Source of the DNA: Natronobacterium haloterrestre
GTDB lineage: Archaea > Halobacteriota > Halobacteria > Halobacteriales > Natrialbaceae
Assembly (NCBI RefSeq): GCF_900112205.1
Contig: NZ_FOKW01000001.1
Coordinates: 124,001 to 188,000, forward strand
Direction of reading: 5' to 3'
DNA: 64,000 bases
A program made the translations under genes and the position numbers. This document shows, piece by piece, positions 1-64,000 of this stretch. How positions within the stretch are numbered: the first letter of the stretch is position 1; the number at the start of each line of letters is the position of its first letter. The notes under the pieces are model-generated. The model searched no databases and was not told where the DNA came from. It was given only the letters and a program-made list of their open reading frames with translations.

Positions 1-2688
1 CGAAGTGTCCCGGACCGTGCCGTCGTACTGGGTCTCGAGTTCCGACAGCGCGTTGATCAGGCGGCGCTGCAGGTACCCGGACTTCGACGTTCGGACTGCG
101 GTGTCGACCAGGCCCTCGCGGCCACCCATCGCGTGGAAGAAGAACTCCCGCGGGGTCAGCCCGCTGGTGTAGGAGTTCTCGACGAAGCCGTGGGCCTCGG
201 CGGAGAGGTCGTTCTCCTGGTAGTGGCTGAGCGTCCGGTTCTCGTACCCGCGGTTGATGCGTTCGCCCCGGACCGCCTGCTGGCCGACACAGCCGGCCAT
301 CTGGGTCAGGTTCAGCATCGACCCACGGGCCCCGGACTCGGCCATGACGACCGCCGGGTTCTCGCTGGTGAAGTGCTCGTCCGCGATGTTCCCGGCGTTG
401 TCACGGGCCCGCGAGAGCGTCTGCATGATCTTCATCTCGAGGGTCTCGTCGATCGTTCGGCCGGGCAGGGACTCGAGTTCGCCCCGTTCGTAGGCCTCGA
501 TGAGTTCCTCGACGCGATCGTAGGCGTCGTCGATCGTCTCGTCGATGCGTGCCTGGGCCTCCTCCGGGATCGTCTCGTCGTCGATCCCGATCGAGAACCC
601 GAAGTGCATGATCGAGCGCATCGCAAGCGACGCGACCTCGTTGATGAAGATCCGGGCGCGGGTCTTGCCGTAGATCTTCGTGATCGTGTCGACGATCTCG
701 CCGCCGAACTCGCCGACCTCGTCCTCGGCGATGGTCCCCTCGAGGAGCTGGCCGTCCTCGATGACGACCTTCTCGCCGACGGTGCCGGTGAACTCGAGGT
801 TCAGGTCGTCGGGCAGGAGTTCGGAGAAGACGTCGTACCCGGTCCAGAACGGTTCGCCCTCGTCGTCGATGCCGCTGGGTTCCGGCAGTTCGTCGATCCG
901 GGTCGCACGCAGGAGGTCGAGCGCCTGCGTTTCGTTGAACCGCGGGTTGTTGTGGGTCAGCAGGTAGGTGCCCGAGATGTGGTCCTGGATGGCCCCGATG
1001 ATGTTCTCGCCGAACCGCGGCGAGAGGATCTGTTCCTGCACGCGCATGAGGACGCGGGCCTCGGCGCGGGCCTCCTCGTTTTGCAGCGCGTGCATGTTCA
1101 TCTCGTCGCCGTCGAAGTCGGCGTTGTACGGCGGACAGACGACGGTGTTGAGCCGGAACGTCTTGTACGGCATGACCACGACCTCGTGGGCCATGATCGA
1201 CATCCGGTGCAGCGACGGCTGGCGGTTGAAGATGACGATGTCGCCGTCGATGAGGTGCCGGTTGACTTCCCAGCCGGGTTCGACTTTCTCCGCGAGCTGT
1301 TCGCAGTTCTTCTCGGTCACCTTCAGCCGGCGACCGTCGGGGCGGCGGACGTAGTTCGCGCCCGGATGCCCCTCGGGCCCGTTGGAGACGAACCGGCGGG
1401 CCTTCTCTAAGTTCCGCTCGGTGACGTTCATCGTCTGGGTCATCTCCTTGGCGACGCGGTCCGGGACGCCGACCTCGTTCAGCGAGAGGGTCGGGTCCGG
1501 GGAGATGACGGTACGGGCGGAGAAGTTCACGCGCTTCCCGGACAGCGAGCCGCGGAAGCGACCTTCCTTCCCCTTGAGCCGCTGGGAGAGGGTCTTCAGC
1601 GGCCGGCCGGAGCGGTGTCGCGCCGGCGGCGTGCCCGAGATCTCGTTGTCCATGAACGTCGTCACGTGGTACTGGAGCAGTTCCCAGAGGTCCTCGATGA
1701 TGAGTTGCGGGGCACCGGCCTCGCGGTTCTCCATGAACCGCTGGTTGATCCGGATGATGTCGACCAGCTTGTGGGTGAGGTCGTCCTCGCTGCGCTGGCC
1801 GTTGTCCAGCGTAATCGACGGCCGCGCGGTGACCGGCGGAACCGGGAGGACGGTGAGGATCATCCACTCCGGACGCGAGCGCTCGGGGTCGATACCGAGC
1901 ACTTCGATGTCCTCGTCCGGGATCGCCTCGAACCAGTCCCGGATGTCGGAGGGCATCAGCTTGTTCGTGTCCTCCTCGGTGAGGTCGATGTCCAGGGCCT
2001 TCTCGATGGCCTTGCGCTGGCTCTCGCGGGGCCGGAACGATCCCGAGAGGATCTCGTTGATCCGGCTGAGTTCGATGTCGGTCTCCTCGGCCAGTTCGTC
2101 GGGGGACATCCGCTCGCCGTCCTCGCCACCCTGCATCGCGCCGGCGATGCGCTGGGAGTACTCGCTGGTCAGCACCTGCTGGACCTCGTAGTAGGTGGTG
2201 GGCTTCTCGTGGTCGATATCGTACTGGATCTCGCCACAGTGGGGACAGCGATCCTTCTTCCGGGCCTGGCGGATCGCGGCCTTCGTGACGTCGTTCAGGT
2301 CGCGGCCGAGCTTCTGTGCCTCGTCGATCTGGCCGTGGAACTCCGCCTTCTCGTCCTCGGTCAACAGCAGCCGGGAACACTCCCGACAGGTGCCACGCAG
2401 CAGCCGCCGGATGAGCTTCGTAAAGCCGACGTGGATGACCGGCGCAGCCAGTTCGATGTGGCCGAAGTGGCCGTTACACGACCCCGAGTGCTTCCCGCAG
2501 GTCTTGCACTCGAGTCCGGGGTCGATGACGCCCAGCCGCGGGTCCATCAGCCCCATGTCGATGGGGAAGCCGTCGTCGTCGTAGGTGTCCGCGGTGATGA
2601 TCTTCGTCGCGCTCATCTCCCGGTACTCCTCGGGCTCCATGAGCCCGAAGTTGATCGATCCGATGTCTTTTGGTGTGCTGTTTCGCAT
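1..2688 (-). CDS. rpoA1: DNA-directed RNA polymerase subunit A' (partial, 3' end outside window)
   Basis: Largest catalytic subunit fragment of archaeal RNA polymerase. The N-terminus reads MRNSTPKDIGSINFG, followed by the zinc-binding Cys-X2-Cys...Cys-X2-His region (CKTCGKHSGSCNGHFGH). The absolutely conserved Mg-binding loop NADFDGDEMN is encoded at about 1096-1125. About 896 codons are present; haloarchaeal A' is usually a little longer, so only the C-terminal part is missing and rpoA2 (A'') should follow beyond the window edge. The ATG at 2688 lies 8 nt after the rpoB1 stop, so translation is probably coupled in the rpoH-rpoB2-rpoB1-rpoA1 operon. Identification is secure from motifs and gene order. 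Confidence 0.97.
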   Translation of the reverse strand, partial: MRNSTPKDIGSINFGLMEPEEYREMSATKIITADTYDDDGFPIDMGLMDPRLGVIDPGLECKTCGKHSGSCNGHFGHIELAAPVIHVGFTKLIRRLLRGTCRECSRLLLTEDEKAEFHGQIDEAQKLGRDLNDVTKAAIRQARKKDRCPHCGEIQYDIDHEKPTTYYEVQQVLTSEYSQRIAGAMQGGEDGERMSPDELAEETDIELSRINEILSGSFRPRESQRKAIEKALDIDLTEEDTNKLMPSDIRDWFEAIPDEDIEVLGIDPERSRPEWMILTVLPVPPVTARPSITLDNGQRSEDDLTHKLVDIIRINQRFMENREAGAPQLIIEDLWELLQYHVTTFMDNEISGTPPARHRSGRPLKTLSQRLKGKEGRFRGSLSGKRVNFSARTVISPDPTLSLNEVGVPDRVAKEMTQTMNVTERNLEKARRFVSNGPEGHPGANYVRRPDGRRLKVTEKNCEQLAEKVEPGWEVNRHLIDGDIVIFNRQPSLHRMSIMAHEVVVMPYKTFRLNTVVCPPYNADFDGDEMNMHALQNEEARAEARVLMRVQEQILSPRFGENIIGAIQDHISGTYLLTHNNPRFNETQALDLLRATRIDELPEPSGIDDEGEPFWTGYDVFSELLPDDLNLEFTGTVGEKVVIEDGQLLEGTIAEDEVGEFGGEIVDTITKIYGKTRARIFINEVASLAMRSIMHFGFSIGIDDETIPEEAQARIDETIDDAYDRVEELIEAYERGELESLPGRTIDETLEMKIMQTLSRARDNAGNIADEHFTSENPAVVMAESGARGSMLNLTQMAGCVGQQAVRGERINRGYENRTLSHYQENDLSAEAHGFVENSYTSGLTPREFFFHAMGGREGLVDTAVRTSKSGYLQRRLINALSELETQYDGTVRDTS

Positions 2689-2696
2689 TGTTGACG

Positions 2697-4526
2697 TTAG
2701 ACGGCGTCCTCCAGTTCCAGTCGCGGTGCGATACCCAGCGCCTTCATCTCGTCCAAGAGGAGCTTGAACGCGTAGCTCATCTCGATCTCGTGGATGTCCG
2801 TCTCCTCGTCACAGTTCGGACAGTAGACACGGCGCTGTTCGACGTTCTCGACCGCGCTCATCCCACACTGGCCACAGATGGGGATGTACTCGCGGTCGGA
2901 CTCGTCGAGCAGTCGTTCCTTCAGCGTCATGGCCGCGCCGTGGCCGATGAACACGTCCCGTTCCATCTCCCCGATACGGAGCCCGCCCTCGCGGGCGCGA
3001 CCCTCGGTGGGCTGGCGGGTGAGCACCTGCACGGGACCGCGCGAGCGGGCGTGCAGCTTGTTCGAGACCATGTGGTAGAGCTTCTGGTAGAAGATCACGC
3101 CCACGAAGATCTCGGCCTCGATCTTCTCGCCCGTGATGCCCGAGTACATCGTCTCCTTGCCCGAGGATTCGAAACCGGCTTCCTCGAGGCCTTCGCGGAG
3201 TTCGGACTCGTCCTCGCCGAGGAACGGCGTCCCGTCGACGCGCCGGCCCTCGAGCGAGCCGAGTTTGCCGCCGATCATCTCGAGGATGTGCCCGACGGTC
3301 ATCCGCGAGGGCAAGGCGTGGGGGTTCAGGACGAGGTCCGGCACGACGCCGTCCTCGGTAAAGGGCATGTCCTCCTGGGGCGCGAGGTGGCCGACGACCC
3401 CCTTCTGGCCGTGTCGGGAGGCGAACTTGTCCCCGAGTTCGGGGATCCGTTCGTCGCGCACGGAGACCTTCGAGAGCTTCGAGCCGTCCTCGCCTTCCAT
3501 CAGCGTGACGGTGTCGACGACTCCGCTCTCCCCGGAGCGCATCGTCACGCTCGTTTCACGGCGCTTCTGGGGCGAGAGCCCGCCCATGTCGTCGGGTTCC
3601 TCCAAAAAGCGCGGCGGGGAGGTCTTCCCGAGCAGGACGGAGTTCTCGTCGACCGTCGTCTCGGGGTTGACGAGGCCGTCCTCGTCTAAGTGCGCGTACG
3701 CCTCTTCGCCGCGGGCACCACGGACGTCCTGGGAGGGAATCTCGAAGCGGTCCTCCTGGCCGCCCGGATAGCGACGTTCCTCGCCCTCGTAGGTCCGGAA
3801 GAAGTGCGAACGGGCGAGCGCGCGTTCGACGCTGGCCTTGTTCATGACCAGCGCGTCCTCGATGTTGAACCCTTCGTAGCTCATCACGGCGACGACGAAG
3901 TTCTGGGCTGCAGGGCGGTCGTCGAAGCCGATCTGCTCGGTGGTCTGGGTCTTGACCATCGAGAGCTGCGGGTAGTGCAGGAGGTGCTGGCGCGTGTCCG
4001 GGCGAATGCGGTAGTTCGCCGACGGCAGCCCCAGCGACTGCTTGATCATCCCCGCACCCATCGTAATGCGCGGGCTGGCGTTGTGCTCGGGGTAGGGGAT
4101 CATGCCCGCACCGATCCCGAAGATCAGCTGCGGGTCGATCTCGAGGTGCGTGTGGTCCTCGCTGAGGTCGTCCTCGTCGACGGCGACGAGGATGTCCTCT
4201 TCCTCTTCGGCGTCGATGAACTCGACGTAGCCGTGGTCGACGAGGTCCTCGAACTCGAGGTCACCGTTCCGGAGCGCTTCGATCTCCTCGTCGGAGATGC
4301 GCGGTTCGCCGTCCTCGACGACCAGCAGGGGGCGTCGGGCGCGGCCGGCGTCGGCGTTGATGATGACTTCCCGCGTGCGCTCTTTGACGGAGACGTTGAC
4401 CATCTCGCTGACGTCGCCGATGCGGCGCGCTTCGCGGATCTGTTCTGCGAGCTCGTGGGGGTTCGGATGCGTCCCCACCAGCGACCCGTTGACGTATACC
4501 TTGGCTTCTCGTTGTTGACTGCTCAT
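2697..4526 (-). CDS. rpoB1: DNA-directed RNA polymerase subunit B' (split beta, C-terminal half)
   Basis: 609-residue B' subunit, the C-terminal half of the second-largest RNA polymerase subunit, which is split into B'' and B' in haloarchaea. It starts [20 protein letters not shown] and contains the family motifs [15 protein letters not shown]-type (seen as [16 protein letters not shown]), the [14 protein letters not shown] block and a C-terminal zinc ribbon ([10 protein letters not shown]...CPNC). It begins 3 nt after the rpoB2 stop and is followed 8 nt later by rpoA1, so it is an internal gene of the polymerase operon. No anomalies are seen. Confidence 0.98.
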
Positions 4527-4529
4527 TGT

Positions 4530-6107
4530 TTAGTCGTCTGCCGGCGTCGATCGTTCGATCCCTTCGATTCCCGGAATGCCCTCGACACCCATCGAGGCGA
4601 GTTCGCGCTTGAGCGCCTGTTCGTCTTCGATGTTCTGGGAGAGCTCCATCGCCTGGGCGAAGTTCTTCACCAGACCACAGTTCGGCCCCTCCGGCGTCTC
4701 GGAGGGACAGATGCGACCCCACTGGGTCGCGTGCAGGTCCCGCGCCTCGAAGTGGGGCTGGGACCGCGAGAGCGGCGAGCGCAGTCGCCGCAGGTGCGAG
4801 AGAACACCCATGAAGTCGGTCCGGTCGACCAGCTGGGAGACGCCCGAGCGGCCGCCGACCCAGTTGCCCGTCGCGATCGGGTGCTCGAGTCGCTCCGTGA
4901 GGACGTCCGAGCGGACGACGGTCGACACGGAGAGGTTCCGGTTGCGCATGTTGGCGCGCTCGAGCTGGTATTTGACGTCCCGGGCGAGCTTGTTCAGCGC
5001 GGTCCGGAACAGGTCCTTCATCAGGTCGCCGGAGACCTTGAGCCGTTTGTTGGCGTAGTGGTCCTTGTCGTCGGCCTCGCGCCGGCCCAGCGCGAGTTCG
5101 AAACAGGCCTCGGCCATCCGACAGAGGTAGTGGGCCTTGTTGATCCGGACGTCCTCCTCGTCGACGCCGTCCTCGTGGAGGTGTGGCAGGAGATACCGGT
5201 CGATGACGTAGTTGGCTCGTTTGAGCTGGTAGTTCTTGCCCTGGCCGGAGGCGACGCGTTTCCCGAGTGCCTCGATGGCTTCTTCCTCGGTCTGGACCTC
5301 CGCTTCCTCCAGGTTCTCGAGCATGTACTTGACGACCTCGGGGTCGTTCGATACCTTGTGGACGATCTCTTCGTCGCTCTCGAGGCCCAGCGCACGCACG
5401 AGGGTGACGAAGTTGATAGAGCCGGAGACCGACGGGAACGAGACCTCGAGCAGGCCGTCCCGCGTTCGCTCACACAGCACCAGCGCCCGGTACCCGCGAC
5501 GCTGCGAGAAGGTCTTTGCGACCTGGATCTCGTCGCCGTACTTCGTGTCGTACTCGGCGAGGATCTTGTTCGGTGCGAGGTCCTCGCTGGTCATCAGGAC
5601 GCGCTCGGAGCCGTTGACGATGAAGTAGCCACCGGGGTCGGCGGGGTCCTCGCCGATCTCGATCAGTTCCTCGTCGCTAAAGCCGGCGATGTTACACTTG
5701 TCGGAGCCGACCATGATCGGCATCCGGCCGATCTTCGTCTCCGTCGAGTCGACGACGCGCTCGTCGCCCTCCTCGCCTTTGACGATGGACATCTCCATGA
5801 AGACCGGCGCGGAGTAGGTGATGTTCCGGAGGCGGGCCTCCTGCGGGTAGAGCAGTTCCTCGGAGCCGTCGGCCTCCCGAACGCGGGGCGTGACGACGCG
5901 AACGTCACCGAGTTCGACGTGGACCGGTTCCTCGCCTTCCTTGTCGCCGATGTCCGTGTCGATCGTCTCTTTCTCGTCGACGACCTCCTGCATCCCCCGG
6001 TTGAGGAAGGCGTTGAAGGAGCGGAAGTGGTGTTCTGCGAGCCGTTCCCTCGAGAAATATTCGCGCGAGATGTCCCGTCGTTTTTCGCGGTTGAGTTCCA
6101 TTGCCAT
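4530..6107 (-). CDS. rpoB2: DNA-directed RNA polymerase subunit B'' (split beta, N-terminal half)
   Basis: 525-residue B'' subunit, the N-terminal half of the archaeal beta-type subunit. The start MAMELNREKRRDISREYF and the motifs GYFIVNGSERVL and HATQWGRICPSETPEGPNCG are hallmarks of the family. The protein stops at TPADD just before rpoB1, which is the normal position of the haloarchaeal split. Its ATG is directly adjacent to the rpoH stop codon with no intervening base, which suggests translational coupling. Confidence 0.98.
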   Translation of the reverse strand: MAMELNREKRRDISREYFSRERLAEHHFRSFNAFLNRGMQEVVDEKETIDTDIGDKEGEEPVHVELGDVRVVTPRVREADGSEELLYPQEARLRNITYSAPVFMEMSIVKGEEGDERVVDSTETKIGRMPIMVGSDKCNIAGFSDEELIEIGEDPADPGGYFIVNGSERVLMTSEDLAPNKILAEYDTKYGDEIQVAKTFSQRRGYRALVLCERTRDGLLEVSFPSVSGSINFVTLVRALGLESDEEIVHKVSNDPEVVKYMLENLEEAEVQTEEEAIEALGKRVASGQGKNYQLKRANYVIDRYLLPHLHEDGVDEEDVRINKAHYLCRMAEACFELALGRREADDKDHYANKRLKVSGDLMKDLFRTALNKLARDVKYQLERANMRNRNLSVSTVVRSDVLTERLEHPIATGNWVGGRSGVSQLVDRTDFMGVLSHLRRLRSPLSRSQPHFEARDLHATQWGRICPSETPEGPNCGLVKNFAQAMELSQNIEDEQALKRELASMGVEGIPGIEGIERSTPADD

Positions 6108-6335
6108 TTATTCCACCACGAGTCGATATACGACTGCCTGATCGGTTGTTCGTGAGTCCCGAACGATCTTGACGACGTTCCCGACCTCCGCCTCGTCGGG
6201 GAGCGCGGGGTCGTTGCGCTTGATCTTCGGTAAGTCTGTACGGTCGATGTCGTACTCGGAGAGCACCTCCTCGAGTTCGTCCTCCTCGAGGACGGTGTGC
6301 TCCGGCACGAGTTCGTGTTGGCTTACGTCTACCAT
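6108..6335 (-). CDS. rpoH: DNA-directed RNA polymerase subunit H
   Basis: 75-residue archaeal RPB5-like subunit H. The sequence [13 protein letters not shown]...[10 protein letters not shown] is typical of the family, which is the C-terminal assembly domain of eukaryotic RPB5. First gene of the polymerase operon rpoH-rpoB2-rpoB1-rpoA1. A TATA-like element lies about 85-90 nt upstream, leaving a leader rich in GTGTGG-type sequence between promoter and ATG. Confidence 0.98.
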
Positions 6336-6416
6336 GTTGAGTGGGTGTGGGTGTGCGTGTGGGCTATCGGGAGAGAAGCGGCTGTCACGAGATACTACAG
6401 CCAGATAGCGCCGGGA

Positions 6417-6428
6417 GGCATTTAACGG
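6417..6428 (-). promoter_or_regulatory. Candidate TATA box of the RNA polymerase operon
   Basis: Read on the minus strand this is CCGTTAAATGCC, a fair archaeal TATA element about 85 nt upstream of the rpoH ATG. Initiation about 25 nt downstream would give a leader of roughly 60 nt. A second possible TATA (AATTTAACC on the minus strand, near 6515-6523) lies further upstream. The remainder of 6336-6586 shows no gene. Confidence 0.45.
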
Positions 6429-6586
6429 TTACTAACTCGTACCAGAAGCACAGCTAACCGGCCGGGCGAACCTGACCGGAGGGAACGATCACACGCGACA
6501 GTAGCCGGTTGTCGGTTAAATTCCTTGGGGTGGTCTGCAGTTCGTGCCGGTAGAACAGGGCCGATAGCCGGTAACGCCGGCGATCG

Positions 6587-8029
6587 TTACAGGTAGCCCA
6601 GCAGCGTGCCGGCGAGTACGAGGACCCACGCGAGGGTGCCGGCCAGCAGGAAGCCGTTGAATCGCGTCTCCCGCGTCGCCCGCCGGGCCGCCCCGGCGGC
6701 GATCAGGCCGAGCGCGACGACGACCAGCATCCGCTGGACCACGACGTCGAGCGGCAACACGTCGACCCCCAGCAACGAGTAGTCGAGCCAGATCGCGACC
6801 GCGAGCGATCCCGAGGCGGTGACGGCAGCGCCGAGGCGGTGCTCGAGGCCGCTCGCGATCGCGTACGTCGAGATCGGTAACCCGGCCGCGATGAATGGGT
6901 AAAGCAGGGCAGCGATCGCGTGTGCCGAGAGGACGTCGATCGTCCGGTCGAGGGCGATGCCGCCGATCCGAACGCCCAGGACGATCGTCAGGATCGTCGC
7001 CGCGAGGATCAGGTGTTGCGCTTCGATGCGGTCGGCGGCGGCCGAGAGCCGTTCGCGATCGGCGTCGGTCAGTCGCTCGTCGATCGCCCGCCGGACCGAC
7101 TCGAGCGGTCCGTCCGTCCCGTCGCCGGAACCGCGGCCTCGCGTCCGCCCCGCCGCCAGCGCGAGGGCCGCGGCCGTCGCTGCCGCGGTCAGGTCGACCT
7201 GCGTCGCCCAGCCGTCGGCGTCGGAGGGGCCGCTGTTGGCCAGGTAGATCCGCTGGACGTCCTCCTGGACGTCGACCCCTGGGATCGCCATCAGGTCGTT
7301 CTCGAGCCGAAGTTGGGCAGCCTCGACCCCGTCGACGCGGTGACGGAGGGTGAACCAGTCGAAGTGCTCCGAGTGGGTCTGCATCGCGATCCACCGGTCG
7401 TCGGGGTTGGGGCTCTCGTAGGCGCGGATGTGATAGCGGTACCCGTAGTACTCGCCGTCCTCGTACTGGACGGTCTCGGTGGTCCAGTAGGCGTCCTCGC
7501 CGGGGCCGGGGTCGACGTACGCGTAGCGGGTCGCGCCGTCGGCCTGTGACCAGGGAATCTCGGTCGGGGGGATCGGCCGGATCCGGTCGTCGATCTCCGT
7601 GCCGACGCCGTCCGCGCCGGCGGTCGCGTTCCCGTCCTCGCTTTCGTTTTCGAACGCCTCGCTCCCGTTCGTCTCCGTCGCGTCGGTTTCGTTGCCGTCC
7701 AGGCCGACGAATTCGTCCGCGTCGAAGTGATCGTGCTCGGGTTCTTCCCAGTCGCCTTCGCCGTGTTCGGCCAGCAGCCGAAGCGTCCGGTCGGCGTCAC
7801 CGCGAACGACGACGTTTACCGGGCTTCGCTTCTCGTGAGTCCGGCGCTGGTTGAGGTACGGCCAGAAACCACTATCGCTGTCCTCGAAGGAGACGATCTC
7901 CGGTTCGGGCTCGTCCGCCTCCTCGGGAGCGACCCGATCGGTCGACGGCGAGAAAAGCAGCGATGGCCCGCCCACGAGGAGGAACGCGGTCGCGAGGACG
8001 GCCAGCGTGATCACGGTCGAGCGGCGCAT
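6587..8029 (-). CDS. Haloarchaeal membrane protein of unknown function
   Basis: 480 residues. One hydrophobic segment near residues 5-26 looks like a signal anchor. A long acidic extracellular-type domain follows (about 30-285), rich in Asn-X-Ser/Thr sequons, with stretches such as EIPWSQADGATRYAYVDPGPGEDAYWTTE. The C-terminal part (about 285-480) has some five to six membrane segments, ending in a poorly charged GTLLGYL tail. I do not recognise a named family and assign no function. It lies downstream of Usp and upstream of rpoH on the same strand but is separated from both by about 250 nt. A 20-bp direct repeat sits just upstream of its start. Confidence 0.8.
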   Translation of the reverse strand: MRRSTVITLAVLATAFLLVGGPSLLFSPSTDRVAPEEADEPEPEIVSFEDSDSGFWPYLNQRRTHEKRSPVNVVVRGDADRTLRLLAEHGEGDWEEPEHDHFDADEFVGLDGNETDATETNGSEAFENESEDGNATAGADGVGTEIDDRIRPIPPTEIPWSQADGATRYAYVDPGPGEDAYWTTETVQYEDGEYYGYRYHIRAYESPNPDDRWIAMQTHSEHFDWFTLRHRVDGVEAAQLRLENDLMAIPGVDVQEDVQRIYLANSGPSDADGWATQVDLTAAATAAALALAAGRTRGRGSGDGTDGPLESVRRAIDERLTDADRERLSAAADRIEAQHLILAATILTIVLGVRIGGIALDRTIDVLSAHAIAALLYPFIAAGLPISTYAIASGLEHRLGAAVTASGSLAVAIWLDYSLLGVDVLPLDVVVQRMLVVVALGLIAAGAARRATRETRFNGFLLAGTLAWVLVLAGTLLGYL

Positions 8030-8050
8030 ACTCGAACGGGTACCCCCTGT

Positions 8051-8101
8051 CGACGGATAGATCTGATGATAGGTCCTGTGCCGACGGATAGATCTGCTGA
8101 T
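8051..8101. repeat. Two-copy 20-bp direct repeat in the upstream region of the 480-aa membrane protein
   Basis: CGACGGATAGATCTGATGAT at 8051-8070 and CGACGGATAGATCTGCTGAT at 8082-8101 match at 19 of 20 positions, with a period of 31 bp; similarity continues for a further five bases. On the minus strand each copy contains a weak TATA-like GATCTATCC. The copies end 21 and 52 nt before the start codon at 8029, so they may be tandem promoters or tandem regulator sites. Confidence 0.6.
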
Positions 8102-8296
8102 CGGTCGGTGGATGCATCGCCCACCCGCGGTGCTCGCTTACGGCCGGGCCGACGGAGTCGACGGAGATGAAGGGGGACAGGGCGGTCCGCTCGAGAGCGA
8201 GAAAAGGGCCGGCGATCGTCTACCGACTGCTGCCATTTCCGGCGCGACCGTGACCCGCCCTGCGGTCGTGCCGGGAACTCGTTACGGCAATCCGTC

Positions 8297-8731
8297 TCAG
8301 TTCTCGACGTCGGGGCCGATCGTCAACACGGGGACGGGCGACTGCCGGACGACGCGCTGGGAGACGCTGCCGACGACGTTGTTCTCGTAGTCGTCGCCGC
8401 TGGTCCCCATCACGATCAGGTCGACGTCGTTCGCCTCCGCGTAGTCGACGATGCACTCGGCGGGGTGACCGGTGTCGACGGCGGTCTCGACCTCGAGGCC
8501 CTGATCGGCGGCTGCCGTCGCCGCCGCGTCGGTCGCTTCGCGTGCGTTCGCCTCGAGGTCTTTGCGGACCTGTTCGACGCGCTCGTCGTCTAATACGAGA
8601 AACGAGCGGTCGTCGACGACTGACAGGACGTGTACCGCCGCGTCTCGCGTCGTCGCGACGTCGAGCGCGTGCTCGGCCACGGTCTCGGCGTGATCGCTCC
8701 CGTCGGTGGGAAAGAGGATCGTCTCGTACAT
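8297..8731 (-). CDS. Universal stress protein (UspA family)
   Basis: 144-residue single-domain Usp protein. It opens MYETILFPTDGSDHAE, the typical first strand and loop, and ends with the nucleotide-binding block VMGTSGDDYENNVVGSVSQR followed by the usual VPVLTI strand. In ATP-binding Usp proteins the glycine motif is G-x2-G-x9-G-S/T; here the second spacing is eight residues (G109, G112, G121), one shorter than usual, so nucleotide binding may differ. It stands alone, with more than 200 nt on either side. Confidence 0.92.
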   Translation of the reverse strand: MYETILFPTDGSDHAETVAEHALDVATTRDAAVHVLSVVDDRSFLVLDDERVEQVRKDLEANAREATDAAATAAADQGLEVETAVDTGHPAECIVDYAEANDVDLIVMGTSGDDYENNVVGSVSQRVVRQSPVPVLTIGPDVEN

Positions 8732-8934
8732 CTAGTCGGACCACTGGTGCGGGAGGAAAAAGACCTTCTCAATTCCCGGCCGCCCCGTGTGAACGGCTCG
8801 CGCGTTCGATCCGGAGTCGCCGTCTGACGCCCCGTCCGGCCCGTTACGACCGCTTCGCGCCGCAGGGGTCCGCTCGAGCGAGCCGACTCGCGGTGCCGGC
8901 CCCGGTTCGCTCCGACGGCCACGGGTCCCCGCTG

Positions 8935-9198
8935 TCAGTCGGACCGGGACGGCCTCCAGGTCACTTCGATCTCGATCGTTTCTCGCGTGCCACGAAGCAT
9001 CGGGGAGCGCTCGACGACGTCGACCGAGAGGTCGACGGTCTCCGGCGGATTGAGCTGCACCGTCTTGTTGCCGACCTGGACTTGCACGCTTTGATCGTCC
9101 AGTTCGCCGTTCTCGGCGAACTCATCGCCGAGGTGTTCGAAGAACGCCGCGAGTTCGTCCCGCGTGAGCGTTTCGTCGGCCGAGGTCCGGTCCGCCAT
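8935..9198 (-). CDS. Amphi-Trp domain protein
   Basis: 87 residues with the repeated-aromatic amphi-Trp architecture: a helical N-terminus (TRDELAAFFEHLGDEFAE), a beta region (VQVQVGNKTVQLNPPETVDLSVDVV) and the C-terminal signature RETIEIEVTWRP. Such proteins are frequent in haloarchaea; their biochemical role is not established. A TATA-like CATACTTTT on the minus strand about 30 nt upstream of the ATG suggests a leaderless mRNA. The same kind of domain seems to occur at the N-terminus of the protein at 43190-43948. Confidence 0.85.
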   Translation of the reverse strand: MADRTSADETLTRDELAAFFEHLGDEFAENGELDDQSVQVQVGNKTVQLNPPETVDLSVDVVERSPMLRGTRETIEIEVTWRPSRSD

Positions 9199-9344
9199 GA
9201 GGACACGTCACGACGCCGTCAGCAAAAGTATGGGTTGGCAACGCGCCCCTAACTTCCGTTTACCGTAGCGAAACGGTTCGAAGGGGATCCTTACTCTTTC
9301 TCTTACTCTTACTCCCGTTGGATGACTCGACTCGAGACAAACGG

Positions 9345-10733
9345 CTAAAACAGGTTCGCCTGCTGGTACACCGAAATCCCGTCGTCGGTGATCTCGTACG
9401 GCTTCTTCTCCCGGGAGTGGTTCGCGTCCCTGATCTTCTGGATCTCGATCGCGAGCCGCGTCTCCCGGAAGTCGTCCGGCCGGACGTACTGCATGACGAA
9501 GACGGCGTCCGTGAGGTACTCGACGATTCCGTGCCGGGACGCGTAGGGGTTCCCCTCCGCGGCCTCGCTCGTCAACAGCGCCGTTACGCCAGCCTCCTTC
9601 AGCCCCTTCGTGAAGTCGTAGACCTCGTTGCGGCGCTTGGCCCGGTTCTCGTACATCATCTCGAGCAGCGAGACCGAGTCGAGCACCAGTCGGGTGGCCC
9701 CGAACTCCTCGACGAGTTGCGGGAGTTCGTTGCGGATCGAGGCGAGGCTGTTCGCCATCTCGACCGGGTCGAGGTCGACGATCGCGAGCCTCCCTTCGTC
9801 GACGTATCGGTCGAACGGCATCCCCTTCTCGGTCGCGCTGTCGATCACTCGCTGGCGGCTCTCCTCGAGAGTGATGTACACTGCGCGTTCGCCGTCGGCG
9901 AGCCCCTGGTCGAGGAACTGGAGTCCGAGGGTCGTCTTCCCGGTGCCGGCGCTGCCGATCGCGACTATCAGCGACCGTTCGGGGACGCCGCCCCGGATCA
10001 TCCGGTCGAGTCCCTCGACGCCGAGTTCGGTCCGCGGAAGATCGCTGTCGGGTTCGTCGTCGAAATCATCACTGCCCGGGCCGCCGAACCCGAAGTCGAC
10101 GTCTGCGCCGGTGTCGGTGCCGGTGCCGGTGCCGGTGCCGGTGCCGGAACCGGGCCCCTCCATCGCGCCGGCCATCTGACTCGCCCCGTCTGATTCGTCG
10201 TCGACGTCCGGAACTGCGGCGTTCTCGAGGGCGTCGCCGAAACTCTGATCGAAGAGGGGGCCATCGTCGTCGCCCCCCTCGCCGCCCGCGTCGGACTCGG
10301 ACGTCGGATCAGGGTCGAGATCGGGGTCCGCTCGGTCGGGGTCGAAGGTCGGCTCCGCGTTCGCGGTTGCGTTCGGGTCCGCTATCGGCTCGAGCGACTC
10401 GTCGCCGATCGCGTCCCCGTCGGTCGAATCCGAATCGCTCCGTTTGCCCGCGCCCTCACCCTCACCCTCGCCCTCACCGACCGTCTCGTCGACGATGTGG
10501 GGCTCCGGTTCGAACGGGCCTTCCGACGGCGGCGACGGATCGGGTGGACTCGAGTTCGGGTCCGAATCCGGAGCCGCGTCGGCCTCGTCGTCCCACTGCT
10601 CTTCGAACAGGTCGGAGTCGTCGGGGTCGTCGTCCTCGTCCACTTCCGCCAGCGCCCGCTCGAACCAGTCGTCGTGGTCATCGCGGCCGTCGTGGTCGTC
10701 GTGGTCGTCGAAATCGTCAGTCACGAGCACCAC
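9345..10733 (-). CDS. KaiC-like RecA-superfamily ATPase with a long acidic N-terminal region
   Basis: 462 residues. The C-terminal 225 residues form a KaiC/RadA-type ATPase: Walker A GSAGTGKTT near 260-268, Walker B RLVLDSVSLL near 355, and a KaiC-like C-terminus (RHGIVEYLTDAVFVMQYV). Haloarchaeal paralogues are often linked to signal transduction, but the role is unknown. The first 230 residues are low-complexity and acidic, including DDHDDHDGRDDHDDW, a GE repeat and a GT repeat, encoded by simple DNA repeats (a 6-bp GGTGCC run near 10112-10146). The start is uncertain: GTG codons occur at 10733, 10730 and 10724, and no clear TATA box decides between them. Confidence 0.85.
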   Translation of the reverse strand: MVLVTDDFDDHDDHDGRDDHDDWFERALAEVDEDDDPDDSDLFEEQWDDEADAAPDSDPNSSPPDPSPPSEGPFEPEPHIVDETVGEGEGEGEGAGKRSDSDSTDGDAIGDESLEPIADPNATANAEPTFDPDRADPDLDPDPTSESDAGGEGGDDDGPLFDQSFGDALENAAVPDVDDESDGASQMAGAMEGPGSGTGTGTGTGTDTGADVDFGFGGPGSDDFDDEPDSDLPRTELGVEGLDRMIRGGVPERSLIVAIGSAGTGKTTLGLQFLDQGLADGERAVYITLEESRQRVIDSATEKGMPFDRYVDEGRLAIVDLDPVEMANSLASIRNELPQLVEEFGATRLVLDSVSLLEMMYENRAKRRNEVYDFTKGLKEAGVTALLTSEAAEGNPYASRHGIVEYLTDAVFVMQYVRPDDFRETRLAIEIQKIRDANHSREKKPYEITDDGISVYQQANLF

Positions 10734-11039
10734 CGCCGGGGATCGACGACAACGGGGACGTCGCGAGCGTGGGTCGGCGGAGCGGCCGCCGGTGTCCTCC
10801 CGGGAACGGCCACATGCGAACCCGAGCGCAACGGCTCGCAGTCGGTATCGAGGCCGTCGCCATCGTCGGTCGAAGAGAGAGGGAGTACGTCATAGATCTG
10901 CGACGGATCGGCGCGCTCGGTCGAGACCGCTCTCCGTGCGTTCACCTATTCCGAGTGGACCCACTCGCATTAATGTTGTTGCCCGCTGGAGCGTCGACCG
11001 GGGGTGACTTTTTCATCGCGGGGCCGGTATCCGCTGACG
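10734..11039. other. Divergent intergenic region between the KaiC-like gene and nadK
   Basis: 306 nt without a convincing gene. It must hold the promoters for both divergent genes. A T-rich element (GACTTTTTCA, near 11006-11015) precedes the nadK start by about 28 nt. Short minus-strand reading frames here have shadow-like composition and were not accepted. Confidence 0.4.
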
Positions 11040-11891
11040 ATGTCGGGAGCCGCCGCGGTCGGAATCGTCGCCCAGCGGAACAACGAGCGCGCCCACGAAC
11101 TCGCCGCGGCGCTGACCGAGAGCCTCGAGGGCGAGTTCGACGTCACAGTCGCGGTCGACGAACTCACCGGCGACGCGATCGACGTCGCGGGGATTCCGGT
11201 CGCCGAGATGGCCGACCGCGACTTCGTGGTGAGCATCGGCGGCGACGGTACCCTGCTGTTCGTCGCCCGCGAAGTCGGCTCGACGCCGATCGTCGGCGTC
11301 AACCTCGGCGAGGTCGGCTTTCTCAACGCCGTCCCGCCCGACGATGCTCCCGCCGTTATTACCGATCTCGCCGCCCGCCTGCAAGAGACCGGCTCGCTCG
11401 AGGCCGAGGCCCGGGAACTCGTCCGACTGCGGGCGACCGGCCGCGGGAGCGACTGGACGCTCGAGCCCGCGCTCAACGAGATCGGCGTTCACGGCCCGCG
11501 ACGCGGTCCGGGCGGCGGGGCGACGATCGAGGTCCGGGTCGACGGGAAGCGGTACGTCGAGAGCCACGCCGACGGCGTCCTCGTCGCGACGCCGACCGGC
11601 TCGACAGCCTACAACCTGAGCGAGGGCGGGCCGTTGCTCCGGCCCGACACGGACTCGCTGGTCGTCACCCAGATGGCCGCCACAGACGCGATGCCGTCGC
11701 TGGTCGTCGACACCGACAGCGAGGTGACGCTGTCGATCTCGGAAGCCGACGTCGCCTACGCGATCAGCGATGGCCGCAACCGGCAGCGCCTCGAGCCACC
11801 CGCGACGGTGTCGGTCTCGCTCGCGGACGACCCGGTTCGACTCGTCGGGCCGGAGGCGGACTTCTTCGACGGACTGGAGAAACTGGACTAG
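11040..11891 (+). CDS. nadK: NAD kinase
   Basis: 283-residue NAD(+)/NADH kinase, making NADP from NAD and a phosphoryl donor in the cytoplasm. Diagnostic motifs: GGDGTLL at residues 67-73, the NE motif in ALNEIGVHG, and TPTGSTAYNLSEGGP, which forms the nucleotide site. Start chosen at the ATG at 11040 (MSGAAAVGIV) because an upstream in-frame start at 11004 would add 12 residues overlapping the likely promoter. The 3' end overlaps the convergent DsbA-like gene by 4 nt. The de novo NAD operon nadABC is also in this window, but 26 kb away. Confidence 0.93.
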   Translation: MSGAAAVGIVAQRNNERAHELAAALTESLEGEFDVTVAVDELTGDAIDVAGIPVAEMADRDFVVSIGGDGTLLFVAREVGSTPIVGVNLGEVGFLNAVPPDDAPAVITDLAARLQETGSLEAEARELVRLRATGRGSDWTLEPALNEIGVHGPRRGPGGGATIEVRVDGKRYVESHADGVLVATPTGSTAYNLSEGGPLLRPDTDSLVVTQMAATDAMPSLVVDTDSEVTLSISEADVAYAISDGRNRQRLEPPATVSVSLADDPVRLVGPEADFFDGLEKLD

Positions 11892-12523
11892 CCCTCCCCC
11901 TCGATCAGTCGCTCGAGTTGCTCCGGCGGCACCGCGCCGCGGGCGGCGTGGCCCTCGTAGACGAACGTCGGAACGCCCGTCACGCCCCGTTTCCGGGCGG
12001 CGTCGAACCGCTCCTCGAGGGTCGCACGGAGATCGTCGTCAGCGAGCGCCTCGGTGACGGCGTCGGCGGGGAGGCCGACGTCGGTCGCGAGGTCGACCAG
12101 CACGTCCTCGTCGCCGATGTCGCGGCCGTCCTGCCACAGCGCCTCGTAGATCGCGTCGTCGAAGGCGGCCCACTCCTCGGGATACTCCCGCTTGACGTAC
12201 CAGGAGGCCAGTTGCGCGTGCAGGGAGTCGACCTCGGCCGCGATCTCCTGGGCCATCTCCACGTCGTAGCGTTCCTGGAGGCGACGGACGTTTTCCTTCG
12301 CCTGCTCGAAGTACTCCTCGTCCTTCCCGTCGTCGACGTCGTGGTCGATCGATCCGTCGGGGTTGCGCTTCCCGCGTCGCAAATCGTAGGGATGCCACTC
12401 GATCTCGAGGGGGTCGTCTCGGCGCTTGCGGTACCGTGCGAGCGACTGTTTGCCCAGATAACAGAAGGGGCAGACGTAGTCGGCGTACACCTCGAGGCGG
12501 TCCGGCGCGTCGTCTACGGACAT
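11888..12523 (-). CDS. DsbA family (FrnE-like) thiol oxidoreductase
   Basis: 211 residues. Starts LEVYADYVCPFCYLGK with a CPFC active site (Cys18, Cys21) and ends with the cis-proline loop GVTGVPTFVYEG, both standard for DsbA/FrnE proteins. There is no signal peptide, so it is probably cytoplasmic like FrnE. The middle is the usual helical insertion. The gene converges with nadK and the two overlap by 4 nt. The partner substrate is unknown. Confidence 0.92.
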   Translation of the reverse strand: MSVDDAPDRLEVYADYVCPFCYLGKQSLARYRKRRDDPLEIEWHPYDLRRGKRNPDGSIDHDVDDGKDEEYFEQAKENVRRLQERYDVEMAQEIAAEVDSLHAQLASWYVKREYPEEWAAFDDAIYEALWQDGRDIGDEDVLVDLATDVGLPADAVTEALADDDLRATLEERFDAARKRGVTGVPTFVYEGHAARGAVPPEQLERLIEGEG

Positions 12524-12587
12524 TGACGACGGTAGCGGATCCGGAAGGAAAAGTCGTGGGCTACCGGAGGGTGACCGGATGACGGGG

Positions 12588-13427
12588 TTACGGCTCGCCG
12601 TCCGTCCCGTCGCTCCCGCGCCCGTCGTCGGGCGTCTCGACCGCCGGAGCGTCGTTCTCCGTGCCGGCGCTCTCCGGCAGGTTCGGATCCCGGTACGGGT
12701 TCCGCCCGTAGGCGGGCAGGTCGTCCTCGAGTTGCGATTTCAGCACGCGCCGGAGCCGGTTCAGGCTCGTCGTATCGAGGCCGTACTTCGCCGCCAGTTC
12801 CTTGAACGTCGGCTCGTCGGCGATGTCGTGGGCGCGGTACTGCCCGAACAGCTCCTCCATCCGGTCGGGCGACAGTTCCTGGGCGTCGACGTCGTCCAGC
12901 CCGAAGTACGAGCGACGGTCGACGTCGACGACGTGGCGGATGACCACGAGCGCGACCTTCGGGATGGCCCGCTGGCTGCCGAACTCCGTGAGGTCGATCT
13001 CGTCCATGACGCCCAGCGCCAGGTCCCGCTGCCACGGGGTCAGCTCGAGGGCGTTACACAGCGCCTGGGTCGTCCGGAGCCGGTCGAGCCGGTGGGCGCG
13101 CTCGCTGTAGCCCGGCGTCGCCGCGTGCTGTTCGTCGTGAAGCCGGCGCACGCTCTCGGAGACGTCCGAGTCGGGCGACTCCGGGCGGCCGATGACCGTC
13201 GCGCTCGGGGTGACGATACCCCAGCGGCGGACGGTCGAATCCCGTTGGACGTCCGCGCGGGAGAGGGCACCCGAACCGGGGCGGGTCTCGAGGCGACGAT
13301 CGGGACCCGGGTGAGGGCGGCCGCGTCGGTACTCGAGACCTCCCTCGCGCTGGCCCGAACCGTCGGAGCCGTCCGCCACCGGCGTCGGTCCGTCTCGCGA
13401 GCGGGGGTCGGCACCGTCGTCTCTCAT
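12588..13427 (-). CDS. Probable haloarchaeal RNA polymerase epsilon subunit (rpoeps-like)
   Basis: 279 residues from the ATG at 13427 (MRDDGADPRSRDG). The N-terminal 60 residues are disordered and charged. The core (from VRRLHDEQHAATPGYSERAHRLDRLRTTQALCNALELTPWQRD onward) is helical with a cyclin-like look and ends LDTTSLNRLRRVLKSQL. From memory this matches the protein annotated in haloarchaea as RNA polymerase subunit epsilon, known biochemically from Halobacterium polymerase preparations. It is not in the rpo operon here. I am fairly sure of the family and less sure of the biochemical role. An in-frame start at 13478 would add 17 residues and is less likely. Confidence 0.6.
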   Translation of the reverse strand: MRDDGADPRSRDGPTPVADGSDGSGQREGGLEYRRGRPHPGPDRRLETRPGSGALSRADVQRDSTVRRWGIVTPSATVIGRPESPDSDVSESVRRLHDEQHAATPGYSERAHRLDRLRTTQALCNALELTPWQRDLALGVMDEIDLTEFGSQRAIPKVALVVIRHVVDVDRRSYFGLDDVDAQELSPDRMEELFGQYRAHDIADEPTFKELAAKYGLDTTSLNRLRRVLKSQLEDDLPAYGRNPYRDPNLPESAGTENDAPAVETPDDGRGSDGTDGEP

Positions 13428-13718
13428 CTCGTGTGTCGGTGAGTGAGGGAAACGGAAAAAGGCTCGCACCCGTCGCACTGTCGGATATCGTAACTCCTAG
13501 CGGTTCTGACTGGTTCGTGGAGGTTCGACGGCGAGGCTCGACCCGTGCTGTAACTGGCGCGCATCTCGCTCGAGTTCGATCCCGATACTGCCGGACCAAT
13601 GCCCACACCGATCGCCCTCGAGACGCCATCGGGTTCACCGACTTCTGTCCAGTAGTACGAGCAGCTACGCCGTTCCCGCTGATACCCGTGACTCGGCGGC
13701 GAACCGTCCCGCGAAAAT
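13428..13718. other. Non-coding region upstream of the DUF1611 gene
   Basis: About 290 nt between the divergent epsilon-like gene and the first copy of the promoter-like 39-bp motif. I see no gene or stable RNA in it; the epsilon-like promoter must be at its left end. Confidence 0.4.
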
Positions 13719-13757
13719 CCCTTCGTATCTCCATCTTGTGACCAGAGACACTTAAAG
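13719..13757 (+). promoter_or_regulatory. Promoter-like 39-bp motif, copy A (upstream of DUF1611 gene)
   Basis: First of six near-identical 39-nt blocks in this neighbourhood. Its core CTTGTGACCAGA is followed by CACTTAAAG, which resembles a BRE/TATA box. Initiation about 25 nt downstream would fall near 13778, giving a leader of about 40 nt for the ATG at 13818. The preceding TCCCGCGAAAA is shared only with copy B. Confidence 0.7.
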
Positions 13758-13817
13758 AACTGAGCGACGCGGCCAGCGAGGGATAGCACTTTGCGACCTG
13801 CTACCAAACGTCGAGAC

Positions 13818-14864
13818 ATGAATCTCCGCAGCAGGTTCGGGGAACCGGACCCGACGCCCGCCGTCGTCCTCGCGGAGGGCGAGTTCGGCGAGCCCGGGGG
13901 GAAGACCGCACACGGCGTCGTGATGCACAGCGAACTCTTCGAGGCCGCGGTCGTCGTCGACTCCGGGACGGCCGGGACGACCGCCGACGAAGTCCTCGAG
14001 AACCCGTCAGTCGACCCGATTCCGGTGGTCGCCTCGGTAGCGGACGCGCTCGAACGGGCACCGGAGGCCGAGGCGCTGGTAATCGGGGTCGCGCCGGCCG
14101 GCGGCGACCTCCCGGAGTCGTGGGTCGATGGAATCCGCGCGGCGATGCGGGCCGGTTGCGACGTCGTCTCGGGGCTGCACGTCTTTCTCTCCGAGCGCGA
14201 GGAGTGGACGGAGTTCGCCGCAGAGACCGGCGTCGATCTCTACGACGTCCGGAAGCCGCCCGCCGAGGACGACCTTCGCGTTGCGGACGGCAGCGTCGAC
14301 GAGGTCGACGCGGACGTCGTGCTGACGACGGGGACCGACTGTGCGGTCGGGAAACGGACGACGGCGTTCGAACTCTACCGGGCGGCCCGCCGGGTCGGCC
14401 GCGACGCCGCCTGGGTCGCGACCGGCCAGACCGGGATCATGGTCGGCGCCCACCGCGGCGTCGTGATCGACCGCGTCCCCGCGGACTTCGCGGCCGGGGT
14501 CGTCGAGGACCTCGTCACCGACGTCGCGGCCGACCACGAAATCGTCTTCGTCGAGGGACAGGCGTCGCTCGCCCACCGCGCGTACTCGGGCGTCACGCTG
14601 TCGATCCTGCACGGCTGCTGGCCCGACGCCGCCGTGGTGGCGGACGACCCCGGCCGGAGCGATCGAACCCACTACGAACAGTGGCCCGTGGCCGGCCTCG
14701 AGCGCGAGGTCGACCTGATCGAACGCCTCTCGGACGCGACGGTCGCTGGCGTCTCGACGTGGGGCGACCCCGACGAGGCGAGCGCCCGCGACCTCCCGGC
14801 GGCGAACGTCTACCGGGAGGGCGGCCCGGCGCGGCTGCTCGAGGCCGTCACGGACGCGCTCTGA
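13818..14864 (+). CDS. DUF1611 family protein (DgcN-like)
   Basis: 348 residues from the ATG at 13818 (an in-frame start at 13791 is possible). The protein has an N-terminal Rossmann-like part with AEALVIGVAPAGGDLP and a C-terminal P-loop-like segment (TGTDCAVGKRTTAFEL near residue 168), followed by VATGQTGIMVGAHRGVVIDRV and FVEGQASLAHRAY. This is the DUF1611 family; bacterial members such as DgcN act with DgcA in D-glutamate catabolism, but no DgcA homologue is adjacent here, so the substrate is open. It is preceded by copy A of the 39-bp motif and converges with the RlaP-like gene, 3 nt away. Confidence 0.82.
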   Translation: MNLRSRFGEPDPTPAVVLAEGEFGEPGGKTAHGVVMHSELFEAAVVVDSGTAGTTADEVLENPSVDPIPVVASVADALERAPEAEALVIGVAPAGGDLPESWVDGIRAAMRAGCDVVSGLHVFLSEREEWTEFAAETGVDLYDVRKPPAEDDLRVADGSVDEVDADVVLTTGTDCAVGKRTTAFELYRAARRVGRDAAWVATGQTGIMVGAHRGVVIDRVPADFAAGVVEDLVTDVAADHEIVFVEGQASLAHRAYSGVTLSILHGCWPDAAVVADDPGRSDRTHYEQWPVAGLEREVDLIERLSDATVAGVSTWGDPDEASARDLPAANVYREGGPARLLEAVTDAL

Positions 14865-14867
14865 GCG

Positions 14868-15854
14868 TTATCGACCGCGACCGTCTCCTCGGCGCACCCG
14901 GGCGGCGTCGATCATCCCGTCGACGAACGCGTCCAGTCGCGCCGGCTCCGGTCCCGGGCGCGCGTGTACGGTCGGATCGATCTCCCGTGGCGGATGCGCG
15001 AACTCGCGGCCGACCCTGTCGCCGACCTCCGCGTCGCCGTCACCCGCCCGTTTGCGCTCGAGGAGGGCTCGAGCGCGCTCGATCCGTTCCGGGTCGAAGA
15101 CGGCCGGGGCTTGCTCGCGGAGGAACGTTTCGAAGGAAAGTGCGGGTAGGTCGTGGTCGTGGTCGTGGTCGTGATCACCGTCCGCGCGCTCGCCGGTCGC
15201 CCGGAGGTAGCGTGCGTACATCGCCGCGCGGTAGATCGTGAGGTTGCGCTTGACCGTCGGTCGGGTCGCCGTCTCGGCGTAGCGGTCGTCGTCGGCCGAA
15301 ATCGTCCGTCGCTCGTCGCCGTCGCGAACGACGTAGACCCGTCCGTCCTCGCCGCCCCCTTCGCGGACCTCCTCGATCGGGTAGGTCTCGCCGTCGCGGA
15401 CCAGGTGCTCGGAGAGGTACTTGCGGTAGTTGCTCGCCGCGATCGAGCGCCAGTCGTGGTAGAGATCGATCGGGTCGTACGTCCGCTCGAGGTACGCCCG
15501 CAGGTCAGTCGGATCGAACGCGTCGCGGTACCGGATCGGGCTCCGACACAGCGCCAGCGCGCTCTCGTTGGAGTCGGCGAGCAGTTCGGCGAACCGCCGG
15601 ACGTCGAGGCCCTGGAGTTCGACCTCGCCGTGATCGGCGACGATCGTCTCCTCGGGTCCCTCGAGGTGAGCGTACCGCCGGAGGTCGGTCGGCACGAAGA
15701 CGAACCCGACGTCGTAGTCGCTGTCCGGACCGGCCCCGTCCCAGGCGTGGCTGCCGCGGGCGACCGCCAGCGGGACGGCCACCTCGCGGCGCTCTTCGAG
15801 TTCCTCGAGGTGGTCGTCGACGGCGGTACGAACGCGTGACGGGACTGGAGACAC
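14868..15854 (-). CDS. RlaP-like nucleotidyltransferase (Pol beta superfamily)
   Basis: 328 residues. The N-terminus carries the Pol beta nucleotidyltransferase signature: GS at 34-35 and DSDYD at 44-48 in ARGSHAWDGAGPDSDYDVGFVFV, then LQGLDVRRFAELLADSNESALALCRSP. This arrangement matches the RlaP/YcgL family, named for genes near RNA ligase (RtcB) repair systems; a role in RNA end metabolism is inference. Residues near 230-237 form an alternating His-Asp tract (HDHDHDHD) encoded by a GTCGTG repeat at about 15153-15173. The gene converges with DUF1611 and its 5' end abuts copy B of the promoter-like motif on the other strand. Confidence 0.75.
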   Translation of the reverse strand: MSPVPSRVRTAVDDHLEELEERREVAVPLAVARGSHAWDGAGPDSDYDVGFVFVPTDLRRYAHLEGPEETIVADHGEVELQGLDVRRFAELLADSNESALALCRSPIRYRDAFDPTDLRAYLERTYDPIDLYHDWRSIAASNYRKYLSEHLVRDGETYPIEEVREGGGEDGRVYVVRDGDERRTISADDDRYAETATRPTVKRNLTIYRAAMYARYLRATGERADGDHDHDHDHDLPALSFETFLREQAPAVFDPERIERARALLERKRAGDGDAEVGDRVGREFAHPPREIDPTVHARPGPEPARLDAFVDGMIDAARVRRGDGRGR

Positions 15855-15884
15855 GGCTAGGGAAACGATGGGTCCCGCGAAAAG

Positions 15885-15923
15885 CCCTTCGTAGCTTCAC
15901 CTTGTGACCAGAGGCACTTAAAG
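15885..15923 (+). promoter_or_regulatory. Promoter-like 39-bp motif, copy B
   Basis: Contains CCTTGTGACCAGAGG then CACTTAAAG, with no indel relative to the other five copies. It lies 30 nt upstream of the RlaP-like start codon but in the opposite orientation; a predicted plus-strand transcript would start near 15945. The block also shares upstream TCCCGCGAAAA with copy A. Confidence 0.7.
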
Positions 15924-16008
15924 AACCTCGAGGCGAGACCGGTTCCGTTCGTGCCCGGGTCGGATCGGGTAGTCGCACCGCTCGAGGATGGTACGTCGCG
16001 GAGAATCT

Positions 16009-16047
16009 CCCGTCGTATCTCCACCTTGTGACCAGAGGCACTTAAAC
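16009..16047 (+). promoter_or_regulatory. Promoter-like 39-bp motif, copy C
   Basis: CCCGTCGTATCTCC, CCTTGTGACCAGAGG and CACTTAAAC in the same register as the other copies; 124 nt downstream of copy B. Similarity to copy D extends about ten bases further upstream (GGAGAATCT). Sequence after the TATA-like element is unrelated to the other units. Confidence 0.7.
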
Positions 16048-16166
16048 GCCGGTCGGTCTATCACCGAACTCGTCTCGAGGTAAAGCGCGATCGGAGGACG
16101 TCTCCGACTCCGCTCGAGCGAGAGCGTTACAACTACAGGATTGACACCAAGTTCCTCGGAGAATCT

Positions 16167-16205
16167 CCCGTCGTATCTCCACCTTGTGACCAGAAGTACT
16201 TAAGC
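16167..16205 (+). promoter_or_regulatory. Promoter-like 39-bp motif, copy D
   Basis: CCCGTCGTATCTCC, CCTTGTGACCAGAAG and TACTTAAGC; 158 nt downstream of copy C. The most divergent TATA-like part of the set (TACTTAAG instead of CACTTAAA). Confidence 0.7.
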
Positions 16206-16312
16206 GACGATCGGATCGGAGGATCCCCCTCGAGACTGCGGTTGCGGTTCACGAATCCCAGGGGCGTTGCTGGAGAACTCGTACGAGTACAGCCCAAGTA
16301 AGCGGCCCGTCT

Positions 16313-16351
16313 CCCGTCGTATCTCTACCTTGTGACCAGAGACACTTAAAG
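16313..16351 (+). promoter_or_regulatory. Promoter-like 39-bp motif, copy E
   Basis: CCCGTCGTATCTCTACC, TTGTGACCAGAGA and CACTTAAAG; 146 nt downstream of copy D. The flanking upstream GGAGAA seen in C, D and F is replaced, which marks the left limit of the conserved block. Confidence 0.7.
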
Positions 16352-16451
16352 AGCGATCGCGGTGTGGTCCACGACCTTGCTCGAGCGAGGGCGATCGCAC
16401 GGACGAGAGCAGGAGAGTCGGGACTACCGGATCACAGGCTTCGGAGAAGTT

Positions 16452-16490
16452 CCCGTCGTATCTTCACCTTGTGACCAGAACCACTTAAAG
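16452..16490 (+). promoter_or_regulatory. Promoter-like 39-bp motif, copy F (proximal to mptA)
   Basis: CCCGTCGTATCTTCACC, TTGTGACCAGAAC and CACTTAAAG; 139 nt downstream of copy E. A transcript starting about 25 nt downstream, near 16510, would reach the mptA ATG at 16596 with a leader of about 85 nt, so this copy is the likely proximal mptA promoter. Confidence 0.7.
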
Positions 16491-16595
16491 GACGACGCCC
16501 GCTCGAGCGCCGTCCACGTTTTCTCTCCTCGAGCGGGGGGCGCGGAGAGTTCGTCTTCCGAAAGGTCTAATCGCACCCTTCCCTGAATGCGGCCA

Positions 16596-17534
16596 ATGAG
16601 TCATCAACTCCCCGACGTACAGGCGACGTCTCCCGACGTCACCGTCGGCCTGAGCCAGGTCGGCGTTACGGGCGTGGAGAAACTCGTCAAGATCGCCCGC
16701 GAGGACGACCGGCCCATCGTACTCACCGCCGAGTTCGAGGTCTTCGTCGACCTCCCGGCGTGGCGAAAGGGCGCCGACATGAGCCGCAACATGGAGGTCA
16801 TCGACGAGATCCTCGAGGACGCCACCCGCGAGGAAGCCTACCGCGTCGAGGAGGTCTGTGGCGAGGCCGCCGAACGACTGCTCGAGAAACACGACTACAC
16901 CTCCCGCGCCGAGGTGTCGATGGAGGCGGAGTTCATGCGCCGCGAACGGACGCCGGCCAGCGACCGCGAGACCCAACATACCGTCGACATCATCGCCTCC
17001 GCGACGGCGACCGACCAGGGCACGCGCGAGGAGATCGGCGCCGAAGTGACGGGGATGACGGTCTGTCCCTGCTCGCAGGGGATGTCAGCGGCGCGCGCGA
17101 AACAGACCCTCGAGGACCTGGGCGTCGACCAGGAGACGATCACCGAGTTCCTGAACGAGGTCCCACAGCCGGGCCACTCCCAGCGCGGGCACGCGACGCT
17201 GACCGTCGAGGCCGGCGGGGACCCCGACGTCGACCTGAACGACGTGATCGACATCGCGCGCGACTCGATGAGCGCGCGGATCTACAACCTCGCGAAACGG
17301 CCCGACGAGGACCACATGACCTACGAGGCCCACGCGGACGCCAAGTTCGTCGAGGACTGCGTGCGTTCGATGGCCGAGGGCGTGGTCGAGGAGTTCGATC
17401 ACCTCCCGGACGACGCGGTGATCACGATGAAACAGTCCAACGACGAGTCGATCCACCAGCACAACGCCCACGCCGAGCGCATCGTCGAGATGAAGCGACT
17501 GCGCTCGGAAGTAAGCGGGAACGTCGACGATTAG
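16596..17534 (+). CDS. mptA: GTP cyclohydrolase MptA (type IV)
   Basis: 312 residues from the ATG at 16596 ([15 protein letters not shown]). It converts GTP to 7,8-dihydroneopterin 2',3'-cyclic phosphate, the first step of pterin (folate or methanopterin type) synthesis in archaea. Family marks: [17 protein letters not shown] around the metal-ligand His128, the VCPCSQGMS motif at about 156-163, and the C-terminal [19 protein letters not shown] start at 16587 would add three residues. It stands at the end of the array of promoter-like repeats and converges with the TrmB-type regulator gene. Confidence 0.95.
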
Positions 17535-17564
17535 CCGTCGGAGACCCACCGAACAGCCGGGCAG

Positions 17565-18368
17565 TCAAAAGGTCAGCGGCTCCGCTTCCTCCCACCGCGG
17601 CACGAACTCGTCCTGAACGTTCGCCGCGAACTCGGGGTCTTTCAGGTCGATCATTCCGAAGGGATCGCCCGACGCGAGCGGGTTCGGAATCTGGATGCAG
17701 ACCTCGACCCCGTCGATGACGTTGAACGAACCGGTCACGTCGTCGTTCGTCCGGACGTCGAAGTCCTCCCGTTCCTGCAGGGACGTCCGGTACCGCCGGC
17801 CGACGTTCTCCGACAGTGCACCGACCAGATCGCGGCTCATCAACACGTTGACCGAGACGCCCCGATCCAGCGCGTTCTCGAGTTCCGCGAGGACGTCCTC
17901 CCCCGCGGTCTGCATGTCCCGTTGTGGAACCGGGTTCGCGGCGATCATCACGATGTCCCGGTCGGCGGCCGCCAGCCGCTCGAGCAGCAGGTCCTTGGTC
18001 TCGTCGGGACCGACTGCGGCCGTCCAGAACTTCTCCTCGACGGGTTCGGCCGCGTCGAGTTCGTCCGAGAGTTCGTCGACGATCGACTCGTACTGGTCGG
18101 CCTTCTCGTCGAGTTCGCGTTTCTTGTCCTCGAGCAGGCGGTCGAGCGCGGTCGAGGGTTCGACCGCGACGTACTTCTTCGGGCGGCTCGCGGTCTGGCT
18201 ACGGACGAGGTTGTACTGTTCGATGCTGTTGAGCACGTCGTAGATCCGCCCCATCGGGACGTCGCTCGCACGCGACAACTCCTTGGCGGTTGTGGGGCCG
18301 GTGTTCAGCAGCGATCGGTACGCTCGAGCCTCGTACTCCGAGAGCCCGAGATCCCTGAGACTGGCCAT
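17565..18368 (-). CDS. TrmB family transcriptional regulator
   Basis: 267 residues. The N-terminal winged helix (LRDLGLSEYEARAYRSLLNTGPTTAKELSRASDVPMGRIYDVLNSIE) is a typical TrmB DNA-binding domain, followed by a coiled coil (about 80-115) and a C-terminal TrmB effector domain with PLD-like look (IVMIAANPVPQ...VSVNVLMSRD). Effectors of this family are usually sugars; the ligand here is unknown. Start chosen at the ATG at 18368, not the in-frame TTG at 18380, because a TATA box (GTTTATGTT on the minus strand, 18392-18400) places transcription start at about 18368 and implies a leaderless mRNA. Confidence 0.9.
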   Translation of the reverse strand: MASLRDLGLSEYEARAYRSLLNTGPTTAKELSRASDVPMGRIYDVLNSIEQYNLVRSQTASRPKKYVAVEPSTALDRLLEDKKRELDEKADQYESIVDELSDELDAAEPVEEKFWTAAVGPDETKDLLLERLAAADRDIVMIAANPVPQRDMQTAGEDVLAELENALDRGVSVNVLMSRDLVGALSENVGRRYRTSLQEREDFDVRTNDDVTGSFNVIDGVEVCIQIPNPLASGDPFGMIDLKDPEFAANVQDEFVPRWEEAEPLTF

Positions 18369-18449
18369 GTTCGAATCCAACCGGCCGAAGAAACATAAAC
18401 ACTGTGGTAGTTTGACGAGTGTGCTATTCGCCCGCCACAGACCGCGAGC

Positions 18450-20108
18450 CTACTCGAGAACGGCTCCGACGCGCTCGCTCAACTCGTCCGGAGTTTCGGC
18501 CGGCGCTGATGCCTCGTCCCCGCGTTCGACCCGGGCGGTTCCCGGCGCTAGGACGTCGTCCGCGCCGGGGACGACGACCTTCTCGTGGTCGGCCATCCGA
18601 AGCGCGGCGCGGTGGAGGTCCGAGCCGGGGTCGTCCGCGACCCGAATGACAAGAGGACCCTCGAGCAGCCGGGAGACCGCCGTCGCGTAGCGGGCGACCT
18701 GGACGCCGATTCGGTCGCTCGCGCCGGCGAAATCCGCGAGGGTCTCTCGCGCGCAGGCGCGGTACCCGTCGTCGCCGGTGAGGGCTGCGAGGTCGATCAA
18801 AGCGTCGGCGACGGCGACGTTCGAATCGAGGGGCCGAAGCGGTCGCTCGACCAGCCCGACACCCTCCGCGGGGCCGTCGTGGAACGAGTCCCCGTCCCGA
18901 AGCCGTTCGATCGCCGCGTCCGCGACCTCGCTGGCGTCCTCGAGGACCCCGTCGACGTCGAGCGTGGCAGCCGCGGTCGTCAGGGCCGCCAGGGCGCGGG
19001 CCTGGGTCGAGAGCAATGGCGCGGGGGCTTCGGGATCGGTTACTTCCGGGAGGGTGGCCGCGAGGCCGTGGGCGACGATGCCGTCCTCGAGCAACTCCCC
19101 GCGGAGCGTCGCGAGCGTCCGCTCGGCGTACCGCCGGGCGCGCTCGTCGTCCGTGTAGGCGTAGTAGGTACACAGCGCCTCGACCGCCAGGGCGTTCGGC
19201 CCGGCGAAGACGGCTTCGTCGACCGGCGGTTCGCCCGCGGCCGCGCGGTCGGTCGCGTCGATGCTGTGAGAGTCGGCGTCGCCGGGCGCCTGGCTGTTGG
19301 CGAAGGCGTCGACGTCACCGTTCCACAGCGTCGTCGTCAGGTACTCGACCGTTCGCTCGGCGGGTTCCCGGTACTCGTCGCTACCCGTGTGGAGGTAGGC
19401 ATTCGCGAACGCGCGCACGAGTGCGGCGTTCGAGTCCAGCAACTTCTCGCGCTGGAGCCCCGACCAGTCGCGTTCGCTCGCGAAGCGGTGGAAGCCGCCG
19501 TCGTACTCGTCGAGCAGGTTCGCGCTGACGGCGTCGAACGAGCGAAGCGCCATCTCGCGGTCGCGCTTGAGAGCGAACTCGAGGGCGTCGGGCAGCGGGA
19601 ACTTCGGGCTCTCGCCCCAGCCGCCGGCGACCTCGTCGTAGGTGTCGGTGAGGTGTCCGAGCATCCCCGACTCGATGTCGTCTGTGAGCTCGCCCGCGGG
19701 CGGTTCGTCCTCCCGCAGCGAACGGGGAACGCGGGCCGCGCCGCTGCCTTTCGTCTGCCACATCGTGCGGACGCTGTCGAGCACCTGGCGCATGCCGTCG
19801 GGACCCAGGTAGCCCGCGCCCGTGAGGACCTTCCCGTCGGGGGCGAGGAACACGGTCGAGGGGAACCCGCCCATGTTGTACCGGTCGCGTACCCGGGGGT
19901 GGCGGTCGACGTCGACCCGTACGGGAACGAAACTGTCGTTGACGTTCGCCGCGATGCGCGGTTCCGCGTAGGTCTCCGCGTCCATCTCGTGACAGTGATC
20001 GCACCACGTCGCGGTCAGCGAGAGCAGTACCGGAACGTCGGCCTCCGCAGCCTCGTCGAAGGCCGCCTGGCCCCACTCGCGCCACTCGACGCGCGTCGTA
20101 TCGTCCAT
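18450..20108 (-). CDS. DUF255 thioredoxin-domain protein (YyaL/SSP411-like)
   Basis: 552 residues. Residues 1-125 form a thioredoxin-like DUF255 domain with a CDHC site (Cys36, Cys39) in SLTATWCDHCHEMDAET and the cis-proline segment GGFPSTVFLAPDGK. The rest is an all-helical (alpha/alpha)6-barrel part with GGWGESPKFPLPDALEF and DGGFHRFASERDW. The family is widespread and its reaction is not settled. The protein is shorter than many bacterial members (about 650-700 residues). It is followed by the TrmB gene on the same strand, 81 nt away. Confidence 0.9.
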   Translation of the reverse strand: MDDTTRVEWREWGQAAFDEAAEADVPVLLSLTATWCDHCHEMDAETYAEPRIAANVNDSFVPVRVDVDRHPRVRDRYNMGGFPSTVFLAPDGKVLTGAGYLGPDGMRQVLDSVRTMWQTKGSGAARVPRSLREDEPPAGELTDDIESGMLGHLTDTYDEVAGGWGESPKFPLPDALEFALKRDREMALRSFDAVSANLLDEYDGGFHRFASERDWSGLQREKLLDSNAALVRAFANAYLHTGSDEYREPAERTVEYLTTTLWNGDVDAFANSQAPGDADSHSIDATDRAAAGEPPVDEAVFAGPNALAVEALCTYYAYTDDERARRYAERTLATLRGELLEDGIVAHGLAATLPEVTDPEAPAPLLSTQARALAALTTAAATLDVDGVLEDASEVADAAIERLRDGDSFHDGPAEGVGLVERPLRPLDSNVAVADALIDLAALTGDDGYRACARETLADFAGASDRIGVQVARYATAVSRLLEGPLVIRVADDPGSDLHRAALRMADHEKVVVPGADDVLAPGTARVERGDEASAPAETPDELSERVGAVLE

Positions 20109-20231
20109 ACTCGAGCCTGGGCGGTCGCGGGGGTAAGCCCTTCGTTCGCTCTCGTTTCCGGTTTCTCCGGCTCGTTTCCCTGGACGTCTCGAGCGTAAAG
20201 CGTTTTCACCCTCGGTCGGCTATATCGTGCC

Positions 20232-20888
20232 ATGCTCCGGTGGATCTTCGCGCTGTTGCTCATCCCGTTTCTCGACGCCGTGTTGCTGGCGGTCGTCGTC
20301 AGCCAGACCTCCTACATCGGGTGGGTCGGGATGGTGCTGCTCGTCGTCCTGACCGGGCTGGTCGGGATGCTCCTCGTCCGCGCGGAAGGCCGGCGGACGA
20401 TCCGGAAGATGCAACGCACGCTGGCCCAGGGCCAGCCGCCGACGAACGAACTGCTCGACGGCGGGCTGTTGATCGCGTCCGGAGCCTTCCTGCTCACGCC
20501 GGGGCTGGTGACCGACCTCATCGGCTTCCTGCTCGTGGTCCCGCCGACACGGATCCCGATTCGTGCGGGCCTCAAGCGGTTCGTGATCGTCCCCTACGCG
20601 GACAAGAAGACCGGAGGGTTCGCCAGTGGCGGGGTCTGGACCTACGGCTTCTCGAGCGACGACGCGCCCGGCGGCGGGTTCGGTGGCGGCTCGAGTTCGG
20701 GGGCCGGCGGTTCCGGCGGGGGCACCTACGACCTCGGCAGCGACTCCTATACGGTCGATACGGGCTCGAGCGCCAGCACGGACGCCGACGCCCGCGACGC
20801 GGACGGGACGGACGGGTACTCGATCGACTTCGAGGACGCCGACGACTCGAGCGGATCGGACGGAGGCGACGAACCGTCCGCTCGGTAG
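20232..20888 (+). CDS. fxsA: FxsA family membrane protein
   Basis: 218 residues. Residues 1-120 match FxsA: membrane segment LRWIFALLLIPFLDAVLLAVVV, then GWVGMVLLVVLTGLVGMLLVRAEGRRT, and the signature LLDGGLLIASGAFLLTPGLVTDLIGFLLVVPPTR. FxsA in Escherichia coli affects exclusion of phage T7; the archaeal role is unknown. The C-terminal 90 residues are a haloarchaeal Gly/Ser/Asp-rich tail of low complexity (GGGFGGGSSSGAGGSGGG). tRNA-Ile follows 75 nt downstream with its own TATA box. Confidence 0.9.
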   Translation: MLRWIFALLLIPFLDAVLLAVVVSQTSYIGWVGMVLLVVLTGLVGMLLVRAEGRRTIRKMQRTLAQGQPPTNELLDGGLLIASGAFLLTPGLVTDLIGFLLVVPPTRIPIRAGLKRFVIVPYADKKTGGFASGGVWTYGFSSDDAPGGGFGGGSSSGAGGSGGGTYDLGSDSYTVDTGSSASTDADARDADGTDGYSIDFEDADDSSGSDGGDEPSAR

Positions 20889-20916
20889 CGGTTCGCACAG
20901 CTTCCTCGGAAAGAAA

Positions 20917-20925
20917 CGTTTAAAC
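20917..20925 (+). promoter_or_regulatory. TATA box of tRNA-Ile
   Basis: CGTTTAAAC, a strong archaeal TATA element, with initiation expected near 20947, about 17 nt before the mature 5' end of the tRNA. Confidence 0.7.
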
Positions 20926-20963
20926 ATACGACCCGGCAACTACTGAGTGCAGAGGAAAAGCGC

Positions 20964-21037
20964 GGGCCGGTAGCTCAATTAGGTTGAGCGCCACTCTGAT
21001 AAGGTGGAGGTTCTCGGTTCAAATCCGAGCCGGCCCA
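20964..21037 (+). tRNA. tRNA-Ile (GAU)
   Basis: 74-nt cloverleaf. The acceptor stem GGGCCGG pairs with CCGGCCC at 21030-21036, with discriminator A at 21037. The D arm has TAGCTCAATTAGGTTGAGC. The anticodon stem CCACT/GGTGG closes the loop CTGATAA, with anticodon GAT at 20998-21000. The T arm CTCGGTTCAAATCCGAG is perfect. No intron and no encoded CCA. Confidence 0.97.
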
Positions 21038-21172
21038 CTTCTCCCTCCGAACGAACGTTCGAGTTGTGAATATCGGGTATTTCGGCCGTCGTTCTTTCGG
21101 TTCCGTTCTCTCGTCCTCGAGCCCGACGACCGTCCGTCGTTTTTCACACTCGAGGGCCCGCGCCCGGATCGG

Positions 21173-22108
21173 TCAGCCGCCCTCTGCCCGTTCGGCGTCG
21201 CTCGAGTCGTCGAGTCGGAGGCCCGCCGGTGACTCGCTCTCCCGCACGACGTATCCCTTCCGGAGGCCCGCGTCGTGGAGGTCGCTGCCGCACGCGCCCG
21301 CCTTCACCGCCCGCCGGACCCGATCCGGCTCGGCGACGCTCGCACCGGCGACGACGTCCACACCGGCCTCGAACAGCGGTTCCGGGCGGAACGATGCCGT
21401 CGCGCCGATGACGACGGCGGCCGCCGACCGCGGGATCGCCCGGAGGTACCGGTCCGCGCCCCCATAGACGAACGCCGATCCGGTGACGAAAACGACGTCC
21501 GCCCCCTCCATTGCCGCCGCCGTCTCGTCGGGGGTGTACGTCGAGACGCGGACGTCCGCGGGCGTGGGAACGTTCTCTGGGCCGACGTCGACCCCGGCGC
21601 GCTCGAGGACGCGAACATCGACGTCCGAAAACCGCCGGAAGGCGGGTCGGAACAGCCCGACTGTGACGACGCGCTCGACCGACGGCTCGAGCAGCGCCAT
21701 CGGATCGCCACGGTCCCAGTCGATCGTGGGGGCCGACAGCGCGTTCAGGGTCGCGATGGCCAGCGCCCGATCGAGGCGGGGATCGGTTTCGCCTCCAGCG
21801 GGAGTCGCGTCGCTATCGCGGCCCGAAATCGGTGCCAACAGCGCCTCGAGGTCGCGGTCGACCGCCGGTGGCTGGGGCGACCCCCGTGGACGGTGGGCGA
21901 CGCCCGCGAGGTGTTTCGCATTCGCGTGGGTCGCGTCGCCTCTCACTGCCCCGTCCGCGCCGTCCGCGCCGTCCGCTCCCTCGGCCTCGAGTTCCACCAG
22001 CAGCGTCCGGTCGTTAGCGGTGATCCGGTGTGGGCTCACGGCCTCGAGCGTTTCCGGACTCTCGTCGCGGAGGCGTGCGTAGGCGTTCCGGAGGATTGGG
22101 CTCGTCAT
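21173..22108 (-). CDS. DUF364 Rossmann-like (putative heavy-metal chelation) protein
   Basis: 311 residues from the ATG at 22108 (MTSPILRNAYARLRDESPETLEAV). The C-terminal half has the DUF364 features VVTVGLFRPAFRRF, ADVVFVTGSAFVYGGADRYLRAI and VVIGATASFRPEPLFEAGVDVVAG. An imperfect GADGADGADGA stretch lies near residue 50. The family has been linked to metal or tetrapyrrole handling by structure only. It is divergent from the siroheme decarboxylase gene with 159 nt between the starts, a context consistent with a tetrapyrrole or metal role. The reading frame stays open well upstream of 22108, but that part overlaps the divergent gene and is not accepted. Confidence 0.75.
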   Translation of the reverse strand: MTSPILRNAYARLRDESPETLEAVSPHRITANDRTLLVELEAEGADGADGADGAVRGDATHANAKHLAGVAHRPRGSPQPPAVDRDLEALLAPISGRDSDATPAGGETDPRLDRALAIATLNALSAPTIDWDRGDPMALLEPSVERVVTVGLFRPAFRRFSDVDVRVLERAGVDVGPENVPTPADVRVSTYTPDETAAAMEGADVVFVTGSAFVYGGADRYLRAIPRSAAAVVIGATASFRPEPLFEAGVDVVAGASVAEPDRVRRAVKAGACGSDLHDAGLRKGYVVRESESPAGLRLDDSSDAERAEGG

Positions 22109-22267
22109 TCGTGCTCGGGATCGCTGAAGCGGCGTGGCGAAGCGACTGCGGCAGTGGACACGTGATTCGGGGAACGGCGGGCGACGGCATATACGTTCGG
22201 CCGGTCCACCGCCCCGAACCGTTGGCGACCCGAAAGCGATAGTTGCCGCCGCGACCAACTGCCGACG

Positions 22268-23362
22268 ATGAACTCCGCCACCGGGGGCGACTGGCGCGAG
22301 GCCGTCGACGACATCGACGCGGCGCTCATCGACGGCTACCAGAGTGGGCTCCCCCTCGAAGAGCGCCCCCTCCGACCGGTCGGCGATCGACTCGGAATCG
22401 ACGAACGCGAGGTCGTGGATCGGATCGAACGGCTCCTCGAACTCGGCGTGTTCCGCCGGTTCGGGGCCGTCCTCAATCCGCCGGTAATCGGCTCGTCGAC
22501 CCTCGCTGCGATCCGCGCACCCGAGGACGAGGCGGCGTTCGACGAGGTCGCCGAACTCGTCAACGGCTACCGGCAGGTCAACCACAACTACGCCCGCGAC
22601 CACGAGTGGAACATGTGGTTCGTCGTCACCGCGGCCTCCCGGGCCGAGCGCGACGACGTCCTCGACGAGATCGAGCGCCGGACTGGCTGCGAGGTGCTCG
22701 ACTTACCGATGGTCACCGACTACTACGTCGACCTCGAGTTCCCGGTGGTCAACGCCGACCGGTTCGCCCGCGAGTCGGCGTCCGACGGCGTCGACGCCTC
22801 GGCCACCCGGATCAGCGAGACGGCCGTCGGCGACCTCTCGCCGTTCGAGGCCGACCTGTTGCTCGCCGTCCAGGACGGGTTTCCGGTCTCGACGACGCCG
22901 TACCGCGATCTGGCGGCACAACTCGAGCGCGAGCCTGCCCACCGCGAGGTCGACGCGGTCGACGTCGTCGACGCGCTCGAAGGGTTACGCTCCCGAGGCT
23001 GTATCAAGCGGGTCGGCTGTGTCGTCAATCACGTCGTCACCGGCTTCGACGCCAACTGCATGGTCGTCTGGGACGTCCCGAACGCCGAGCGCGACGAACG
23101 CGGCGAAGCCGTCGGCGAGTTGCCGTCCGTAACGCTCTGTTACCACCGGCCGCGCCGCCCCGAGCACGGGTGGCCGTACAACCTGTTCACGATGATCCAC
23201 GGCCGCGACCCCGAGGCGGTCGACGCCGAGATCGACGACCTGGCCGACGAGTACCTTCCGTTCGAGCACGAACGCCTGTACTCGACCGAGACGCTGAAAC
23301 AGACCGGCGCGCGCTACGAGGACCTGCTCGCGTCGCCGGACGCCGAAGGTCGGCAGTCGTGA
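22268..23362 (+). CDS. Siroheme decarboxylase, AhbA-AhbB fusion (AsnC-like)
   Basis: 364 residues made of two Lrp/AsnC-like halves, each with a winged helix and a RAM-type domain. Half one (about 10-170) has IERLLELGVFRRFGAVLNPPVIG and QVNHNYARDHEWNMWFVV; half two (about 195-345) has LRSRGCIKRVGCVVNHVVTGFDANCMVVWDVP and TLCYHRPRRPEHGWPYNLFTMIHGRD. These are hallmarks of siroheme decarboxylase subunits AhbA and AhbB, which convert siroheme to 12,18-didecarboxysiroheme in the alternative heme pathway. In other organisms they are separate subunits of a heterodimer. Database names often call such proteins Lrp/AsnC regulators; the WPYNLFTMIHG motif argues for the enzyme. Confidence 0.83.
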   Translation: MNSATGGDWREAVDDIDAALIDGYQSGLPLEERPLRPVGDRLGIDEREVVDRIERLLELGVFRRFGAVLNPPVIGSSTLAAIRAPEDEAAFDEVAELVNGYRQVNHNYARDHEWNMWFVVTAASRAERDDVLDEIERRTGCEVLDLPMVTDYYVDLEFPVVNADRFARESASDGVDASATRISETAVGDLSPFEADLLLAVQDGFPVSTTPYRDLAAQLEREPAHREVDAVDVVDALEGLRSRGCIKRVGCVVNHVVTGFDANCMVVWDVPNAERDERGEAVGELPSVTLCYHRPRRPEHGWPYNLFTMIHGRDPEAVDAEIDDLADEYLPFEHERLYSTETLKQTGARYEDLLASPDAEGRQS

Positions 23363-23928
23363 GCTGACTTTCCCAGCCCAGTCGTCCGCCGTGCTCCGGG
23401 ACTCGTTCTGCTAGCCGGGTTTCTCGCCACTGACCGCCGTAGCGGGCTCTCGAGAACGTCGGTCGACCGGTACCAAAATGGCCCCGTCGTTGTTACACGC
23501 GCCCCTGGGGCCGCCGCCTCTGGTTGGCGGCATTCACGTCTACGATCGGTGGCATCACGAAATCATTTCCTAACTAGTTTGGCTATCGGGTCGGAAAAGT
23601 AAGTAGTAATACAAACAGACTAGATATATGTTTGCTATTGGCTGTTAAATTGGAACGCTGGTTCGAACCAGTAAAGCCCTGTAGCTATGCTACGGAATCG
23701 AACTCGAAAGCCCCCTGAATCCCGCGTCACTGATTCGAACGGAGAGCTACCGCTAAACTGACTTGTTTTCGAAGTGGATATAATAATAACCTCCTTGATT
23801 TCTTTTGTATTTCGGATACGTATTATATATCGTAGACTGGTGAAGTAACCCGTGTCCCGCCCGCTTCTCGAGCGAGGGCGGATCGCACCGGAACCACGGC
23901 CCCACCCACCCCCATCGCCCCGCCGATT
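23363..23928. other. AT-rich intergenic region with tRNA-arm-like debris
   Basis: About 570 nt between ahbAB and the acyl-CoA dehydrogenase. The part 23560-23860 is clearly lower in GC than the genes around it. A perfect 14-bp palindrome CTGGTTCGAACCAG lies at 23659-23672. On the minus strand two more T-arm-like pieces occur, GAGTTCGATTCC near 23694-23705 and CCGTTCGAATCAG near 23730-23742. No complete tRNA can be folded. A 73-codon minus-strand frame at 23753-23974 is not credible. Confidence 0.45.
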
Positions 23929-23964
23929 GGGAACGCGTACCGCAATACCTATTGTGGCGTTCCC
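23929..23964. promoter_or_regulatory. Inverted repeat immediately upstream of the acyl-CoA dehydrogenase
   Basis: GGGAACGC at 23929-23936 and GCGTTCCC at 23957-23964 are perfect complements; inside them CGCAAT and ATTGTG pair at five of six positions, leaving a 4-nt bulge (GTAC) on the left arm. The structure ends 12 nt before the ATG at 23977, so it is either an operator over the promoter or a 5' mRNA hairpin. Confidence 0.6.
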
Positions 23965-23976
23965 GTAGTATCACGT

Positions 23977-25140
23977 ATGCTGGATTTCGTTCAGCTCGAG
24001 CAGGATCTGGACCAGGAAGAGCGGATGATTCGGGATACGGCCCGTGAGTTCGTCGAGGAACACGTCAAGCCGGACATCGCCGAGCACTTCGAGGAGGGGA
24101 CCTTCCCGACGGAACTGATCCCCAAGATGGGCGAACTCGGCTTCTACGCCCCCAACCTCGAGGGGTACGGCTCGCCGAACGTTTCCGAGACCGCCTATGG
24201 GCTCCTGATGCAGGAACTCGAGGCGGGGGACTCGGGGCTGCGCTCGATGGCGTCGGTCCAGGGGGCACTGGTGATGTACCCGATCCACGCCTACGGCAGC
24301 GAAGAACAGAAAGAGGAGTGGCTGCCGAAACTGGGCCAGGGTGAGGCGGTCGGCTGTTTCGGCCTGACCGAACCCGAACACGGCTCCAACCCGTCGGGGA
24401 TGGAGACCCACGCCGAGCGCGACAGCGACGGATACGTGCTCAACGGATCGAAGACCTGGATCACGAACTCGCCGATCGCGGACGTGGCAGTGGTCTGGGC
24501 GCGGGACCGCTCCGCAGAGGACGAACCGGTCCGCGGGTTCCTCGTCGAGACGGACCGCGACGGCGTCACGACCAACAAGATCACCGAGAAGCTCTCGCTG
24601 CGTGCGTCGATCACCGGCGAGATCGGTCTCAACGACGTCCGCGTTCCCGAGGAGAACGTTCTGCCGGGCGTCTCCGGGATGAAGGGGCCGCTGTCCTGTC
24701 TCACGCAGGCCCGGTACGGGATCGCCTGGGGAGCGGTCGGAGCGGCCCGGGACAGCTTCGAGGAGGCGCGCCAGTACGCCCAGGACCGCGAGCAGTTCGG
24801 CGGCCCGATCGGCCGGTTCCAGCTGCAACAGCAGAAACTCGCCGAGATGGCGACCCAGATCACGCTGGCCCAGTTGCTCGCCTACCGCGTGGCCGAACTG
24901 AAAGAGCGTGGCGACCTCCGGCCCGCCCACATCTCGCTGGCCAAGCGCAACAACGTCCGCATGGCCCGTGACCAGACCCGCGTCGCCCGCGAGATGCTCG
25001 GCGGCAACGGGATCACGACCGACTACTCGCCGATGCGCCACATGGCCAACATGGAAACGGTCTACACCTACGAGGGCACCCACGACATCCACACGCTGGT
25101 CCTCGGCGAGGAGCTGACCGGTATCCCGGCCTACGAGTGA
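23977..25140 (+). CDS. Acyl-CoA dehydrogenase, glutaryl-CoA dehydrogenase-like
   Basis: 387 residues, cytoplasmic FAD enzyme. The segments YGLLMQELEAGDSGLRSMASVQGALVMYPI, VGCFGLTEPEHGSNPSGMET, LNGSKTWITNSPIADVAVVWA and the C-terminal TYEGTHDIHTLVLGEELTG closely follow glutaryl-CoA dehydrogenases. The catalytic base is the Glu in YEGTHD. By analogy it would oxidise (and perhaps decarboxylate) a glutaryl-CoA-type substrate, but without neighbours from the pathway the substrate is not certain. It is monocistronic, preceded by an inverted repeat that may control it. Confidence 0.9.
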   Translation: MLDFVQLEQDLDQEERMIRDTAREFVEEHVKPDIAEHFEEGTFPTELIPKMGELGFYAPNLEGYGSPNVSETAYGLLMQELEAGDSGLRSMASVQGALVMYPIHAYGSEEQKEEWLPKLGQGEAVGCFGLTEPEHGSNPSGMETHAERDSDGYVLNGSKTWITNSPIADVAVVWARDRSAEDEPVRGFLVETDRDGVTTNKITEKLSLRASITGEIGLNDVRVPEENVLPGVSGMKGPLSCLTQARYGIAWGAVGAARDSFEEARQYAQDREQFGGPIGRFQLQQQKLAEMATQITLAQLLAYRVAELKERGDLRPAHISLAKRNNVRMARDQTRVAREMLGGNGITTDYSPMRHMANMETVYTYEGTHDIHTLVLGEELTGIPAYE

Positions 25141-25419
25141 CGGGATAGCGGCGGCGGCCGCGTGGCGGTCGCAGCTAACCCTCTCCGTTTTCGCCGTTCG
25201 TCCGTTCTCTCGGGCCATCCTGCCGCTTTTCGCATCCCCTCTCGCGAGCTTTCGCCATTGGCGAAACGGTGACAGCCGGCGTCCGTGGTCCTATTGGAGC
25301 TAACTGGCCGAATGAACGCCCTCAGTCGCCCTCGAGGCTCTTCCTCGTCATCGAAACACTGGCCCAACCCCGTGGGGTCACCGAAATCACTTTGCACACC
25401 CCGTCGGAACTACGACCGG

Positions 25420-26064
25420 ATGGCCGACTCGAACGCCGACGGGAGCCCCGGACCGAAACCCAAGGTCGCCCGCCTCATCGAGAAGTACGGCCTCGAGGGC
25501 GTCGGCACCGACCTCGAGGCGCGGTGGACCCGCGACGAGAACCGGGAGAGCCTGCGGTCGCTCGCCGACTGGTTCAACGAGCGGCTGGTTCGCGCGGCGC
25601 TTTCCGACGCCGGGATCGATACGATCGCCGAGGACACGTCCCACCTCTACGACCTGCTGCGCGGCGAGACGGGCAGCAGGGGAGAACGAACACAAGTCGA
25701 ACGGCGACTCGAGCGAGCGGGCGTCGACGTCGAGACGCTGACCGAGGAGTTCGTCTCCTACGGCGCGATCAGGAGCTACCTCACCGGCTACAGGGACGCG
25801 TCGCCGCCCGCGGCCGACGACGGCGACGCCGATGGCGACCGGGAAAACGTCGCCCGAACTATCGAGGGGCTCCGCCAGCGAACCGTCTCGGTCACCGAGG
25901 GCAACCTCGAGCGACTCCGGGAGACCGATCGGCTCGAGGTCGGCCCCCACCGCGTGCTCGTGGACGTACAGGTCCTCTGTGAGGCGTGTGGCAAACAGTA
26001 CGACGTCGCCGACCTGCTCGAGTCGGGGGCCTGCGACTGTTTCGCTTCCGCTTCGGGGGAGTGA
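25420..26064 (+). CDS. rdfA: Rod-determining factor RdfA
   Basis: 214 residues from the ATG at 25420 (MADSNADGSPGPKPKVARLIEKYGL). The N-terminal KVARLIEKYGLEGVGTDLEARWT, the middle LADWFNERLVRAAL, and TEEFVSYGAIRSYLTGYR are typical. A C-terminal zinc-finger-like LCEACGKQYDV...GACDC follows. In Haloferax volcanii this protein is required for rod-shaped cells. As in other haloarchaea, it is next to a gene for an SMC-related protein, here convergent, 48 nt away. An upstream in-frame start at 25285 adds 45 residues of unlikely composition. Confidence 0.88.
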   Translation: MADSNADGSPGPKPKVARLIEKYGLEGVGTDLEARWTRDENRESLRSLADWFNERLVRAALSDAGIDTIAEDTSHLYDLLRGETGSRGERTQVERRLERAGVDVETLTEEFVSYGAIRSYLTGYRDASPPAADDGDADGDRENVARTIEGLRQRTVSVTEGNLERLRETDRLEVGPHRVLVDVQVLCEACGKQYDVADLLESGACDCFASASGE

Positions 26065-26112
26065 CGACGAAGGTATAACAGGAGTACGTCTGTTACGGGT
26101 TTCCCGGGCCGA

Positions 26113-28119
26113 TCAGATCTCCGTGATGCGTTCGTGGGAGTCGTCGATGGCCTCGGCGTCCTCGGGGAGCAAGGCGACGACGAGGAAGTCGGTGTACTCC
26201 CGGAAGTACTCGACCAGCGCGGCGATCCGGTTCGAGTCCAGTGCCTCGAGCGAGTCAAGCAGCATGAACGGGACGTCGTCGTAGACCTCGTGGACGAGAT
26301 AGCCCGCGAGCGCGAAGATCAGCCCGGTGACCTCGCGTTCGCTCTCGCTCAGGTGGTCGATCGTGTCCTCGTAGGTCTGGCCGTCCTCGGTGCTGCGGAC
26401 GATGTGGAGGTCGAACGCCGTCCGCTCGACCGTGCGGCGGCCCTCCCGGACCGTCTCGCCGACGCGTTCGATCCAGATGCGATCGATGTTGTCGTACTCG
26501 AGGACCTCGAGCACGGCGTCCATGTGCTCGTTGAACGACTCGACGGCCTCGCGTTCGATCCGGTCGATCCGGGTGCGCAGTTCCTCGAGTTCCTCGCGGA
26601 TCTCCTCGCGGCGCTCCTCCAGGCGCTCGCGTTCGTCGAGCGCCGACTCGATCTCCTCGATCTCCTCGTTCGTCGTCTCCAGGTCCCGCTCCAGTCGTCC
26701 GAGCGAGAACTCGAGTTCGTTCGCGCGCCGGTTGAGTTCCAGCAGGCTCCCGTCGTCCGTCTCCTCCGTCTCGTCGTCGGACTCGGACTCGGACTCGGAC
26801 TCGGACTGGTCCTCGAGTTCGGCGGCTTCCGACTCGAGATCGTCGATCTCGGACTCGATCTCGTCGCGACGGTCGGTCAACTCCTCGAGGCGACGCTCGC
26901 GGCGATCGATCTCGTCGGTGACGTCCTCGAGGCGGTCCTCGATCCGTTCGCGTTTCCGGCGTGCCTGATCGATCTCGCGGCGGTCGGACCGGAGCGACTG
27001 GATCCGCTCCTCGAGTTCGTCGCGCTCGGAGAGTTTCTCCTCCTGGAGCGAGCGCAGACGATCGATGGTCGACTCGATCTCGGACCGCCGAACTTCGCTG
27101 CCACAGGTCCAGCACTGCACCGTCTCCTCGTCCTCGAGGAGCTGTTCTGTCACTGCCTCGGCGCTCCCTCCGTCGGTTTCGTCGGCGAGTAGCTCGCGGA
27201 TCTCGGGGTGGGACCCCTCGAGCATCTCCTCGTTGAACTGGACGATGCTCTGGAGCTGGCTGACGACGCCGTCGATCTCCTGGGACTGGCGCTGGAGCCG
27301 GTCGATCTCCTCGTCGATGGCCTCGCGGTCGAGCGATTCTACGTCCGGCAGGTCTTCGCGATCGGCCTCGAGTTCCTCGCGTTCGTCACGCAGGGCGGCC
27401 AGACTCTCCCGTTCCGTCTCGAGATCGAAGCGGACGTCCTCGAGGTCGGAGCGTCGCTCGCGGAGTTCGCTCAGTTTCTCCTCGAGTTCGTTCTGGTCGT
27501 CCTGTCGGCGCTCGATCTCGGATTCGGCGTTCTCGATCGCTTCCTTGACCTCCTCGAGTTCGGCTCGCTTCTCCTCGATCCGGTCCTGCAGGGTCGTCCG
27601 CTGGCGTTCCAGTTCCGGGAGGTCGGTCTGGATCGTCTCGAGGCGCTCGAGTTCGTCGTTGATCTGGTCCTTTTCGGCGGTCAGCCGCGTGATCTCTGCT
27701 TCGATCTCGTCGGTGTCGACGGGCCGCAGGATGATCTCGCGGAGGTCGTCGCCGGTCGTCACCGCCCGGCGGGCCGGATTGGATTCGAGGAGAAACGCGA
27801 ACAGGTCCGCGAGTTCGGCGTCCTCGAGGTAGGGTTCGCCGCCCATGACGGTCGTGCCGCCGCTGCGACGCAGGGTCCGCCGGTAGGTCTCGTCGTCGAG
27901 TTCGAGGACGGCTTCCCCTTCGTCGGCGTCGGCCTTCAGCGAGGCGTACTCGCCGCCGAGCGCCGCCATGAACGCCTGCAACAGCGACGTTCGATTCGTC
28001 GCGTTGCGGCCGGCCAGGACGGTGACGCCCGACTCGAGTTCGACCGTGGTCTCGTCGATACCCCCGATATTACGGGCCCGCAACGTCGCCTGTCGAGTGA
28101 TACGCTCCTGTGTCGCCAT
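26113..28119 (-). CDS. Archaea-specific SMC-related protein (Sph-like)
   Basis: 668 residues from the ATG at 28119 (MATQERITRQATLRARNIGGID). An SMC/Rad50-type ATPase head: Walker A variant GRNATNRTSLLQAF near residues 37-50 (Asn and Arg replace the usual GSGKS, a feature I associate with this family), long coiled coils (about 130-570), a central zinc-hook-like CWTCGSEV near 330, an SES repeat near 460, signature LSESEREVTGLIFALAGYLV and Walker B VPFMLLDSLEALD. It faces rdfA. A TATA-like GCTTATC (minus strand, 28145-28151) would place the start of transcription near 28123, favouring this ATG over upstream ones at 28128 and 28170. Confidence 0.85.
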   Translation of the reverse strand: MATQERITRQATLRARNIGGIDETTVELESGVTVLAGRNATNRTSLLQAFMAALGGEYASLKADADEGEAVLELDDETYRRTLRRSGGTTVMGGEPYLEDAELADLFAFLLESNPARRAVTTGDDLREIILRPVDTDEIEAEITRLTAEKDQINDELERLETIQTDLPELERQRTTLQDRIEEKRAELEEVKEAIENAESEIERRQDDQNELEEKLSELRERRSDLEDVRFDLETERESLAALRDEREELEADREDLPDVESLDREAIDEEIDRLQRQSQEIDGVVSQLQSIVQFNEEMLEGSHPEIRELLADETDGGSAEAVTEQLLEDEETVQCWTCGSEVRRSEIESTIDRLRSLQEEKLSERDELEERIQSLRSDRREIDQARRKRERIEDRLEDVTDEIDRRERRLEELTDRRDEIESEIDDLESEAAELEDQSESESESESDDETEETDDGSLLELNRRANELEFSLGRLERDLETTNEEIEEIESALDERERLEERREEIREELEELRTRIDRIEREAVESFNEHMDAVLEVLEYDNIDRIWIERVGETVREGRRTVERTAFDLHIVRSTEDGQTYEDTIDHLSESEREVTGLIFALAGYLVHEVYDDVPFMLLDSLEALDSNRIAALVEYFREYTDFLVVALLPEDAEAIDDSHERITEI

Positions 28120-28501
28120 TGTTTGCATAACCTCCCAGACGAGTGATAAGCTTTTGGTGTCGGTACACATCGAAGCCGTCGATCGGCCAGTTGTCGACCG
28201 TTTATCGAGTACTCGAGTCCGTAATAGTATTTTTATATTATTTGTATATTTCTGGTAGGTAATCGGACCCTGGAATCGGTACTGGCGGGTGCAAATTACA
28301 TAACGCCTTTAGAGCCCCTCCAGTGGCTGATAAACGATTTCATACACTGCGTCCTCGTAGCACGAGTCAACAGCAAAAACATATGTAGTATTACTCTATT
28401 GGCGAAATATATGCTAAAATATAGGTTGGGTTGGTGGATCGGTTTTCCGCTCCGTTCGCGTCGTCCTGTCCTTTATATACTGTGGCGCGACCAGCGGCGG
28501 T
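28120..28501. other. AT-rich intergenic region with the DUF3006 promoter
   Basis: 382 nt. The part 28200-28440 is much richer in A+T than the genes around it (for example ATAGTATTTTTATATTATTT near 28223) and holds no convincing frame or RNA. A clean TATA box, CTTTATATAC at 28471-28480, lies 22-31 nt before the ATG at 28502, indicating a leaderless transcript. Confidence 0.5.
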
Positions 28502-28852
28502 ATGTCGGAACGGACGGCGGCCCTGCGCCGGACCGTGCTGTGTGCGATCGGTACGATCCCGACCGCTACAGCCGCGGCAATCGCGCTCGGGAACTCGAGA
28601 CTGCCGGATGACAACACCGGGGCCAACGGGGTCGACTACCCTTCGAGCGCACGAACCGCTATCGCCACTGTCGACCGTCTCGTGGACGGGGACCGGGTCG
28701 TTCTCCTGCTCGAGGACGGCGGCGAGGTCGTCGATCAGGTGGTCGTCCCGGTCGAGGAGTTCGGAAGCGCCGAGGAGGGGGATATCGCGATCGTCGTCGT
28801 CGAGGATGGCGACCTGCTCGCGCACCTGCTCGTCCCGGAGCGGCCCTGCTGA
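28502..28852 (+). CDS. DUF3006 domain protein with N-terminal signal anchor
   Basis: 116 residues. The C-terminal 65 residues (AIATVDRLVDGDRVVLLLEDGGEVVDQVVVPVEEFGSAEEGDIAIVVVEDG) match the small beta domain DUF3006. The N-terminus (residues 8-30, RRTVLCAIGTIPTATAAAIALG) is hydrophobic and probably a signal or anchor sequence. Function unknown. The strong TATA box just upstream implies a leaderless mRNA. Confidence 0.75.
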   Translation: MSERTAALRRTVLCAIGTIPTATAAAIALGNSRLPDDNTGANGVDYPSSARTAIATVDRLVDGDRVVLLLEDGGEVVDQVVVPVEEFGSAEEGDIAIVVVEDGDLLAHLLVPERPC

Positions 28853-29006
28853 GGAGGCAAACGGACCGATCCCTCGAGATACCGCCCCCCACGAGCCGAC
28901 CGCTGGTTACCGATGTTCGCTCCGACGCGGACGAAGGAAAACAGACTATGTCATACGTGTGTGAATAATGAACGAATTTATGTAACATACCGACGATGGA
29001 GCAAGC

Positions 29007-29768
29007 ATGCGACTCGAGGATCGGACGGTCGTGATCACGGGTGCAGCGTCGGGGATCGGTCGAGCAACCGCCGAGCGGTGCGCCGAGGAGGGCGCCCGCG
29101 TCGTCGTAACTGACATCGACTCGGACGGGGGCGAGGAAGTCGCCGACGCGATCGAAGCCGGCGGCGGCGAGGCGGTCTTCTACGACCTCGACGTGACCGA
29201 CGCCGACCAGTTCCACGCGGTCGTCGAGGAGGTCGCCGAGAGCTACGGCCTGGACGTGCTGGTCAACAACGCCGGCACCGGCCACCCGGGGGCCAGCCTC
29301 GAGAACGTCGACGACTCCATCCGCGATTTCGTCATCGACGTCAACGTCAAGGGCGTCTGGAACGGCTGTCACGCGGCCCTGCCGCACATGAAAGAGCAGG
29401 GCCACGGATCGATCGTCAACGTCGGTTCGCTGGCGAGCATCCTCGGACTCCCGAAACAGGCGGCCTACTCGATGACCAAGGGAGCGGTGTTGAACCTGAC
29501 CCGTGCCGTCGCCGCCGAGGCGGGCCCCTACGGCGTCCGCGCGAACACGGTCTGTCCGGGCTTTACCGACACGCAACTGCTCGAGCAGTACCTCGCCCAG
29601 CGGGACGACCCCGAAAAAGCCCGCGAGGAGATGGCCGCGGAGTACCCGCTGAAGCGACTCGCCGAACCCGAGGAGATCGCCGACGCGATCCTGTTCCTGG
29701 CGAGCGAGGAGGCGTCGTTCGTCAGCGGCCACGGACTGGTCGTCGACGGCGGCTTCTCGACGTGTTGA
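29007..29768 (+). CDS. Short-chain dehydrogenase/reductase (classical SDR)
   Basis: 253 residues with all classical SDR features: TGAASGIG at 11-18, Asp36 after the second strand (VVTDID, suggesting NAD preference), NNAG at 87-90, catalytic Ser141, Tyr154 and Lys158 (YSMTK), and VDGGF at the C-terminus. It resembles 3-oxoacyl-ACP reductase or sugar dehydrogenase types; the substrate cannot be told. A TATA box (AATTTATGT, 28975-28983) upstream and no leader suggest leaderless expression. Confidence 0.92.
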   Translation: MRLEDRTVVITGAASGIGRATAERCAEEGARVVVTDIDSDGGEEVADAIEAGGGEAVFYDLDVTDADQFHAVVEEVAESYGLDVLVNNAGTGHPGASLENVDDSIRDFVIDVNVKGVWNGCHAALPHMKEQGHGSIVNVGSLASILGLPKQAAYSMTKGAVLNLTRAVAAEAGPYGVRANTVCPGFTDTQLLEQYLAQRDDPEKAREEMAAEYPLKRLAEPEEIADAILFLASEEASFVSGHGLVVDGGFSTC

Positions 29769-29777
29769 GGTGACTCC

Positions 29778-30746
29778 CTACTCCTCCAGAATCAGCCCGA
29801 CGTTCGCCAGTTTGTCGCCCGCGACGACGGTCGCCTCCCGGGTGAGCGCGTACAGGACCCCGTCGCGGTCGGCGACGGCTTCCTGGATCGGTTCGAACGT
29901 CGCCGGATCGTACAGCGTGCCGATCCGGTCACCCGACTCGACGTCCATGCCCACCTCGAGCGACGGCTCCGGCCGGAAGAGCCCGGAGTCCTCGGCGGTG
30001 ACCTGCCCGAGGTGGTTCCGTGCGACGGGCGGCGTCTCCGCGGGCGGATCGCCCGGCACCATCTCGAGGTGACGCAGGACGTTCAACAGTCCCTCGACGC
30101 CGAGTTCGACGATCTCCTCCAGGATCTGCTTGTTGTGGGCCAGTTCGGGCGTGATCGACGGGATTCCCTCGTCGGCGGCCGCGACGCGGAGTTTGCCCGC
30201 AAAGCCGCGGCGGTGCCACTCCTCGGAGGCGTCCTCGTCGGCCCGTTCGGAGAGCAGGAGGTCGGTACCGTAGGCCGCGGCGAGCTCGCGGGACCGTTCG
30301 TCGCCCTCGCGGAAGACCACGTGCGGGAGCATGTCCGGGCTGCCCGTGTGGAGGTCGACGATAGCGTCGGCCTCGCCCGCGTACTCCCAGAGCGAGGCGG
30401 CCATCCGCTGGTGGAGGGTCCCCTCGGCGTCGCCTGGCCAGACCCGGTTCATGTTCGGGTTGACGCTGTCGAGTATCTCCGGGGTCGTGTACGAGACCCG
30501 ATCGAAGGTCAGCGGGTTGGCGACGGGAACGGCGACGACGGTTCCCGACAGCGACTCGAGCGGCAGTCGCTCGTGAAAGCGCCGCAGGACTTCCGTCCCG
30601 TTGATCTCGCGGCCGTGCTGGGCGGCCTGTACGTAGAGGGTGGGGCCGTTCTGGTCGCCGCGGTAGACGTGCACGGTCGTCTCGAGTTCGACGCCCGAGG
30701 GGAGTCGCGCGAGGGTCACGGTTTCGGCCGTGTGGGTCCCGTCCAT
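29778..30746 (-). CDS. Succinylglutamate desuccinylase/aspartoacylase family zinc hydrolase
   Basis: 322 residues. Zinc ligands are visible as QHGREINGTE (His44, Glu47) and DLHTGSPD (His133), the pattern of the M14-like aspartoacylase/AstE family. The C-terminal barrel-like part (FRPEPSLEVGMDVESGDRIGTLYDPATFEPIQEAV...GLILEE) resembles a biotinyl/lipoyl-like module common in archaeal members. Probably removes an acyl group from an amino acid or similar amide; the substrate is unknown. Convergent with the SDR gene (9 nt apart). Confidence 0.88.
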   Translation of the reverse strand: MDGTHTAETVTLARLPSGVELETTVHVYRGDQNGPTLYVQAAQHGREINGTEVLRRFHERLPLESLSGTVVAVPVANPLTFDRVSYTTPEILDSVNPNMNRVWPGDAEGTLHQRMAASLWEYAGEADAIVDLHTGSPDMLPHVVFREGDERSRELAAAYGTDLLLSERADEDASEEWHRRGFAGKLRVAAADEGIPSITPELAHNKQILEEIVELGVEGLLNVLRHLEMVPGDPPAETPPVARNHLGQVTAEDSGLFRPEPSLEVGMDVESGDRIGTLYDPATFEPIQEAVADRDGVLYALTREATVVAGDKLANVGLILEE

Positions 30747-30894
30747 ACACGTTCGTTTTCGCTCCGGCCGCTTGTACCTGCGGGGGCGACTTGCCGGGGT
30801 CCGATGATCTCACCGTCGGGGCCCGTGATCTCGAGGCCGAGCGGGTCGCGCGGAGACCACCACGGTTTTCACCCACGCTAGCGTCGCGGAGGGT

Positions 30895-31413
30895 ATGGGA
30901 GACCTTACTGCAACCCTGCACACGAGCAAGGGCGACATCGACGTCGAACTCTACGACGAGCGCGCCCCCCGGACCGTCGAGAACTTCGTCGGCCTCGCGA
31001 CGGGCGAGAAAACCTGGACCGACCCCGAAACCGGCGAGGAAGTCGACGGCGAACCGCTGTACGACGACGTCCTCTTCCACCGCATCATCGAGGACTTCAT
31101 GATCCAGACCGGCGACCCGACGGGCACGGGCCGTGGCGGCCCCGGCTACCAGTTCGACGACGAGTTCCACGACGAACTCCGTCACGACGACGCGGGCATC
31201 CTCTCGATGGCCAACTCCGGTCCCGACACTAACGGCTCGCAGTTCTTCATCACGCTGGACGCCCAGCCCCACCTCGACGGCCGCCACGCCGTCTTCGGAA
31301 AAGTCACCGACGGGATGGACGTCGTCCGCGAGATCGGTTCCGTCGACACCGACGCCAACGACCGCCCGTCCGAGGACGTGCTGCTCGAGTCGGTGACGGT
31401 CCACGACGAGTAA
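30895..31413 (+). CDS. Cyclophilin-type peptidyl-prolyl cis-trans isomerase
   Basis: 172 residues, cytoplasmic. Contains [64 protein letters not shown] and the [12 protein letters not shown] segment, the complete cyclophilin core including the catalytic Arg (FHRII), Phe and Gln residues. An acidic insertion ([13 protein letters not shown]) near 38-50 is usual in haloarchaeal members. Single gene. Confidence 0.95.
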
Positions 31414-31836
31414 CTGACCGGTTTTCGCCTTCGTTCGGACGTTTCGTTCCCTGACACGGTTTGCTGTCCGTCAGTTCCGGCGCAACCCGACCCGGTGGCG
31501 GTTGCGCCGGTACGTCGGTACAGGGATCCGTATGACCCCTCCAGCGGCGTGACCGTCGACCGCACCGACCAGCGGCTGACAATCGGTTCTCGGTTCGGAT
31601 AGCACGGTCTGTTCTGTTCATCGAAGCCGTCGACCGAGAGAGCGAGGTCACGTGTCCGGGATCGCCGGGGACTGGACGAGGACGGCGATCTGCGATCGAC
31701 GCGACCCGACGCGACCCGACGCGACCGATCAGGAGTGTTGCTGTGGCTGTACTCACACCTTTCGTCGCACTCGAGAGAGGGGCTCTCCGGCGTGGTTTGG
31801 GCTGTTCTTTACGAGTCGTCGCTGTGTAGGCTGTGT
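31414..31836. other. Non-coding region with a short tandem repeat
   Basis: 423 nt without a convincing gene. Three exact copies of the 10-bp unit CGACGCGACC run from 31697 to 31726. The right end holds a TATA-like TTCTTTACGA at 31805-31814, placed 23-32 nt before the downstream ATG. Confidence 0.5.
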
Positions 31837-32829
31837 ATGGGTTGGACCGCGGGGGACATCCCCGACCAGACCGAACGCACCGCCGTCGTCACCGGCGCGA
31901 ACAGCGGCATCGGCCTCGAGACGGCCCGTGAACTCGCACGTAACGGTGCGACCGTCGTCATGGCCTGCCGCAGCGAAGGGCGCGGCCGGGAGGCAGTCCG
32001 GGATATCCGCGACGACGTGCCCGATGCCGACCTTCGTCTCGAGGCCTGTGACCTCGCAGACCTCGAGTCGGTCCGCGCGTTCGTCGGCCGGATCGCCGAC
32101 GAGCCGATCGACGCCCTGATCAACAACGCGGGGACGATGGCCATCCCCCGTTCCGAGACCGAGGACGGGTTCGAGACACAGTTCGGCGTCAACCACCTCG
32201 GGCACTTCGCGCTCACCGGACTGCTCCTCGAGTCGCTGGCGACGGACGTCGGGGAGCCGGCGCGGGTGGTCACCGTCTCGAGCGGACTCCACGAACGCGG
32301 CGAGATCGACTTCGACGACCTCCACGGCGAGCGGTCGTACGACCCGTGGGACGCCTACGGACAGTCGAAACTCGCCAACGTCCTCTTCGCCTACGAACTC
32401 GAGCGGCGGTTCCGGACCGCCGATACGAACGCGATCAGCGTTGCGGTCCATCCGGGCTATGCCGACACGAAACTGCAGTACCGCGGGATCGAACGCGCCG
32501 AAGGGCCCGGACGGTGGCTCCGTCTGGCGGGCAGACGGGTCTCGAACGCCGTGCTCGCCCAGTCGGCCGAGAAGGGGGCGTTGCCGACACTGTACGCCGC
32601 GACCGCACCCGACGTCGAAGGTGGCGCGTACTACGGCCCGGGCGGTCTCATGAACATGCGCGGCGCACCCGAACGGCAGGCGTCGTCCGAGGCGTCGTAC
32701 GATCGCGAGACGGCCCGTCGTCTGTGGCGCGTCTCCGCCGAACTGACCGGCGTGCGCTACGATCTCCCCCGCCCGACCGCGGTCGAGATCGAGGAGCCGA
32801 CCGATGTGGAAGCGGATCTTGGAGGGTGA
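31837..32829 (+). CDS. Short-chain dehydrogenase (retinol dehydrogenase/WWOX-like SDR)
   Basis: 330 residues from the ATG at 31837 (MGWTAGDIPDQTERTAVVTG). SDR marks: TGANSGIG at 19-26, MACRSEGRG (Arg45, suggesting NADP), NNAGTM near 97, SSGLHERGEIDFDDL and YGQSKLAN (Tyr174, Lys178), then HPGYADTKLQYRG. The longer C-terminus and SSGLH...YxxSKLANVLF pattern are typical of the retinol-dehydrogenase-like group. Substrate unknown. A promoter just upstream suggests leaderless translation, which argues against an in-frame start at 31735. Confidence 0.9.
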   Translation: MGWTAGDIPDQTERTAVVTGANSGIGLETARELARNGATVVMACRSEGRGREAVRDIRDDVPDADLRLEACDLADLESVRAFVGRIADEPIDALINNAGTMAIPRSETEDGFETQFGVNHLGHFALTGLLLESLATDVGEPARVVTVSSGLHERGEIDFDDLHGERSYDPWDAYGQSKLANVLFAYELERRFRTADTNAISVAVHPGYADTKLQYRGIERAEGPGRWLRLAGRRVSNAVLAQSAEKGALPTLYAATAPDVEGGAYYGPGGLMNMRGAPERQASSEASYDRETARRLWRVSAELTGVRYDLPRPTAVEIEEPTDVEADLGG

Positions 32830-33032
32830 TACTGTCGACGGACGTCGATACGAAGCCGAACGTGAATTCGGCGTCGTCGCCACCGGTGACGGCTCCAGGG
32901 AAACGATCGGCTTCACGGAGTTCCGTTCGACAGTACGAGTCGCTCGAGTCGACCGCCTGACGGCGTGGTCGCTCGTCGGCCGACACCGAAACGCACATCC
33001 CAACCGGGGGACAACTGACGTGTGCCTTCTCT

Positions 33033-33116
33033 GCGAGGGTAGCCAAGCAGGCCAACGGCGGTGGGCTTAAGACCCGCTCCCGTAGGGGTCCGAGGGTTCA
33101 AATCCCTTCCCTCGCA
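33033..33116 (+). tRNA. tRNA-Leu (UAA)
   Basis: 84-nt class II tRNA. Acceptor GCGAGGG pairs with CCCTCGC, discriminator A at 33116; D arm TAGCCAAGCAGGCCAACGGC; anticodon stem GTGGG/CCCGC around the loop CTTAAGA with anticodon TAA at 33068-33070; extended variable arm (TCCCGTAGGGGTCC); T arm GAGGGTTCAAATCCCTT. No intron and no encoded CCA. Confidence 0.96.
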
Positions 33117-33330
33117 TGTCGCCGCGAACGACTCGTGAGCGGCGACTGCGCTCTCGGGATCTGAATCGGGGAAATCACGGCGCGAACGGAGAGCGACCGT
33201 CTTCCCGTGGTTCAAATGCCTTCCCTCGCATCGCTGTCGCGACCATCCGTGAGCGACAGGGACCCAACGACGGATTCGAATCAGTGAGCGAAACGAAGCC
33301 GACGACCGTGGTTCAAATCCCACCTTTCGT
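33095..33330 (+). repeat. Tandem decayed copies of the tRNA-Leu 3' end (att-like scars)
   Basis: The last 22 nt of tRNA-Leu (GGTTCAAATCCCTTCCCTCG plus CA, 33095-33116) recur at 33209-33230 with one mismatch, and in worn form at 33310-33330 (first 12 nt identical). The first two copies are each followed within 1-3 nt by a perfect hairpin: GTCGCCGC/GCGGCGAC (33118-33125 and 33139-33146) and CTGTCGC/GCGACAG (33234-33240 and 33253-33259). Spacings are 114 and 101 nt. No integrase is present. Confidence 0.7.
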
Positions 33331-33519
33331 CTTCGACGCGCCCGAACCTGAGACCAAGGGGTGTGGCTCCGACTCGAGGTGAAGAAGCCGCGGACACAAC
33401 CGCATCCTTCCGATCTTTGTCTCGTATACGAATTGGGCACCCCGTCTCTGACCGTCGGCGGTGCGAGCGACCGGGTGACGGTGTTCAACGACGACGTTAC
33501 GCCGGATGGAACCCCCCGA
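33331..33519. other. Remaining non-coding part downstream of tRNA-Leu
   Basis: About 190 nt after the last tRNA-like fragment and before the stop of the 144-aa membrane protein gene. Several frames are open because of composition but none looks like a protein. Confidence 0.4.
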
Positions 33520-33954
33520 TCAGCGCTCGAGTCCCGCGTTCGGCAACGCGAATCCCGTGCCCAGGTAGACGACGCTGCCGGCCAGGAGTGCCGCCGGCAG
33601 AGCGGTGAGGGGTGCCAGTTCGGCGAATCCCGTCGCGAACAGGACTAAGCCCGCGGCGGAGAACGCGAACCCGCCGGCGAGTCGGTGAAACGCCCGCAGC
33701 GGTGCGCCGTCGTCCGCTGCCAGGTCCTCGAGGGTGCCGTCCTCTCCGGCGACCACGAAGAGCGGAAGGAAGAGGAAGACCCCGATCCCGATCGACAGAC
33801 CGGCGATGGCCCCGATCGCCGGGTTTTCCAGCGTCAAGTAGCCGACTGCAGCGAAGACGACGACGTCCATCACGCCCGCGGCTGCACCGAGTCGGGTCGG
33901 CGTTATCGGTCCGTCTTCGAACGCTGCCGTGTCACGTTCCTGTGTCTGTTCCAT
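33520..33954 (-). CDS. Small four-helix membrane protein, unknown function
   Basis: 144 residues with four hydrophobic segments: about 24-44 (AAAGVMDVVVFAAVGYLTL), 48-68 (IGAIAGLSIGIGVFLFLPLFVV), 92-110 (LAGGFAFSAAGLVLFATGF) and 116-136 (LTALPAALLAGSVVYLGTGFAL). A charged loop (EDGTLEDLAADDGAPLRAFHR) separates the two pairs. I do not recognise the family. The ATG at 33954 is followed upstream by an AT-rich stretch that may hold its promoter. Confidence 0.7.
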   Translation of the reverse strand: MEQTQERDTAAFEDGPITPTRLGAAAGVMDVVVFAAVGYLTLENPAIGAIAGLSIGIGVFLFLPLFVVAGEDGTLEDLAADDGAPLRAFHRLAGGFAFSAAGLVLFATGFAELAPLTALPAALLAGSVVYLGTGFALPNAGLER

Positions 33955-34018
33955 GTCTTACTCTTAGTTCGCACGACTGTCATAAATACCGATGTTTCTG
34001 TAACGAAATCATCGGGCG

Positions 34019-34702
34019 CTAGCCGCTCGAGCGCGAGAGGTACTGTGGCGGGACGCGGTCGGTCGTGTACGTCTCAGCGCCCCGCTTCGCGATCCGGTGG
34101 CCGTCCGCGAGCATCGCCGCGGCGTCGACGACGAGGACGACGGGGTCCGCGTCGTGCCGGCGGCCGACTCGCCGCGCAGCCTCGCGGCTCCCCGAGAGGT
34201 GGACCTGCTGGCGGGCCATCGGCAACAGCCCCTCCTCGCGGATCGACGACAGGTTCCCGGGCGCAGTGCCGTGATAGAGCCGGTCCGGCACGGGGCCGTC
34301 GGTCGGCTCGAGCGAGACGTCGATGGAGTGGCCGTAGGCCGCGCGGACGAGGCCGTCGTCGTCGAGCGACTCGAGTTCGTCGTCGGTACCGGTCCCGTCG
34401 GTTCGCTCGAACCGTCCCTTCGGGTCCGTCGCGATCACCGCGGCGACCCGGCGCTCGTCGGCCCAGTCGTACTTCCGGCGGGCCGCCGCGACCAGGTCGT
34501 CGTCGGGCACCCAGCCGCGCTCGTCGGGTTCGAGACCCACGTCGTCCGGGAAGTGCCGGAGCGCGCCGCTGAGGAACTTCGAGAGCCGTCGGCGTCGCGA
34601 GCCCGAGAGCACCTGGTCGCCGCGTGCGCCGCAGACGGGACAGCGCCCGTCGTCCGTCGCGAACGGCCCGTGGTCCTCGCAGTCGCGGATCGGTTCCGTC
34701 AC
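34019..34702 (-). CDS. kptA: RNA 2'-phosphotransferase Tpt1/KptA
   Basis: 227 residues from a GTG at 34702 (VTEPIRDCEDHGPF); no in-frame ATG is placed nearer the domain. The N-terminus is a zinc ribbon (CEDHGPFATDDGRCPVCG), common in archaeal members. The catalytic part has LSKFLSGALRHFPDDVGLEPDERGWV, AYGHSIDVSLEP, RLYHGTAPGNLSSIREEGL and QQVHLSGSREAA, with the Arg-His-Arg-Arg pattern of Tpt1. The enzyme transfers an internal RNA 2'-phosphate to NAD, giving ADP-ribose 1''-2''-cyclic phosphate. Archaeal tRNA splicing leaves no such phosphate, so the natural substrate is unclear. Confidence 0.9.
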   Translation of the reverse strand: MTEPIRDCEDHGPFATDDGRCPVCGARGDQVLSGSRRRRLSKFLSGALRHFPDDVGLEPDERGWVPDDDLVAAARRKYDWADERRVAAVIATDPKGRFERTDGTGTDDELESLDDDGLVRAAYGHSIDVSLEPTDGPVPDRLYHGTAPGNLSSIREEGLLPMARQQVHLSGSREAARRVGRRHDADPVVLVVDAAAMLADGHRIAKRGAETYTTDRVPPQYLSRSSG

Positions 34703-34743
34703 GTCCCCAGGTCGTCGCTCGAGCGAGAAAACTCGCTCGCCGA

Positions 34744-36162
34744 CTAGGGATCGCCCGCACCCGTACCGACGGCGTCGGCCGGCGGGGCGTCGCTGTCGGG
34801 GTCTTCGTCGACGGTGGGAGTGGCCTCGTCCCCGAGTCGTAACATCGCGGCGGAGATCTCGGACGCGGGCGGCAGCGTTCGGAGCGCCGGACGCGCGGCG
34901 ACGTAGAGGCCGAAGAAGAGGTTCCCCACGGCCCAGCCGAACATGACGAGTCGGCTGCCGACGACGCCGGCGACTGCGCCGCCGACGGCCGAGCCGACCG
35001 GGATCGCGACCGTCGCGGCGCTCGTGACCAGCGAGGAGACTCGGCCGAGGAGGTCGTCGTCGACCGCGGACTGGAGCATCGTCCAGAAGAGGACGTTGAA
35101 CGCCCCGACGGGGACGAACGTCAGGAAAAACAGCCCGACGGTGAGGGGGAACCACGAGAGGACGAGCGCCGCCGCCAGCAACGTTCCGGAGAGGGCGTTG
35201 CCGGCCGCCGCGAACCGACCGAGCGGGAGGTCCTCGAGGCGCGACGCCAGTACGGTCCCGGCGAACGAGCCGCCGGCGTAGGCCGCCATCAGGATCCCGA
35301 AGGCGTCCGGACCGCCGACGGTATCGGCGAACGCCGGCAATACGCCGAGCATCGCGCCCGCGGTGAAGTTCGCCACCACGACCCCGATCAGGAGGACGAT
35401 CAACAGCGAGCCGCGGACGTAGCCGATTCCGGCGGCGAGTTCCGACCGGTAGCTCGCTATCGGGCCCGGGGCGTTCGGTTCGCGGTCGGGATCGGGGTCG
35501 GGATCGGGGTCGGGGTCGGCGGCAGCGTCCTCGGCGTCGTTCTCCGCAGGGCCGGGAACCGACACGACCGAGACCCCCGCAAAGAGGAGCAACGCGACGC
35601 CGAACGTGATGGAGTCGACCACGAACAGCGTTACCGCGCCGACGAGCGCGATGAGGACGCCGCTGGCCGCGTTGAACACCATGTCCGCCCCCTGATAGGC
35701 CGCGGATAGAAGCGAGTTCGCCTTCGCGAGATCGTCGTCGTCGACGATCCGCGGGAGCGCGGCGTTCTGTGCGGGGTAGACGAACTGGTTGACGAACGTC
35801 ACGAGCGGCAACAGCGCGAGGACGACCCACACCGAGAGCCGGCCGGTCCAGGCAGCGACGGGCACCGCAAGCACCAGCAGTCCGTTTATCAACTGCGTGC
35901 CGACGAGGACGCGCCGGAGCGACCACCGGTCGACGAGGGGCCCGGTGAGAAAGGAGAGAGCGGACGGTGCGCGCACGAAGAATCCGGCGAGCCCGGTGTA
36001 CAACGGCGAGCCGGTCAGTTCGAAGACGAGCCACATCGCGGCGATGTAATAGAGGCTGTCGCCGGCGTTTGTCACCAGTCGACCGGCGAGTAGTCGAAGA
36101 AACGACCGATTCGAGCGTAACTCCCCAAGTACCGTCGGCAGCCGTGAGCGAACGCGTTCCAT
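34744..36162 (-). CDS. MFS transporter
   Basis: 472 residues from the ATG at 36162 (MERVRSRLPTVLGELRSNRSFLRLLAGRLVTNAGDSLYYIA). About 12 membrane segments; the N-terminus resembles drug-efflux MFS proteins such as the enterobactin exporter/MefA group (SNRSFLRLLAGRLVTNAGDSLYYIAAMWLVFELTGSP). The central loop includes a DP repeat (DPDPDPDPDPD, near 205-215). The substrate is unknown. It lies directly downstream of an ArsR-like regulator, with its own promoter and two dyad sites in the 77-nt gap, so regulation by that neighbour is likely. Confidence 0.88.
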   Translation of the reverse strand: MERVRSRLPTVLGELRSNRSFLRLLAGRLVTNAGDSLYYIAAMWLVFELTGSPLYTGLAGFFVRAPSALSFLTGPLVDRWSLRRVLVGTQLINGLLVLAVPVAAWTGRLSVWVVLALLPLVTFVNQFVYPAQNAALPRIVDDDDLAKANSLLSAAYQGADMVFNAASGVLIALVGAVTLFVVDSITFGVALLLFAGVSVVSVPGPAENDAEDAAADPDPDPDPDPDREPNAPGPIASYRSELAAGIGYVRGSLLIVLLIGVVVANFTAGAMLGVLPAFADTVGGPDAFGILMAAYAGGSFAGTVLASRLEDLPLGRFAAAGNALSGTLLAAALVLSWFPLTVGLFFLTFVPVGAFNVLFWTMLQSAVDDDLLGRVSSLVTSAATVAIPVGSAVGGAVAGVVGSRLVMFGWAVGNLFFGLYVAARPALRTLPPASEISAAMLRLGDEATPTVDEDPDSDAPPADAVGTGAGDP

Positions 36163-36199
36163 AGAACAATACCGGACCGGCTGGCCGGTAAATGTTTGT

Positions 36200-36241
36200 A
36201 GAAATACATTTCTGTAACTCCGACAGTAGAAACCGATTTCT
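36200..36241. promoter_or_regulatory. Pair of AGAAA-N4-TTTCT dyads upstream of the MFS promoter
   Basis: AGAAATACATTTCT at 36200-36213 and AGAAACCGATTTCT at 36228-36241 share the pattern AGAAA-N4-TTTCT with 28 bp between centres, just under three helical turns. They lie immediately upstream of the TATA-like AAACATTTA (minus strand, 36189-36197) of the MFS gene. The second overlaps the stop codon of the regulator gene. Confidence 0.6.
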
Positions 36242-37169
36242 ATCCGTTTTCCGAGGGGTCGTCCGCCTGCGTTCGTCGTTCGTCGACCAGCGAAAACTCG
36301 GCGTCGAACGACACCACGAGCGTCTCGTCCCCGAGCGTTACGGGAACCGAGACGACCAGGGGGTCGGTCGATTCGACGCTCGTGACGCCCATCTCGAGCC
36401 ACTCGAGGTCGGGAAGCGGCGTCTCGCGGACGTCGATCCCGTGATCGTGGTGGAAGCCGACGACGGCCGGTTCGAGGACCGCGACCGCCGCCACGAGGGC
36501 GTGACGTTCGACCTCACAGCGGGCACAGCGATGGCGGAGGACGACGTCGACCGGCAGCGTCGACAACCAGTCGGGAACGCCGTCTTCCCAGTCGTCGTCG
36601 ACCCCGCGGAGGATCCGCTGAGTGACGGGGCCGTCACAGCGGTGGCAGAACCCGTACTGGACGGCGGTGAGTCGGCGTTTCACCCAGCGATCCACGATCC
36701 CGTGGACGTCCTCGAGGTCGCGGGCCTCGAGCACGCCGGGCGGGATGTCGACCCCGTTGAGCCGCGTCCCGCAGTCGCGACAGGAGAGGTGGACGCCGCC
36801 GTCCTCGAGGTGGGTCTCGAGCGGGCCGCCACACCGCAGGCAGTCGGCGTCGGCGGGCACGGTCTCGCCGGCCAGGTCGCTCGTGTAGCCGCCCGAGAGA
36901 ATGGCGCCGACGACGCGCCGGCCGGCCGGCGTGAGGTCGTAGCCGTCGTCGCCGTTGCGGACGAACTGTCCCTCGAGTTTCTGCAGGTGGTAGTTGAACT
37001 GTCCCGGGTCGTCGACGCCGACGCGCTCCCGGAGGGTGCCGTGGGAGAGCGGTCCCGCCTCGTCGAGAACGCGGATCGTCCGGAGCCTGATTCCGTGGGC
37101 CAACCGTTCGAACGACTCCTCGGGCGTGAGCCGCTCGACGACGACCTCCGTCCCGTCGTCTGCGGTCAT
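36240..37169 (-). CDS. ArsR-like winged-helix regulator with zinc-ribbon-like C-terminal part
   Basis: 309 residues. The N-terminal helix-turn-helix is clear (LAHGIRLRTIRVLDEAGPLSHGTLRERVGVDDPGQFNYHLQKLEGQFV). The rest carries three Cys pairs resembling zinc ribbons: CLRCGGPLE...CRDCGTRL, and FCHRCDGPV...HRCARCEVERHA. Haloarchaea have many such regulators; the effector is unknown. The TATA box GAATTATACC (minus strand, near 37189-37198) fits a leaderless mRNA from the ATG at 37169. It precedes the MFS transporter gene on the same strand and is its probable regulator. Confidence 0.85.
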   Translation of the reverse strand: MTADDGTEVVVERLTPEESFERLAHGIRLRTIRVLDEAGPLSHGTLRERVGVDDPGQFNYHLQKLEGQFVRNGDDGYDLTPAGRRVVGAILSGGYTSDLAGETVPADADCLRCGGPLETHLEDGGVHLSCRDCGTRLNGVDIPPGVLEARDLEDVHGIVDRWVKRRLTAVQYGFCHRCDGPVTQRILRGVDDDWEDGVPDWLSTLPVDVVLRHRCARCEVERHALVAAVAVLEPAVVGFHHDHGIDVRETPLPDLEWLEMGVTSVESTDPLVVSVPVTLGDETLVVSFDAEFSLVDERRTQADDPSENG

Positions 37170-37216
37170 GCAGGGTCGTACGGAAACGGCCGGTATAATT
37201 CGCCCGGCGTTCGGGG

Positions 37217-38035
37217 TCAGTCGCCGGTACGGAAGGAGAGATCCAGCGACGGTGCCGAGTGGGTCAGCGACCCCATCGAGACCACGTTGACGCCGGTCGA
37301 CGCGTACGCGGCCACGTCGTCGACGGTGATGCCGCCGCTGGCCTCGGTCAGCGCGTCGGCTCCTTCCTCGGCGAGTCGCTCGACGGCCGCCGCGGTCTCG
37401 TCGGGTGTCATGTTGTCCAGGAGGACGACGTCAGCGCCGGCTTCCACGGCCCGCGGCGCGTCCTCGACCGTCTCGACCTCGACCTCGATCTTCGTCGCGA
37501 ACGACGTGCGCTCGCGGAAGTGTGCGACGGCGTCCTCGAGGCCCATCTCGGCGACGTGGTTGTCCTTGACCATCACCATGTGCGAGAGGTCGAGGCGGTG
37601 GGTGTCGCCGCCGCCCGCGACGACGGCCCGCTTCTCGAGGCCGCGCAGGCCGGGCGTCGTCTTGCGGGTCGCGGCGATCCGGACGTCGTCGGACTCGGTT
37701 CGGGCTTCGTCGACGGCGCGACGAGTCCGCGTGGCGATCCCCGAGGCGTGGCCGGCGAGGTTCACGGCGACGCGTTCGCCCCGGAGCACCTCGCGAGCCG
37801 GCCCCTCGACGCGAAGCGCCACGTCGCCGGGGTCGACGGCCGTTCCCTCCTCGAGTCGGCCGACGACGTCGACGCCGAGGTAGTCGAAGACGGCTTCGGC
37901 GGCCTCGAGGCCGGCGGCGACGCCCGCCTCCTTGGCGACCAGCCGGCCGGTCGTCTCGCCGGGGACGTGGTTCGTCACGTCGTGGTGGCCCACGTCCTCG
38001 CGGAGCCAGCGTTCGACCTGTGCGTCGGTGATCAT
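37217..38035 (-). CDS. nadC: Nicotinate-nucleotide pyrophosphorylase (quinolinate phosphoribosyltransferase)
   Basis: 272 residues. It converts quinolinate and PRPP to nicotinate mononucleotide in de novo NAD synthesis. Motifs: LREDVGHHDVTN, LAGHASGIATRTRRAV, AATRKTTPGLRGLEKRAVVAGGGDTHRLDLSHMVMVKDNHV and VLLDNMTPDE, all conserved in NadC. The ATG at 38035 overlaps the nadB stop by 4 nt (ATGA), so translation is coupled. Last gene of nadA-nadB-nadC. Confidence 0.96.
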   Translation of the reverse strand: MITDAQVERWLREDVGHHDVTNHVPGETTGRLVAKEAGVAAGLEAAEAVFDYLGVDVVGRLEEGTAVDPGDVALRVEGPAREVLRGERVAVNLAGHASGIATRTRRAVDEARTESDDVRIAATRKTTPGLRGLEKRAVVAGGGDTHRLDLSHMVMVKDNHVAEMGLEDAVAHFRERTSFATKIEVEVETVEDAPRAVEAGADVVLLDNMTPDETAAAVERLAEEGADALTEASGGITVDDVAAYASTGVNVVSMGSLTHSAPSLDLSFRTGD

Positions 38036-39603
38036 GGTCGATCGGCGGTCGCCGGTTCGGGGTCGGTCGCCTCCGCCTCGTCGACGACGTAGTGACACCC
38101 CGTCGACTCCCCGTTCTCGCCCGCGGCCCGGGCGATCAGCAACGCGGTGACGCTCGCGTTCCGCAGTTCGTAGAGGTCCCGGGCCGTGCGGGTCCGGACG
38201 TAGGCGTCGACCTCGCCCTTGAGCCGCCGGAGGACCGCGCTCGCGCGGGCGATCTCGTCGGGATCGCGCTCGAGGCCGAGGTACTCGTCCATCGTCCGCC
38301 GAAGCCGGGTGAACTTCTCGGCGGCGAAGCGCTCGGGCAGGTCCGGGTCGCTGTCGCGGAGTTCGGGGGCCTCCACCCGCTCGGGGGTCGCGTCCGCGGC
38401 CGCCGCGTCCTCGCCCGCGCGCAGCCCCCAGACCAGCCCCTCGAGCAGGCTGGTGCTCGCCAGCCGGTTCGCGCCGTGGACGCCCGTGCGGGCACACTCG
38501 CCGACGGCGTACAGTCGCTCGAGGCTCGCGCGGCCCCGATCGTCGACGTCGATCCCGCCACAGAGGAAGTGCTCGCAGGGCGCGACGGGGATCTCCGATC
38601 CCTCGATCCCGCGGTCGCGGCACTTCTCGGCAATGCCCGGGTACTCGGATTCGAACTCGAGGGGGCTCACGTCGAGGACGACCTCGCCGGTCGCCTCGCG
38701 CTCGGCCGCGACGGCGCGGGCGACGACGTCCCGGGGCGCGAGTTCGGCGTCGGGGTGGTAGTCGTCCATGAAGCGTTCGCCGTCGCCGTTCCGGAGGACG
38801 GCCCCCTCGCCGCGCAGCGCCTCCGAGAGGAGGAACGTGTCCCGCTTCGGGGCTTCGCCGCTCGGCTTCGAGGCGCGTTGCGCTTCGCTGCCCGCGTAGG
38901 CGGTCGGATGGAACTGCACGTACTCGAGGTCGTCGACGTCCGCGCCGGCGAGCGCGGCCATCGCGATCCCGTCGCCGGTCGCGCCCTCGGGGTTCGTCGA
39001 GCGTCCGTAGAGCGCGCCGATCCCGCCGGTTGCGAGGATAGTCGTTCCGGCGTAGATCGGGTGTCCCTCCGGTTCTTCGTCGGTAACGACGCCGTGGACG
39101 CGCCCCTCGTCGGCGATCAACTCGAGGGCGGCGGTGTCCTGGCGGACCTCGATCCGGTCGTGATCGTCCACGTGGGCCAGGAACGGCCGCAGGATGTGGC
39201 TCCCCGTGGCGGCGTCGACGTGGAGGATCCGGTGTTCGGAGTGGGCCGCCTCCCGGGTGTAGTCGAACTCGCCGTCGTCGGTTTCGTCGAACGGGATCTC
39301 GAGGGTGTCGACGAGGACGTCCTCGACGGCGGCGTCGGCGTTCTCGACGAGGACGTCGACCGCCCCGGGGTCGGCGGTGCCGTCGCTGGCCTCGAGGACG
39401 TCCCGCTTGAGGCTCTCGGGGTTCCCCCGCGTGGTCGAGATGCCGCCCTGGGCCCAGTCGGTGCTGGCGTCGTCGGGCCGTTCGGCCTTGGTCAGGAGCA
39501 ATACGTCCGAGCCCTCGCGCGCGGCAGCCAGCGCGGCCGCACAGCCGGCGATGCCGCTGCCGACGACGAGGACGTCCGCGGTCTCGTGGGTGGTATCGGT
39601 CAT
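38032..39603 (-). CDS. nadB: L-aspartate oxidase
   Basis: 523-residue FAD enzyme oxidising L-aspartate to iminoaspartate, the substrate of NadA. Features: dinucleotide fold VVGSGIAGCAAAL at 14-26, STDWAQGGIST, the substrate segment HSEHRILHVDAATGSHI, QFHPTAY, CEHFLCGGIDVDDRGR and GANRLASTSLLEGLVWG. It starts 9 nt after the nadA stop and overlaps nadC by 4 nt. Confidence 0.96.
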   Translation of the reverse strand: MTDTTHETADVLVVGSGIAGCAAALAAAREGSDVLLLTKAERPDDASTDWAQGGISTTRGNPESLKRDVLEASDGTADPGAVDVLVENADAAVEDVLVDTLEIPFDETDDGEFDYTREAAHSEHRILHVDAATGSHILRPFLAHVDDHDRIEVRQDTAALELIADEGRVHGVVTDEEPEGHPIYAGTTILATGGIGALYGRSTNPEGATGDGIAMAALAGADVDDLEYVQFHPTAYAGSEAQRASKPSGEAPKRDTFLLSEALRGEGAVLRNGDGERFMDDYHPDAELAPRDVVARAVAAEREATGEVVLDVSPLEFESEYPGIAEKCRDRGIEGSEIPVAPCEHFLCGGIDVDDRGRASLERLYAVGECARTGVHGANRLASTSLLEGLVWGLRAGEDAAAADATPERVEAPELRDSDPDLPERFAAEKFTRLRRTMDEYLGLERDPDEIARASAVLRRLKGEVDAYVRTRTARDLYELRNASVTALLIARAAGENGESTGCHYVVDEAEATDPEPATADRP

Positions 39604-39612
39604 CGGTTAGCG

Positions 39613-40746
39613 TTAGATCTCGAGCATTCGGTCGAGCGCGACCGCCGCGAGTTCTTTCTCCTCGGGCGCGACCTCGATCACGTTGCGTTCGCGGCCCTCG
39701 GCGAGTTCCTCGAGGACCCACGCGAGGTAGTTGGGGTCGATCTGGCGCATCGCGTTACAGTCCATGCAGGCCTCGCCACAGAGGGGGAGCACCTCGACCT
39801 CGGGGTGCCACCGCTGGAGGTGGTTCGTGAGGTGGATCTCGGTGCCGATGGCCCACGTCTCGCCGGGATCGGCGTTCTCGACGGTTTCACAGATCGTGCT
39901 CGTCGAGCCGACGACGTCCGCGGCCTCGACGACCTCGCGGCGACACTCGGGGTGGACCACGACGTTTGCGTCGGGGTGGTCCTCGCGGATTTCTTCGATG
40001 TGGTCGGCCCGGAACCGCTCGTGGACCTGGCAGTAGCCGTCCCAGAGGACGATGTCGCTTTCGGCGACCTCGGCGGCGTCCTTGCCTTCGGGATCCCACG
40101 GGTCCCACTCGGCGATCTCGTCTTCCATGTCGAGCCGGTGGGCCGTGTTCTCCCCGAGGTGCTTGTCCGGGAGGAACAGCACCTTGTCGCCGCATTCGAA
40201 GGCCCACTCGAAGGCCCTGTGGGCGTTCGAGGAGGTACAGACGAGTCCCCCCTGGCTCGCACAGAAGGCCTTCAGGTCCGCGTAGGAGTTCATGTACGTG
40301 ATCGGGATGATGTCGGCGTCCGGCGCGGCCGCCGTGATCTCGGCCCAGGCGCTGTCGACCTGCAGGGCCTCGGCCATCCCCGCCATCGGGCAGGACGCCT
40401 CCATCGACGGGAGGATCACGGTCTGGTCGTCGTCGGTGATGATGTCCGCGCTCTCGGCCATGAACGTCACGCCGCCGAAGACGACGTACTCCGCGTCGGC
40501 CGCCGCCGCCTCCTTCGAGAGCTGGTAGGAGTCGCCGACGAAGTCGGCGTGTTCGACGATCTCCCGTCGCTGGTAGTTGTGCCCGAGGACGACGACGTCG
40601 TCGCCGAGTTCCTCGAGCGCCGCCTCGATGCGTGCCGTCCGTTCGGACTCCTCGAGCTCCCGGTATCGGGGCGGCAACTGCTCGAGGTTGTCGTATTTGA
40701 ACAAACTGAGATCAGTCTCTAGCTCCGCGGTTTCCATCTTGACCAT
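39613..40746 (-). CDS. nadA: Quinolinate synthase A
   Basis: 377 residues from the ATG at 40746 (MVKMETAELETDLSLF). It condenses iminoaspartate with dihydroxyacetone phosphate to quinolinate and carries a [4Fe-4S] cluster; the three Cys ligands are probably those in MEASCPMAG, GLVCTSSN and GEACMDCN. Other motifs are LGHNYQRREIVEHADFVGDSYQLS and VVHPECRREV. Start chosen for an AGGTG sequence seven to eight nt upstream; GTG at 40770 and ATG at 40737 are alternatives. First gene of the nad operon, preceded by a perfect dyad at the predicted transcription start. Confidence 0.96.
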   Translation of the reverse strand: MVKMETAELETDLSLFKYDNLEQLPPRYRELEESERTARIEAALEELGDDVVVLGHNYQRREIVEHADFVGDSYQLSKEAAAADAEYVVFGGVTFMAESADIITDDDQTVILPSMEASCPMAGMAEALQVDSAWAEITAAAPDADIIPITYMNSYADLKAFCASQGGLVCTSSNAHRAFEWAFECGDKVLFLPDKHLGENTAHRLDMEDEIAEWDPWDPEGKDAAEVAESDIVLWDGYCQVHERFRADHIEEIREDHPDANVVVHPECRREVVEAADVVGSTSTICETVENADPGETWAIGTEIHLTNHLQRWHPEVEVLPLCGEACMDCNAMRQIDPNYLAWVLEELAEGRERNVIEVAPEEKELAAVALDRMLEI

Positions 40747-40756
40747 TTCACGGCAC

Positions 40757-40772
40757 CTGTGATTGATCACAG
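40757..40772. promoter_or_regulatory. Candidate operator of the nadABC operon
   Basis: CTGTGATTGATCACAG is a perfect 7+7 inverted repeat with a 2-nt centre. It lies 11-26 nt upstream of the nadA ATG and over the start of transcription predicted from the TATA-like AAATTATTC (minus strand, 40789-40797). The position suits a repressor. Confidence 0.65.
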
Positions 40773-41178
40773 CTCATACGCGACTATTGAATAATTTTTT
40801 CCTTCGAAACGGCACACCGGGGAGATACCACTCGTGGATACAACGCTCGAAAACGAATTGTCGGTTGTTCGCCGTCGCTGACCTGTCTCCGCGGAGGACG
40901 GTCCACGACGATTACCCGACGGTCGCCGGCGAGGCGTCCTCGTGGAAAAATCTCGGAGTCAAGGACGGGTCACGCGGTATGGTGGCTCGGATCCCCGTGT
41001 GGCGCTCGTTCCTGGGGATGCGTGACCCGGTTCGTCGCGCTCGGTTCGCACGCGGTGCGCCGCCCTGACGACGGACTTGCTATCGCCCGTCGACGTGCGT
41101 CCGTCCACCGTCCACCGCTATAAAACGTGGGGTGAGTTAACACACTAACCAGTCGGCGCGCTCGGGGGGCGACGGCGA
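40773..41178. other. Intergenic region between nadA and the AI-2E family gene
   Basis: About 400 nt. It holds the nad TATA box at its left end and an unassigned TATA-like CTATAAAACG at 41118-41127. Read on the plus strand this would drive a transcript antisense to the downstream transporter gene; read on the minus strand it would give nadA a leader of about 350 nt. A plus-strand frame at 40763-41068 has no protein-like character. Confidence 0.4.
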
Positions 41179-42201
41179 TCAGTACTCGGTACCGGTTTTG
41201 CCCTCGAGTCGGTCGTAGTGCTCGTCGACGACCCGGAGGACGGCAAGCAGCGCGCCGACGACGACGGGCCCGAAGAACAGACCCATGATCCCGAACGCGT
41301 AGATCCCACCGAGGACGCCGAGGATGATGACTGCCGGACTGATCTTGGCGTACCGGTCGACGACGATCGGACGGAGGTAGTCGTCCGTAGCGCCGACGAT
41401 GATGGTGCTGTAGACCGCCAGCCCGACGGCCAGCACGGGTTCGCCGGTTATCAGGAGGTAGCCGACGGCAGGGGCCCAGACCAGGAACGATCCGATCAGC
41501 GGTATCAGCGACAACACGATCATGACGAACGTCCAGAACGCGGCGTTAGGGATTCCCGTCGCGAACAGGCCGAGCCCCGCGATCATACCCTGTACGACTG
41601 CGATCAGGACGTGGCCGGCCAGAACCGCCCACGTCACACGCTCGAGTTCGTCGTAGAGGTCGGTCTGGACGTCGTCCGGCAACGGCGTCCGTTCGTGGAG
41701 CCACACGAGCAGACGGTCGCCGTCTCTGAGCAGGTAGTAGATCAGGAACAGTGCCAGTCCGATGCCGATCATGGCGTGGGTGAACACGCTGAACCACGCC
41801 GCGGTCCGCTCGACCAGGATCGACCCGATCTGCTCGGCGGAGTCGGCCACCGTCCCGGCGATGTCGACCGTGATGCCGAGTTCCTCCTCGATGCGGCTCT
41901 CGATCTCGCTCGTCCCGAGGTTCTCCGGGTCGACCTGCTGGAACATGTCGGCCGCGTCGCCCGCCACGACGGCGACGACGACGACGAACGGAACGACGAG
42001 CGCCACGAGTGCGAACGCAACGAGGGCAAACGCCGCGACCGCGTCCGACACCCGCTGCTCGAGGCGCCGCTGCAGCGGCGACAGCATGAAGGCGACCAGG
42101 ATGGCCGCGAGGACGTACTGGAGGAAGGGAGTTACCAGTTGCCAGGAGAGATACGCGAAGACCAGGACGAGCGCGATAAGATAGCCTCGGCTGAGGTTCA
42201 C
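41179..42201 (-). CDS. AI-2E family transporter (PerM/YhhT-like membrane protein)
   Basis: 340 residues with about seven to eight membrane segments. Typical of the family: N-terminal LSRGYLIALVLVFAYLSWQLVTPFLQYVLAAILVAFMLSPLQRRLE, the central soluble part, and the C-terminal LSLIPLIGSFLVWAPAVGYLLITGEPVLAV and GATDDYLRPIVVDRYAKISPAVIILGVLGGIYAFGIMGLFFGPVV. Family members export or exchange different solutes (some are Na+/H+ antiporters), so the substrate is open. Divergent from the DUF547 gene. Confidence 0.93.
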   Translation of the reverse strand: MNLSRGYLIALVLVFAYLSWQLVTPFLQYVLAAILVAFMLSPLQRRLEQRVSDAVAAFALVAFALVALVVPFVVVVAVVAGDAADMFQQVDPENLGTSEIESRIEEELGITVDIAGTVADSAEQIGSILVERTAAWFSVFTHAMIGIGLALFLIYYLLRDGDRLLVWLHERTPLPDDVQTDLYDELERVTWAVLAGHVLIAVVQGMIAGLGLFATGIPNAAFWTFVMIVLSLIPLIGSFLVWAPAVGYLLITGEPVLAVGLAVYSTIIVGATDDYLRPIVVDRYAKISPAVIILGVLGGIYAFGIMGLFFGPVVVGALLAVLRVVDEHYDRLEGKTGTEY

Positions 42202-42316
42202 ACCCCTCGTAACGGCGTTCTGTCGGATAAAACCGAGCCAGACGTGTTCGACGGAGAGAATGTCGTATTCAACCGTCCCACGCCTTCAAGAGTGTGGTAC
42301 GCTAACGTACAAACGG

Positions 42317-43138
42317 ATGTCCACCCAGCTCGATCCCCTCTCGCTGGCCGGCGATTTGCTCTATGCGGTCAAGACGGAGGGCGAACCCGAAGCCGGCCTC
42401 GGAACGGCCACGGGCGCCGACACCAGACCGGGAGGCGCCGCCGAGGCCCGGTCCGAGGGTGACGTCGCTCATCTCCGGGAGCGGCTCGCGACCCTCGGGC
42501 GCTCTCGACTGGCTCGAGAGCTCTCTACACGCGAACGCAAACTCTCGTTCTGGCTCAACTGTTACAACGCCTACGCACAACTCCGACTCGAGGAGGAACC
42601 CGACGTACTCGAGGGCGGGTTGCTCGAGCGATGGAAGTTCTTCGGCCGGGACCGTGTGCCGGTCGCCGGTGCCTGGTTGAGCCTCAACGACATCGAACAC
42701 GGGCTCTTGCGCAGTTCGAAACACCCCTGGGGGCTCGGCTACCTCCCGCGTCCGTTCCCGTCGTCGTTCGAGCGGGAGTTTCGCCTCGAGCAGTGCGACC
42801 CGCGGATCCACTTCGCGCTGTGTCGTGGCGCGGAGAACAGCCCGCCGATCGCGATCTACTCGCCGGACGACGTCGACGAGCACCTAGACATCGCGATCGA
42901 GTGGTTCCTGGAGGAAAACGCCGAGTACGATCCCGACGCCAACAGGGTGACGATCCCCCGGTTCTTCCGGCGCTACCGCGGCGATTTCGGCGGCAAGCGG
43001 GGCATCGTCGAATTCCTCCGGCGTTACAACGCGATCCCGGGGGACGCGGCCCCGTCGATCGAGTGCGAGGCGTCGGCCCGGGCCCCGGATTTCGACATCG
43101 ACGTCGATCGGGACGAATTACACGAGTTGCGCCGGTAG
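42317..43138 (+). CDS. DUF547 domain protein
   Basis: 273 residues from the ATG at 42317 (MSTQLDPLSLAGDLLYAVKTEG). The core (LSFWLNCYNAYAQLRL, GAWLSLNDIEHGLLRSSKHPWGLGYLPRP, DPRIHFALCRGAENSPPIAIYSPDDVDEHLDIAIEWFL, GDFGGKRGIVEFLRRYN) is DUF547, a family with a papain-like fold suggestion and a conserved Cys/His (here ALCRGA and RIHFAL). No signal peptide. Biological role unknown. An in-frame start at 42260 is possible but less likely. Confidence 0.88.
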   Translation: MSTQLDPLSLAGDLLYAVKTEGEPEAGLGTATGADTRPGGAAEARSEGDVAHLRERLATLGRSRLARELSTRERKLSFWLNCYNAYAQLRLEEEPDVLEGGLLERWKFFGRDRVPVAGAWLSLNDIEHGLLRSSKHPWGLGYLPRPFPSSFEREFRLEQCDPRIHFALCRGAENSPPIAIYSPDDVDEHLDIAIEWFLEENAEYDPDANRVTIPRFFRRYRGDFGGKRGIVEFLRRYNAIPGDAAPSIECEASARAPDFDIDVDRDELHELRR

Positions 43139-43189
43139 GTCCGGGACCGCGTCTCGAGTCGCGTTCCCGAGTTCCGTACCGCCGATCCC

Positions 43190-43948
43190 TTACTCCGCGT
43201 CGTCGGCGACCGTGACGGTGTTTGCGGCCGGCACGATCCGTTTTACGCTCCGGACGGCCCGCTCGGCGTTGCTCCGCGAGGCGTAGCCCTCGCCGCTGTC
43301 GGCGACGATGTTCCCGTTCCAGTGGACCAACCGCCAGCGCCACTCGCCGGCGCGGTCCTCGTACACCTCGAAGCGGCTCGTTCGCCCGCCGGCGTCGGTC
43401 CGGTCGTCCGGCTCGTCGTCGGCCGCGTCGCCGGCAGCCCGCGGGGTACGGTCGGATCGGTCGGCCCCACCCGTGGAGTCGGCCGTCCAGCCGCTCGCGT
43501 CGCGGTCGCGGACGACCCCTTCCGGCGGCATCGTCGCCATCGCCGAGTCCTCCGAGGCGTCGTCCGACGGTCGCTCCGGCGTCAGAACGACGTCGGTGGG
43601 CCGGCCGTCGGGGTCGGTTCCCTCGCCGTTGTCCTCGCCCTCCCGGGACGTCGCCCGCACGCTCGACCCGTCCGGATCGTCCCACTCGAGGTCGATCGTG
43701 AGCCCCGCTGTCGACGGGTCGCTGTCGCCGTCGTCTTCGCCGGATATTCCCTCGACGTCGCGGTCGATGCCCGCCTCGAGGGTGACCCGTCGCCCCACTG
43801 CCGCGCTGACGCTCCCCCCTTCGTCGGCGATCCGGACGGGCGTGCCGTCCTCGAGTGCACCCGCGAACGAGCGGAAGGCCCGCGCGAGATCGGCTCGGTC
43901 GATCGCACGCTCGACGGTTCGGTCGGCGTCGGTTCGTGAATCGGTCAC
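43190..43948 (-). CDS. DUF1508 (HVO_2922-type) protein with an amphi-Trp-like N-terminus
   Basis: 252 residues in three parts. Residues 12-90 look like a divergent amphi-Trp domain (DRADLARAFRSFAGALEDG ... LTIDLEWDD). Residues 95-190 are acidic and disordered. Residues 193-245 form a DUF1508/YegP module (RFEVYEDRAGEWRWRLVHWNGNIVADSGEGYASRSNAERAVRSVKRIV). The DUF1508 part is often found alone in haloarchaea, as a homodimer in structural work. Function unknown. Convergent with DUF547. Confidence 0.75.
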   Translation of the reverse strand: MTDSRTDADRTVERAIDRADLARAFRSFAGALEDGTPVRIADEGGSVSAAVGRRVTLEAGIDRDVEGISGEDDGDSDPSTAGLTIDLEWDDPDGSSVRATSREGEDNGEGTDPDGRPTDVVLTPERPSDDASEDSAMATMPPEGVVRDRDASGWTADSTGGADRSDRTPRAAGDAADDEPDDRTDAGGRTSRFEVYEDRAGEWRWRLVHWNGNIVADSGEGYASRSNAERAVRSVKRIVPAANTVTVADDAE

Positions 43949-44053
43949 AGTGATCCCGTTGGGTGTACGTGGGCCGGCCTGTAGAGGTTACCGTCGGTTT
44001 CAGCCCGGCGACGGGCCGGTGCGTTTTTGTCGCCGCGCTGTCTTCGCTCGCTC

Positions 44054-44920
44054 GTGCCTTCCCCGGATCCGGAGCCACGCGGCGACCGAGCCGCCGTGTT
44101 CGATCGAGACGACCGTACTTGCAGGCGCTGTGGCGCGAGCGGCGACGCCGACGACGGGCTTTGCCTCTATCCCGTCGGCGACGTTTCCCTCGAGGGGACC
44201 GTCCACGAGAGCGCGCTCGTCACCGTCTGTACCTCCTGTTACGCCGGGCTGGAGCGGACGCCGACACCCGACTCGCTCCGGCTCGAGGCCGACGACCTCT
44301 TCGACCTCGTCCGCGAGACGACCCAGCGACAGGGCGTGACGGTGTCGGCCGTCGCCTCCTTCGCGTCGCTCGCGACGTCGTTGCCGGCGGAACTCGACGC
44401 CGAGTCGACCGACTCCGAGCCCGCGACCGAGTACGTCCGGGCCCGCCGCGAGGTGCTGCTCGCGATGGACTCCGTGCCGTCCCGGCTCGAGCGCCTCTCG
44501 GCCGTCGAGTCTGGGCACCTCGAGGGCGATGTCGCCAGCGCCCGTGGCGACAACGAATCCCCGCTCGCCGAACCGCTCGAGGGCCTCACCGACGCGGCGA
44601 CGCGGCTCCAGTCGGAACTGCGGGACCTGATCGCACTCGCCGAAGCGGTCGCGGTCGGCCTCGATCGCTGTCAGGGGTGTCTCGAGCCGTTCGACGCCGC
44701 CGACTCGGATACCGAAAAACTCCGTCGGTGTCCGACCTGCGGCCTCGAGCCCCGCGACGTCGGCCGGTGGCGAGGGGCCGACGGCGCGGTGGTCTTCGAC
44801 CGCCTCTACGACGAGATCAACGCCGCGCTCCAGAACGCGTCGGACACCACGGAGGAACTAACCGAGGGCGCGGCCGCCGTCGCCGAACGGCTCGCGGTCG
44901 AGTCCGACCCCGGGAACTGA
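44054..44920 (+). CDS. Cys-pair (HNH-like) haloarchaeal protein
   Basis: 288 residues from a GTG at 44054; an in-frame TTG at 44027 exists and no ATG is near. The N-terminus has FDRDDRTCRRCGASG...HESALVTVCTSCYAGLE, which looks like the zinc-binding beginning of an HNH domain but lacks a clear catalytic HNH triad. The middle is helical, and a second Cys-pair motif follows (CQGCLEPFD...CPTCGLEP near 217-245). I would call it a zinc-binding protein, not an assured nuclease. It is followed by the protease-like gene 121 nt downstream. Confidence 0.55.
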   Translation: MPSPDPEPRGDRAAVFDRDDRTCRRCGASGDADDGLCLYPVGDVSLEGTVHESALVTVCTSCYAGLERTPTPDSLRLEADDLFDLVRETTQRQGVTVSAVASFASLATSLPAELDAESTDSEPATEYVRARREVLLAMDSVPSRLERLSAVESGHLEGDVASARGDNESPLAEPLEGLTDAATRLQSELRDLIALAEAVAVGLDRCQGCLEPFDAADSDTEKLRRCPTCGLEPRDVGRWRGADGAVVFDRLYDEINAALQNASDTTEELTEGAAAVAERLAVESDPGN

Positions 44921-45041
44921 CTCGCGTTCCGGGACGATCGTTTCTCCGGATCGGTTCGCCGTCGAGACCGTCGTCGAACCCAGAAGGTACGGAATACGCA
45001 ACTCGAACGCATATACGGCGTCCCGTCGTACTGTATCTGAC

Positions 45042-46229
45042 GTGGCGACCGATGACCGACCGGACGCGGAGGACGCGTCGACCGGCGACGACTCGAGCAC
45101 CGAGCGATCGAGAATCGACCGCCGCCAACTGCTCCGTGCCGGGGTCAACACCGGCGTCGCCGCGACGCTCGTCTGGGGCGTCGGTGCGGCGAACTACGTT
45201 TCATCGGAGGACCTCGGTTCGATCACCTACGCCCTCGCCCGCCCGAGTCCCGACGCCGACGGAACCGACCTCGAGCCCCGCACGAAGGAGGTGCCGCTCG
45301 CGTGGCACGAGAGCCTTCGACTGGCGTTCGACGCCCAGGACGCCATCCACGATCTGGGGCTCTCCCCGCTCATCTCGTCGTTCGTCGTCCCCGGGAGCTA
45401 CGATCGGCCCGAGGCGTCGGTCTCGGTCAACGCCACCGACGAGGGGGTCCTCGAGCGGATCGAGGACGTCACCTCGAGCGTTCCGATCGACCTGAACGTC
45501 GTCGACGAGATTCCGCCGCCGCCGGAGCAGGAAGCCGACGAATCGGAAGCCTACCGGGTGCAGGACCTTGACCCCGAACGGGTTCCCGGCGGCGTCGTCT
45601 GTCACAGCGAACGGGCCTCGGGGACCCTGACGCCCGCGCTGTTCGACGCCGAGGACGGGTCGCGGTACTTCGCGACCTCGAACCACGTCTACGGCGAGCA
45701 GGGGACCAAAGAGGAGGAACACAGCGGCGAACCGCTCGACCTCCGCTCCGACGATGACGACGAGCGCCACCGGATCGGTGATGTCGTCCGCGGCTATCCC
45801 GCGGCCGACACCGTCCAGGTCGACCCCGTCGACGAGTTCCGGCCGGCGACCGAGATCGAGCGGGCCGAACCCTCGACGGTGATCGGCCAGTTCGCGCGCG
45901 ACGGGCTAGCGGACCTGATGGCCCGCGAGGCCACCCTCGAGAAGATCGGGGCCTTCTCCGATCACACGGTCGGCGAGGTCCAGGGCGTCAACGCCGTCAC
46001 CTGTTACGCCGGCGAGGTCTGTAAACCCGGACAGCTCGTCTGGGGCGACGAGGACGACCTCACCGACGGGGACAGCGGCTCGGTCAACTTCCGCGCCGAT
46101 CCCGAAAACCCCGAGGACTACGTGCTCGTCGGCGGGATCAACAACGCCCGGACGTGGTGGCCCGGCGGTGACTTCACCTGGGGGACGGCGGCCCACCACC
46201 TGCTCGAGAAACACGGCCTCCACTTCTGA
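45042..46229 (+). CDS. Tat-exported chymotrypsin-like serine protease homologue
   Basis: 395 residues from a GTG at 45042. The N-terminus has a twin-arginine-type motif and hydrophobic segment (DRRQLLRAGVNTGVAATLVWGVGAA, 26-50). The rest has a trypsin-like pattern: a possible catalytic His215 in ATSNHVYG, Asp in the 256-264 region (DTVQVDPVDEF) and Ser345 in DGDSGSVNF, the classical GDSGS block. Cys321 and Cys327 may pair. The fold assignment rests on these motifs only. A TATA box (CATATACG, 45010-45017) about 28 nt upstream of the GTG supports a leaderless start. Confidence 0.6.
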   Translation: MATDDRPDAEDASTGDDSSTERSRIDRRQLLRAGVNTGVAATLVWGVGAANYVSSEDLGSITYALARPSPDADGTDLEPRTKEVPLAWHESLRLAFDAQDAIHDLGLSPLISSFVVPGSYDRPEASVSVNATDEGVLERIEDVTSSVPIDLNVVDEIPPPPEQEADESEAYRVQDLDPERVPGGVVCHSERASGTLTPALFDAEDGSRYFATSNHVYGEQGTKEEEHSGEPLDLRSDDDDERHRIGDVVRGYPAADTVQVDPVDEFRPATEIERAEPSTVIGQFARDGLADLMAREATLEKIGAFSDHTVGEVQGVNAVTCYAGEVCKPGQLVWGDEDDLTDGDSGSVNFRADPENPEDYVLVGGINNARTWWPGGDFTWGTAAHHLLEKHGLHF

Positions 46230-46315
46230 TCGTCACCCCTGCCCTCGCGCCGATCCGGCTCACCCGGCCTACGCCGGCGCGGACATTTACCAGCGTCGGC
46301 ATCGTCGGTCCCGGT

Positions 46316-46570
46316 ATGGCCGGACAAGGGTTGCGGCCCTCCGACGAGAGGGTCGCAGATCTGCTCGTCGACGTCGCGGTCGTCGTCGTCTGGATTATCG
46401 TGGCGACGCTCGCGTTCAGGGCGCTCGAGTTGCCCGTGACGGCGTACTACCTCGTCGTCTTCGCCGGGGTGGTCTCGTACTCGCTTGCGACCGATCCCCG
46501 CGAGTGGCGGCTCCGCTCGGCGTTCGATAGGGACGGAACGAGGACCGGATCCGAACGGGAGGGGAACTGA
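46316..46570 (+). CDS. Small two-helix membrane protein, unknown function
   Basis: 84 residues with two hydrophobic stretches (about 15-38, VADLLVDVAVVVVWIIVATLAF, and 42-58, VTAYYLVVFAGVVSYSL) and a charged, disordered tail. The composition and a TATA-like ACATTTACC about 30 nt upstream support a real gene. Family not recognised. It converges with the nucleoside phosphorylase gene. Confidence 0.65.
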   Translation: MAGQGLRPSDERVADLLVDVAVVVVWIIVATLAFRALELPVTAYYLVVFAGVVSYSLATDPREWRLRSAFDRDGTRTGSEREGN

Positions 46571-46616
46571 GTGAACTCGGATGGGGGGCCCGGAATCAGT
46601 CCCAAAAGGGACCCCG

Positions 46617-47345
46617 TTACAGGTCGGTCGTCGCCTCGAGGGAGATGTCGATCGCGCGGCCGACGTTGTTCTTGGCTTTCTCGGGGAGTTCGTCGTCCTC
46701 GGTGTCAGTGCCCTTCTGGGTCCCCTCGACGAGGTTGCCGTCGACGGTACAGATCGCGCCGGCGCGCAGTCCCTTGCGGCGGGCCAGCGAGAAGACGGCG
46801 GCGGCCTCCATCTCGACAGCGAGCAGCCCGGCGGCCTCCCAGTCGTGGACGTGTTCGTCGGTCTCTGCGTAGTAGGCGTCGTCGGAGGCGATCGGGCCGA
46901 CGTGAACGTCTTCATCGTTCGCTTCCGCGGAATCGACAAGCGCTGAGAGCACCTCGTAATCCGGAACGGCGGGGTACTCGACGGCCTCGTACCGTTTCGT
47001 GGTCCCCTCGTTTTTCGCCGCGCCGGTCGCGACGATCATGTCGCCGATCTCGATCTCCGACTGGAGCGCGCCGGTCGTCCCGACGCGGATGAACGTCTCG
47101 ACCCCGACGTTCGCCATCTCCTCGATGGCGATCGCCGCGGAGGGACAGCCGATTCCCGTCGAACAGATCGTCAGCTCCCGCCCCTCGTAGGTGGCGTTGA
47201 CGACCTTGTACTCGCGGTTCCTGGCGATCGTCTCGCTCTCGTCGCAGTGGTCCGCGATTCGATCGACGCGGCCGGGATCGCCCGGGATCAGCGCGACGTC
47301 GTTCAGGTCGCCCTCCTCGACTAGCAGGTGCGGTTGCGTTGCCAT
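46617..47345 (-). CDS. Nucleoside phosphorylase (uridine phosphorylase-like)
   Basis: 242 residues, PNP/UDP phosphorylase family. Motifs: DVALIPGDPGRVDRIA, CSTGIGCPSAAIAIEEMANVG, FIRVGTTGALQ, and LLAVEMEAAAVFSLARRKGLRAGAI. The VEMEAA block is the nucleoside-binding signature. It cleaves a nucleoside with phosphate to base and ribose 1-phosphate. In haloarchaea a uridine phosphorylase of this type feeds ribose 1-phosphate into a PfkB kinase and ribose-1,5-bisphosphate isomerase, and both of those genes lie just downstream of this one in the window. Confidence 0.9.
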   Translation of the reverse strand: MATQPHLLVEEGDLNDVALIPGDPGRVDRIADHCDESETIARNREYKVVNATYEGRELTICSTGIGCPSAAIAIEEMANVGVETFIRVGTTGALQSEIEIGDMIVATGAAKNEGTTKRYEAVEYPAVPDYEVLSALVDSAEANDEDVHVGPIASDDAYYAETDEHVHDWEAAGLLAVEMEAAAVFSLARRKGLRAGAICTVDGNLVEGTQKGTDTEDDELPEKAKNNVGRAIDISLEATTDL

Positions 47346-47469
47346 ACCGTCGCTTTCCCCCGGTGACGAGAAAAAAGGTTCGAGAGCGGACCCGCGGGCG
47401 GGTCGGGCTGGCGGGACCGACCGCTGTGACGAATCGACTTGCCCACGATCGCTCGTCAGCGCGGGACCA

Positions 47470-47775
47470 TCAGTTCGGCGGCGACACCTCGACCCGGTCG
47501 GGCCACACGCGGACGGTCGCCCCGTCGACGTCGAACGAGACGAGCGACACGCCCCGGTCGCGCTCGAGGCCGTCGTCGGTCCGGAACAGCGCGTCGAGCG
47601 CCTCCGGATCGACGTAGTCGTAGAGCCGGGTGCTGGTGTTGGTTACGTCTTCGTCGCGAAAGCGTGCCAACGCCGTCGCCGTCGCGACGCTCGGCGGTTC
47701 CCCCTCCGTTCGCTCGTAGCGGACGCACCGACGGTACTGTCGGCCGCCGGACTCGCGTATCCTTCCTTCCGTCAT
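47470..47775 (-). CDS. HalOD1 output domain protein
   Basis: 101 residues with the HalOD1 pattern SVATATALARFRDEDVTNTSTRLYDYVDPEALDALFRTDDG...GVSLVSFDVDGATVRVWPDRVEVS. HalOD1 is a haloarchaeal domain often found alone or at the end of signalling proteins, with no proven function. A TATA-like element (AAACTATATACC, minus strand, near 47827-47838) lies about 55 nt upstream and a perfect dyad sits in the leader. Confidence 0.85.
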   Translation of the reverse strand: MTEGRIRESGGRQYRRCVRYERTEGEPPSVATATALARFRDEDVTNTSTRLYDYVDPEALDALFRTDDGLERDRGVSLVSFDVDGATVRVWPDRVEVSPPN

Positions 47776-47783
47776 GTCTCTCC

Positions 47784-47799
47784 GTCACGTCACCGTGAC
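47784..47799. promoter_or_regulatory. Dyad in the leader of the HalOD1 gene
   Basis: GTCACGTCACCGTGAC is a perfect 6+6 inverted repeat with a 4-nt centre, 9-24 nt before the ATG at 47775 and downstream of the predicted transcription start. It may be an operator or a small mRNA hairpin. Confidence 0.4.
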
Positions 47800-47887
47800 T
47801 TCTACTGGATACCCCAACGTCTCCGGGTATATAGTTTCCGTCAGACGACATTTCATGAGAACGCGACGGTCACGGCAAGCGACTCGT

Positions 47888-48790
47888 TCAGTAACGGGTC
47901 GCGAAGAAGTCGGACACTTCCGCCGCAGTCGGTGCGCTACGGGCTCCCTCCCGACTCGCCGTGATCGCGCCGCAGGCGTTTGCGTACTCGAGGGCGCGTT
48001 CGACGTCCCCCCGGCCCTCGTCCTCGAGTACGACCGCCAGGAACCCTGCGGCGAAGGCGTCGCCCGCGCCGGCGGTGTCGACCGGGTCGACGTCGAACCC
48101 CGGGTGTTCGTAGGTCGCCTCGGGCGTGTGGACCTTCGCCCCGTCGCCGCCGTATTTGACGACGACGATCCGGTCGTCGAACTCGGAGCCGACGTACTCG
48201 TACTCGTCCTCCAGCAGGGCGGCGATCTCCCGGTCGTTCGCGAAGAGGACGTCCGCGGCCGCGAGCGCGTCGCCGTACTCGCGCCTGCGCTCCTCGAGTC
48301 GTCGGCCGGGGTCGAAACTGACCGTCGCACCGCCTTCCCGCGCCGTCGTCGCGATCGCCGCTGCGGTATCGGGTCGCTGGCTGGTCAGGTGGACGTGGTC
48401 GGCCGCCCGGATCCGGTCGCGGTCGAGGTCGTCCGGGCCGACGGCCTCGTTGACGCCGTCGTTGCCAAGCACCGCCACCTCGCCGTCGTCGTCGACCAGC
48501 AGGTACTTGACGGCCGTCTCCGCGTCCTCGACCACGCGCACCCCCTCGAGGGAGACGCCCGCGTCCTCGAGGTCGCGGCGGGCGAGGACGCCGTTTTCGT
48601 CGTCGCCGACGCTGCCGATGAGGCCGGTCTCGACCTCGAGACCGGAGAGCGCGGCGGCGACGTTGGCGGCGCTGCCGCCGCCGGACTGGCGCTGAGAACG
48701 GATCGCAGCTTCGCCGTCAGGGCGGGGAAAATCGTCGATACGGAGCGTCACGTCCCAGTTGACGTGACCGGCAGTAAGGACCTTGACCAT
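47888..48790 (-). CDS. PfkB family kinase, probable ribose-1-phosphate kinase
   Basis: 300 residues, ribokinase/PfkB fold. Motifs: GHVNWDVTLRIDDFPRPDGE, QSGGGSAANVAAALSGL (substrate end) and DTAGAGDAFAAGFLAV (anion hole and catalytic Asp). Alone it would be a sugar kinase of unknown specificity. Because a nucleoside phosphorylase and a ribose-1,5-bisphosphate isomerase flank it, phosphorylation of ribose 1-phosphate is the best guess, as described for the halophilic non-carboxylating pentose bisphosphate pathway. It starts 37 nt after the DUF63 gene and is probably co-transcribed with it. Confidence 0.85.
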   Translation of the reverse strand: MVKVLTAGHVNWDVTLRIDDFPRPDGEAAIRSQRQSGGGSAANVAAALSGLEVETGLIGSVGDDENGVLARRDLEDAGVSLEGVRVVEDAETAVKYLLVDDDGEVAVLGNDGVNEAVGPDDLDRDRIRAADHVHLTSQRPDTAAAIATTAREGGATVSFDPGRRLEERRREYGDALAAADVLFANDREIAALLEDEYEYVGSEFDDRIVVVKYGGDGAKVHTPEATYEHPGFDVDPVDTAGAGDAFAAGFLAVVLEDEGRGDVERALEYANACGAITASREGARSAPTAAEVSDFFATRY

Positions 48791-48827
48791 AGTAGACGGT
48801 AGAACGTCGGTGCCCGCGGGGAAAAGT

Positions 48828-49649
48828 CTAGGCGACGAGGAACAGCAGGACGTTGTGGGTGCCCGGGCCGAGACCGACGGCAGCGACGAGCGCGAGGATC
48901 GTCCGCGCCTCTCCGGGACGTTCCTCGACGTACTCCGTGAACAGGCCCAGGATCGCCAGCGCGAGGGCGGCCTTCACCACGACGAACACCCACCCGCCGC
49001 CGACGTACTCGGCGGTCGGGAGCGCCTCGCCCGCCTCGAGCAGCAGTTGCGAGAGGGGAACGTTCTCGCCCGCGCCGAGGACGTCGTAGCCGACCGCAGT
49101 GGAGACGCCGTCGAGTACGTGCCCGAAGACGACGACGACGCCGGTCATGCCGGTGATCGCCGCGACGTCGGTAAACCAGAGCCCGAGGGCGAGCCACGCG
49201 AGCGCGGTGACGATCCCCGAGACGACGACGGCGATGACGGGCCAGAACGGCTCGAAGGTACCGGCAGCCCACCCCAACCGGAGTGCGAACATCGCGAAGA
49301 CGACGAAAAAGCCGGTCCCCACGACGCCGACGAACCGCTCGGTCGACCGCTGGAGCCCCGCTGCCTCGAGGAAAATCCCGAGGATCCACGCAAGCCCCCC
49401 GACGATCGCCGTCACCAGGTAGACGCCGGGCGAGGTAAACAGCACCGAGATGCTGTCCGGATAGGCGCCCAGTTGGTGCAGCACGTGCAGGGCCGACCCG
49501 AACATCATCCAGGGAACGAACGCGACCACCGTCCGGTCGGTTACCGGCGGCTCGAGCGCCCACAGCATCGCCAGCACGCCGCCGAGGACCACCAGGATCG
49601 CCACGAGGAAGTACCACGGCGGGAGCACGAACCCCTCTGGTAACACCAT
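48828..49649 (-). CDS. DUF63 family membrane protein
   Basis: 273 residues with seven or eight membrane segments. The segments ALEPPVTDRTVVAFVPWMMFGSALHVLHQLG and VVFGHVLDGVSTAVGYDVLG are the DUF63 signature. The family is archaeal and uncharacterised. It heads a two-gene unit with the PfkB kinase and has a perfect 16-bp palindrome between its TATA box and start codon. A transport role for a nucleoside or sugar is conceivable but has no support beyond context. Confidence 0.88.
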   Translation of the reverse strand: MVLPEGFVLPPWYFLVAILVVLGGVLAMLWALEPPVTDRTVVAFVPWMMFGSALHVLHQLGAYPDSISVLFTSPGVYLVTAIVGGLAWILGIFLEAAGLQRSTERFVGVVGTGFFVVFAMFALRLGWAAGTFEPFWPVIAVVVSGIVTALAWLALGLWFTDVAAITGMTGVVVVFGHVLDGVSTAVGYDVLGAGENVPLSQLLLEAGEALPTAEYVGGGWVFVVVKAALALAILGLFTEYVEERPGEARTILALVAAVGLGPGTHNVLLFLVA

Positions 49650-49655
49650 ATGCGT

Positions 49656-49671
49656 ACTGGTACGTACCAGT
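49656..49671. promoter_or_regulatory. Perfect 16-bp palindrome at the DUF63-pfkB promoter
   Basis: ACTGGTACGTACCAGT reads identically on both strands. It lies 7-22 nt before the DUF63 start codon (49649). A TATA-like GTGTTTGTG on the minus strand just upstream (49673-49681) puts the start of transcription inside or beside it, the usual place for a repressor site in archaea. Confidence 0.7.
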
Positions 49672-49776
49672 CACAAACACTTTCCGATCGAACCCGTCGG
49701 GAACCCGGCCGTTGGGCGTCCGTATGCGGTGTTCGTCAGCCGTGCGTCAGACGCTCCGAGGCCCCGAACGACCGGC

Positions 49777-50772
49777 TCAGACTTCCCAGGGCTCGCCGGT
49801 CGTCTCGCCGAACAACTCCCGCATCAGCGTGACGATGCTCTCCGGCGGGAACTGGCCGCGCTCGGTGACGATCGCATCGACGTGTCGGGGCGGGGTGACG
49901 TCGAACGCCGGGTTCTCGACGGAGAGTCCGTCGTCGTTCGGCGCGTCGGCGACGATGTCCGCGCGCTCCTCCGGCGGCAACACCTCCTCTTCGGCGCGCA
50001 TCTCGATCTCGACCGTCTGACCCGTCATCGTGTCCGGGTGGAGCTTGATCGTCTGGGCCGCGACCATCACTGGCACGCCCCGTTCTCGGGCATTGACCGC
50101 GAGGCCGCTCGTGCCGATCTTGTTGATGACGCTCCCGTCGGCAGCGATGCTGTCCGCGCCCACCAGCACGTGGTCGGCCTCGTCGAGGTAGCGCCGCGCC
50201 GCGTTGTCGACGACCAGGGTCACCGGGACGCCCCACTCGCGGAGCTGACGGGCCGTGATGTGGCCCTGCTTTCGTGGCCGGGTCTCCTTGACGATCGCCT
50301 CGATCTCCTTGCCGTCCTCGAGCGCGGCCTCGATACAGGACAGGGCGTCCGTCGAGTGGCAGTGGGTCATCACCACGTCGCCGTCCCGGAGCCGGTTCGC
50401 GCCGATCTCGCCGAGTGTCACCTGAGCCTGCTCGAGGTCGGTGCGGAACTCCTCGGCGCGGGCGATCGTCGTCTCCCGCAGGTCGGCGACGGTCTCGCCC
50501 TCCATCCCCCGGAGGACGTACCGGAGCGCGTTCGGGAGACTGACTGCGGTCGGCCGCGTCTCGTAGAGGGTCTTCGCGGCGGTCCGAAGCTGTCGCTGGA
50601 ACGCCCCGGGCGAGTCGGCGTCGCTGCGCTCGGCCTGGATCGCGAGCGCCTCGGCGGCCGCGTCCGCGATGGTCGCGGCCCCGCGGATCCGCATCTCGGC
50701 GATGTCGTCCGCGGTATCGACGACCGCGGCGTCGACGTCTACGGTCCCGTCGGAGGGGTGGTTCTCGTTCAT
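49777..50772 (-). CDS. Ribose-1,5-bisphosphate isomerase (eIF2B-like)
   Basis: 331 residues from the ATG at 50772 ([36 protein letters not shown]). It belongs to the eIF2B/methylthioribose-1-phosphate isomerase family. The active-site Cys lies in [12 protein letters not shown] and the Asp in [24 protein letters not shown], as in archaeal R15P isomerases. It converts ribose 1,5-bisphosphate to ribulose 1,5-bisphosphate. No RuBisCO is seen nearby. It is divergent from deoC with 71 nt between the start codons. Confidence 0.9.
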
Positions 50773-50843
50773 GGGGAGCGGTTGGTGCCCCCGAACCAAA
50801 AGGGATCGGACGGCTTTTTCACGATCCGGCGAATCGGTCCGCT

Positions 50844-51491
50844 ATGGACCGCAGCGAACTCGCGCCCCTGATCGATCACACGGTACTCGGCCCCGAAACG
50901 ACCCTCGAGGACGTCCGTTCGCTCCTCGACGAGGCCGCGGAACACGGGATGAACGCCTGTATCCCGCCCTACGCGATCGAGGAGGCGGCCGACTACGCCC
51001 CCGACGTGACGCTTGCAACCGTCGTCGGCTTCCCCCACGGCCAGCACGCCCCGGAGATCAAGCGACGGGAAGGGGTCGCGGCCTGGAAGGCCGGCGCGGA
51101 CGAACTCGACGTGGTGATCAACGTCGGCCGCCTCAAGGCGGGCGACACCGACGCGGTCAGGGACGAACTCGCCGAACTCGTCGCAGCCGTGCCGATCCCC
51201 GTCAAGGTCATCATCGAGACCGCGCTGCTCTCCGACGAGGAGAAACATCTGGCCTGCGAGGCCGCCGAAGAAGCGGACGCCGCGATGGTCAAGACCGCCA
51301 CGGGCTTCGCCGACGGCGGCGCGACCGTCCCGGACGTCGAACTCATGAGCGAGTACCTCCCCGTCAAGGCAAGCGGCGGCGTCGGCAGCTACGACGAGGC
51401 GATGGCCATGATCGACGCCGGGGCCGAACGCATCGGAGCCTCGAGCGGGGTCGCGATCCTCGAGGGTGCGCCCGCGCCGGGGAACGAGTAA
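50844..51491 (+). CDS. deoC: Deoxyribose-phosphate aldolase
   Basis: 215 residues, class I aldolase cleaving 2-deoxyribose 5-phosphate to acetaldehyde and glyceraldehyde 3-phosphate. Motifs: [70 protein letters not shown] and [13 protein letters not shown], whose Lys forms the Schiff base. It is divergent from the R15P isomerase gene, consistent with nucleoside sugar catabolism. Confidence 0.95.
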
Positions 51492-51607
51492 CAGTAGTTG
51501 GTAATACGGTTTCGTTATTCGGAGTAGGTCATGAAACTCGTGGGGAAGTATAGGCCAAGCAGTTATCGAAGCGGTTACCGATCTATCCGAACTATGCTAA
51601 AAGCCGC

Positions 51608-51634
51608 CTGCTGAATAGAGAGTAGAGTACAGCC
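51608..51634 (+). repeat. Half-copy of the palindromic repeat family (copy 1)
   Basis: CTGCTGAATAGAGAGTAGAG and following bases correspond to the right arm of the fuller elements at 52332-52425 and 52833-52927. Similarity to the latter continues to the right for about 40 nt (CAGCC...GAACCAGCC). The left arm is not recognisable here. Confidence 0.55.
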
Positions 51635-51743
51635 TGGCAACAGCGTTTGTTTCACGCAGAATTGGAACCAGCCACAGGCTGGAAGTGAGAGATAGCCCTC
51701 GTCTCCAGAAAGATTATTGATGGCAATCTCCTCTCATCTTATA

Positions 51744-52217
51744 ATGAGTGATCTCGGCCAGTTCTGGCCGCACGTTGTTGGGAGACAGCGGAAGAGAGGT
51801 CTTCTCCTACTGGCCGTGATCGGCCTCGCACTACTCTTCTCAGCCGGGTTCGTCCTCGGATTGCTGGACATCGATATCTCCCCTGGCTGGATCGGAGTGG
51901 CACTCGTCATCGCCGTTGCAGGGGGAGTACTGAAGGCGGGGCTCTTCCCGACTATCGGTGCGCTGTGGCTGTTCGCCTTCTGGTATTTCGTCTTTCCACC
52001 GCTCATCGGCTATCTCACTGGCAACTGGGAAATGGCGTCTCGATATACGTATCCCCGGCTCTTGGATTATGGAAATACATCTGCATATGCAGAATTAACT
52101 GGGGGAATCGAGCAGGGCGTTACATCTGGCTTCGTCTATTCGCTCATCCTTGGAACCGGGGGGTACATTATCGGAACCACTATTTCTTGGCTGTCAAGAC
52201 GGCTCCCTGCAAATTGA
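51744..52217 (+). CDS. Hypothetical membrane protein in a low-GC island
   Basis: 157 residues from the ATG at 51744 (MSDLGQFWPHVVGRQRKRG). Three to four hydrophobic segments: about 20-42 (LLLLAVIGLALLFSAGFVLGLL), 48-66 (GWIGVALVIAVAGGVL), 68-92 (GLFPTIGALWLFAFWYFVFPPLIGYL) and 128-148 (GFVYSLILGTGGYIIGTTISW). Codon use is less GC-biased than in the flanking genes. A TATA-like AGATTATTGA at 51710-51719 fits a leaderless start. Family not recognised. It is embedded in repeats shared with other loci of the island. Confidence 0.6.
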   Translation: MSDLGQFWPHVVGRQRKRGLLLLAVIGLALLFSAGFVLGLLDIDISPGWIGVALVIAVAGGVLKAGLFPTIGALWLFAFWYFVFPPLIGYLTGNWEMASRYTYPRLLDYGNTSAYAELTGGIEQGVTSGFVYSLILGTGGYIIGTTISWLSRRLPAN

Positions 52218-52271
52218 CGGTTGGACCGGCTGTACTGACTTCCGATCTTTGGTGTTGATCACCTTCGGTTC

Positions 52272-52425
52272 GTGCCACATTCGCGCTCTGTACTGAGCTT
52301 TCGACCCTTTATGCGGATCGCGCTCTACCGAGTGCAACATTCGCGCCCTATATTCAGCAGAGACTGAACGTTCTACTTCAATTCTATCAGAATCTACCTG
52401 CTGAATAGAGAGCATGGATGCAGTA
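52272..52425 (+). repeat. Palindromic repeat family (copy 2 with an extra left arm)
   Basis: Left arm GTGCAACATTCGCGCCCTAT... (52332-52360, ending ATTCAGCAG) and right arm CTGCTGAATAGAGAGCATGG... (52398-52425) are imperfect inverted repeats around a 37-nt centre. An additional left-arm-like sequence (GTGCCACATTCGCGCTCTGT at 52272-52291) lies 60 nt upstream. The sequence 52230-52297 is also similar to 52791-52857. Confidence 0.65.
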
Positions 52426-52534
52426 AACCGCCCCCTCTATATTCCAATCAAACTTTGATGAATCAGACAACCAATTGACCTGCGAACAGAGTCTCCGAAG
52501 ATTTATGTCTACGGCTTAATGAATACTGAGAATC

Positions 52535-52750
52535 ATGGTCACTGGTACGTCCGTACAGCGTCTTGCTATAATTTTAATGCTGTATGGCGGTTTTCACGAA
52601 GTAAGCAATACGGTTCGTCCGCAGTTGTCCGGTTTCTCATACGAGGCTAGTGGAGTAATAATGTTTTTGGCATTATTGCTTGGGGGTGTTGGAGTTGCTG
52701 CGGAGCATATCGAAAACATCGAAAACATCGAAAATACGGATAGGGATTAG
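52535..52750 (+). CDS. Small hypothetical membrane protein in a low-GC island
   Basis: 71 residues. Two hydrophobic segments (about 8-20, QRLAIILMLYGGF, and 36-55, SGVIMFLALLLGGVGVAA) and a C-terminal IENIENIEN repeat encoded by three 9-bp units (ATCGAAAAC type, about 52709-52735). GC content is markedly below the window average. A TATA-like GATTTATGT near 52501-52509 precedes the ATG by about 28 nt. No family recognised. Confidence 0.55.
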   Translation: MVTGTSVQRLAIILMLYGGFHEVSNTVRPQLSGFSYEASGVIMFLALLLGGVGVAAEHIENIENIENTDRD

Positions 52751-52832
52751 CCTATGAAGTTTTAATATTCGTTTATATTCACTTGTTCTCTGTACTGACT
52801 GATTCGGACTCTCGCAGATCGGTACTCGGTTC

Positions 52833-52927
52833 GTGCTGCATTCGCGCGCTCTATTCAGCAGACATTGAACGTCGTACTCAGAATCTGTCAGAAACTGCGT
52901 GCTGAATCTAAATCAGGAGTGCAGCAC
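52833..52927 (+). repeat. Palindromic repeat family (copy 3)
   Basis: Left arm GTGCTGCATTCGCGCGCTCT... (52833-52860, ending ATTCAGCA) and right arm TGCTGAATCTAAATCAGGAG... (52900-52927, ending GTGCAGCAC) are inverted repeats. The 39-nt centre (GAACGTCGTACTCAGAATCT...) is like that of copy 2. Upstream similarity starts at about 52790 (CTGTACTGACT) and downstream similarity to copy 1 runs to about 52973. Confidence 0.65.
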
Positions 52928-53071
52928 CGCAACCCTGTTTCTTTCGCGCCGGAATCGCTGAACCAGCCGCTCACTACACCTGCGTAGTGACCGAACGGCC
53001 CGAGTCAGTTTCGAATAGAATTCTGAATACAGAAATCGTGCTGCTATCTACTGGTAACGATCGGACCGCGG
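52928..53071. other. Right edge of the low-GC island
   Basis: Non-coding sequence between repeat copy 3 and the stop codon of the potassium channel gene. It continues the similarity with the region right of copy 1 and then returns to normal composition. Confidence 0.4.
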
Positions 53072-54262
53072 CTACTTCTTTTCACCCTCGAGGATCCGCT
53101 CGATCAGTTCCGAGTCGTGGTCGCCGAGCGCCGAACGGATCAGCAGGTGTCCCCCCAGCACCGACGGACTGATCACGGTGTCCGCGCCCGCGTGCTCGAG
53201 TTTCTTCGTGTTCTCCCGGTCGGTCGCGGCCGCGACGATTCGTGCGTCCGGCGCGAGTTGCCGGGCCGTCAGGATCGCCAGCGCGTCCTGTGCGTCCTCC
53301 TCGGTCGCGACGACGATCCCCGACGCGCGGGTGATCTTCGCACGCTCGAGCGGCCCTTCGTCGCTCGGATCGCCCGTGACCACCGATACATCGCGCTCGC
53401 CGAGTTTCTCCGCCGTGTCGTGATCGTTCGTTACGACGACGAACTGCCGACCGCTCGCGGCGAGTTCGTCGACGATCGGTTCCGTCAGTTTGCTATAGCC
53501 CAGCACGAGGAGGTGATCCTCGAGCAGTTCGAGTTCGGAGTCGGTCATCTTTCCCAGTGTCTTCGTGATTCTCGCCTGGATCGCGGGGCCGACGAGCGCC
53601 CCGATCGCGATACCGAAACTGGCCACCCCCAGTACCAGCACCGACATGGTAAACAGCATCGCCTCCGTCGAGTCCGGGTTCGGCGTTACGTCGCCGTAAC
53701 CGACCGTGCTCGAGGTGATCAGCGTGAAGTAGAAGGCATCGAGGACGGTATCGATGGCGTCGAAGTGCTCCCGCAGGGCGTAGCCGCCGATGGTGCCGTA
53801 GAACTGGACGCCGACCAGCGCGGCTCCGGCGGCTACCTGGGTGGTCGACAGCGACAGCGAGCTGGTGAACCGGTTTCGGGTGACCAGCAGGAGGGGAATC
53901 GCGACCAGCGAGACGACCACGAGCGGGAACGAGTACGGGCTGGCCTGGAGCAGCCCCTGGGCCGCGGTCAGGGGCAACAACAGCAGCGTCGCCCACCAGC
54001 CGGCCCGCAGCCCGCGCCGGAGCGCGAGCGCGCTCCCGACCATCAGAAAGCCCGTCAGCGCGCCGGTAAAGCCCGCGGCGTTCCGGACGGCGTCCGGCAG
54101 GAGCGGGGCGAGCGGCCCGTAGACGGTATCGGTCCCGATGTTGACGATGGCCGTCGCGACCGAGAGCAAGGCGACCGTCATCGCGAGCAGCACGGCTGCA
54201 CGTGCCGAGAGGATCCGTCGGGGGAGCCCCGCTCCCGCTCGAGGCGACCGGGAATCGGCCAT
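53072..54262 (-). CDS. Potassium channel with RCK/TrkA-N domain
   Basis: 396 residues. Several N-terminal membrane segments (about 18-160) lead to a pore loop with the K+ selectivity filter TVGYGD at 186-191 and a following membrane helix. A cytoplasmic TrkA-N domain follows (DHLLVLGYSKLTEPIVDELAASGRQFVVVTND, then VVTGDPSDEGPLERAKITRASGIVVATEEDAQDAL). No TrkA-C domain follows; the two divergent genes encode proteins with TrkA-C-like ends that could supply it. The TATA box GTTATAAAC near 54286-54294 fits a leaderless mRNA from 54262. Confidence 0.92.
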   Translation of the reverse strand: MADSRSPRAGAGLPRRILSARAAVLLAMTVALLSVATAIVNIGTDTVYGPLAPLLPDAVRNAAGFTGALTGFLMVGSALALRRGLRAGWWATLLLLPLTAAQGLLQASPYSFPLVVVSLVAIPLLLVTRNRFTSSLSLSTTQVAAGAALVGVQFYGTIGGYALREHFDAIDTVLDAFYFTLITSSTVGYGDVTPNPDSTEAMLFTMSVLVLGVASFGIAIGALVGPAIQARITKTLGKMTDSELELLEDHLLVLGYSKLTEPIVDELAASGRQFVVVTNDHDTAEKLGERDVSVVTGDPSDEGPLERAKITRASGIVVATEEDAQDALAILTARQLAPDARIVAAATDRENTKKLEHAGADTVISPSVLGGHLLIRSALGDHDSELIERILEGEKK

Positions 54263-54367
54263 ACTCTCCGCTCCGCCTCGTCGTTATAAACGTCTTCGTT
54301 CTTCGGCCGTTCCCGCTCGAACCTTCCTTCCGGTACACGTTTACGGATCCCGCACGACCCGTCGACA

Positions 54368-55651
54368 ATGGCGCTTCCGGTCGAAGTACTGCTCGGGCTC
54401 TATCTCGGCCTGCTCACCGGTATCGTTCCGGCGTTCGTCTCCGGATCGCTCGGGTTTCTGGTCCGATATTTCACCGGGGTGACACTCCCCGGGTTCGGCG
54501 TCGTCGTGCTCGCGCTGTCGATCGCCAGCATCCAGGGCGGCCTCCTCGGACTCGTGGAACCGACGATCGCGCAGTCGCCGCGGTTGCTGGTCGCGGTCCT
54601 CGTCGTACTCATGCTCGCGCTCTACGCCCACAACCAGGGCGACAAACTCGGCGCGGAACTCCCCCACCGGGTCTCGCTGACCGCGCTCCGCCAGCGGACG
54701 CTTTCGGCCGACGTCGTCGAACTCGTCGGTTCGATGGGGCAAGTGACCGTTCGACCGACCGGCGAGATCCGGGACATGGAAGGCTACCCGCCGTTGTCGC
54801 CCGAACTTCGGCGCTCGCTCGAGAGCGGGTCCTGGCGGCTTCCGGCCGACCTTCCGCTGTCGGAACTCGAGGTTCGACTCGAGGAACGGTTGCGGACCGA
54901 GTACGACCTCACGGACGTCGAGGTGAGGATCGACGAACGGGCCGGGGCGACGATCGCCGCGGCTCCCCCCACGGGAACCCTCTCGCGGCGGGTCCCGGAG
55001 CGAGCGCAAGCGGTCTCGCTGACGACGCTCGTCCCGACCGGCCTGGCTCGCGGCGACTCGGTTGCGATCCGCCTCGACAGTCGGTCGATCACGGGGACCG
55101 TTCTGAGCGTCCGAAGCGACGGGGACGCGGACGGGGCGGAGGCGGTCGGAACGGGGGACGCGATCGAGGCGACCGCGACGGACGGGGACGGTGGAACGGA
55201 GACGGAAACGGGCGAGATCGCGCCGGCCACGAAGCCGAGCCGGTCGACTGGAGCCGTCGGCGGCCCCGGACGGGTGGCCGTCGCCGTCCCTCGCTGGGAC
55301 GTCAGGCCACTCCTCGAAGCGGATCGACCGCGCCTGATCGTCCGTTCGCGGGGCACGAGCCGGGAGTTCGAGGCCCTCGCGCTGGTCAAGCGGGCCGGGT
55401 ACGCGATCCGCCGGCTCACCGTCGACACGGCCGGCAGAATCACGGGGACGACTGCGGACGAAACCGTCGAGTCCACTCCGACCGACGTGACGATCCTCGC
55501 GGTTCGTCGCCAGAACGTCACTGCCGACGGTCACAGGAGCGGGTGGACGTTCGCGCCCGACCTCGAGTCCGGGCTCGATCCCGGGGACGAGGTCTTCGTT
55601 ACGGGGCCGTCGGACTCGATAGCGACGTTCGAGGAGGCGACGAAGCCATGA
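54368..55651 (+). CDS. TrkA-C domain membrane protein (potassium channel-associated)
   Basis: 427 residues. Three membrane segments near the N-terminus (about 6-33, 40-66, 74-92; GLYLGLLTGIVPAFVSGSLGFLVRYF first). The middle is soluble, with an acidic, Gly-rich linker (about 250-290), and the C-terminus looks like a TrkA-C domain (VTILAVRRQNV...GLDPGDEVFVTGPSDSIATFEE). Such proteins are named potassium transporter TrkA in haloarchaea although they lack the NAD domain. The stop overlaps the next gene (ATGA). Divergent from the channel gene, 105 nt apart. Confidence 0.8.
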   Translation: MALPVEVLLGLYLGLLTGIVPAFVSGSLGFLVRYFTGVTLPGFGVVVLALSIASIQGGLLGLVEPTIAQSPRLLVAVLVVLMLALYAHNQGDKLGAELPHRVSLTALRQRTLSADVVELVGSMGQVTVRPTGEIRDMEGYPPLSPELRRSLESGSWRLPADLPLSELEVRLEERLRTEYDLTDVEVRIDERAGATIAAAPPTGTLSRRVPERAQAVSLTTLVPTGLARGDSVAIRLDSRSITGTVLSVRSDGDADGAEAVGTGDAIEATATDGDGGTETETGEIAPATKPSRSTGAVGGPGRVAVAVPRWDVRPLLEADRPRLIVRSRGTSREFEALALVKRAGYAIRRLTVDTAGRITGTTADETVESTPTDVTILAVRRQNVTADGHRSGWTFAPDLESGLDPGDEVFVTGPSDSIATFEEATKP

Positions 55652-56850
55652 TCGCCGTGCAGGCCGCGTCGATACCGGGACAGGTCCCTTCGGAAGTGCT
55701 GTTCGATGCGCTCGTCAGGCTGTTCTCGTTTACGCTGCTGGCCGGCGCAACGGCGACTTCTGCGGCGGCCGCGTTCCGGTGGTACAGCGCGGATTCGCTC
55801 CCGGAGGGCGTGGCGATCCTGGTCGGCATCGCGCCGGTTGCGATCTGGCTGAACACCCAGAGCGCGTTGCAGGACGCGATCATCGGGTCGACGTCGCTGC
55901 TCGACGCCGAGACCGCCGTCTTTACGATCGTCGCGTTCGTCGCCAGCGCGATCGCCGCCGACGGCGGCCGCCGACTCGGCGACTACCTCGCCCGGGACGT
56001 CCGCTGGATGGCCGGTTCGCGGACGATCGACGACGTCGGACAACTCGTCCGGACGGCTGGGCGGGTCGTCGCCGTCGAACTCCCGGCCGAGATCGACGAC
56101 GTCGACGGCTACGACCCGATCGACCCCGCCACGGCGGACGAACTGGCCGGGCAGACGTTTCTGCTCCCGCGCCGTCTCTCGACCGAGCAGTTGCGCGAAC
56201 GCCTGATCGCCCGTCTCGAGCACGATTACGGGGTCGGACACGTCGAGGTCGAGATCGGCGACGACGGAACCGTCGCGTCGCTGGCGGTCGGCGGCCGGCC
56301 CACGGGAATCGGGCCGACGCTCGGCCCGGAGACGGTCGCGGTCGCGCTCCGCGGTGACCCCGCGCCCGACGCGAGCCCCGGCGATGCCGTCGGAATCTGG
56401 TCGCAGGACGGCGGGTCGACACGGCCGCTCGCCGAAGGGGAACTCAGGGGAGTCGCGGGCGACACTGCCACCGTCGCCCTCGACGCGGAGGACGCCGCCG
56501 CCCTCGAGGCCGACGCCGACTATCGGCTCGTGACGCTTCCCGGTACCCCCGGCGGCGAGCGGGAACTCGTCTCGCTGCTCCGGGCGGCCGAGGAGGCGGT
56601 GACGACCCGCACCGTCGACGCGACCGATCCCCTTTCGGGGACGACCGTCGGCTCCCTGCCGGGGTTCGTACTGGTCCTCCAGCGGGGCGGCGAGGCGACG
56701 AACGAAGGCGAAGCCGAATCCGGGCCTATCGTTCCGGTTCCGTCCGACGAAACCAGGCTCCAGACCGGCGATACGGTCTACGTGCTGGGTCGACCCGAAA
56801 CGCTGGATCGCATCGGGGACGCGAACGAAGCGATCCGCCGGGAGCGGTAG
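55648..56850 (+). CDS. TrkA-C domain membrane protein, second paralogue
   Basis: 400 residues from the ATG at 55648, overlapping the previous gene by 4 nt. Hydrophobic segments about 24-42, 53-70 and 85-104, then soluble domains with a repeat of the DDVDGYDPIDP...LRERLIARLEHDYGVGHVEVEIGDDG pattern seen in the upstream paralogue, and a C-terminal TrkA-C-like end (FVLVLQRGG...TRLQTGDTVYVLGRPETLDRIGD). Tandem paralogues with a 4-nt overlap suggest a stoichiometric pair, probably working with the divergent K+ channel. Confidence 0.8.
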   Translation: MIAVQAASIPGQVPSEVLFDALVRLFSFTLLAGATATSAAAAFRWYSADSLPEGVAILVGIAPVAIWLNTQSALQDAIIGSTSLLDAETAVFTIVAFVASAIAADGGRRLGDYLARDVRWMAGSRTIDDVGQLVRTAGRVVAVELPAEIDDVDGYDPIDPATADELAGQTFLLPRRLSTEQLRERLIARLEHDYGVGHVEVEIGDDGTVASLAVGGRPTGIGPTLGPETVAVALRGDPAPDASPGDAVGIWSQDGGSTRPLAEGELRGVAGDTATVALDAEDAAALEADADYRLVTLPGTPGGERELVSLLRAAEEAVTTRTVDATDPLSGTTVGSLPGFVLVLQRGGEATNEGEAESGPIVPVPSDETRLQTGDTVYVLGRPETLDRIGDANEAIRRER

Positions 56851-56881
56851 CTACTTGCCTCCGGCACGGATACCGCCACTC

Positions 56882-57166
56882 ATGGCCACGGAGTGGAAAC
56901 TGTTCGCCGACCTCGCCGAACGCGCAGGGGAGAAACGCGTCACCGTCGAGGCCGCCGCCGGCGACACCGTCGGCGACGCCCTCGAGGAACTGCTCGCGGA
57001 TCGATCCGACCTCGAGGACCGCGTCCTGGACGAGGAGGGCGACCTGCGCTCCCAGATCAACGTCCTCCGCAACGGGACGAACGTCCTGATCGAGGAGGAA
57101 GGGCTGGAGACGGAACTCGAGGACGGCGACGAACTGGCGCTGTTCCCGCCGGTCAGCGGCGGCTAA
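56882..57166 (+). CDS. samp1: Ubiquitin-like small archaeal modifier protein SAMP1
   Basis: 94 residues from the ATG at 56882 (MATEWKLFADLAERAGEKRVTV). A MoaD/ThiS-like beta-grasp fold: TVGDALEELLADRSDLEDRV...INVLRNGTNVLIEEEGLETELEDGDELALFPPVSGG. The C-terminal Gly-Gly is needed for adenylation by UbaA. In Haloferax SAMP1 is attached to lysines of target proteins and also serves as sulfur carrier in molybdopterin synthesis. The convergent neighbour is a molybdopterin-type oxidoreductase, 11 nt away, which fits the second role. The upstream in-frame start at 56855 is less likely. Confidence 0.93.
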   Translation: MATEWKLFADLAERAGEKRVTVEAAAGDTVGDALEELLADRSDLEDRVLDEEGDLRSQINVLRNGTNVLIEEEGLETELEDGDELALFPPVSGG

Positions 57167-57177
57167 CCCTCTACGGC

Positions 57178-58434
57178 TCACTCCTCCGGGGCAAGGACCT
57201 CGACCGTCAGGCCGTTCGGCTCGTACGCGTTCGCGGCGTACCCGCCCTCGTTCCACGGGAACGCGTCGTCCTCGAGCGCGTCACGCCAGGCGTCAGGCTC
57301 GGAGATGCGAGCCGGCTGTCTGCGCCCCTCCGCGTCGGTCGCCCGCGACAGCAGCGTGTGAGTACCGGGTCCGGGTTCGGCCACCCAGTCGTACCGGAAC
57401 AGTCGCCACGCGCCGGCGTAGTCGGGACCGAACAGCTCCGCGTCGTCCCACGTCCCGCCGCCGTCGGTCGACACCTCGACCCGTTCGACGGCGTCGTCGC
57501 CGGCCCAGGCGACGCCCCCGATCTCGACCCGCCCGTCCGGGTCCGGCGCCACCGCTGACCGTCCGTCCGGCGCGCCGATCACCGACATCACGTTCGCGTC
57601 GAAGGTGTAGGGATGGTCGACCGCGCCCTCGAGTTGCTCCCAGGTGTCGGTCGTGGGCACTGTCTCGCGCTCCTCCGGGTCGACTCCTTCGGGGTGGATG
57701 CGATAGGACTCCTGGTGCCAGACGGCGTGATCGCCCGGACGGTCGAGCGCTCCGTCGACGACCATCCCGTCCGCGACTCGCAGCTCTTCGACCCACTTGA
57801 CGTTGTTGACGCCGTACCAGCCGGGGACGATCAACCGAACCGGATAGCCGTGCTCCCGGGGCAGTGCCTCGCCGTTCATCCCGTAGGCGAGGACGGCGTC
57901 CTCGAATGCCTTCTCGAGCGGAATCGACCGGGCGAACACGTCGTCGCCGTCGGACCGGTCGCCGCCGACGGCAGTCAGCCAGCGGCCCTCGACGTCGTCG
58001 ACCCCGAAGTCCCGGAGGATCGAACGGACCGGCGTGCCGGTCCAGATTGCGGTCGCCGCCGCGTCGAAGCCCCACTGGACGCTGCCCGTTTCGGGCTCGT
58101 GCTGGCCGCGCCCGTTGCCGGCACACTCCATCGTATGGGCGACCGCCACGGTCGGGTACTCCTCGCGGAGGGCCGACATGGTGAGGCTGCCCTCGAGCTG
58201 GCCGGCCAGCGAGACGGTCCACGCAGTCTCGTCGACATCCGGGATATCGTTCCGGTGGCAGACGAAGTGTTCCTCTATCGGCGTCAGCCAGTCCGCGAAC
58301 GTGCTCCGGTCGGCGGCGCCGACGACGGTGTACTTGTCCGCCTCGTCGCGAACCGGACTGACACCGCCGGCTTTCGCCTCCACGATCGCGTCGATCTCTT
58401 CGTGTCGGGTTTCTCGTGGGTGCTCGGCGACCAT
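57178..58434 (-). CDS. Sulfite oxidase family molybdopterin protein
   Basis: 418 residues. The molybdopterin domain has FVCHRNDIPDVDETAWTVSLAGQL, AHTMECAGNGRGQ with the probable Mo ligand Cys104, WTGTPVRSILRDFGV and PREHGYPVRLIVPGWYGVNNVKWVEEL. The C-terminal part (about 290-400) is the Mo-co dimerisation-like immunoglobulin-type domain (VSTDGGGTWDDAELFG). There is no heme domain and no Tat signal at the N-terminus MVAEHPRETRHEEIDAI, so the protein is probably cytoplasmic, unlike many bacterial relatives. The substrate may not be sulfite. Confidence 0.88.
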   Translation of the reverse strand: MVAEHPRETRHEEIDAIVEAKAGGVSPVRDEADKYTVVGAADRSTFADWLTPIEEHFVCHRNDIPDVDETAWTVSLAGQLEGSLTMSALREEYPTVAVAHTMECAGNGRGQHEPETGSVQWGFDAAATAIWTGTPVRSILRDFGVDDVEGRWLTAVGGDRSDGDDVFARSIPLEKAFEDAVLAYGMNGEALPREHGYPVRLIVPGWYGVNNVKWVEELRVADGMVVDGALDRPGDHAVWHQESYRIHPEGVDPEERETVPTTDTWEQLEGAVDHPYTFDANVMSVIGAPDGRSAVAPDPDGRVEIGGVAWAGDDAVERVEVSTDGGGTWDDAELFGPDYAGAWRLFRYDWVAEPGPGTHTLLSRATDAEGRRQPARISEPDAWRDALEDDAFPWNEGGYAANAYEPNGLTVEVLAPEE

Positions 58435-58560
58435 ACCCGCTCCACCACGGCTGGCGGTAAGTATCGTTGCCTGCCGACGGTAGCCGACGAACCGGGACGG
58501 AACGTCGAGAAGGGGAGAACTACTCGCGCTCGAGGCGCCGGCGGCCGAAACCCGGAGACG

Positions 58561-59544
58561 CTAACGGGCTGTCAGGTCGATACCGAGCACGAAGTCCGGC
58601 TCCTCCGCCAGACCGGCCCCGGCGTAGGCGGCGTCCGTGACGAAGCGGGTCGTCTCGGGGATCAACACGCGGGTCTCGTCGGCGCCGACCGCCGCGGCGT
58701 CGCGAGAGATCGCCGCGAACAGCGCCCGGGCCGCGTCGGCGTCCTCCCAGCCGGCGACGCCGTACTCGGCCCACGTCGTCTCGGTGCCGTCGTCATCGTC
58801 GTTCTCGCGGTCGTAAGTGCGGTTCCGGTAGGCCGTCGCCGCCAGCCCGTCCCCGCGCTCGAGGGCGAAGACGGCAGTTTCGTCTGCGAGTCGTTCGAAG
58901 TCGGCCCGCGTCAGTTCCCGCAGCGCCCACGTCTCTTCCGGTGCCATTCCGAGGCCCTCGAGGCGCTCGCGGGCGTCGCTGTGGGTCCAGTAGCGCCACG
59001 CGGCGTGGGGGTCGCTCGTGACCCGCGCCGGCCCCGCGCCGGGGTCGACGCCCGCGTCCGGGTCGGGGTCCGGTTCGGCAAAGCGGAACTGCGTGACCGG
59101 CTCGAACCCGCTCGAGCGGGCCGCCGCGAAGGAGGCGGTGTTCCAGGAGTGGATCAGGATCCGTCCGACCGTCGCCCCGCGCTCGCGGGCCCACTCGAAG
59201 CAGGCCTCGTTGAGCCGGCGGCTGATCCCCCGTCCGCGGTAGTCGGCCGCCACCCGGATCCCCTGGAACCAGGCCTCGTCGGGCGAGAGCAGCACGGCCT
59301 GGACGATGCCGACCGGCGTCTCCTCGACCGTCGCGAGGAAGGTCTTCTTCTCGTCGCGTTCGTCCTCGTCCTCGAGCCAGTCGTGGTAGATCTCGGGGAT
59401 GTAGTCGCCGCCGCGGTCGTCCCAGATGTCCTCGGTGAACGCGCGGACGCCCTCGTAGTCGTCGTGGGTCGCCCGCCGGATCCGGATTTCGTCGGCGTCG
59501 CTATCCGTCACGCTATCCGCTTCGATCGAAGGGTTCGGACTCAT
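58561..59544 (-). CDS. GNAT family N-acetyltransferase
   Basis: 327 residues. The first half (about 20-160) is a GNAT domain with FLATVEETPVGIVQAVLLSPDEAWFQGIRVAADYRGRGISRRLNEACFEWARERGATVGRILI, including the acetyl-CoA loop RGRGIS. The second half (about 200-327) is a weaker GNAT-like repeat. An Asp-Pro linker (EPDPDPDAGVDPG) joins them. The acceptor is unknown. It begins 7 nt after gatD and is probably co-transcribed with it. Confidence 0.85.
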   Translation of the reverse strand: MSPNPSIEADSVTDSDADEIRIRRATHDDYEGVRAFTEDIWDDRGGDYIPEIYHDWLEDEDERDEKKTFLATVEETPVGIVQAVLLSPDEAWFQGIRVAADYRGRGISRRLNEACFEWARERGATVGRILIHSWNTASFAAARSSGFEPVTQFRFAEPDPDPDAGVDPGAGPARVTSDPHAAWRYWTHSDARERLEGLGMAPEETWALRELTRADFERLADETAVFALERGDGLAATAYRNRTYDRENDDDDGTETTWAEYGVAGWEDADAARALFAAISRDAAAVGADETRVLIPETTRFVTDAAYAGAGLAEEPDFVLGIDLTAR

Positions 59545-59551
59545 CGATCGC

Positions 59552-60796
59552 TCACTCCCAGGGGACGGATCGTTCCTGCAGTTCGCCCGCCAGGGACGTG
59601 CTCATCGCCTCCTCGACGTCGTCGGCGTTCTCGAGCGCCCACATGAGTTTGACCTTCGCCGTCCCGGGCAGGGTGTCGCCGGCCTCGATGACGCCGGCCT
59701 CGAGCAGGTCCCGGCCCGTATCGTAGACGCGGTCACAGACCCGACCCTCGAGACACTGGCTGGTCATCACGACGGTCGTCCCGTCGTCGACGAGTTCCTC
59801 GATCCGCGGGATGAGGTCGGTGTGAATGTGGCCGAGCCCGGTCCCCTCGAGGACCAGCCCGTCGGCCCCCTCGACGACGTCGAGGAACGCGGGGTCCATC
59901 CCCGGCGTGAACTTGAGCAGTTCGACGTCCTCCGCGAGGTCGGCCTCGAGCGCGAGGTCGCCGTCGTCTCGGGTTCGGTGCTCCCGGTGGAACCTGACGT
60001 CCTCGGACTCGTAGTCGACCTCGCCGAGCGGGTCCGCGCCGATCGTCTCGAAGGCGTCGCGTCGCGAGGTGTGGTTCTTCCGGACGCGGGTACCCCGGTG
60101 GAGGGCACAGCGGTCGTCGCTCTCGGAGCCGTGCATACAGACGAGCACTTCCGCACAATCGCTTTTCGCGGCCTCGACGGCACAGACGGCGTTCATCACG
60201 TTGTCCGAGGAGGGGCGATCGGCGGACCGCTGGGACCCGGTAAAGACGATCGGGACCGGCGTCTCGAGCATGAACGCGAGCGCCGAGGCGGAGTACTGCA
60301 TCGTGTCGGTGCCGTGCATGACGACGACGCCGTCCGCGCCCGCTTCGATCTCCTCGCGGACCGCCTCCGCGAGGTCCTGCCAGATCGGCGGCTCCATGTT
60401 CTCCGAGAGGATGTTCGCGACGACGCGGCCGCGGTAGTTCGCCCGGCCCGCGAGGTCCGGCACTGCACGCAGGACGTCCTCGGCGTCGAACTGGGCCGTC
60501 ACCGCGCCGGTCCGGTAGTCGACCGTCGAGGCGATCGTGCCGCCCGTCGAGATCAGCGAGATCGTCGGCAGGTCGTCGTCGAACTCGATCTCCGAGGCGC
60601 CGTCGTCGCCGCTCGCGCCGTCGATCTCGTAGACGTCCTCCTCGAGCACCGTCGCGTCGGCCTCGTCGCGATCGATGCCGACGTTGTACCCTCCTTCGAG
60701 TTTGACCACGAGGTGATCGTCCGAACTCGAGGGCAGCAAGACGCCTTCGTACGTGCGATCGTCCCGGTCGACGCGAACGCGATCGCCTGGTTGCAT
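59552..60796 (-). CDS. gatD: Glu-tRNA(Gln) amidotransferase subunit D
   Basis: 414 residues. N-terminal Tudor-like part (MQPGDRVRVDRDDRTYEGVLLPS), then an asparaginase-like domain with ISTGGTIAST at 82-91, VVMHGTDTMQYSA and TGSQRSADRPSSDN. GatD releases ammonia from glutamine for amidation of Glu-tRNA(Gln) by GatE; gatE is not next to it here. The gene heads a two-gene unit with the GNAT protein. Confidence 0.96.
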   Translation of the reverse strand: MQPGDRVRVDRDDRTYEGVLLPSSSDDHLVVKLEGGYNVGIDRDEADATVLEEDVYEIDGASGDDGASEIEFDDDLPTISLISTGGTIASTVDYRTGAVTAQFDAEDVLRAVPDLAGRANYRGRVVANILSENMEPPIWQDLAEAVREEIEAGADGVVVMHGTDTMQYSASALAFMLETPVPIVFTGSQRSADRPSSDNVMNAVCAVEAAKSDCAEVLVCMHGSESDDRCALHRGTRVRKNHTSRRDAFETIGADPLGEVDYESEDVRFHREHRTRDDGDLALEADLAEDVELLKFTPGMDPAFLDVVEGADGLVLEGTGLGHIHTDLIPRIEELVDDGTTVVMTSQCLEGRVCDRVYDTGRDLLEAGVIEAGDTLPGTAKVKLMWALENADDVEEAMSTSLAGELQERSVPWE

Positions 60797-60856
60797 GCGC
60801 GAGGGTTGCGCGCCATCGGACTTGAAGGCACGCTTTCGCCGCCGTCCGCCGGGCGG

Positions 60857-61054
60857 CTACGTCGCGAAGCCGACGACGATGAGACCGAGGCCGGTCAGGA
60901 GCAGTAATCCGGCGATCAGCGCCGTCAGCAGTCGGATGGAAGTGAGCGATTCCTCGTGGAGATCGAGCCGGGAGTAGAGGTGTCGTGCGCCGGTGAGAAT
61001 CCCGATGGCGATGGCGCTCACGATGGCCCCCAACACGATCAGTTCCGTACTCAC
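60857..61054 (-). CDS. Small two-helix membrane protein, unknown function
   Basis: 65 residues from a GTG at 61054 (VSTELIVLGAIVSAIAIGILTG). Two hydrophobic segments (about 4-22 and 42-62, LTALIAGLLLLTGLGLIVVGFA). An ATG in frame at 61081 exists, but it lies inside a good TATA box (GTTTTATGCC on the minus strand, 61078-61087), which places transcription start near 61057. The GTG start and a leaderless mRNA are therefore preferred. Family not recognised. Confidence 0.65.
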   Translation of the reverse strand: MSTELIVLGAIVSAIAIGILTGARHLYSRLDLHEESLTSIRLLTALIAGLLLLTGLGLIVVGFAT

Positions 61055-61194
61055 TGTCGGTCGTACCAGCCCACCGGGCATAAAACGCCGGTCGCGTCGT
61101 CACGACGCGAAGGAGGCCAGCGTCGCGGCGGCTACGGCCCGTGCAGTGGCTCCCCGGGGAAAGGCCCATGATCCCGGCGGGCGTCCGTTCGATC

Positions 61195-61887
61195 ATGAGC
61201 GACCGCTCGGACGAACTGACCGAGAGCCGCGAGCGGGAGTCCGGGGATTCCCGCTCGACGGAGGACCTCCTCGAGGAAACGGAACGATTGCTCGAGGAGA
61301 CGGAGGCGGGATCGGGGACGGGAGCCGAGACGGAACTGGGCGGCGCGAGCGGCGTCGACGACTCCTCGACTGCCGGGCTCGGCTCGACACCCGAAGTCGG
61401 GTCCGAACCCCAACCCGACCCCGAACTCGATCCCGGACCGTCGGCCGCGGAGACCGACGCTGACTCCGACTCCGATCCCGACGATTCGTCGACCCTCTCC
61501 CGTTTCGTCCCGAGCCTCCCGCGTCCGGGACTGGTCTCGCGTGGCGACCTCTTCTCGCCGAAGGCCTTTCTCGCTCTGGTCCTCCTGATCGGGGCCGGCC
61601 TCCTCGCCGGCGGCACGGTTATTCCCGTCGCCGGCCGGCTGATCGGGATGTTCGCCGTCGCGTTCCTCGTCGGCCTCCTAGCGTCGAAGCGACGCTACCT
61701 CGAGATGGCCGCCGCCGGCGTCCTCTCGAGCGGGCTGGTAACGCTCGTGACCGACCCGTTGCTCGCGGTGGCTGGCAACACGCAAATCCTCCTCGCGGTC
61801 GGCGCGACGGCCGGTCTGGCGACGACCGTCGTCGGCTACTACTTCGGGCGGGATCTGCGGGCAGGACTCTCCCGTGATGTCGACTGA
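61195..61887 (+). CDS. Haloarchaeal membrane protein with acidic N-terminal region
   Basis: 230 residues from the ATG at 61195 (MSDRSDELTESRERES). Residues 1-105 are acidic and disordered with a short coiled-coil-like stretch (STEDLLEETERLLEETE). Residues 115-225 contain about four membrane segments (AFLALVLLIGAGLLAGGTVIPVAGRLIGMFAVAFLVGLLAS, then AAGVLSSGLVTLV and ILLAVGATAGLATTVVGYYF). Function unknown. The in-frame start at 61141 is less likely because it extends into the promoter region. Confidence 0.75.
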   Translation: MSDRSDELTESRERESGDSRSTEDLLEETERLLEETEAGSGTGAETELGGASGVDDSSTAGLGSTPEVGSEPQPDPELDPGPSAAETDADSDSDPDDSSTLSRFVPSLPRPGLVSRGDLFSPKAFLALVLLIGAGLLAGGTVIPVAGRLIGMFAVAFLVGLLASKRRYLEMAAAGVLSSGLVTLVTDPLLAVAGNTQILLAVGATAGLATTVVGYYFGRDLRAGLSRDVD

Positions 61888-61920
61888 GGACTCGAGAACG
61901 GAGTGACGGCCGACCCGGGC

Positions 61921-62598
61921 TTACGACTGCTGGGACCGTGTCCCCTCCCGGGTCAGCTCCCAGCCCCGCTCGGTCCGCCGAACGACGCCGTTGTCGGCCA
62001 TCGCCTCGAGCAGTTCCGCGACGACCTCGCGGGGCGCATCGATGTCCTCGCTCAGCTCGCCGACCGATTTGGGCTCCGAGCGAACGCTCGCCAGCAGGTC
62101 CGCGTAGATTCGGCTCTCCGGGCCGGCGTCGACCGCCTCGGAGATCCGGTCGAGGACGTCACAGAGCCGCCCCTGGACCCACCGCTGGGCGAGCGAGAGT
62201 TCGTTCTCGAGCTGTTCGAGGTCGTCGAGCACCTCGAGCAACTCGTCGAGGTCGTCGGTCTGCTCGAGGGAGACGTCCAGCGAGAGGTGCCGACAGGTCG
62301 TGATGTCGAAGCTACTGTTTGCCGGATAGGCACTCTTGCTTGCGAACCCGTACGGAGAGACGGTGACCTCGAGCCGGACGTTGCGCGCGATGTGGAAGTA
62401 CTTCCGACGCTGGTCGTCGATCCGGCTCTCGATCAGGCCCGCCTCCTCGAGTTTCCGCAGGTGTTCGATGACCGCCTTTGGACTCACGCCGAGGTAGTCG
62501 GAAATCTCGGTAACGTAACAGGGCTTCCGGGCGAGCAGTCGGAGGATCCGTCTCCGGTTCTCGTTTCCCAACAAGTCCAGCAACGCGGCGGAGTCCAT
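61921..62598 (-). CDS. ArsR-like winged-helix regulator
   Basis: 225 residues. N-terminal winged helix LLDLLGNENRRRILRLLARKPCYVTEISDYLGVSPKAVIEHLRKLEEAGLIESR, then a beta-rich middle (YFHIARNVRLEVTVSPYGF) and helical C-terminal part that ends with a second HTH-like segment (PKSVGELSEDIDAPREVVAELLEAMADNGVVRR). The architecture is common for haloarchaeal/methanogen regulators of unknown effector. The next gene on the strand upstream is the repeat-rich secreted protein, 223 nt away. Confidence 0.87.
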   Translation of the reverse strand: MDSAALLDLLGNENRRRILRLLARKPCYVTEISDYLGVSPKAVIEHLRKLEEAGLIESRIDDQRRKYFHIARNVRLEVTVSPYGFASKSAYPANSSFDITTCRHLSLDVSLEQTDDLDELLEVLDDLEQLENELSLAQRWVQGRLCDVLDRISEAVDAGPESRIYADLLASVRSEPKSVGELSEDIDAPREVVAELLEAMADNGVVRRTERGWELTREGTRSQQS

Positions 62599-62821
62599 CG
62601 ATAGCGGGTATGGTATCGGCGCTGAAAAGGGTGTCTGCTCGTCCCGGGAATCGATTAAAACGGCCCGCCCGACGCAGCCGGGTCGGTGGTAATGTTCGCG
62701 GCGGGTTCCGGCAACCGTCGGCTCGTCTACCGTCGTGTTCGAGAATCAGGACCGATCGTACAGCGCGGTCGCGGTCGACCCGGTCGGTTCGGTGTCGACG
62801 TCCTGGGAGCGAGCGGAGCGG

Positions 62822-63979
62822 CTATTGTCCGGGAGTACCGCCGTTTCCGCCGTCGTTCTGTCCGGGAGCAGAGCCGGACTGGTCGTCGCTGTCGTCTTCG
62901 CTGTCGTCTCCGCCGTCGTTCTGTCCGGGTGAAGAATCGGACCCGTCGCTGTCGCCTCCACCGCTCTGTCCGGGAGCAGAATCGGACCCGTCGCTGTCGC
63001 CTCCACCGCTCTGTCCGGGAGCAGAATCGGACTCGTCGCTGTCGCCTCCACCGCTCTGTCCGGGAGCAGAATCGGACTCGTCGCTGCCGTCTCCGCCGCC
63101 CTGTCCGGGAGCAGAATTGGACCCGTCGCTGTCGTCTTCGTCGCCGCTCTGTCCCGGCGGAGCAGCGGGCTGGCCGTTTTCGTTGCCATTATCGCCCTCG
63201 TTCTGACCGTCCTGATCTGTTCCTCCGGCTGCGTTCTGGCCCGGAGCATCGCCGGCATCGCCGGATTGACCCGGCGGCGAGCCGTCGTCCGTCCCGTTCT
63301 GTGGGCCGCCAGGATCCGCACCAGGCGTCGAGTTATCCGCCTGGCCCGGTGGCGTCCCGTTCCCTTCACCCGTGGTCCCGGACGGCCCCCCACCCGGTGC
63401 ATCGCCGGACGCTCCCAGACCGAGACCCCGTGCCGTCGCGTTGACGTCGGGGCCGGCGAGTTCCGAGGCGTTCTTCTCGAGGGTCTCGAGACGGTCACTT
63501 CCCAGGCCGGCCGCCTCGGCTCGTGGTTTCGTGCGCTCGATCTCCCGCTCGAGCGCCGCGATTTCCGCCGTCAGTTCCCCCATCCGGGCCTGATACTCGC
63601 CGGTCGAGAGGTTCTCGTCGCTCCCGTTTCGCAGTTCGGCCCGCTCGGCCTCGAGTTGGGCGAGACGATCCTCGAGGTCGTCGGTACGGTTGGCGATCAG
63701 TTCGGCTCGCTCCTCGTCGTCGGAGCGTTCGTACTCGGCGTCGAACATCTCGGCCTCGACCGACCGCTGGGTGTCGGCGGCGCTCGACTGCATGAACGTC
63801 GCAACTGTCGTATTGGCGGCCTGGTCGGTATCGGAATCCGTCGACGCCAGCGCCGCATCCGCCCCCGTTTCGGTCTCGACGTCGGCGAACGCCCCCGCGA
63901 CCGCACCGGCTGCAACCGGGGCGATCGAGAGGCCGACGACGGTGACCGCGAGAAGGACGACCGTCCGAGTCGGGATCAT
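62822..63979 (-). CDS. Secreted protein with coiled coil and PGQ-type tandem repeats
   Basis: 385 residues from the ATG at 63979. A signal peptide (about 1-28, RTVVLLAVTVVGLSIAPVAAGAVAG), an acidic part, a coiled coil (about 80-150, NRTDDLEDRLAQLEAERAELRNG...LTAEIAALEREIERTK), then a Gly/Pro/Asn/Asp-rich tail. The tail has four tandem 15-residue units of the type SAPGQSGGGDSDESD (DNA 62934-63113) plus looser PGQ repeats, and several N-glycosylation sequons. The C-terminus ends GGTPGQ with no membrane anchor. Similar N-terminal modules occur in haloarchaeal secreted proteins; function unknown. Confidence 0.75.
   Translation of the reverse strand: MIPTRTVVLLAVTVVGLSIAPVAAGAVAGAFADVETETGADAALASTDSDTDQAANTTVATFMQSSAADTQRSVEAEMFDAEYERSDDEERAELIANRTDDLEDRLAQLEAERAELRNGSDENLSTGEYQARMGELTAEIAALEREIERTKPRAEAAGLGSDRLETLEKNASELAGPDVNATARGLGLGASGDAPGGGPSGTTGEGNGTPPGQADNSTPGADPGGPQNGTDDGSPPGQSGDAGDAPGQNAAGGTDQDGQNEGDNGNENGQPAAPPGQSGDEDDSDGSNSAPGQGGGDGSDESDSAPGQSGGGDSDESDSAPGQSGGGDSDGSDSAPGQSGGGDSDGSDSSPGQNDGGDDSEDDSDDQSGSAPGQNDGGNGGTPGQ
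62934..63113 (-). repeat. Four tandem 45-bp repeats inside the secreted protein gene
   Basis: Four 45-bp units start at 62934, 62979, 63024 and 63069. The first two appear identical and the third differs by one base; the fourth has a few changes. The period is a multiple of three, so copy-number change would keep the reading frame and only alter the length of the protein tail. Confidence 0.85.
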
Positions 63980-64000
63980 CACGTGTCCTTTCGCCCGAAC

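Follow-up and report, generated by a model that had tools for sequence, protein, structure and literature searches.

What reads six copies of a long promoter-like element that all point the same way, five of them arrayed in tandem in front of mptA, and what do these copies do there? The question is raised by a stretch of 64,000 nucleotides from Natronobacterium haloterrestre, referred to here as the window. The six copies described in the initial annotation were all confirmed in their places, in a single orientation and free of indels. Copy 1 (13711..13766, plus strand) lies alone, upstream of a DUF1611/DgcN-like gene and divergent from the gene for a putative RNA polymerase subunit epsilon, to which it is the nearest copy. 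Copy 2 (15877..15932) starts the array just upstream of a divergent nucleotidyltransferase gene, and copies 3 (16001..16056), 4 (16159..16214), 5 (16305..16360) and 6 (16444..16499), likewise on the plus strand, follow, the final one ahead of mptA. Between them lie unstranded spacers (15933..16443, broken up by copies 3-5) that are hypervariable among close relatives. Shuffling the window 100 times with dinucleotide content kept never produced a match to the element by chance. A weaker copy on another contig (C12:154802) brings the whole-genome total to seven, beyond which the 4.5-Mb genome holds no copy at three or fewer mismatches. This seventh copy adjoins a minus-strand tRNA gene (L008:4950-5345), split as if by an intron and read by eye as tRNA-Trp, and partial tRNA 3' ends beside it resemble integration scars.

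An alignment of 164 non-redundant copies, with offsets numbered from the first C of CCTTG, defines a conserved block of about 56 bp, from about -23 to +32, with the consensus gcgaaN-TCCCGTCRTAKCTYYACCTTGTGACCAGARRYACTTAAAG-RRCGANCGG; the motif is real, and longer than the 39 bp first assigned to it. Conservation had been thought to stop sharply at the TATA-like ACTTAAAG, yet there it merely weakens and persists for about 9 nt in the purine-rich RRCGANCGG before being lost. The combination of a TATA-like ACTTAAAG with a conserved upstream block across the 164 copies is a trait of archaeal promoters, and the early impression of a promoter-like shape with a long shared upstream element is borne out. 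The two copies upstream of minus-strand genes (window 13711-13730 and 15877-15896) begin with GCGAAAA-CCCTTCGTA instead of TCTCCCGTCGTA, a start that, read in reverse, could be the promoter box of the divergent gene.

A search for the element in this genome and its relatives, together with the genes beside it, shows one constant neighbour. This is ORF X (12588..13427, minus strand, start codon inferred from relatives), whose relatives are named DNA-directed RNA polymerase subunit epsilon. It shares 59-63% identity over 70-75% of its length with four RefSeq proteins of that name, relatives encoded on annotated plasmids, and sequence similarity places it in the epsilon family by the RefSeq names of those relatives; searches of Pfam and NCBIfam returned no match. 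The remaining neighbours vary between lineages. In the window they are the DUF1611/DgcN-like gene downstream of copy 1 (13791..14864, plus strand, likely start 13819), an RlaP-like nucleotidyltransferase gene between element copies (14868..15854, minus strand) and mptA (16596..17534, plus strand, in an ORF that opens at 16587), of which the first and last are context only and the second belongs to the Natrialbaceae context without being a constant partner. Among the window's relatives the arrays sit in one synteny block of NAD kinase, DsbA, ORF X, nucleotidyltransferase, mptA, a TrmB-like regulator and a thioredoxin-like gene, whose copies almost always point away from ORF X. In 39 Natrialbaceae loci the gene found between epsilon and mptA is the RlaP-like (RNA-repair) nucleotidyltransferase, usually with elements on its flanks. 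Outside this family the block is lost, except for DsbA in Halobacterium, and the element is still found beside epsilon.

In 68 of 73 long loci an element is found no more than about 1 kb from epsilon, the nearest divergent copy being mostly 80-250 bp away, and the association includes Halobacterium, Halorussus, Haladaptatus, Halococcus, Halorhabdus and Halosimplex. A position-weight scan recovered the element in 18 of 20 diverged epsilon loci, with real scores of 9 to 65 against a best shuffled score of -11, and in 74 of the 80 loci named as epsilon; the diverged forms at L132 and L244 fall below its threshold. At the level of whole genomes, we scored 292 haloarchaeal assemblies for epsilon (E of 1e-37 or better) and for the relaxed core pattern TTRTNNCNNGARNNACTTAAA without mismatch. 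Epsilon was detected in 123 of them, and the element occurs in 115 of these 123 genomes with a full-length epsilon compared with 3 of the 169 without (Fisher p about 5e-67, a significance that is overstated since genomes are treated as independent). Loss within a family follows the same pattern, as two Natrialbaceae genomes (G108 and G136) have neither. Two of the three exceptions (G106 and G287) carry a distant epsilon relative with an adjacent element of its own, and among the eight epsilon genomes without the TTRTNNCNNGARNNACTTAAA pattern two have diverged forms (G010 and G283), the others being G127, G190, G202, G204, G275 and G290. In Halostagnicola sp. A56 epsilon seems to be accompanied by a truncated remnant of the element, GAAAAGCTCCTCGTATCT, with short tandem repeats after it (L206, about 5500-5900).

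Element and gene also change together. Variants of the element are lineage-specific, and scattered copies within one genome carry the same version (for example in G245 and G206), as would be expected if a single trans-acting reader set the sequence. Because phylogeny confounds simple comparison between lineages, paralogues are the better test of co-divergence. A distant epsilon-like clade of eight members (tree support 100/99, about 30% identity to epsilon) has, in all eight loci, its own CGCATATTGNNGCAARRAANACTTAAA-like variant just downstream, oriented towards the gene. Two more paralogues, one from a Halococcus-type genome and one on a Halobacterium plasmid, lie next to variants that both carry CATATAGATAC upstream, a part that differs from the element of the main epsilon. 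An automatic scan of paralogue loci gave 12 matches (including L288 and L289) against 0.5 expected from shuffles, and in two other epsilon-like clades the locus scan recognised no element. The genome that contains the window has a further epsilon-like gene, only distantly related and interrupted by an internal stop (L295, G000:C17:5305-5640), which is probably a pseudogene.

What kind of protein might read such an element? According to a passage in PMC8305020, citing Madon and Zillig 1983, epsilon is an extra component of RNA polymerase, and the polymerase transcribes native DNA efficiently with it and not without it; the same passage calls the relevance of this subunit, described in 1983, still enigmatic. 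Co-purification with RNA polymerase is reported in the literature for Halobacterium, where the subunit is known as rpoeps (OE_1279R), and the names that RefSeq gives to close relatives place the window gene in the same family. The epsilon core, modelled with AlphaFold from 57 sequences (mean pLDDT 83, pTM 0.76), is predicted to be all-helical with a helix-turn-helix-like C-terminal end. Foldseek searches with core and full-length models gave TFIIB, Brf2, archaeal TFB and cyclins as the high-probability matches (probability up to 0.92, non-significant at E values of 0.4-2). These factors are the nearest structural neighbours of the predicted core, and a promoter role would fit the 1983 biochemistry; the epsilon alignment, however, shows no zinc-ribbon cysteine pairs, and neither sequence nor profile comparison gave a significant similarity to them. 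Homology to TFB by sequence was rejected, as hhalign against TFB gave a probability of 0.2% and none of 29 epsilon members matched the Pfam TFIIB family, and the N-terminal part of the epsilon alignment contains no conserved cysteine pairs. The cyclin-fold, TFIIB-like assignment is a lead from modelling, not a result, and we do not file epsilon as a TFB.

From the directly observed sequence and arrangement of the element, and from the way it is linked to epsilon, occurs with it and diverges with it, we infer that epsilon binds it and takes part in transcription from it. The element is probably the DNA site that haloarchaeal RNA polymerase epsilon recognises as its cognate, most likely forming a dedicated promoter class, and the early suggestion of a dedicated regulator gains support, the likely factor being the product of the neighbouring epsilon gene. 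TBP would sit on ACTTAAAG, and epsilon, as a DNA-binding and probably cyclin-fold, TFIIB-like protein, would read the long upstream part, TCCCGTCRTAKCTYYACCTTGTGACCAGA; together they would direct the polymerase to a start about 25 nt downstream. Copies by the epsilon gene may serve feedback or titrate epsilon, and scattered copies may give rise to short non-coding, antisense or occasional coding RNAs. We favour a promoter over a non-promoter function because of the TATA-like box, the uniform direction of the copies and the known association of epsilon with RNA polymerase.

The linkage to epsilon, taken by itself, would also fit a binding site of another kind. Such a site, bound by epsilon without use as a promoter, might form an autoregulatory titration array, or a nucleoid or partition-type site like parS beside parAB, and we regard this as the main alternative, if an unlikely one. 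An array by its own gene, with further copies scattered over chromosome and plasmids, is what it would produce, and one plasmid copy does lie near ParA genes. The surroundings of the scattered copies also speak for it and against a promoter: as far as the incomplete PLSDB gene tables go, the majority of annotated scattered copies on plasmids run into the 3' end of a convergent gene or are a long way from any following gene, a sense gene directly downstream is missing for most of the annotated scattered copies in general, and neither a regular product nor a conserved one in the spacers is visible. Clear sense products are few, and they speak for the promoter reading: two Halococcus dombrowskii plasmids carry a tRNA-Met gene that begins some 100 nt after the element (L162:3630-3706 and L164:3632-3709), and Haloterrigena plasmids carry a small conserved ORF. 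However, a mere binding site does not readily account for an element that ends in a TATA-like box of haloarchaeal type with conservation just past it, for unidirectional array copies, for a protein whose closest kin in structure space are initiation factors, or for a literature on epsilon that treats only an RNA polymerase component.

A second alternative, already present in the idea that each unit starts a short RNA of its own, takes every unit as a small RNA gene with a shared promoter and the whole as a tandem array of such genes. The spacing within arrays is narrow, with a sharp lower limit of 97 nt and a mode of 110-140 nt, and a weak hairpin signal follows directly after the TATA-like box, and both features speak for such genes. 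Nevertheless, a comparison of the window genome with its closest relative shows spacers of very different length and sequence, with elements and the leader upstream of mptA nearly unchanged, despite flanking proteins that are 88-99% identical. Past about +50 the spacers show no folding signal, they contain no T-run terminators, and Rfam gave no match. With spacers that are hypervariable and lack structure, terminators and common ORFs, conserved small RNAs from the units are unlikely, and the explanation as a whole is improbable. A per-offset identity profile was set aside here, since copies in front of conserved coding genes confound it. Short proteins as products were likewise rejected, given that ORFs are not enriched downstream of the element outside one plasmid family: the Haloterrigena plasmid ORF (L150, L158 and L082), conserved but unannotated, reads MxxLGLLTAxxGVETVLGxFEN... 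and starts about 45 nt past the TATA-like box, with a frameshift in the L082 copy. The thought that the spacers are phage guides or derived from the genome was also abandoned, there being no phage match and no clear genomic match.

That the array consists of serial promoters boosting mptA expression, in the style of rRNA operon promoters, is suggested by its position and direction in this genome, and it does stand in front of mptA as was noted at the outset. A functional tie is not supported, since outside the Natrialbaceae the mptA neighbourhood is gone and the element remains by epsilon; some Natrialbaceae, too, keep the element without mptA nearby. Moreover, inspection by eye shows that mptA is preceded by a promoter-like sequence of leaderless type, CCGAAAGGTCTAATC (about 16558-16574), which is separate from the array. 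Regulation of mptA is therefore rejected as a very remote prospect, and the related thought of a reused stable-RNA (rRNA) promoter finds nothing to build on, as the window contains no rRNA gene and only two tRNA genes. Least credible of all is a functionless dispersed repeat or mobile element, which would accommodate the many copies, some of them on plasmids near integration scars, but is contradicted by a tie to epsilon that holds across families, by an element sequence that is kept where its flanks diverge and by the lack of any match in phage or viral collections. An origin in viruses was rejected as well, viral contigs containing no exact match to the core.

The promoter element proposed here for epsilon is real, strongly conserved and paired with this polymerase subunit, and it is apparently undescribed in open-access text, where our literature search found no paper on the motif or on targets of epsilon. 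No cognate DNA element is described for rpoeps in the open-access papers searched, and it is here that a paired one is found. The element offers a first concrete substrate for testing epsilon, including in the tractable Halobacterium. That gene and element occur, move and change together suggests that epsilon is their reader, and brings a puzzle of 40 years within reach of experiment; the pair may also reveal archaeal promoter-specificity factors outside the TFB family. More tentatively, and at slightly less than even odds, we speculate that epsilon and its paralogues form a haloarchaeal family of TFIIB-like, lineage-diverging specificity factors, each with its own long promoter element beside its gene, often arrayed, and thus an archaeal counterpart of the pairs of ECF sigma factor and promoter. 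If true, this would answer what RNA polymerase epsilon does.

The serial promoters of haloarchaeal rRNA operons are likewise tandem promoter-like units running in one direction, whereas the element described here has another sequence, is linked to epsilon and has no rRNA downstream. The bacterial ECF sigma factors, which form self-linked pairs of factor and promoter, offer another likeness: there, too, the gene for a specificity factor lies beside copies of the promoter that it reads, and paralogues have diverged sites. The haloarchaeal system would differ in using archaeal machinery, with an element of about 56 bp and arrays of up to ten copies.

Follow-up and report, generated by a model that had tools for sequence, protein, structure and literature searches.

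A conserved, apparently undescribed tRNA-tail echo element behind haloarchaeal tRNA genes

Many haloarchaeal tRNA genes are followed by a unit of about 120 nt, at times in tandem, that repeats the 3' end of the tRNA ahead of it. This tail-echo unit is characterized by a recurrent order of parts: the tail of the tRNA itself (T1), a first hairpin (hairpin A), an antisense T-arm (T'), a second hairpin (hairpin B) and a copy of the tail (T2). The architecture goes together with specificity for the local tail, covarying stems, a broad distribution, coevolution of T1 and T2 and, in prediction, competition between folds. We give about even weight to the reading that the unit works in cis, as an RNA element of the tRNA 3' trailer found class-wide in haloarchaea; from these properties we infer that it may be transcribed, serve as a switch, affect processing and be bound by a factor.

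The window, a stretch of 64,000 nt from Natronobacterium haloterrestre (contig NZ_FOKW01000001.1, positions 124,001 to 188,000), holds two such units behind its tRNA-Leu(UAA) gene, which lies at 33032-33117 on the + strand (ARAGORN) and matches the Rfam tRNA family RF00005 at 33033-33116 with 50.3 bits. As the sequence-only reading had it, the tail of this tRNA recurs twice downstream: its last 23 nt (33095-33117) are repeated at 33209-33231 with one mismatch and, in worn form, at 33310-33332 with six (17/23). The two hairpins with similar loops that it placed behind the first two tails were also found as described, with arms 33118-33125/33139-33146 and loop GAACGACTCGTGA for the first, and arms 33234-33240/33253-33259 and loop GACCATCCGTGA for the second (both by reading). 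It overlooked the antisense T-arm and second hairpin that precede each tail copy (33156-33209 and 33272-33310), the limits of the copies, set by G53 of the T-loop and by the 3' end of the tRNA, and the same layout at other tRNA genes, each with its own tail. When the window was scanned for direct repeats (at least 16 nt, one mismatch, 60-220 nt apart), 18 pairs came out, among them 33095/33209 and 33205/33306, against 0, 1 and 0 in block-shuffled controls; a chance origin of the tail repeats is not expected. The locus is made up as follows:

33033-33116, + strand: tRNA-Leu(UAA) gene (ARAGORN, Rfam RF00005).
33096-33116, + strand: T1, the echoed tail, nt 53-73 of the tRNA; bounds taken over 109 units whose copies match at 20 or more of 22 positions.
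33118-33146, + strand: hairpin A of unit 1, GTCGCCGC / GCGGCGAC with loop GAACGACTCGTGA; from reading, predicted folds and compensatory changes among Leu(UAA) orthologs.
33156-33167, + strand: T' of unit 1, antisense of the T-loop and 3' T-stem (GGGATCTGAATC); paired with T2 in the predicted fold, in line with the general own-T-stem specificity of T'.
33168-33209, + strand: hairpin B of unit 1, a variant of the conserved core (..GACCGTCTTCCCGTG); match to covariance model R1 at 33147-33222, E 7.6e-8.
33210-33230, + strand: T2, the nearer tail copy, differing from T1 at one position of nt 53-73; from repeat comparison.
33234-33259, + strand: hairpin A of unit 2, CTGTCGC / GCGACAG; from reading and predicted folds.
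33272-33283, + strand: T' of unit 2 (GGATTCGAATCA); from reading, at the position homologous to unit 1.
33284-33310, + strand: hairpin B of unit 2, worn, ending in CGACGACCGTG; from reading, with CCGTGGTTCAAAT common to unit 1.
33311-33331, + strand: T3, second tail copy, worn; 17/23 over 33310-33332.

Elsewhere in the window, five spaced copies resembling CCGTCGTATCTCCACCTTGTGACCAGAGGCACTTAAA, with a TATA-like end, lie at 15890-16490 upstream of an ORF (16587-17534) that we take to encode the GTP cyclohydrolase MptA; they are possibly tandem promoters or operators. A minisatellite-like tandem repeat with 45-nt steps, probably coding, is seen at 62842-63137.

The repeat behind tRNA-Leu(UAA) is one case of a wider pattern, since copies of a tRNA's own tail occur at nearly half of the loci scanned in the genus. 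With the 308-nt locus as query, the genome of the window (G000) and four further genomes of the genus gave, besides Leu tRNAs, matches to the downstream part, behind tRNA-Gly, -Thr, -Val and -Arg, in the same layout, the tail being in every case that of the tRNA at the locus. A copy of the tRNA's own last 22 nt with at least 17 matches lies downstream at 56/119 tRNA loci, a count that includes a few neighbouring genes for one tRNA (Asp), and at 47/119 the copy reaches at least 20/22. Foreign tails attain 20/22 in 18/3958 comparisons, and shuffled trailers never exceeded 16 in 595. The 119 loci are distinct tRNAs followed by 450 nt or more of sequence, drawn from 120 that were found via the Rfam tRNA family and scanned; they are a subset of each genome's tRNAs and exclude the aberrant cluster L067. 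The latter (G000:C17:14400-20000) groups at least 12 tRNA genes of aberrant sequence and likely lies on a virus or plasmid. As 63/119 tRNA loci of the genus, and 24/44 tRNA genes of Haloarcula rara, have no unit, it is dispensable at any one locus.

Over all loci fetched up to that step of the analysis, 155 distinct stretches end in an own-tail copy (at least 16 matches); they carry 36 tRNA labels and mostly span 88-160 nt. Agreement of the copies with the tail runs from T-loop G53 up to the discriminator, with identity falling to 0.16-0.47 upstream and 0.31-0.54 downstream of these bounds (109 units). Hairpin B is closed by T' paired to the first 14 nt of T2, the mean pairing there being 0.67-0.95 (103 units). 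T' is present in 125/136 units and matches its own tRNA's T-stem at 3.10 of 5 positions, against 1.99 for other tRNAs. We rejected the broader description of T' as an inverted copy of the whole tail: in both in-phase and local tests clear own-tRNA specificity is confined to the T-arm part, the acceptor part having at best weak tail specificity (own 11.86 against 11.29, mean rank 0.49). Several loci carry tandem units with near-identical neighbours (L023, L136, L204), and among Val(UAC) orthologs hairpins A and B are, by reading, reshuffled between tandem units. The sequence-only reading had offered as one option a tandem duplication of tRNA tail plus terminator; the tandem tail-hairpin form holds, and the terminator part finds no support in T-richness, which is similar after T1, inner copies, last copies and copy-less tRNAs (TTTT in 14-27%).

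Some recurrent details accompany this anatomy. A GAAC..GTGA loop is common to hairpin A and the apical loop of hairpin B (L021, L022, L006 and others), which suggests a common hairpin type; whether this apical loop forms a kink-turn was considered, and no such claim is made. Several tRNA types, unrelated to one another, show a recurrent one-base insertion (GTTCACAATC or GTTCATAATC) in the T-loop part of the tail copy (L124, L125, L136, L171, L205, L023, L083).

The structure of the unit is preserved by compensatory changes, as in structured RNAs. Of 51 units with the commonest hairpin B, 41 remained once close copies were removed and, with three left out, 38 were aligned; the stretches GTCGCAGC and GACCGTC are invariant among them. 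RNAalifold recovers 11 pairs, 7 with double changes. In the full structure including T':T2, double changes occur at 16/23 pairs and in 99 cells, against a mean of 35.9 on shuffling; helices 2 and 3 are paired in 100% and 99.4% of cells, and pairing, 89.5% in register, drops to 23-51% once the partners are slid. Hairpin B retains an invariant internal loop (GUCGCAG / ACCGU). The stem of hairpin A changes in step among Leu(UAA) orthologs; the search itself selected for the first four of its pairs. T' has a G wobble opposite U in T2 in 36/114 cells, and a C mismatch opposite A in 7/83 (Fisher p 9e-5); an excess of wobbles opposite U is expected if the tRNA-sense strand folds. A second comparison showed no wobble bias (9/84 against 11/104), and on balance the wobble data lean towards the tRNA-sense strand as the one that folds. 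Apart from tRNA, no Rfam family scores above its gathering score on the unit, the weak sub-threshold matches being atpB (E 0.095) and Tymo_tRNA-like (E 0.44).

The element extends through the haloarchaea. A pattern for the hairpin-B core matches in 186/293 genomes of the order, the reversed pattern being rare; a stricter exact core is found in 28/53 genomes of the order and in none of 241 other genomes of the phylum. A covariance model matches 54/59 haloarchaeal genomes at E 0.01 and recovers unit 1 of the window, which was outside its training set. It places 12 matches in the Haloferax gibbonsii genome and 39 in that of Haloarcula rara; of the latter, 34/39 follow a tRNA on the same strand at a distance of up to 600 nt (0.4% by chance) and touch 20/44 tRNA genes, the remaining five being about 1-11 kb from a tRNA. 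Five further matches were inspected in G000, and three of them proved to follow tRNA-His, -Ser and -Trp. A scan of named genomes listed at least 80 loci; many chance bacterial matches were set aside, and the analysis covered 31 haloarchaeal loci among the 80.

Among 94 distinct hairpin-B cores from 91 loci, 73 have a same-strand tRNA upstream within 450 nt, and for none does a tRNA lie downstream or on the opposite strand. Seven of the remaining 21 are followed by a T-loop sequence, their tRNA lying outside the locus or being unrecognised, and about 12 of the 94 are at non-tRNA places, a few of them at protein-gene ends. The non-tRNA cores include L121, L122, L123, L167, L212, L399, L401, L407 and L495, some of which stand at protein-gene 3' ends and echo the end of the gene. 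L121 and L192 follow the end of a gene that is presumably purH; L122 and L123 lie between two protein genes and carry an echo of the end of the first; L167, L212 and L407 share a recurring Halorubrum-type context; and L126 and L129 look like chance matches. At least 120 stretches of viral contigs match the core pattern, with a T-loop behind none of the 120 matches listed.

The relationship between tail and copy was followed at tRNA-Leu(UAA), for which 145 genomes were searched and the best 30 loci taken, 28 of them readable, with up to 600 nt downstream. A tail copy lies about 80-110 nt downstream in 18/28 of these orthologs, and in all 18 T2 equals its own T1 at three sites that vary between species. 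Permutation gives a mean agreement of 5.8 and reaches 18 in 0/20,000 trials, related species not being independent. Several copy-less loci retain hairpin A or T' (L427, L431, L433, L434), and the hairpin A kept there makes the difference look like loss rather than gain. Within one genome, none of 606 unit pairs of different isotypes exceeds 0.5 of the maximum score; mean cross-isotype similarity is 0.14 within genomes and 0.138 between them, while orthologous units average 0.357. The two alike pairs found across isotypes are Val/Val and Ala/Ala, from different genomes and with tails that are identical or almost so. The proposition that, within the genus, conservation of T2 far exceeds that of its flanks was rejected, ungapped identity being 0.85 against 0.84 over all 42 pairs, some with differing tail frames. 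The claim of constraint rests instead on the T1-T2 agreement between species.

These data bear on how the repeats arose. The sequence-only reading had suggested successive attachment-site scars of elements that use the tRNA 3' end. Tails that form direct repeats starting in the T-loop speak for it, the T-loop being a place used by some integrases, and so does a real integrase element in another tRNA of G000. Yet the narrow unit length and covarying fold argue against remnants of unrelated islands, and T2 tracks T1 between species, where a dead scar should have retained its former tail. Comparison of the Leu(UAA) locus in relatives, which that reading had proposed for finding islands, turned up the short-spaced copy in the 18 of 28 readable orthologs (best 30 loci) and an island between the copies in none; no island or integrase lies between the repeats in the window either. 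The refuting check set by that reading thus goes against scars. The real element, in tRNA-Leu(UAG) of G000 (L010 1642-2805 and L391; G000:C24, C12), has a tyrosine recombinase: a 388-aa Phage_integrase protein (PF00589, E 8.2e-20) that starts just behind the tRNA. Its attR core is longer than the tail copy, having its start in the anticodon region, and at its far end the ancestral unit follows the core on the host side of attR, outside the element. Proven integration in a related tRNA thus leaves the unit outside and has other boundaries. Archaeal tRNA genes can be attachment sites of tyrosine-recombinase elements (accessible text of PMC8371274), and the unit resembles these in directly repeating a 3' part of the tRNA; it differs in its fixed short spacing, its RNA-like fold, its copy that tracks the tRNA in evolution, and in having no integrase or island. 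On all these counts we regard scars as very improbable.

A small mobile or selfish palindromic DNA element of about 100 nt would insert at gene 3' ends, chiefly in tRNA T-loops, duplicate a 21-nt target and perhaps be recognised as a single-stranded hairpin. The sharp bounds of the copies, a hairpin B sequence common to different isotypes, and the few cores with a gene-end echo at protein genes (L122, L123) would fit such an element, and covariation is compatible with single-stranded DNA hairpins too. We nevertheless consider it unlikely, as T' matches each tRNA's own T-stem, T2 tracks T1 between species, the copy-less Leu(UAA) loci suggest loss, and recent copies between different tRNAs of one genome, or near-identical copies at different sites of one genome as in MITEs, were not found among the 606 pairs. 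The accessible text of PMC3119063 describes small mobile repeats and MITEs of Haloquadratum that are likewise short and gene-free in a haloarchaeon, some with terminal inverted repeats; those are dispersed and mutually alike, while the tail-echo units keep to the 3' ends of tRNAs, bear the tail found there and give no sign of having spread recently. Neutral duplication and deletion of a tail-hairpin unit by recombination between direct repeats, conversion in polyploid cells keeping T2 like T1, would account for the near-identical tandem neighbours, the reshuffled hairpins of Val(UAC) and the concerted change of T1 and T2, but leaves the covarying stems, the invariant internal loop and class-wide retention unexplained, and this too seems to us a doubtful account. 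Still less probable is a trailer that is the precursor of a stand-alone small RNA, a sponge or guide co-transcribed with tRNAs: the conserved internal loop and structure, and the presence behind many isotypes, are in keeping with it, but the repetition of the local tail up to the discriminator is left unexplained.

If the unit acts in cis as RNA, hairpin A, T', hairpin B and T2 would be transcribed downstream of the tRNA. As an antisense of the T-loop and 3' T-stem, T' would be able to pair either with T1, the tRNA's own tail, or with T2; being held identical to T1, T2 could take T' off the tRNA, and would also offer the tRNA 5' strand an alternative 3' acceptor strand. Two folds would follow: one with a normal tRNA and T':T2 closed as hairpin B, and another with T1 captured by T' and the tRNA 5' end paired to T2. 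Such strand exchange might tune precursor folding or 3'-end trimming, with the invariant internal loop of hairpin B as the putative site of action for a protein or other factor. Predicted T-arm pairing over 81 loci with a first unit (the window locus was also folded) is 0.61 for the tRNA alone, 0.165 in the unit without T2, 0.113 with shuffled T2 and 0.51 with T2; with T2 present, the tRNA 5' acceptor strand is predicted to pair with T2 at 0.83, against 0.11 with T1 (81 loci). These values are for equilibrium at 37 C in standard salt, not molar KCl, and as such competition arises almost automatically from any T-T'-T layout, they are not independent evidence of function. In cells, the tRNA folds first. 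Hence, with predictions made at equilibrium and driven largely by the layout, strand exchange is put forward as a proposal. tRNase Z may cut the precursor at T1; the unit may be untranscribed or cut off at once by tRNase Z; and gene conversion could explain the identity of T2 without an RNA function. Only tentatively do we envisage a class-wide strand-exchange device, in which T' unfolds the tRNA, a matched spare tail, one exact tail per tRNA, rescues it or replaces its acceptor strand, the exchange is read out through the conserved internal loop, and precursor folding controls tRNA supply.

The nearest known system appears to be the E. coli tyrT operon, whose 178-bp repeats contain the tRNA 3' end (rtT RNA). 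As there, the haloarchaeal repeats stand behind a tRNA gene and each contains the last part of that tRNA's 3' end; no match to rtT in Rfam appeared. tyrT/rtT is known from one operon of enterobacteria, whereas the haloarchaeal units occur behind many isotypes, measure about 120 nt and have an antisense T-arm and a covarying hairpin. With the structured RNA families of Rfam the unit shares a covarying structure with an invariant internal loop, and it matches none of them above gathering score. The literature outside subscription papers, including the accessible text of PMC3119063, PMC8371274, PMC7714728 and PMC2841640, yielded no description of the unit, although a printed account may exist; the haloarchaeal tRNA-tail echo element is apparently a conserved structure undescribed so far.

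If the reading as a cis element is right, tail repeats behind haloarchaeal tRNA genes should not be taken as provirus attachment sites, and nearly half of the tRNA genes in a large archaeal class would share an overlooked cis element that repeats their own tail. Archaeal regulation at the level of tRNA, or quality control of tRNA precursors, would then become directly testable in Haloferax.
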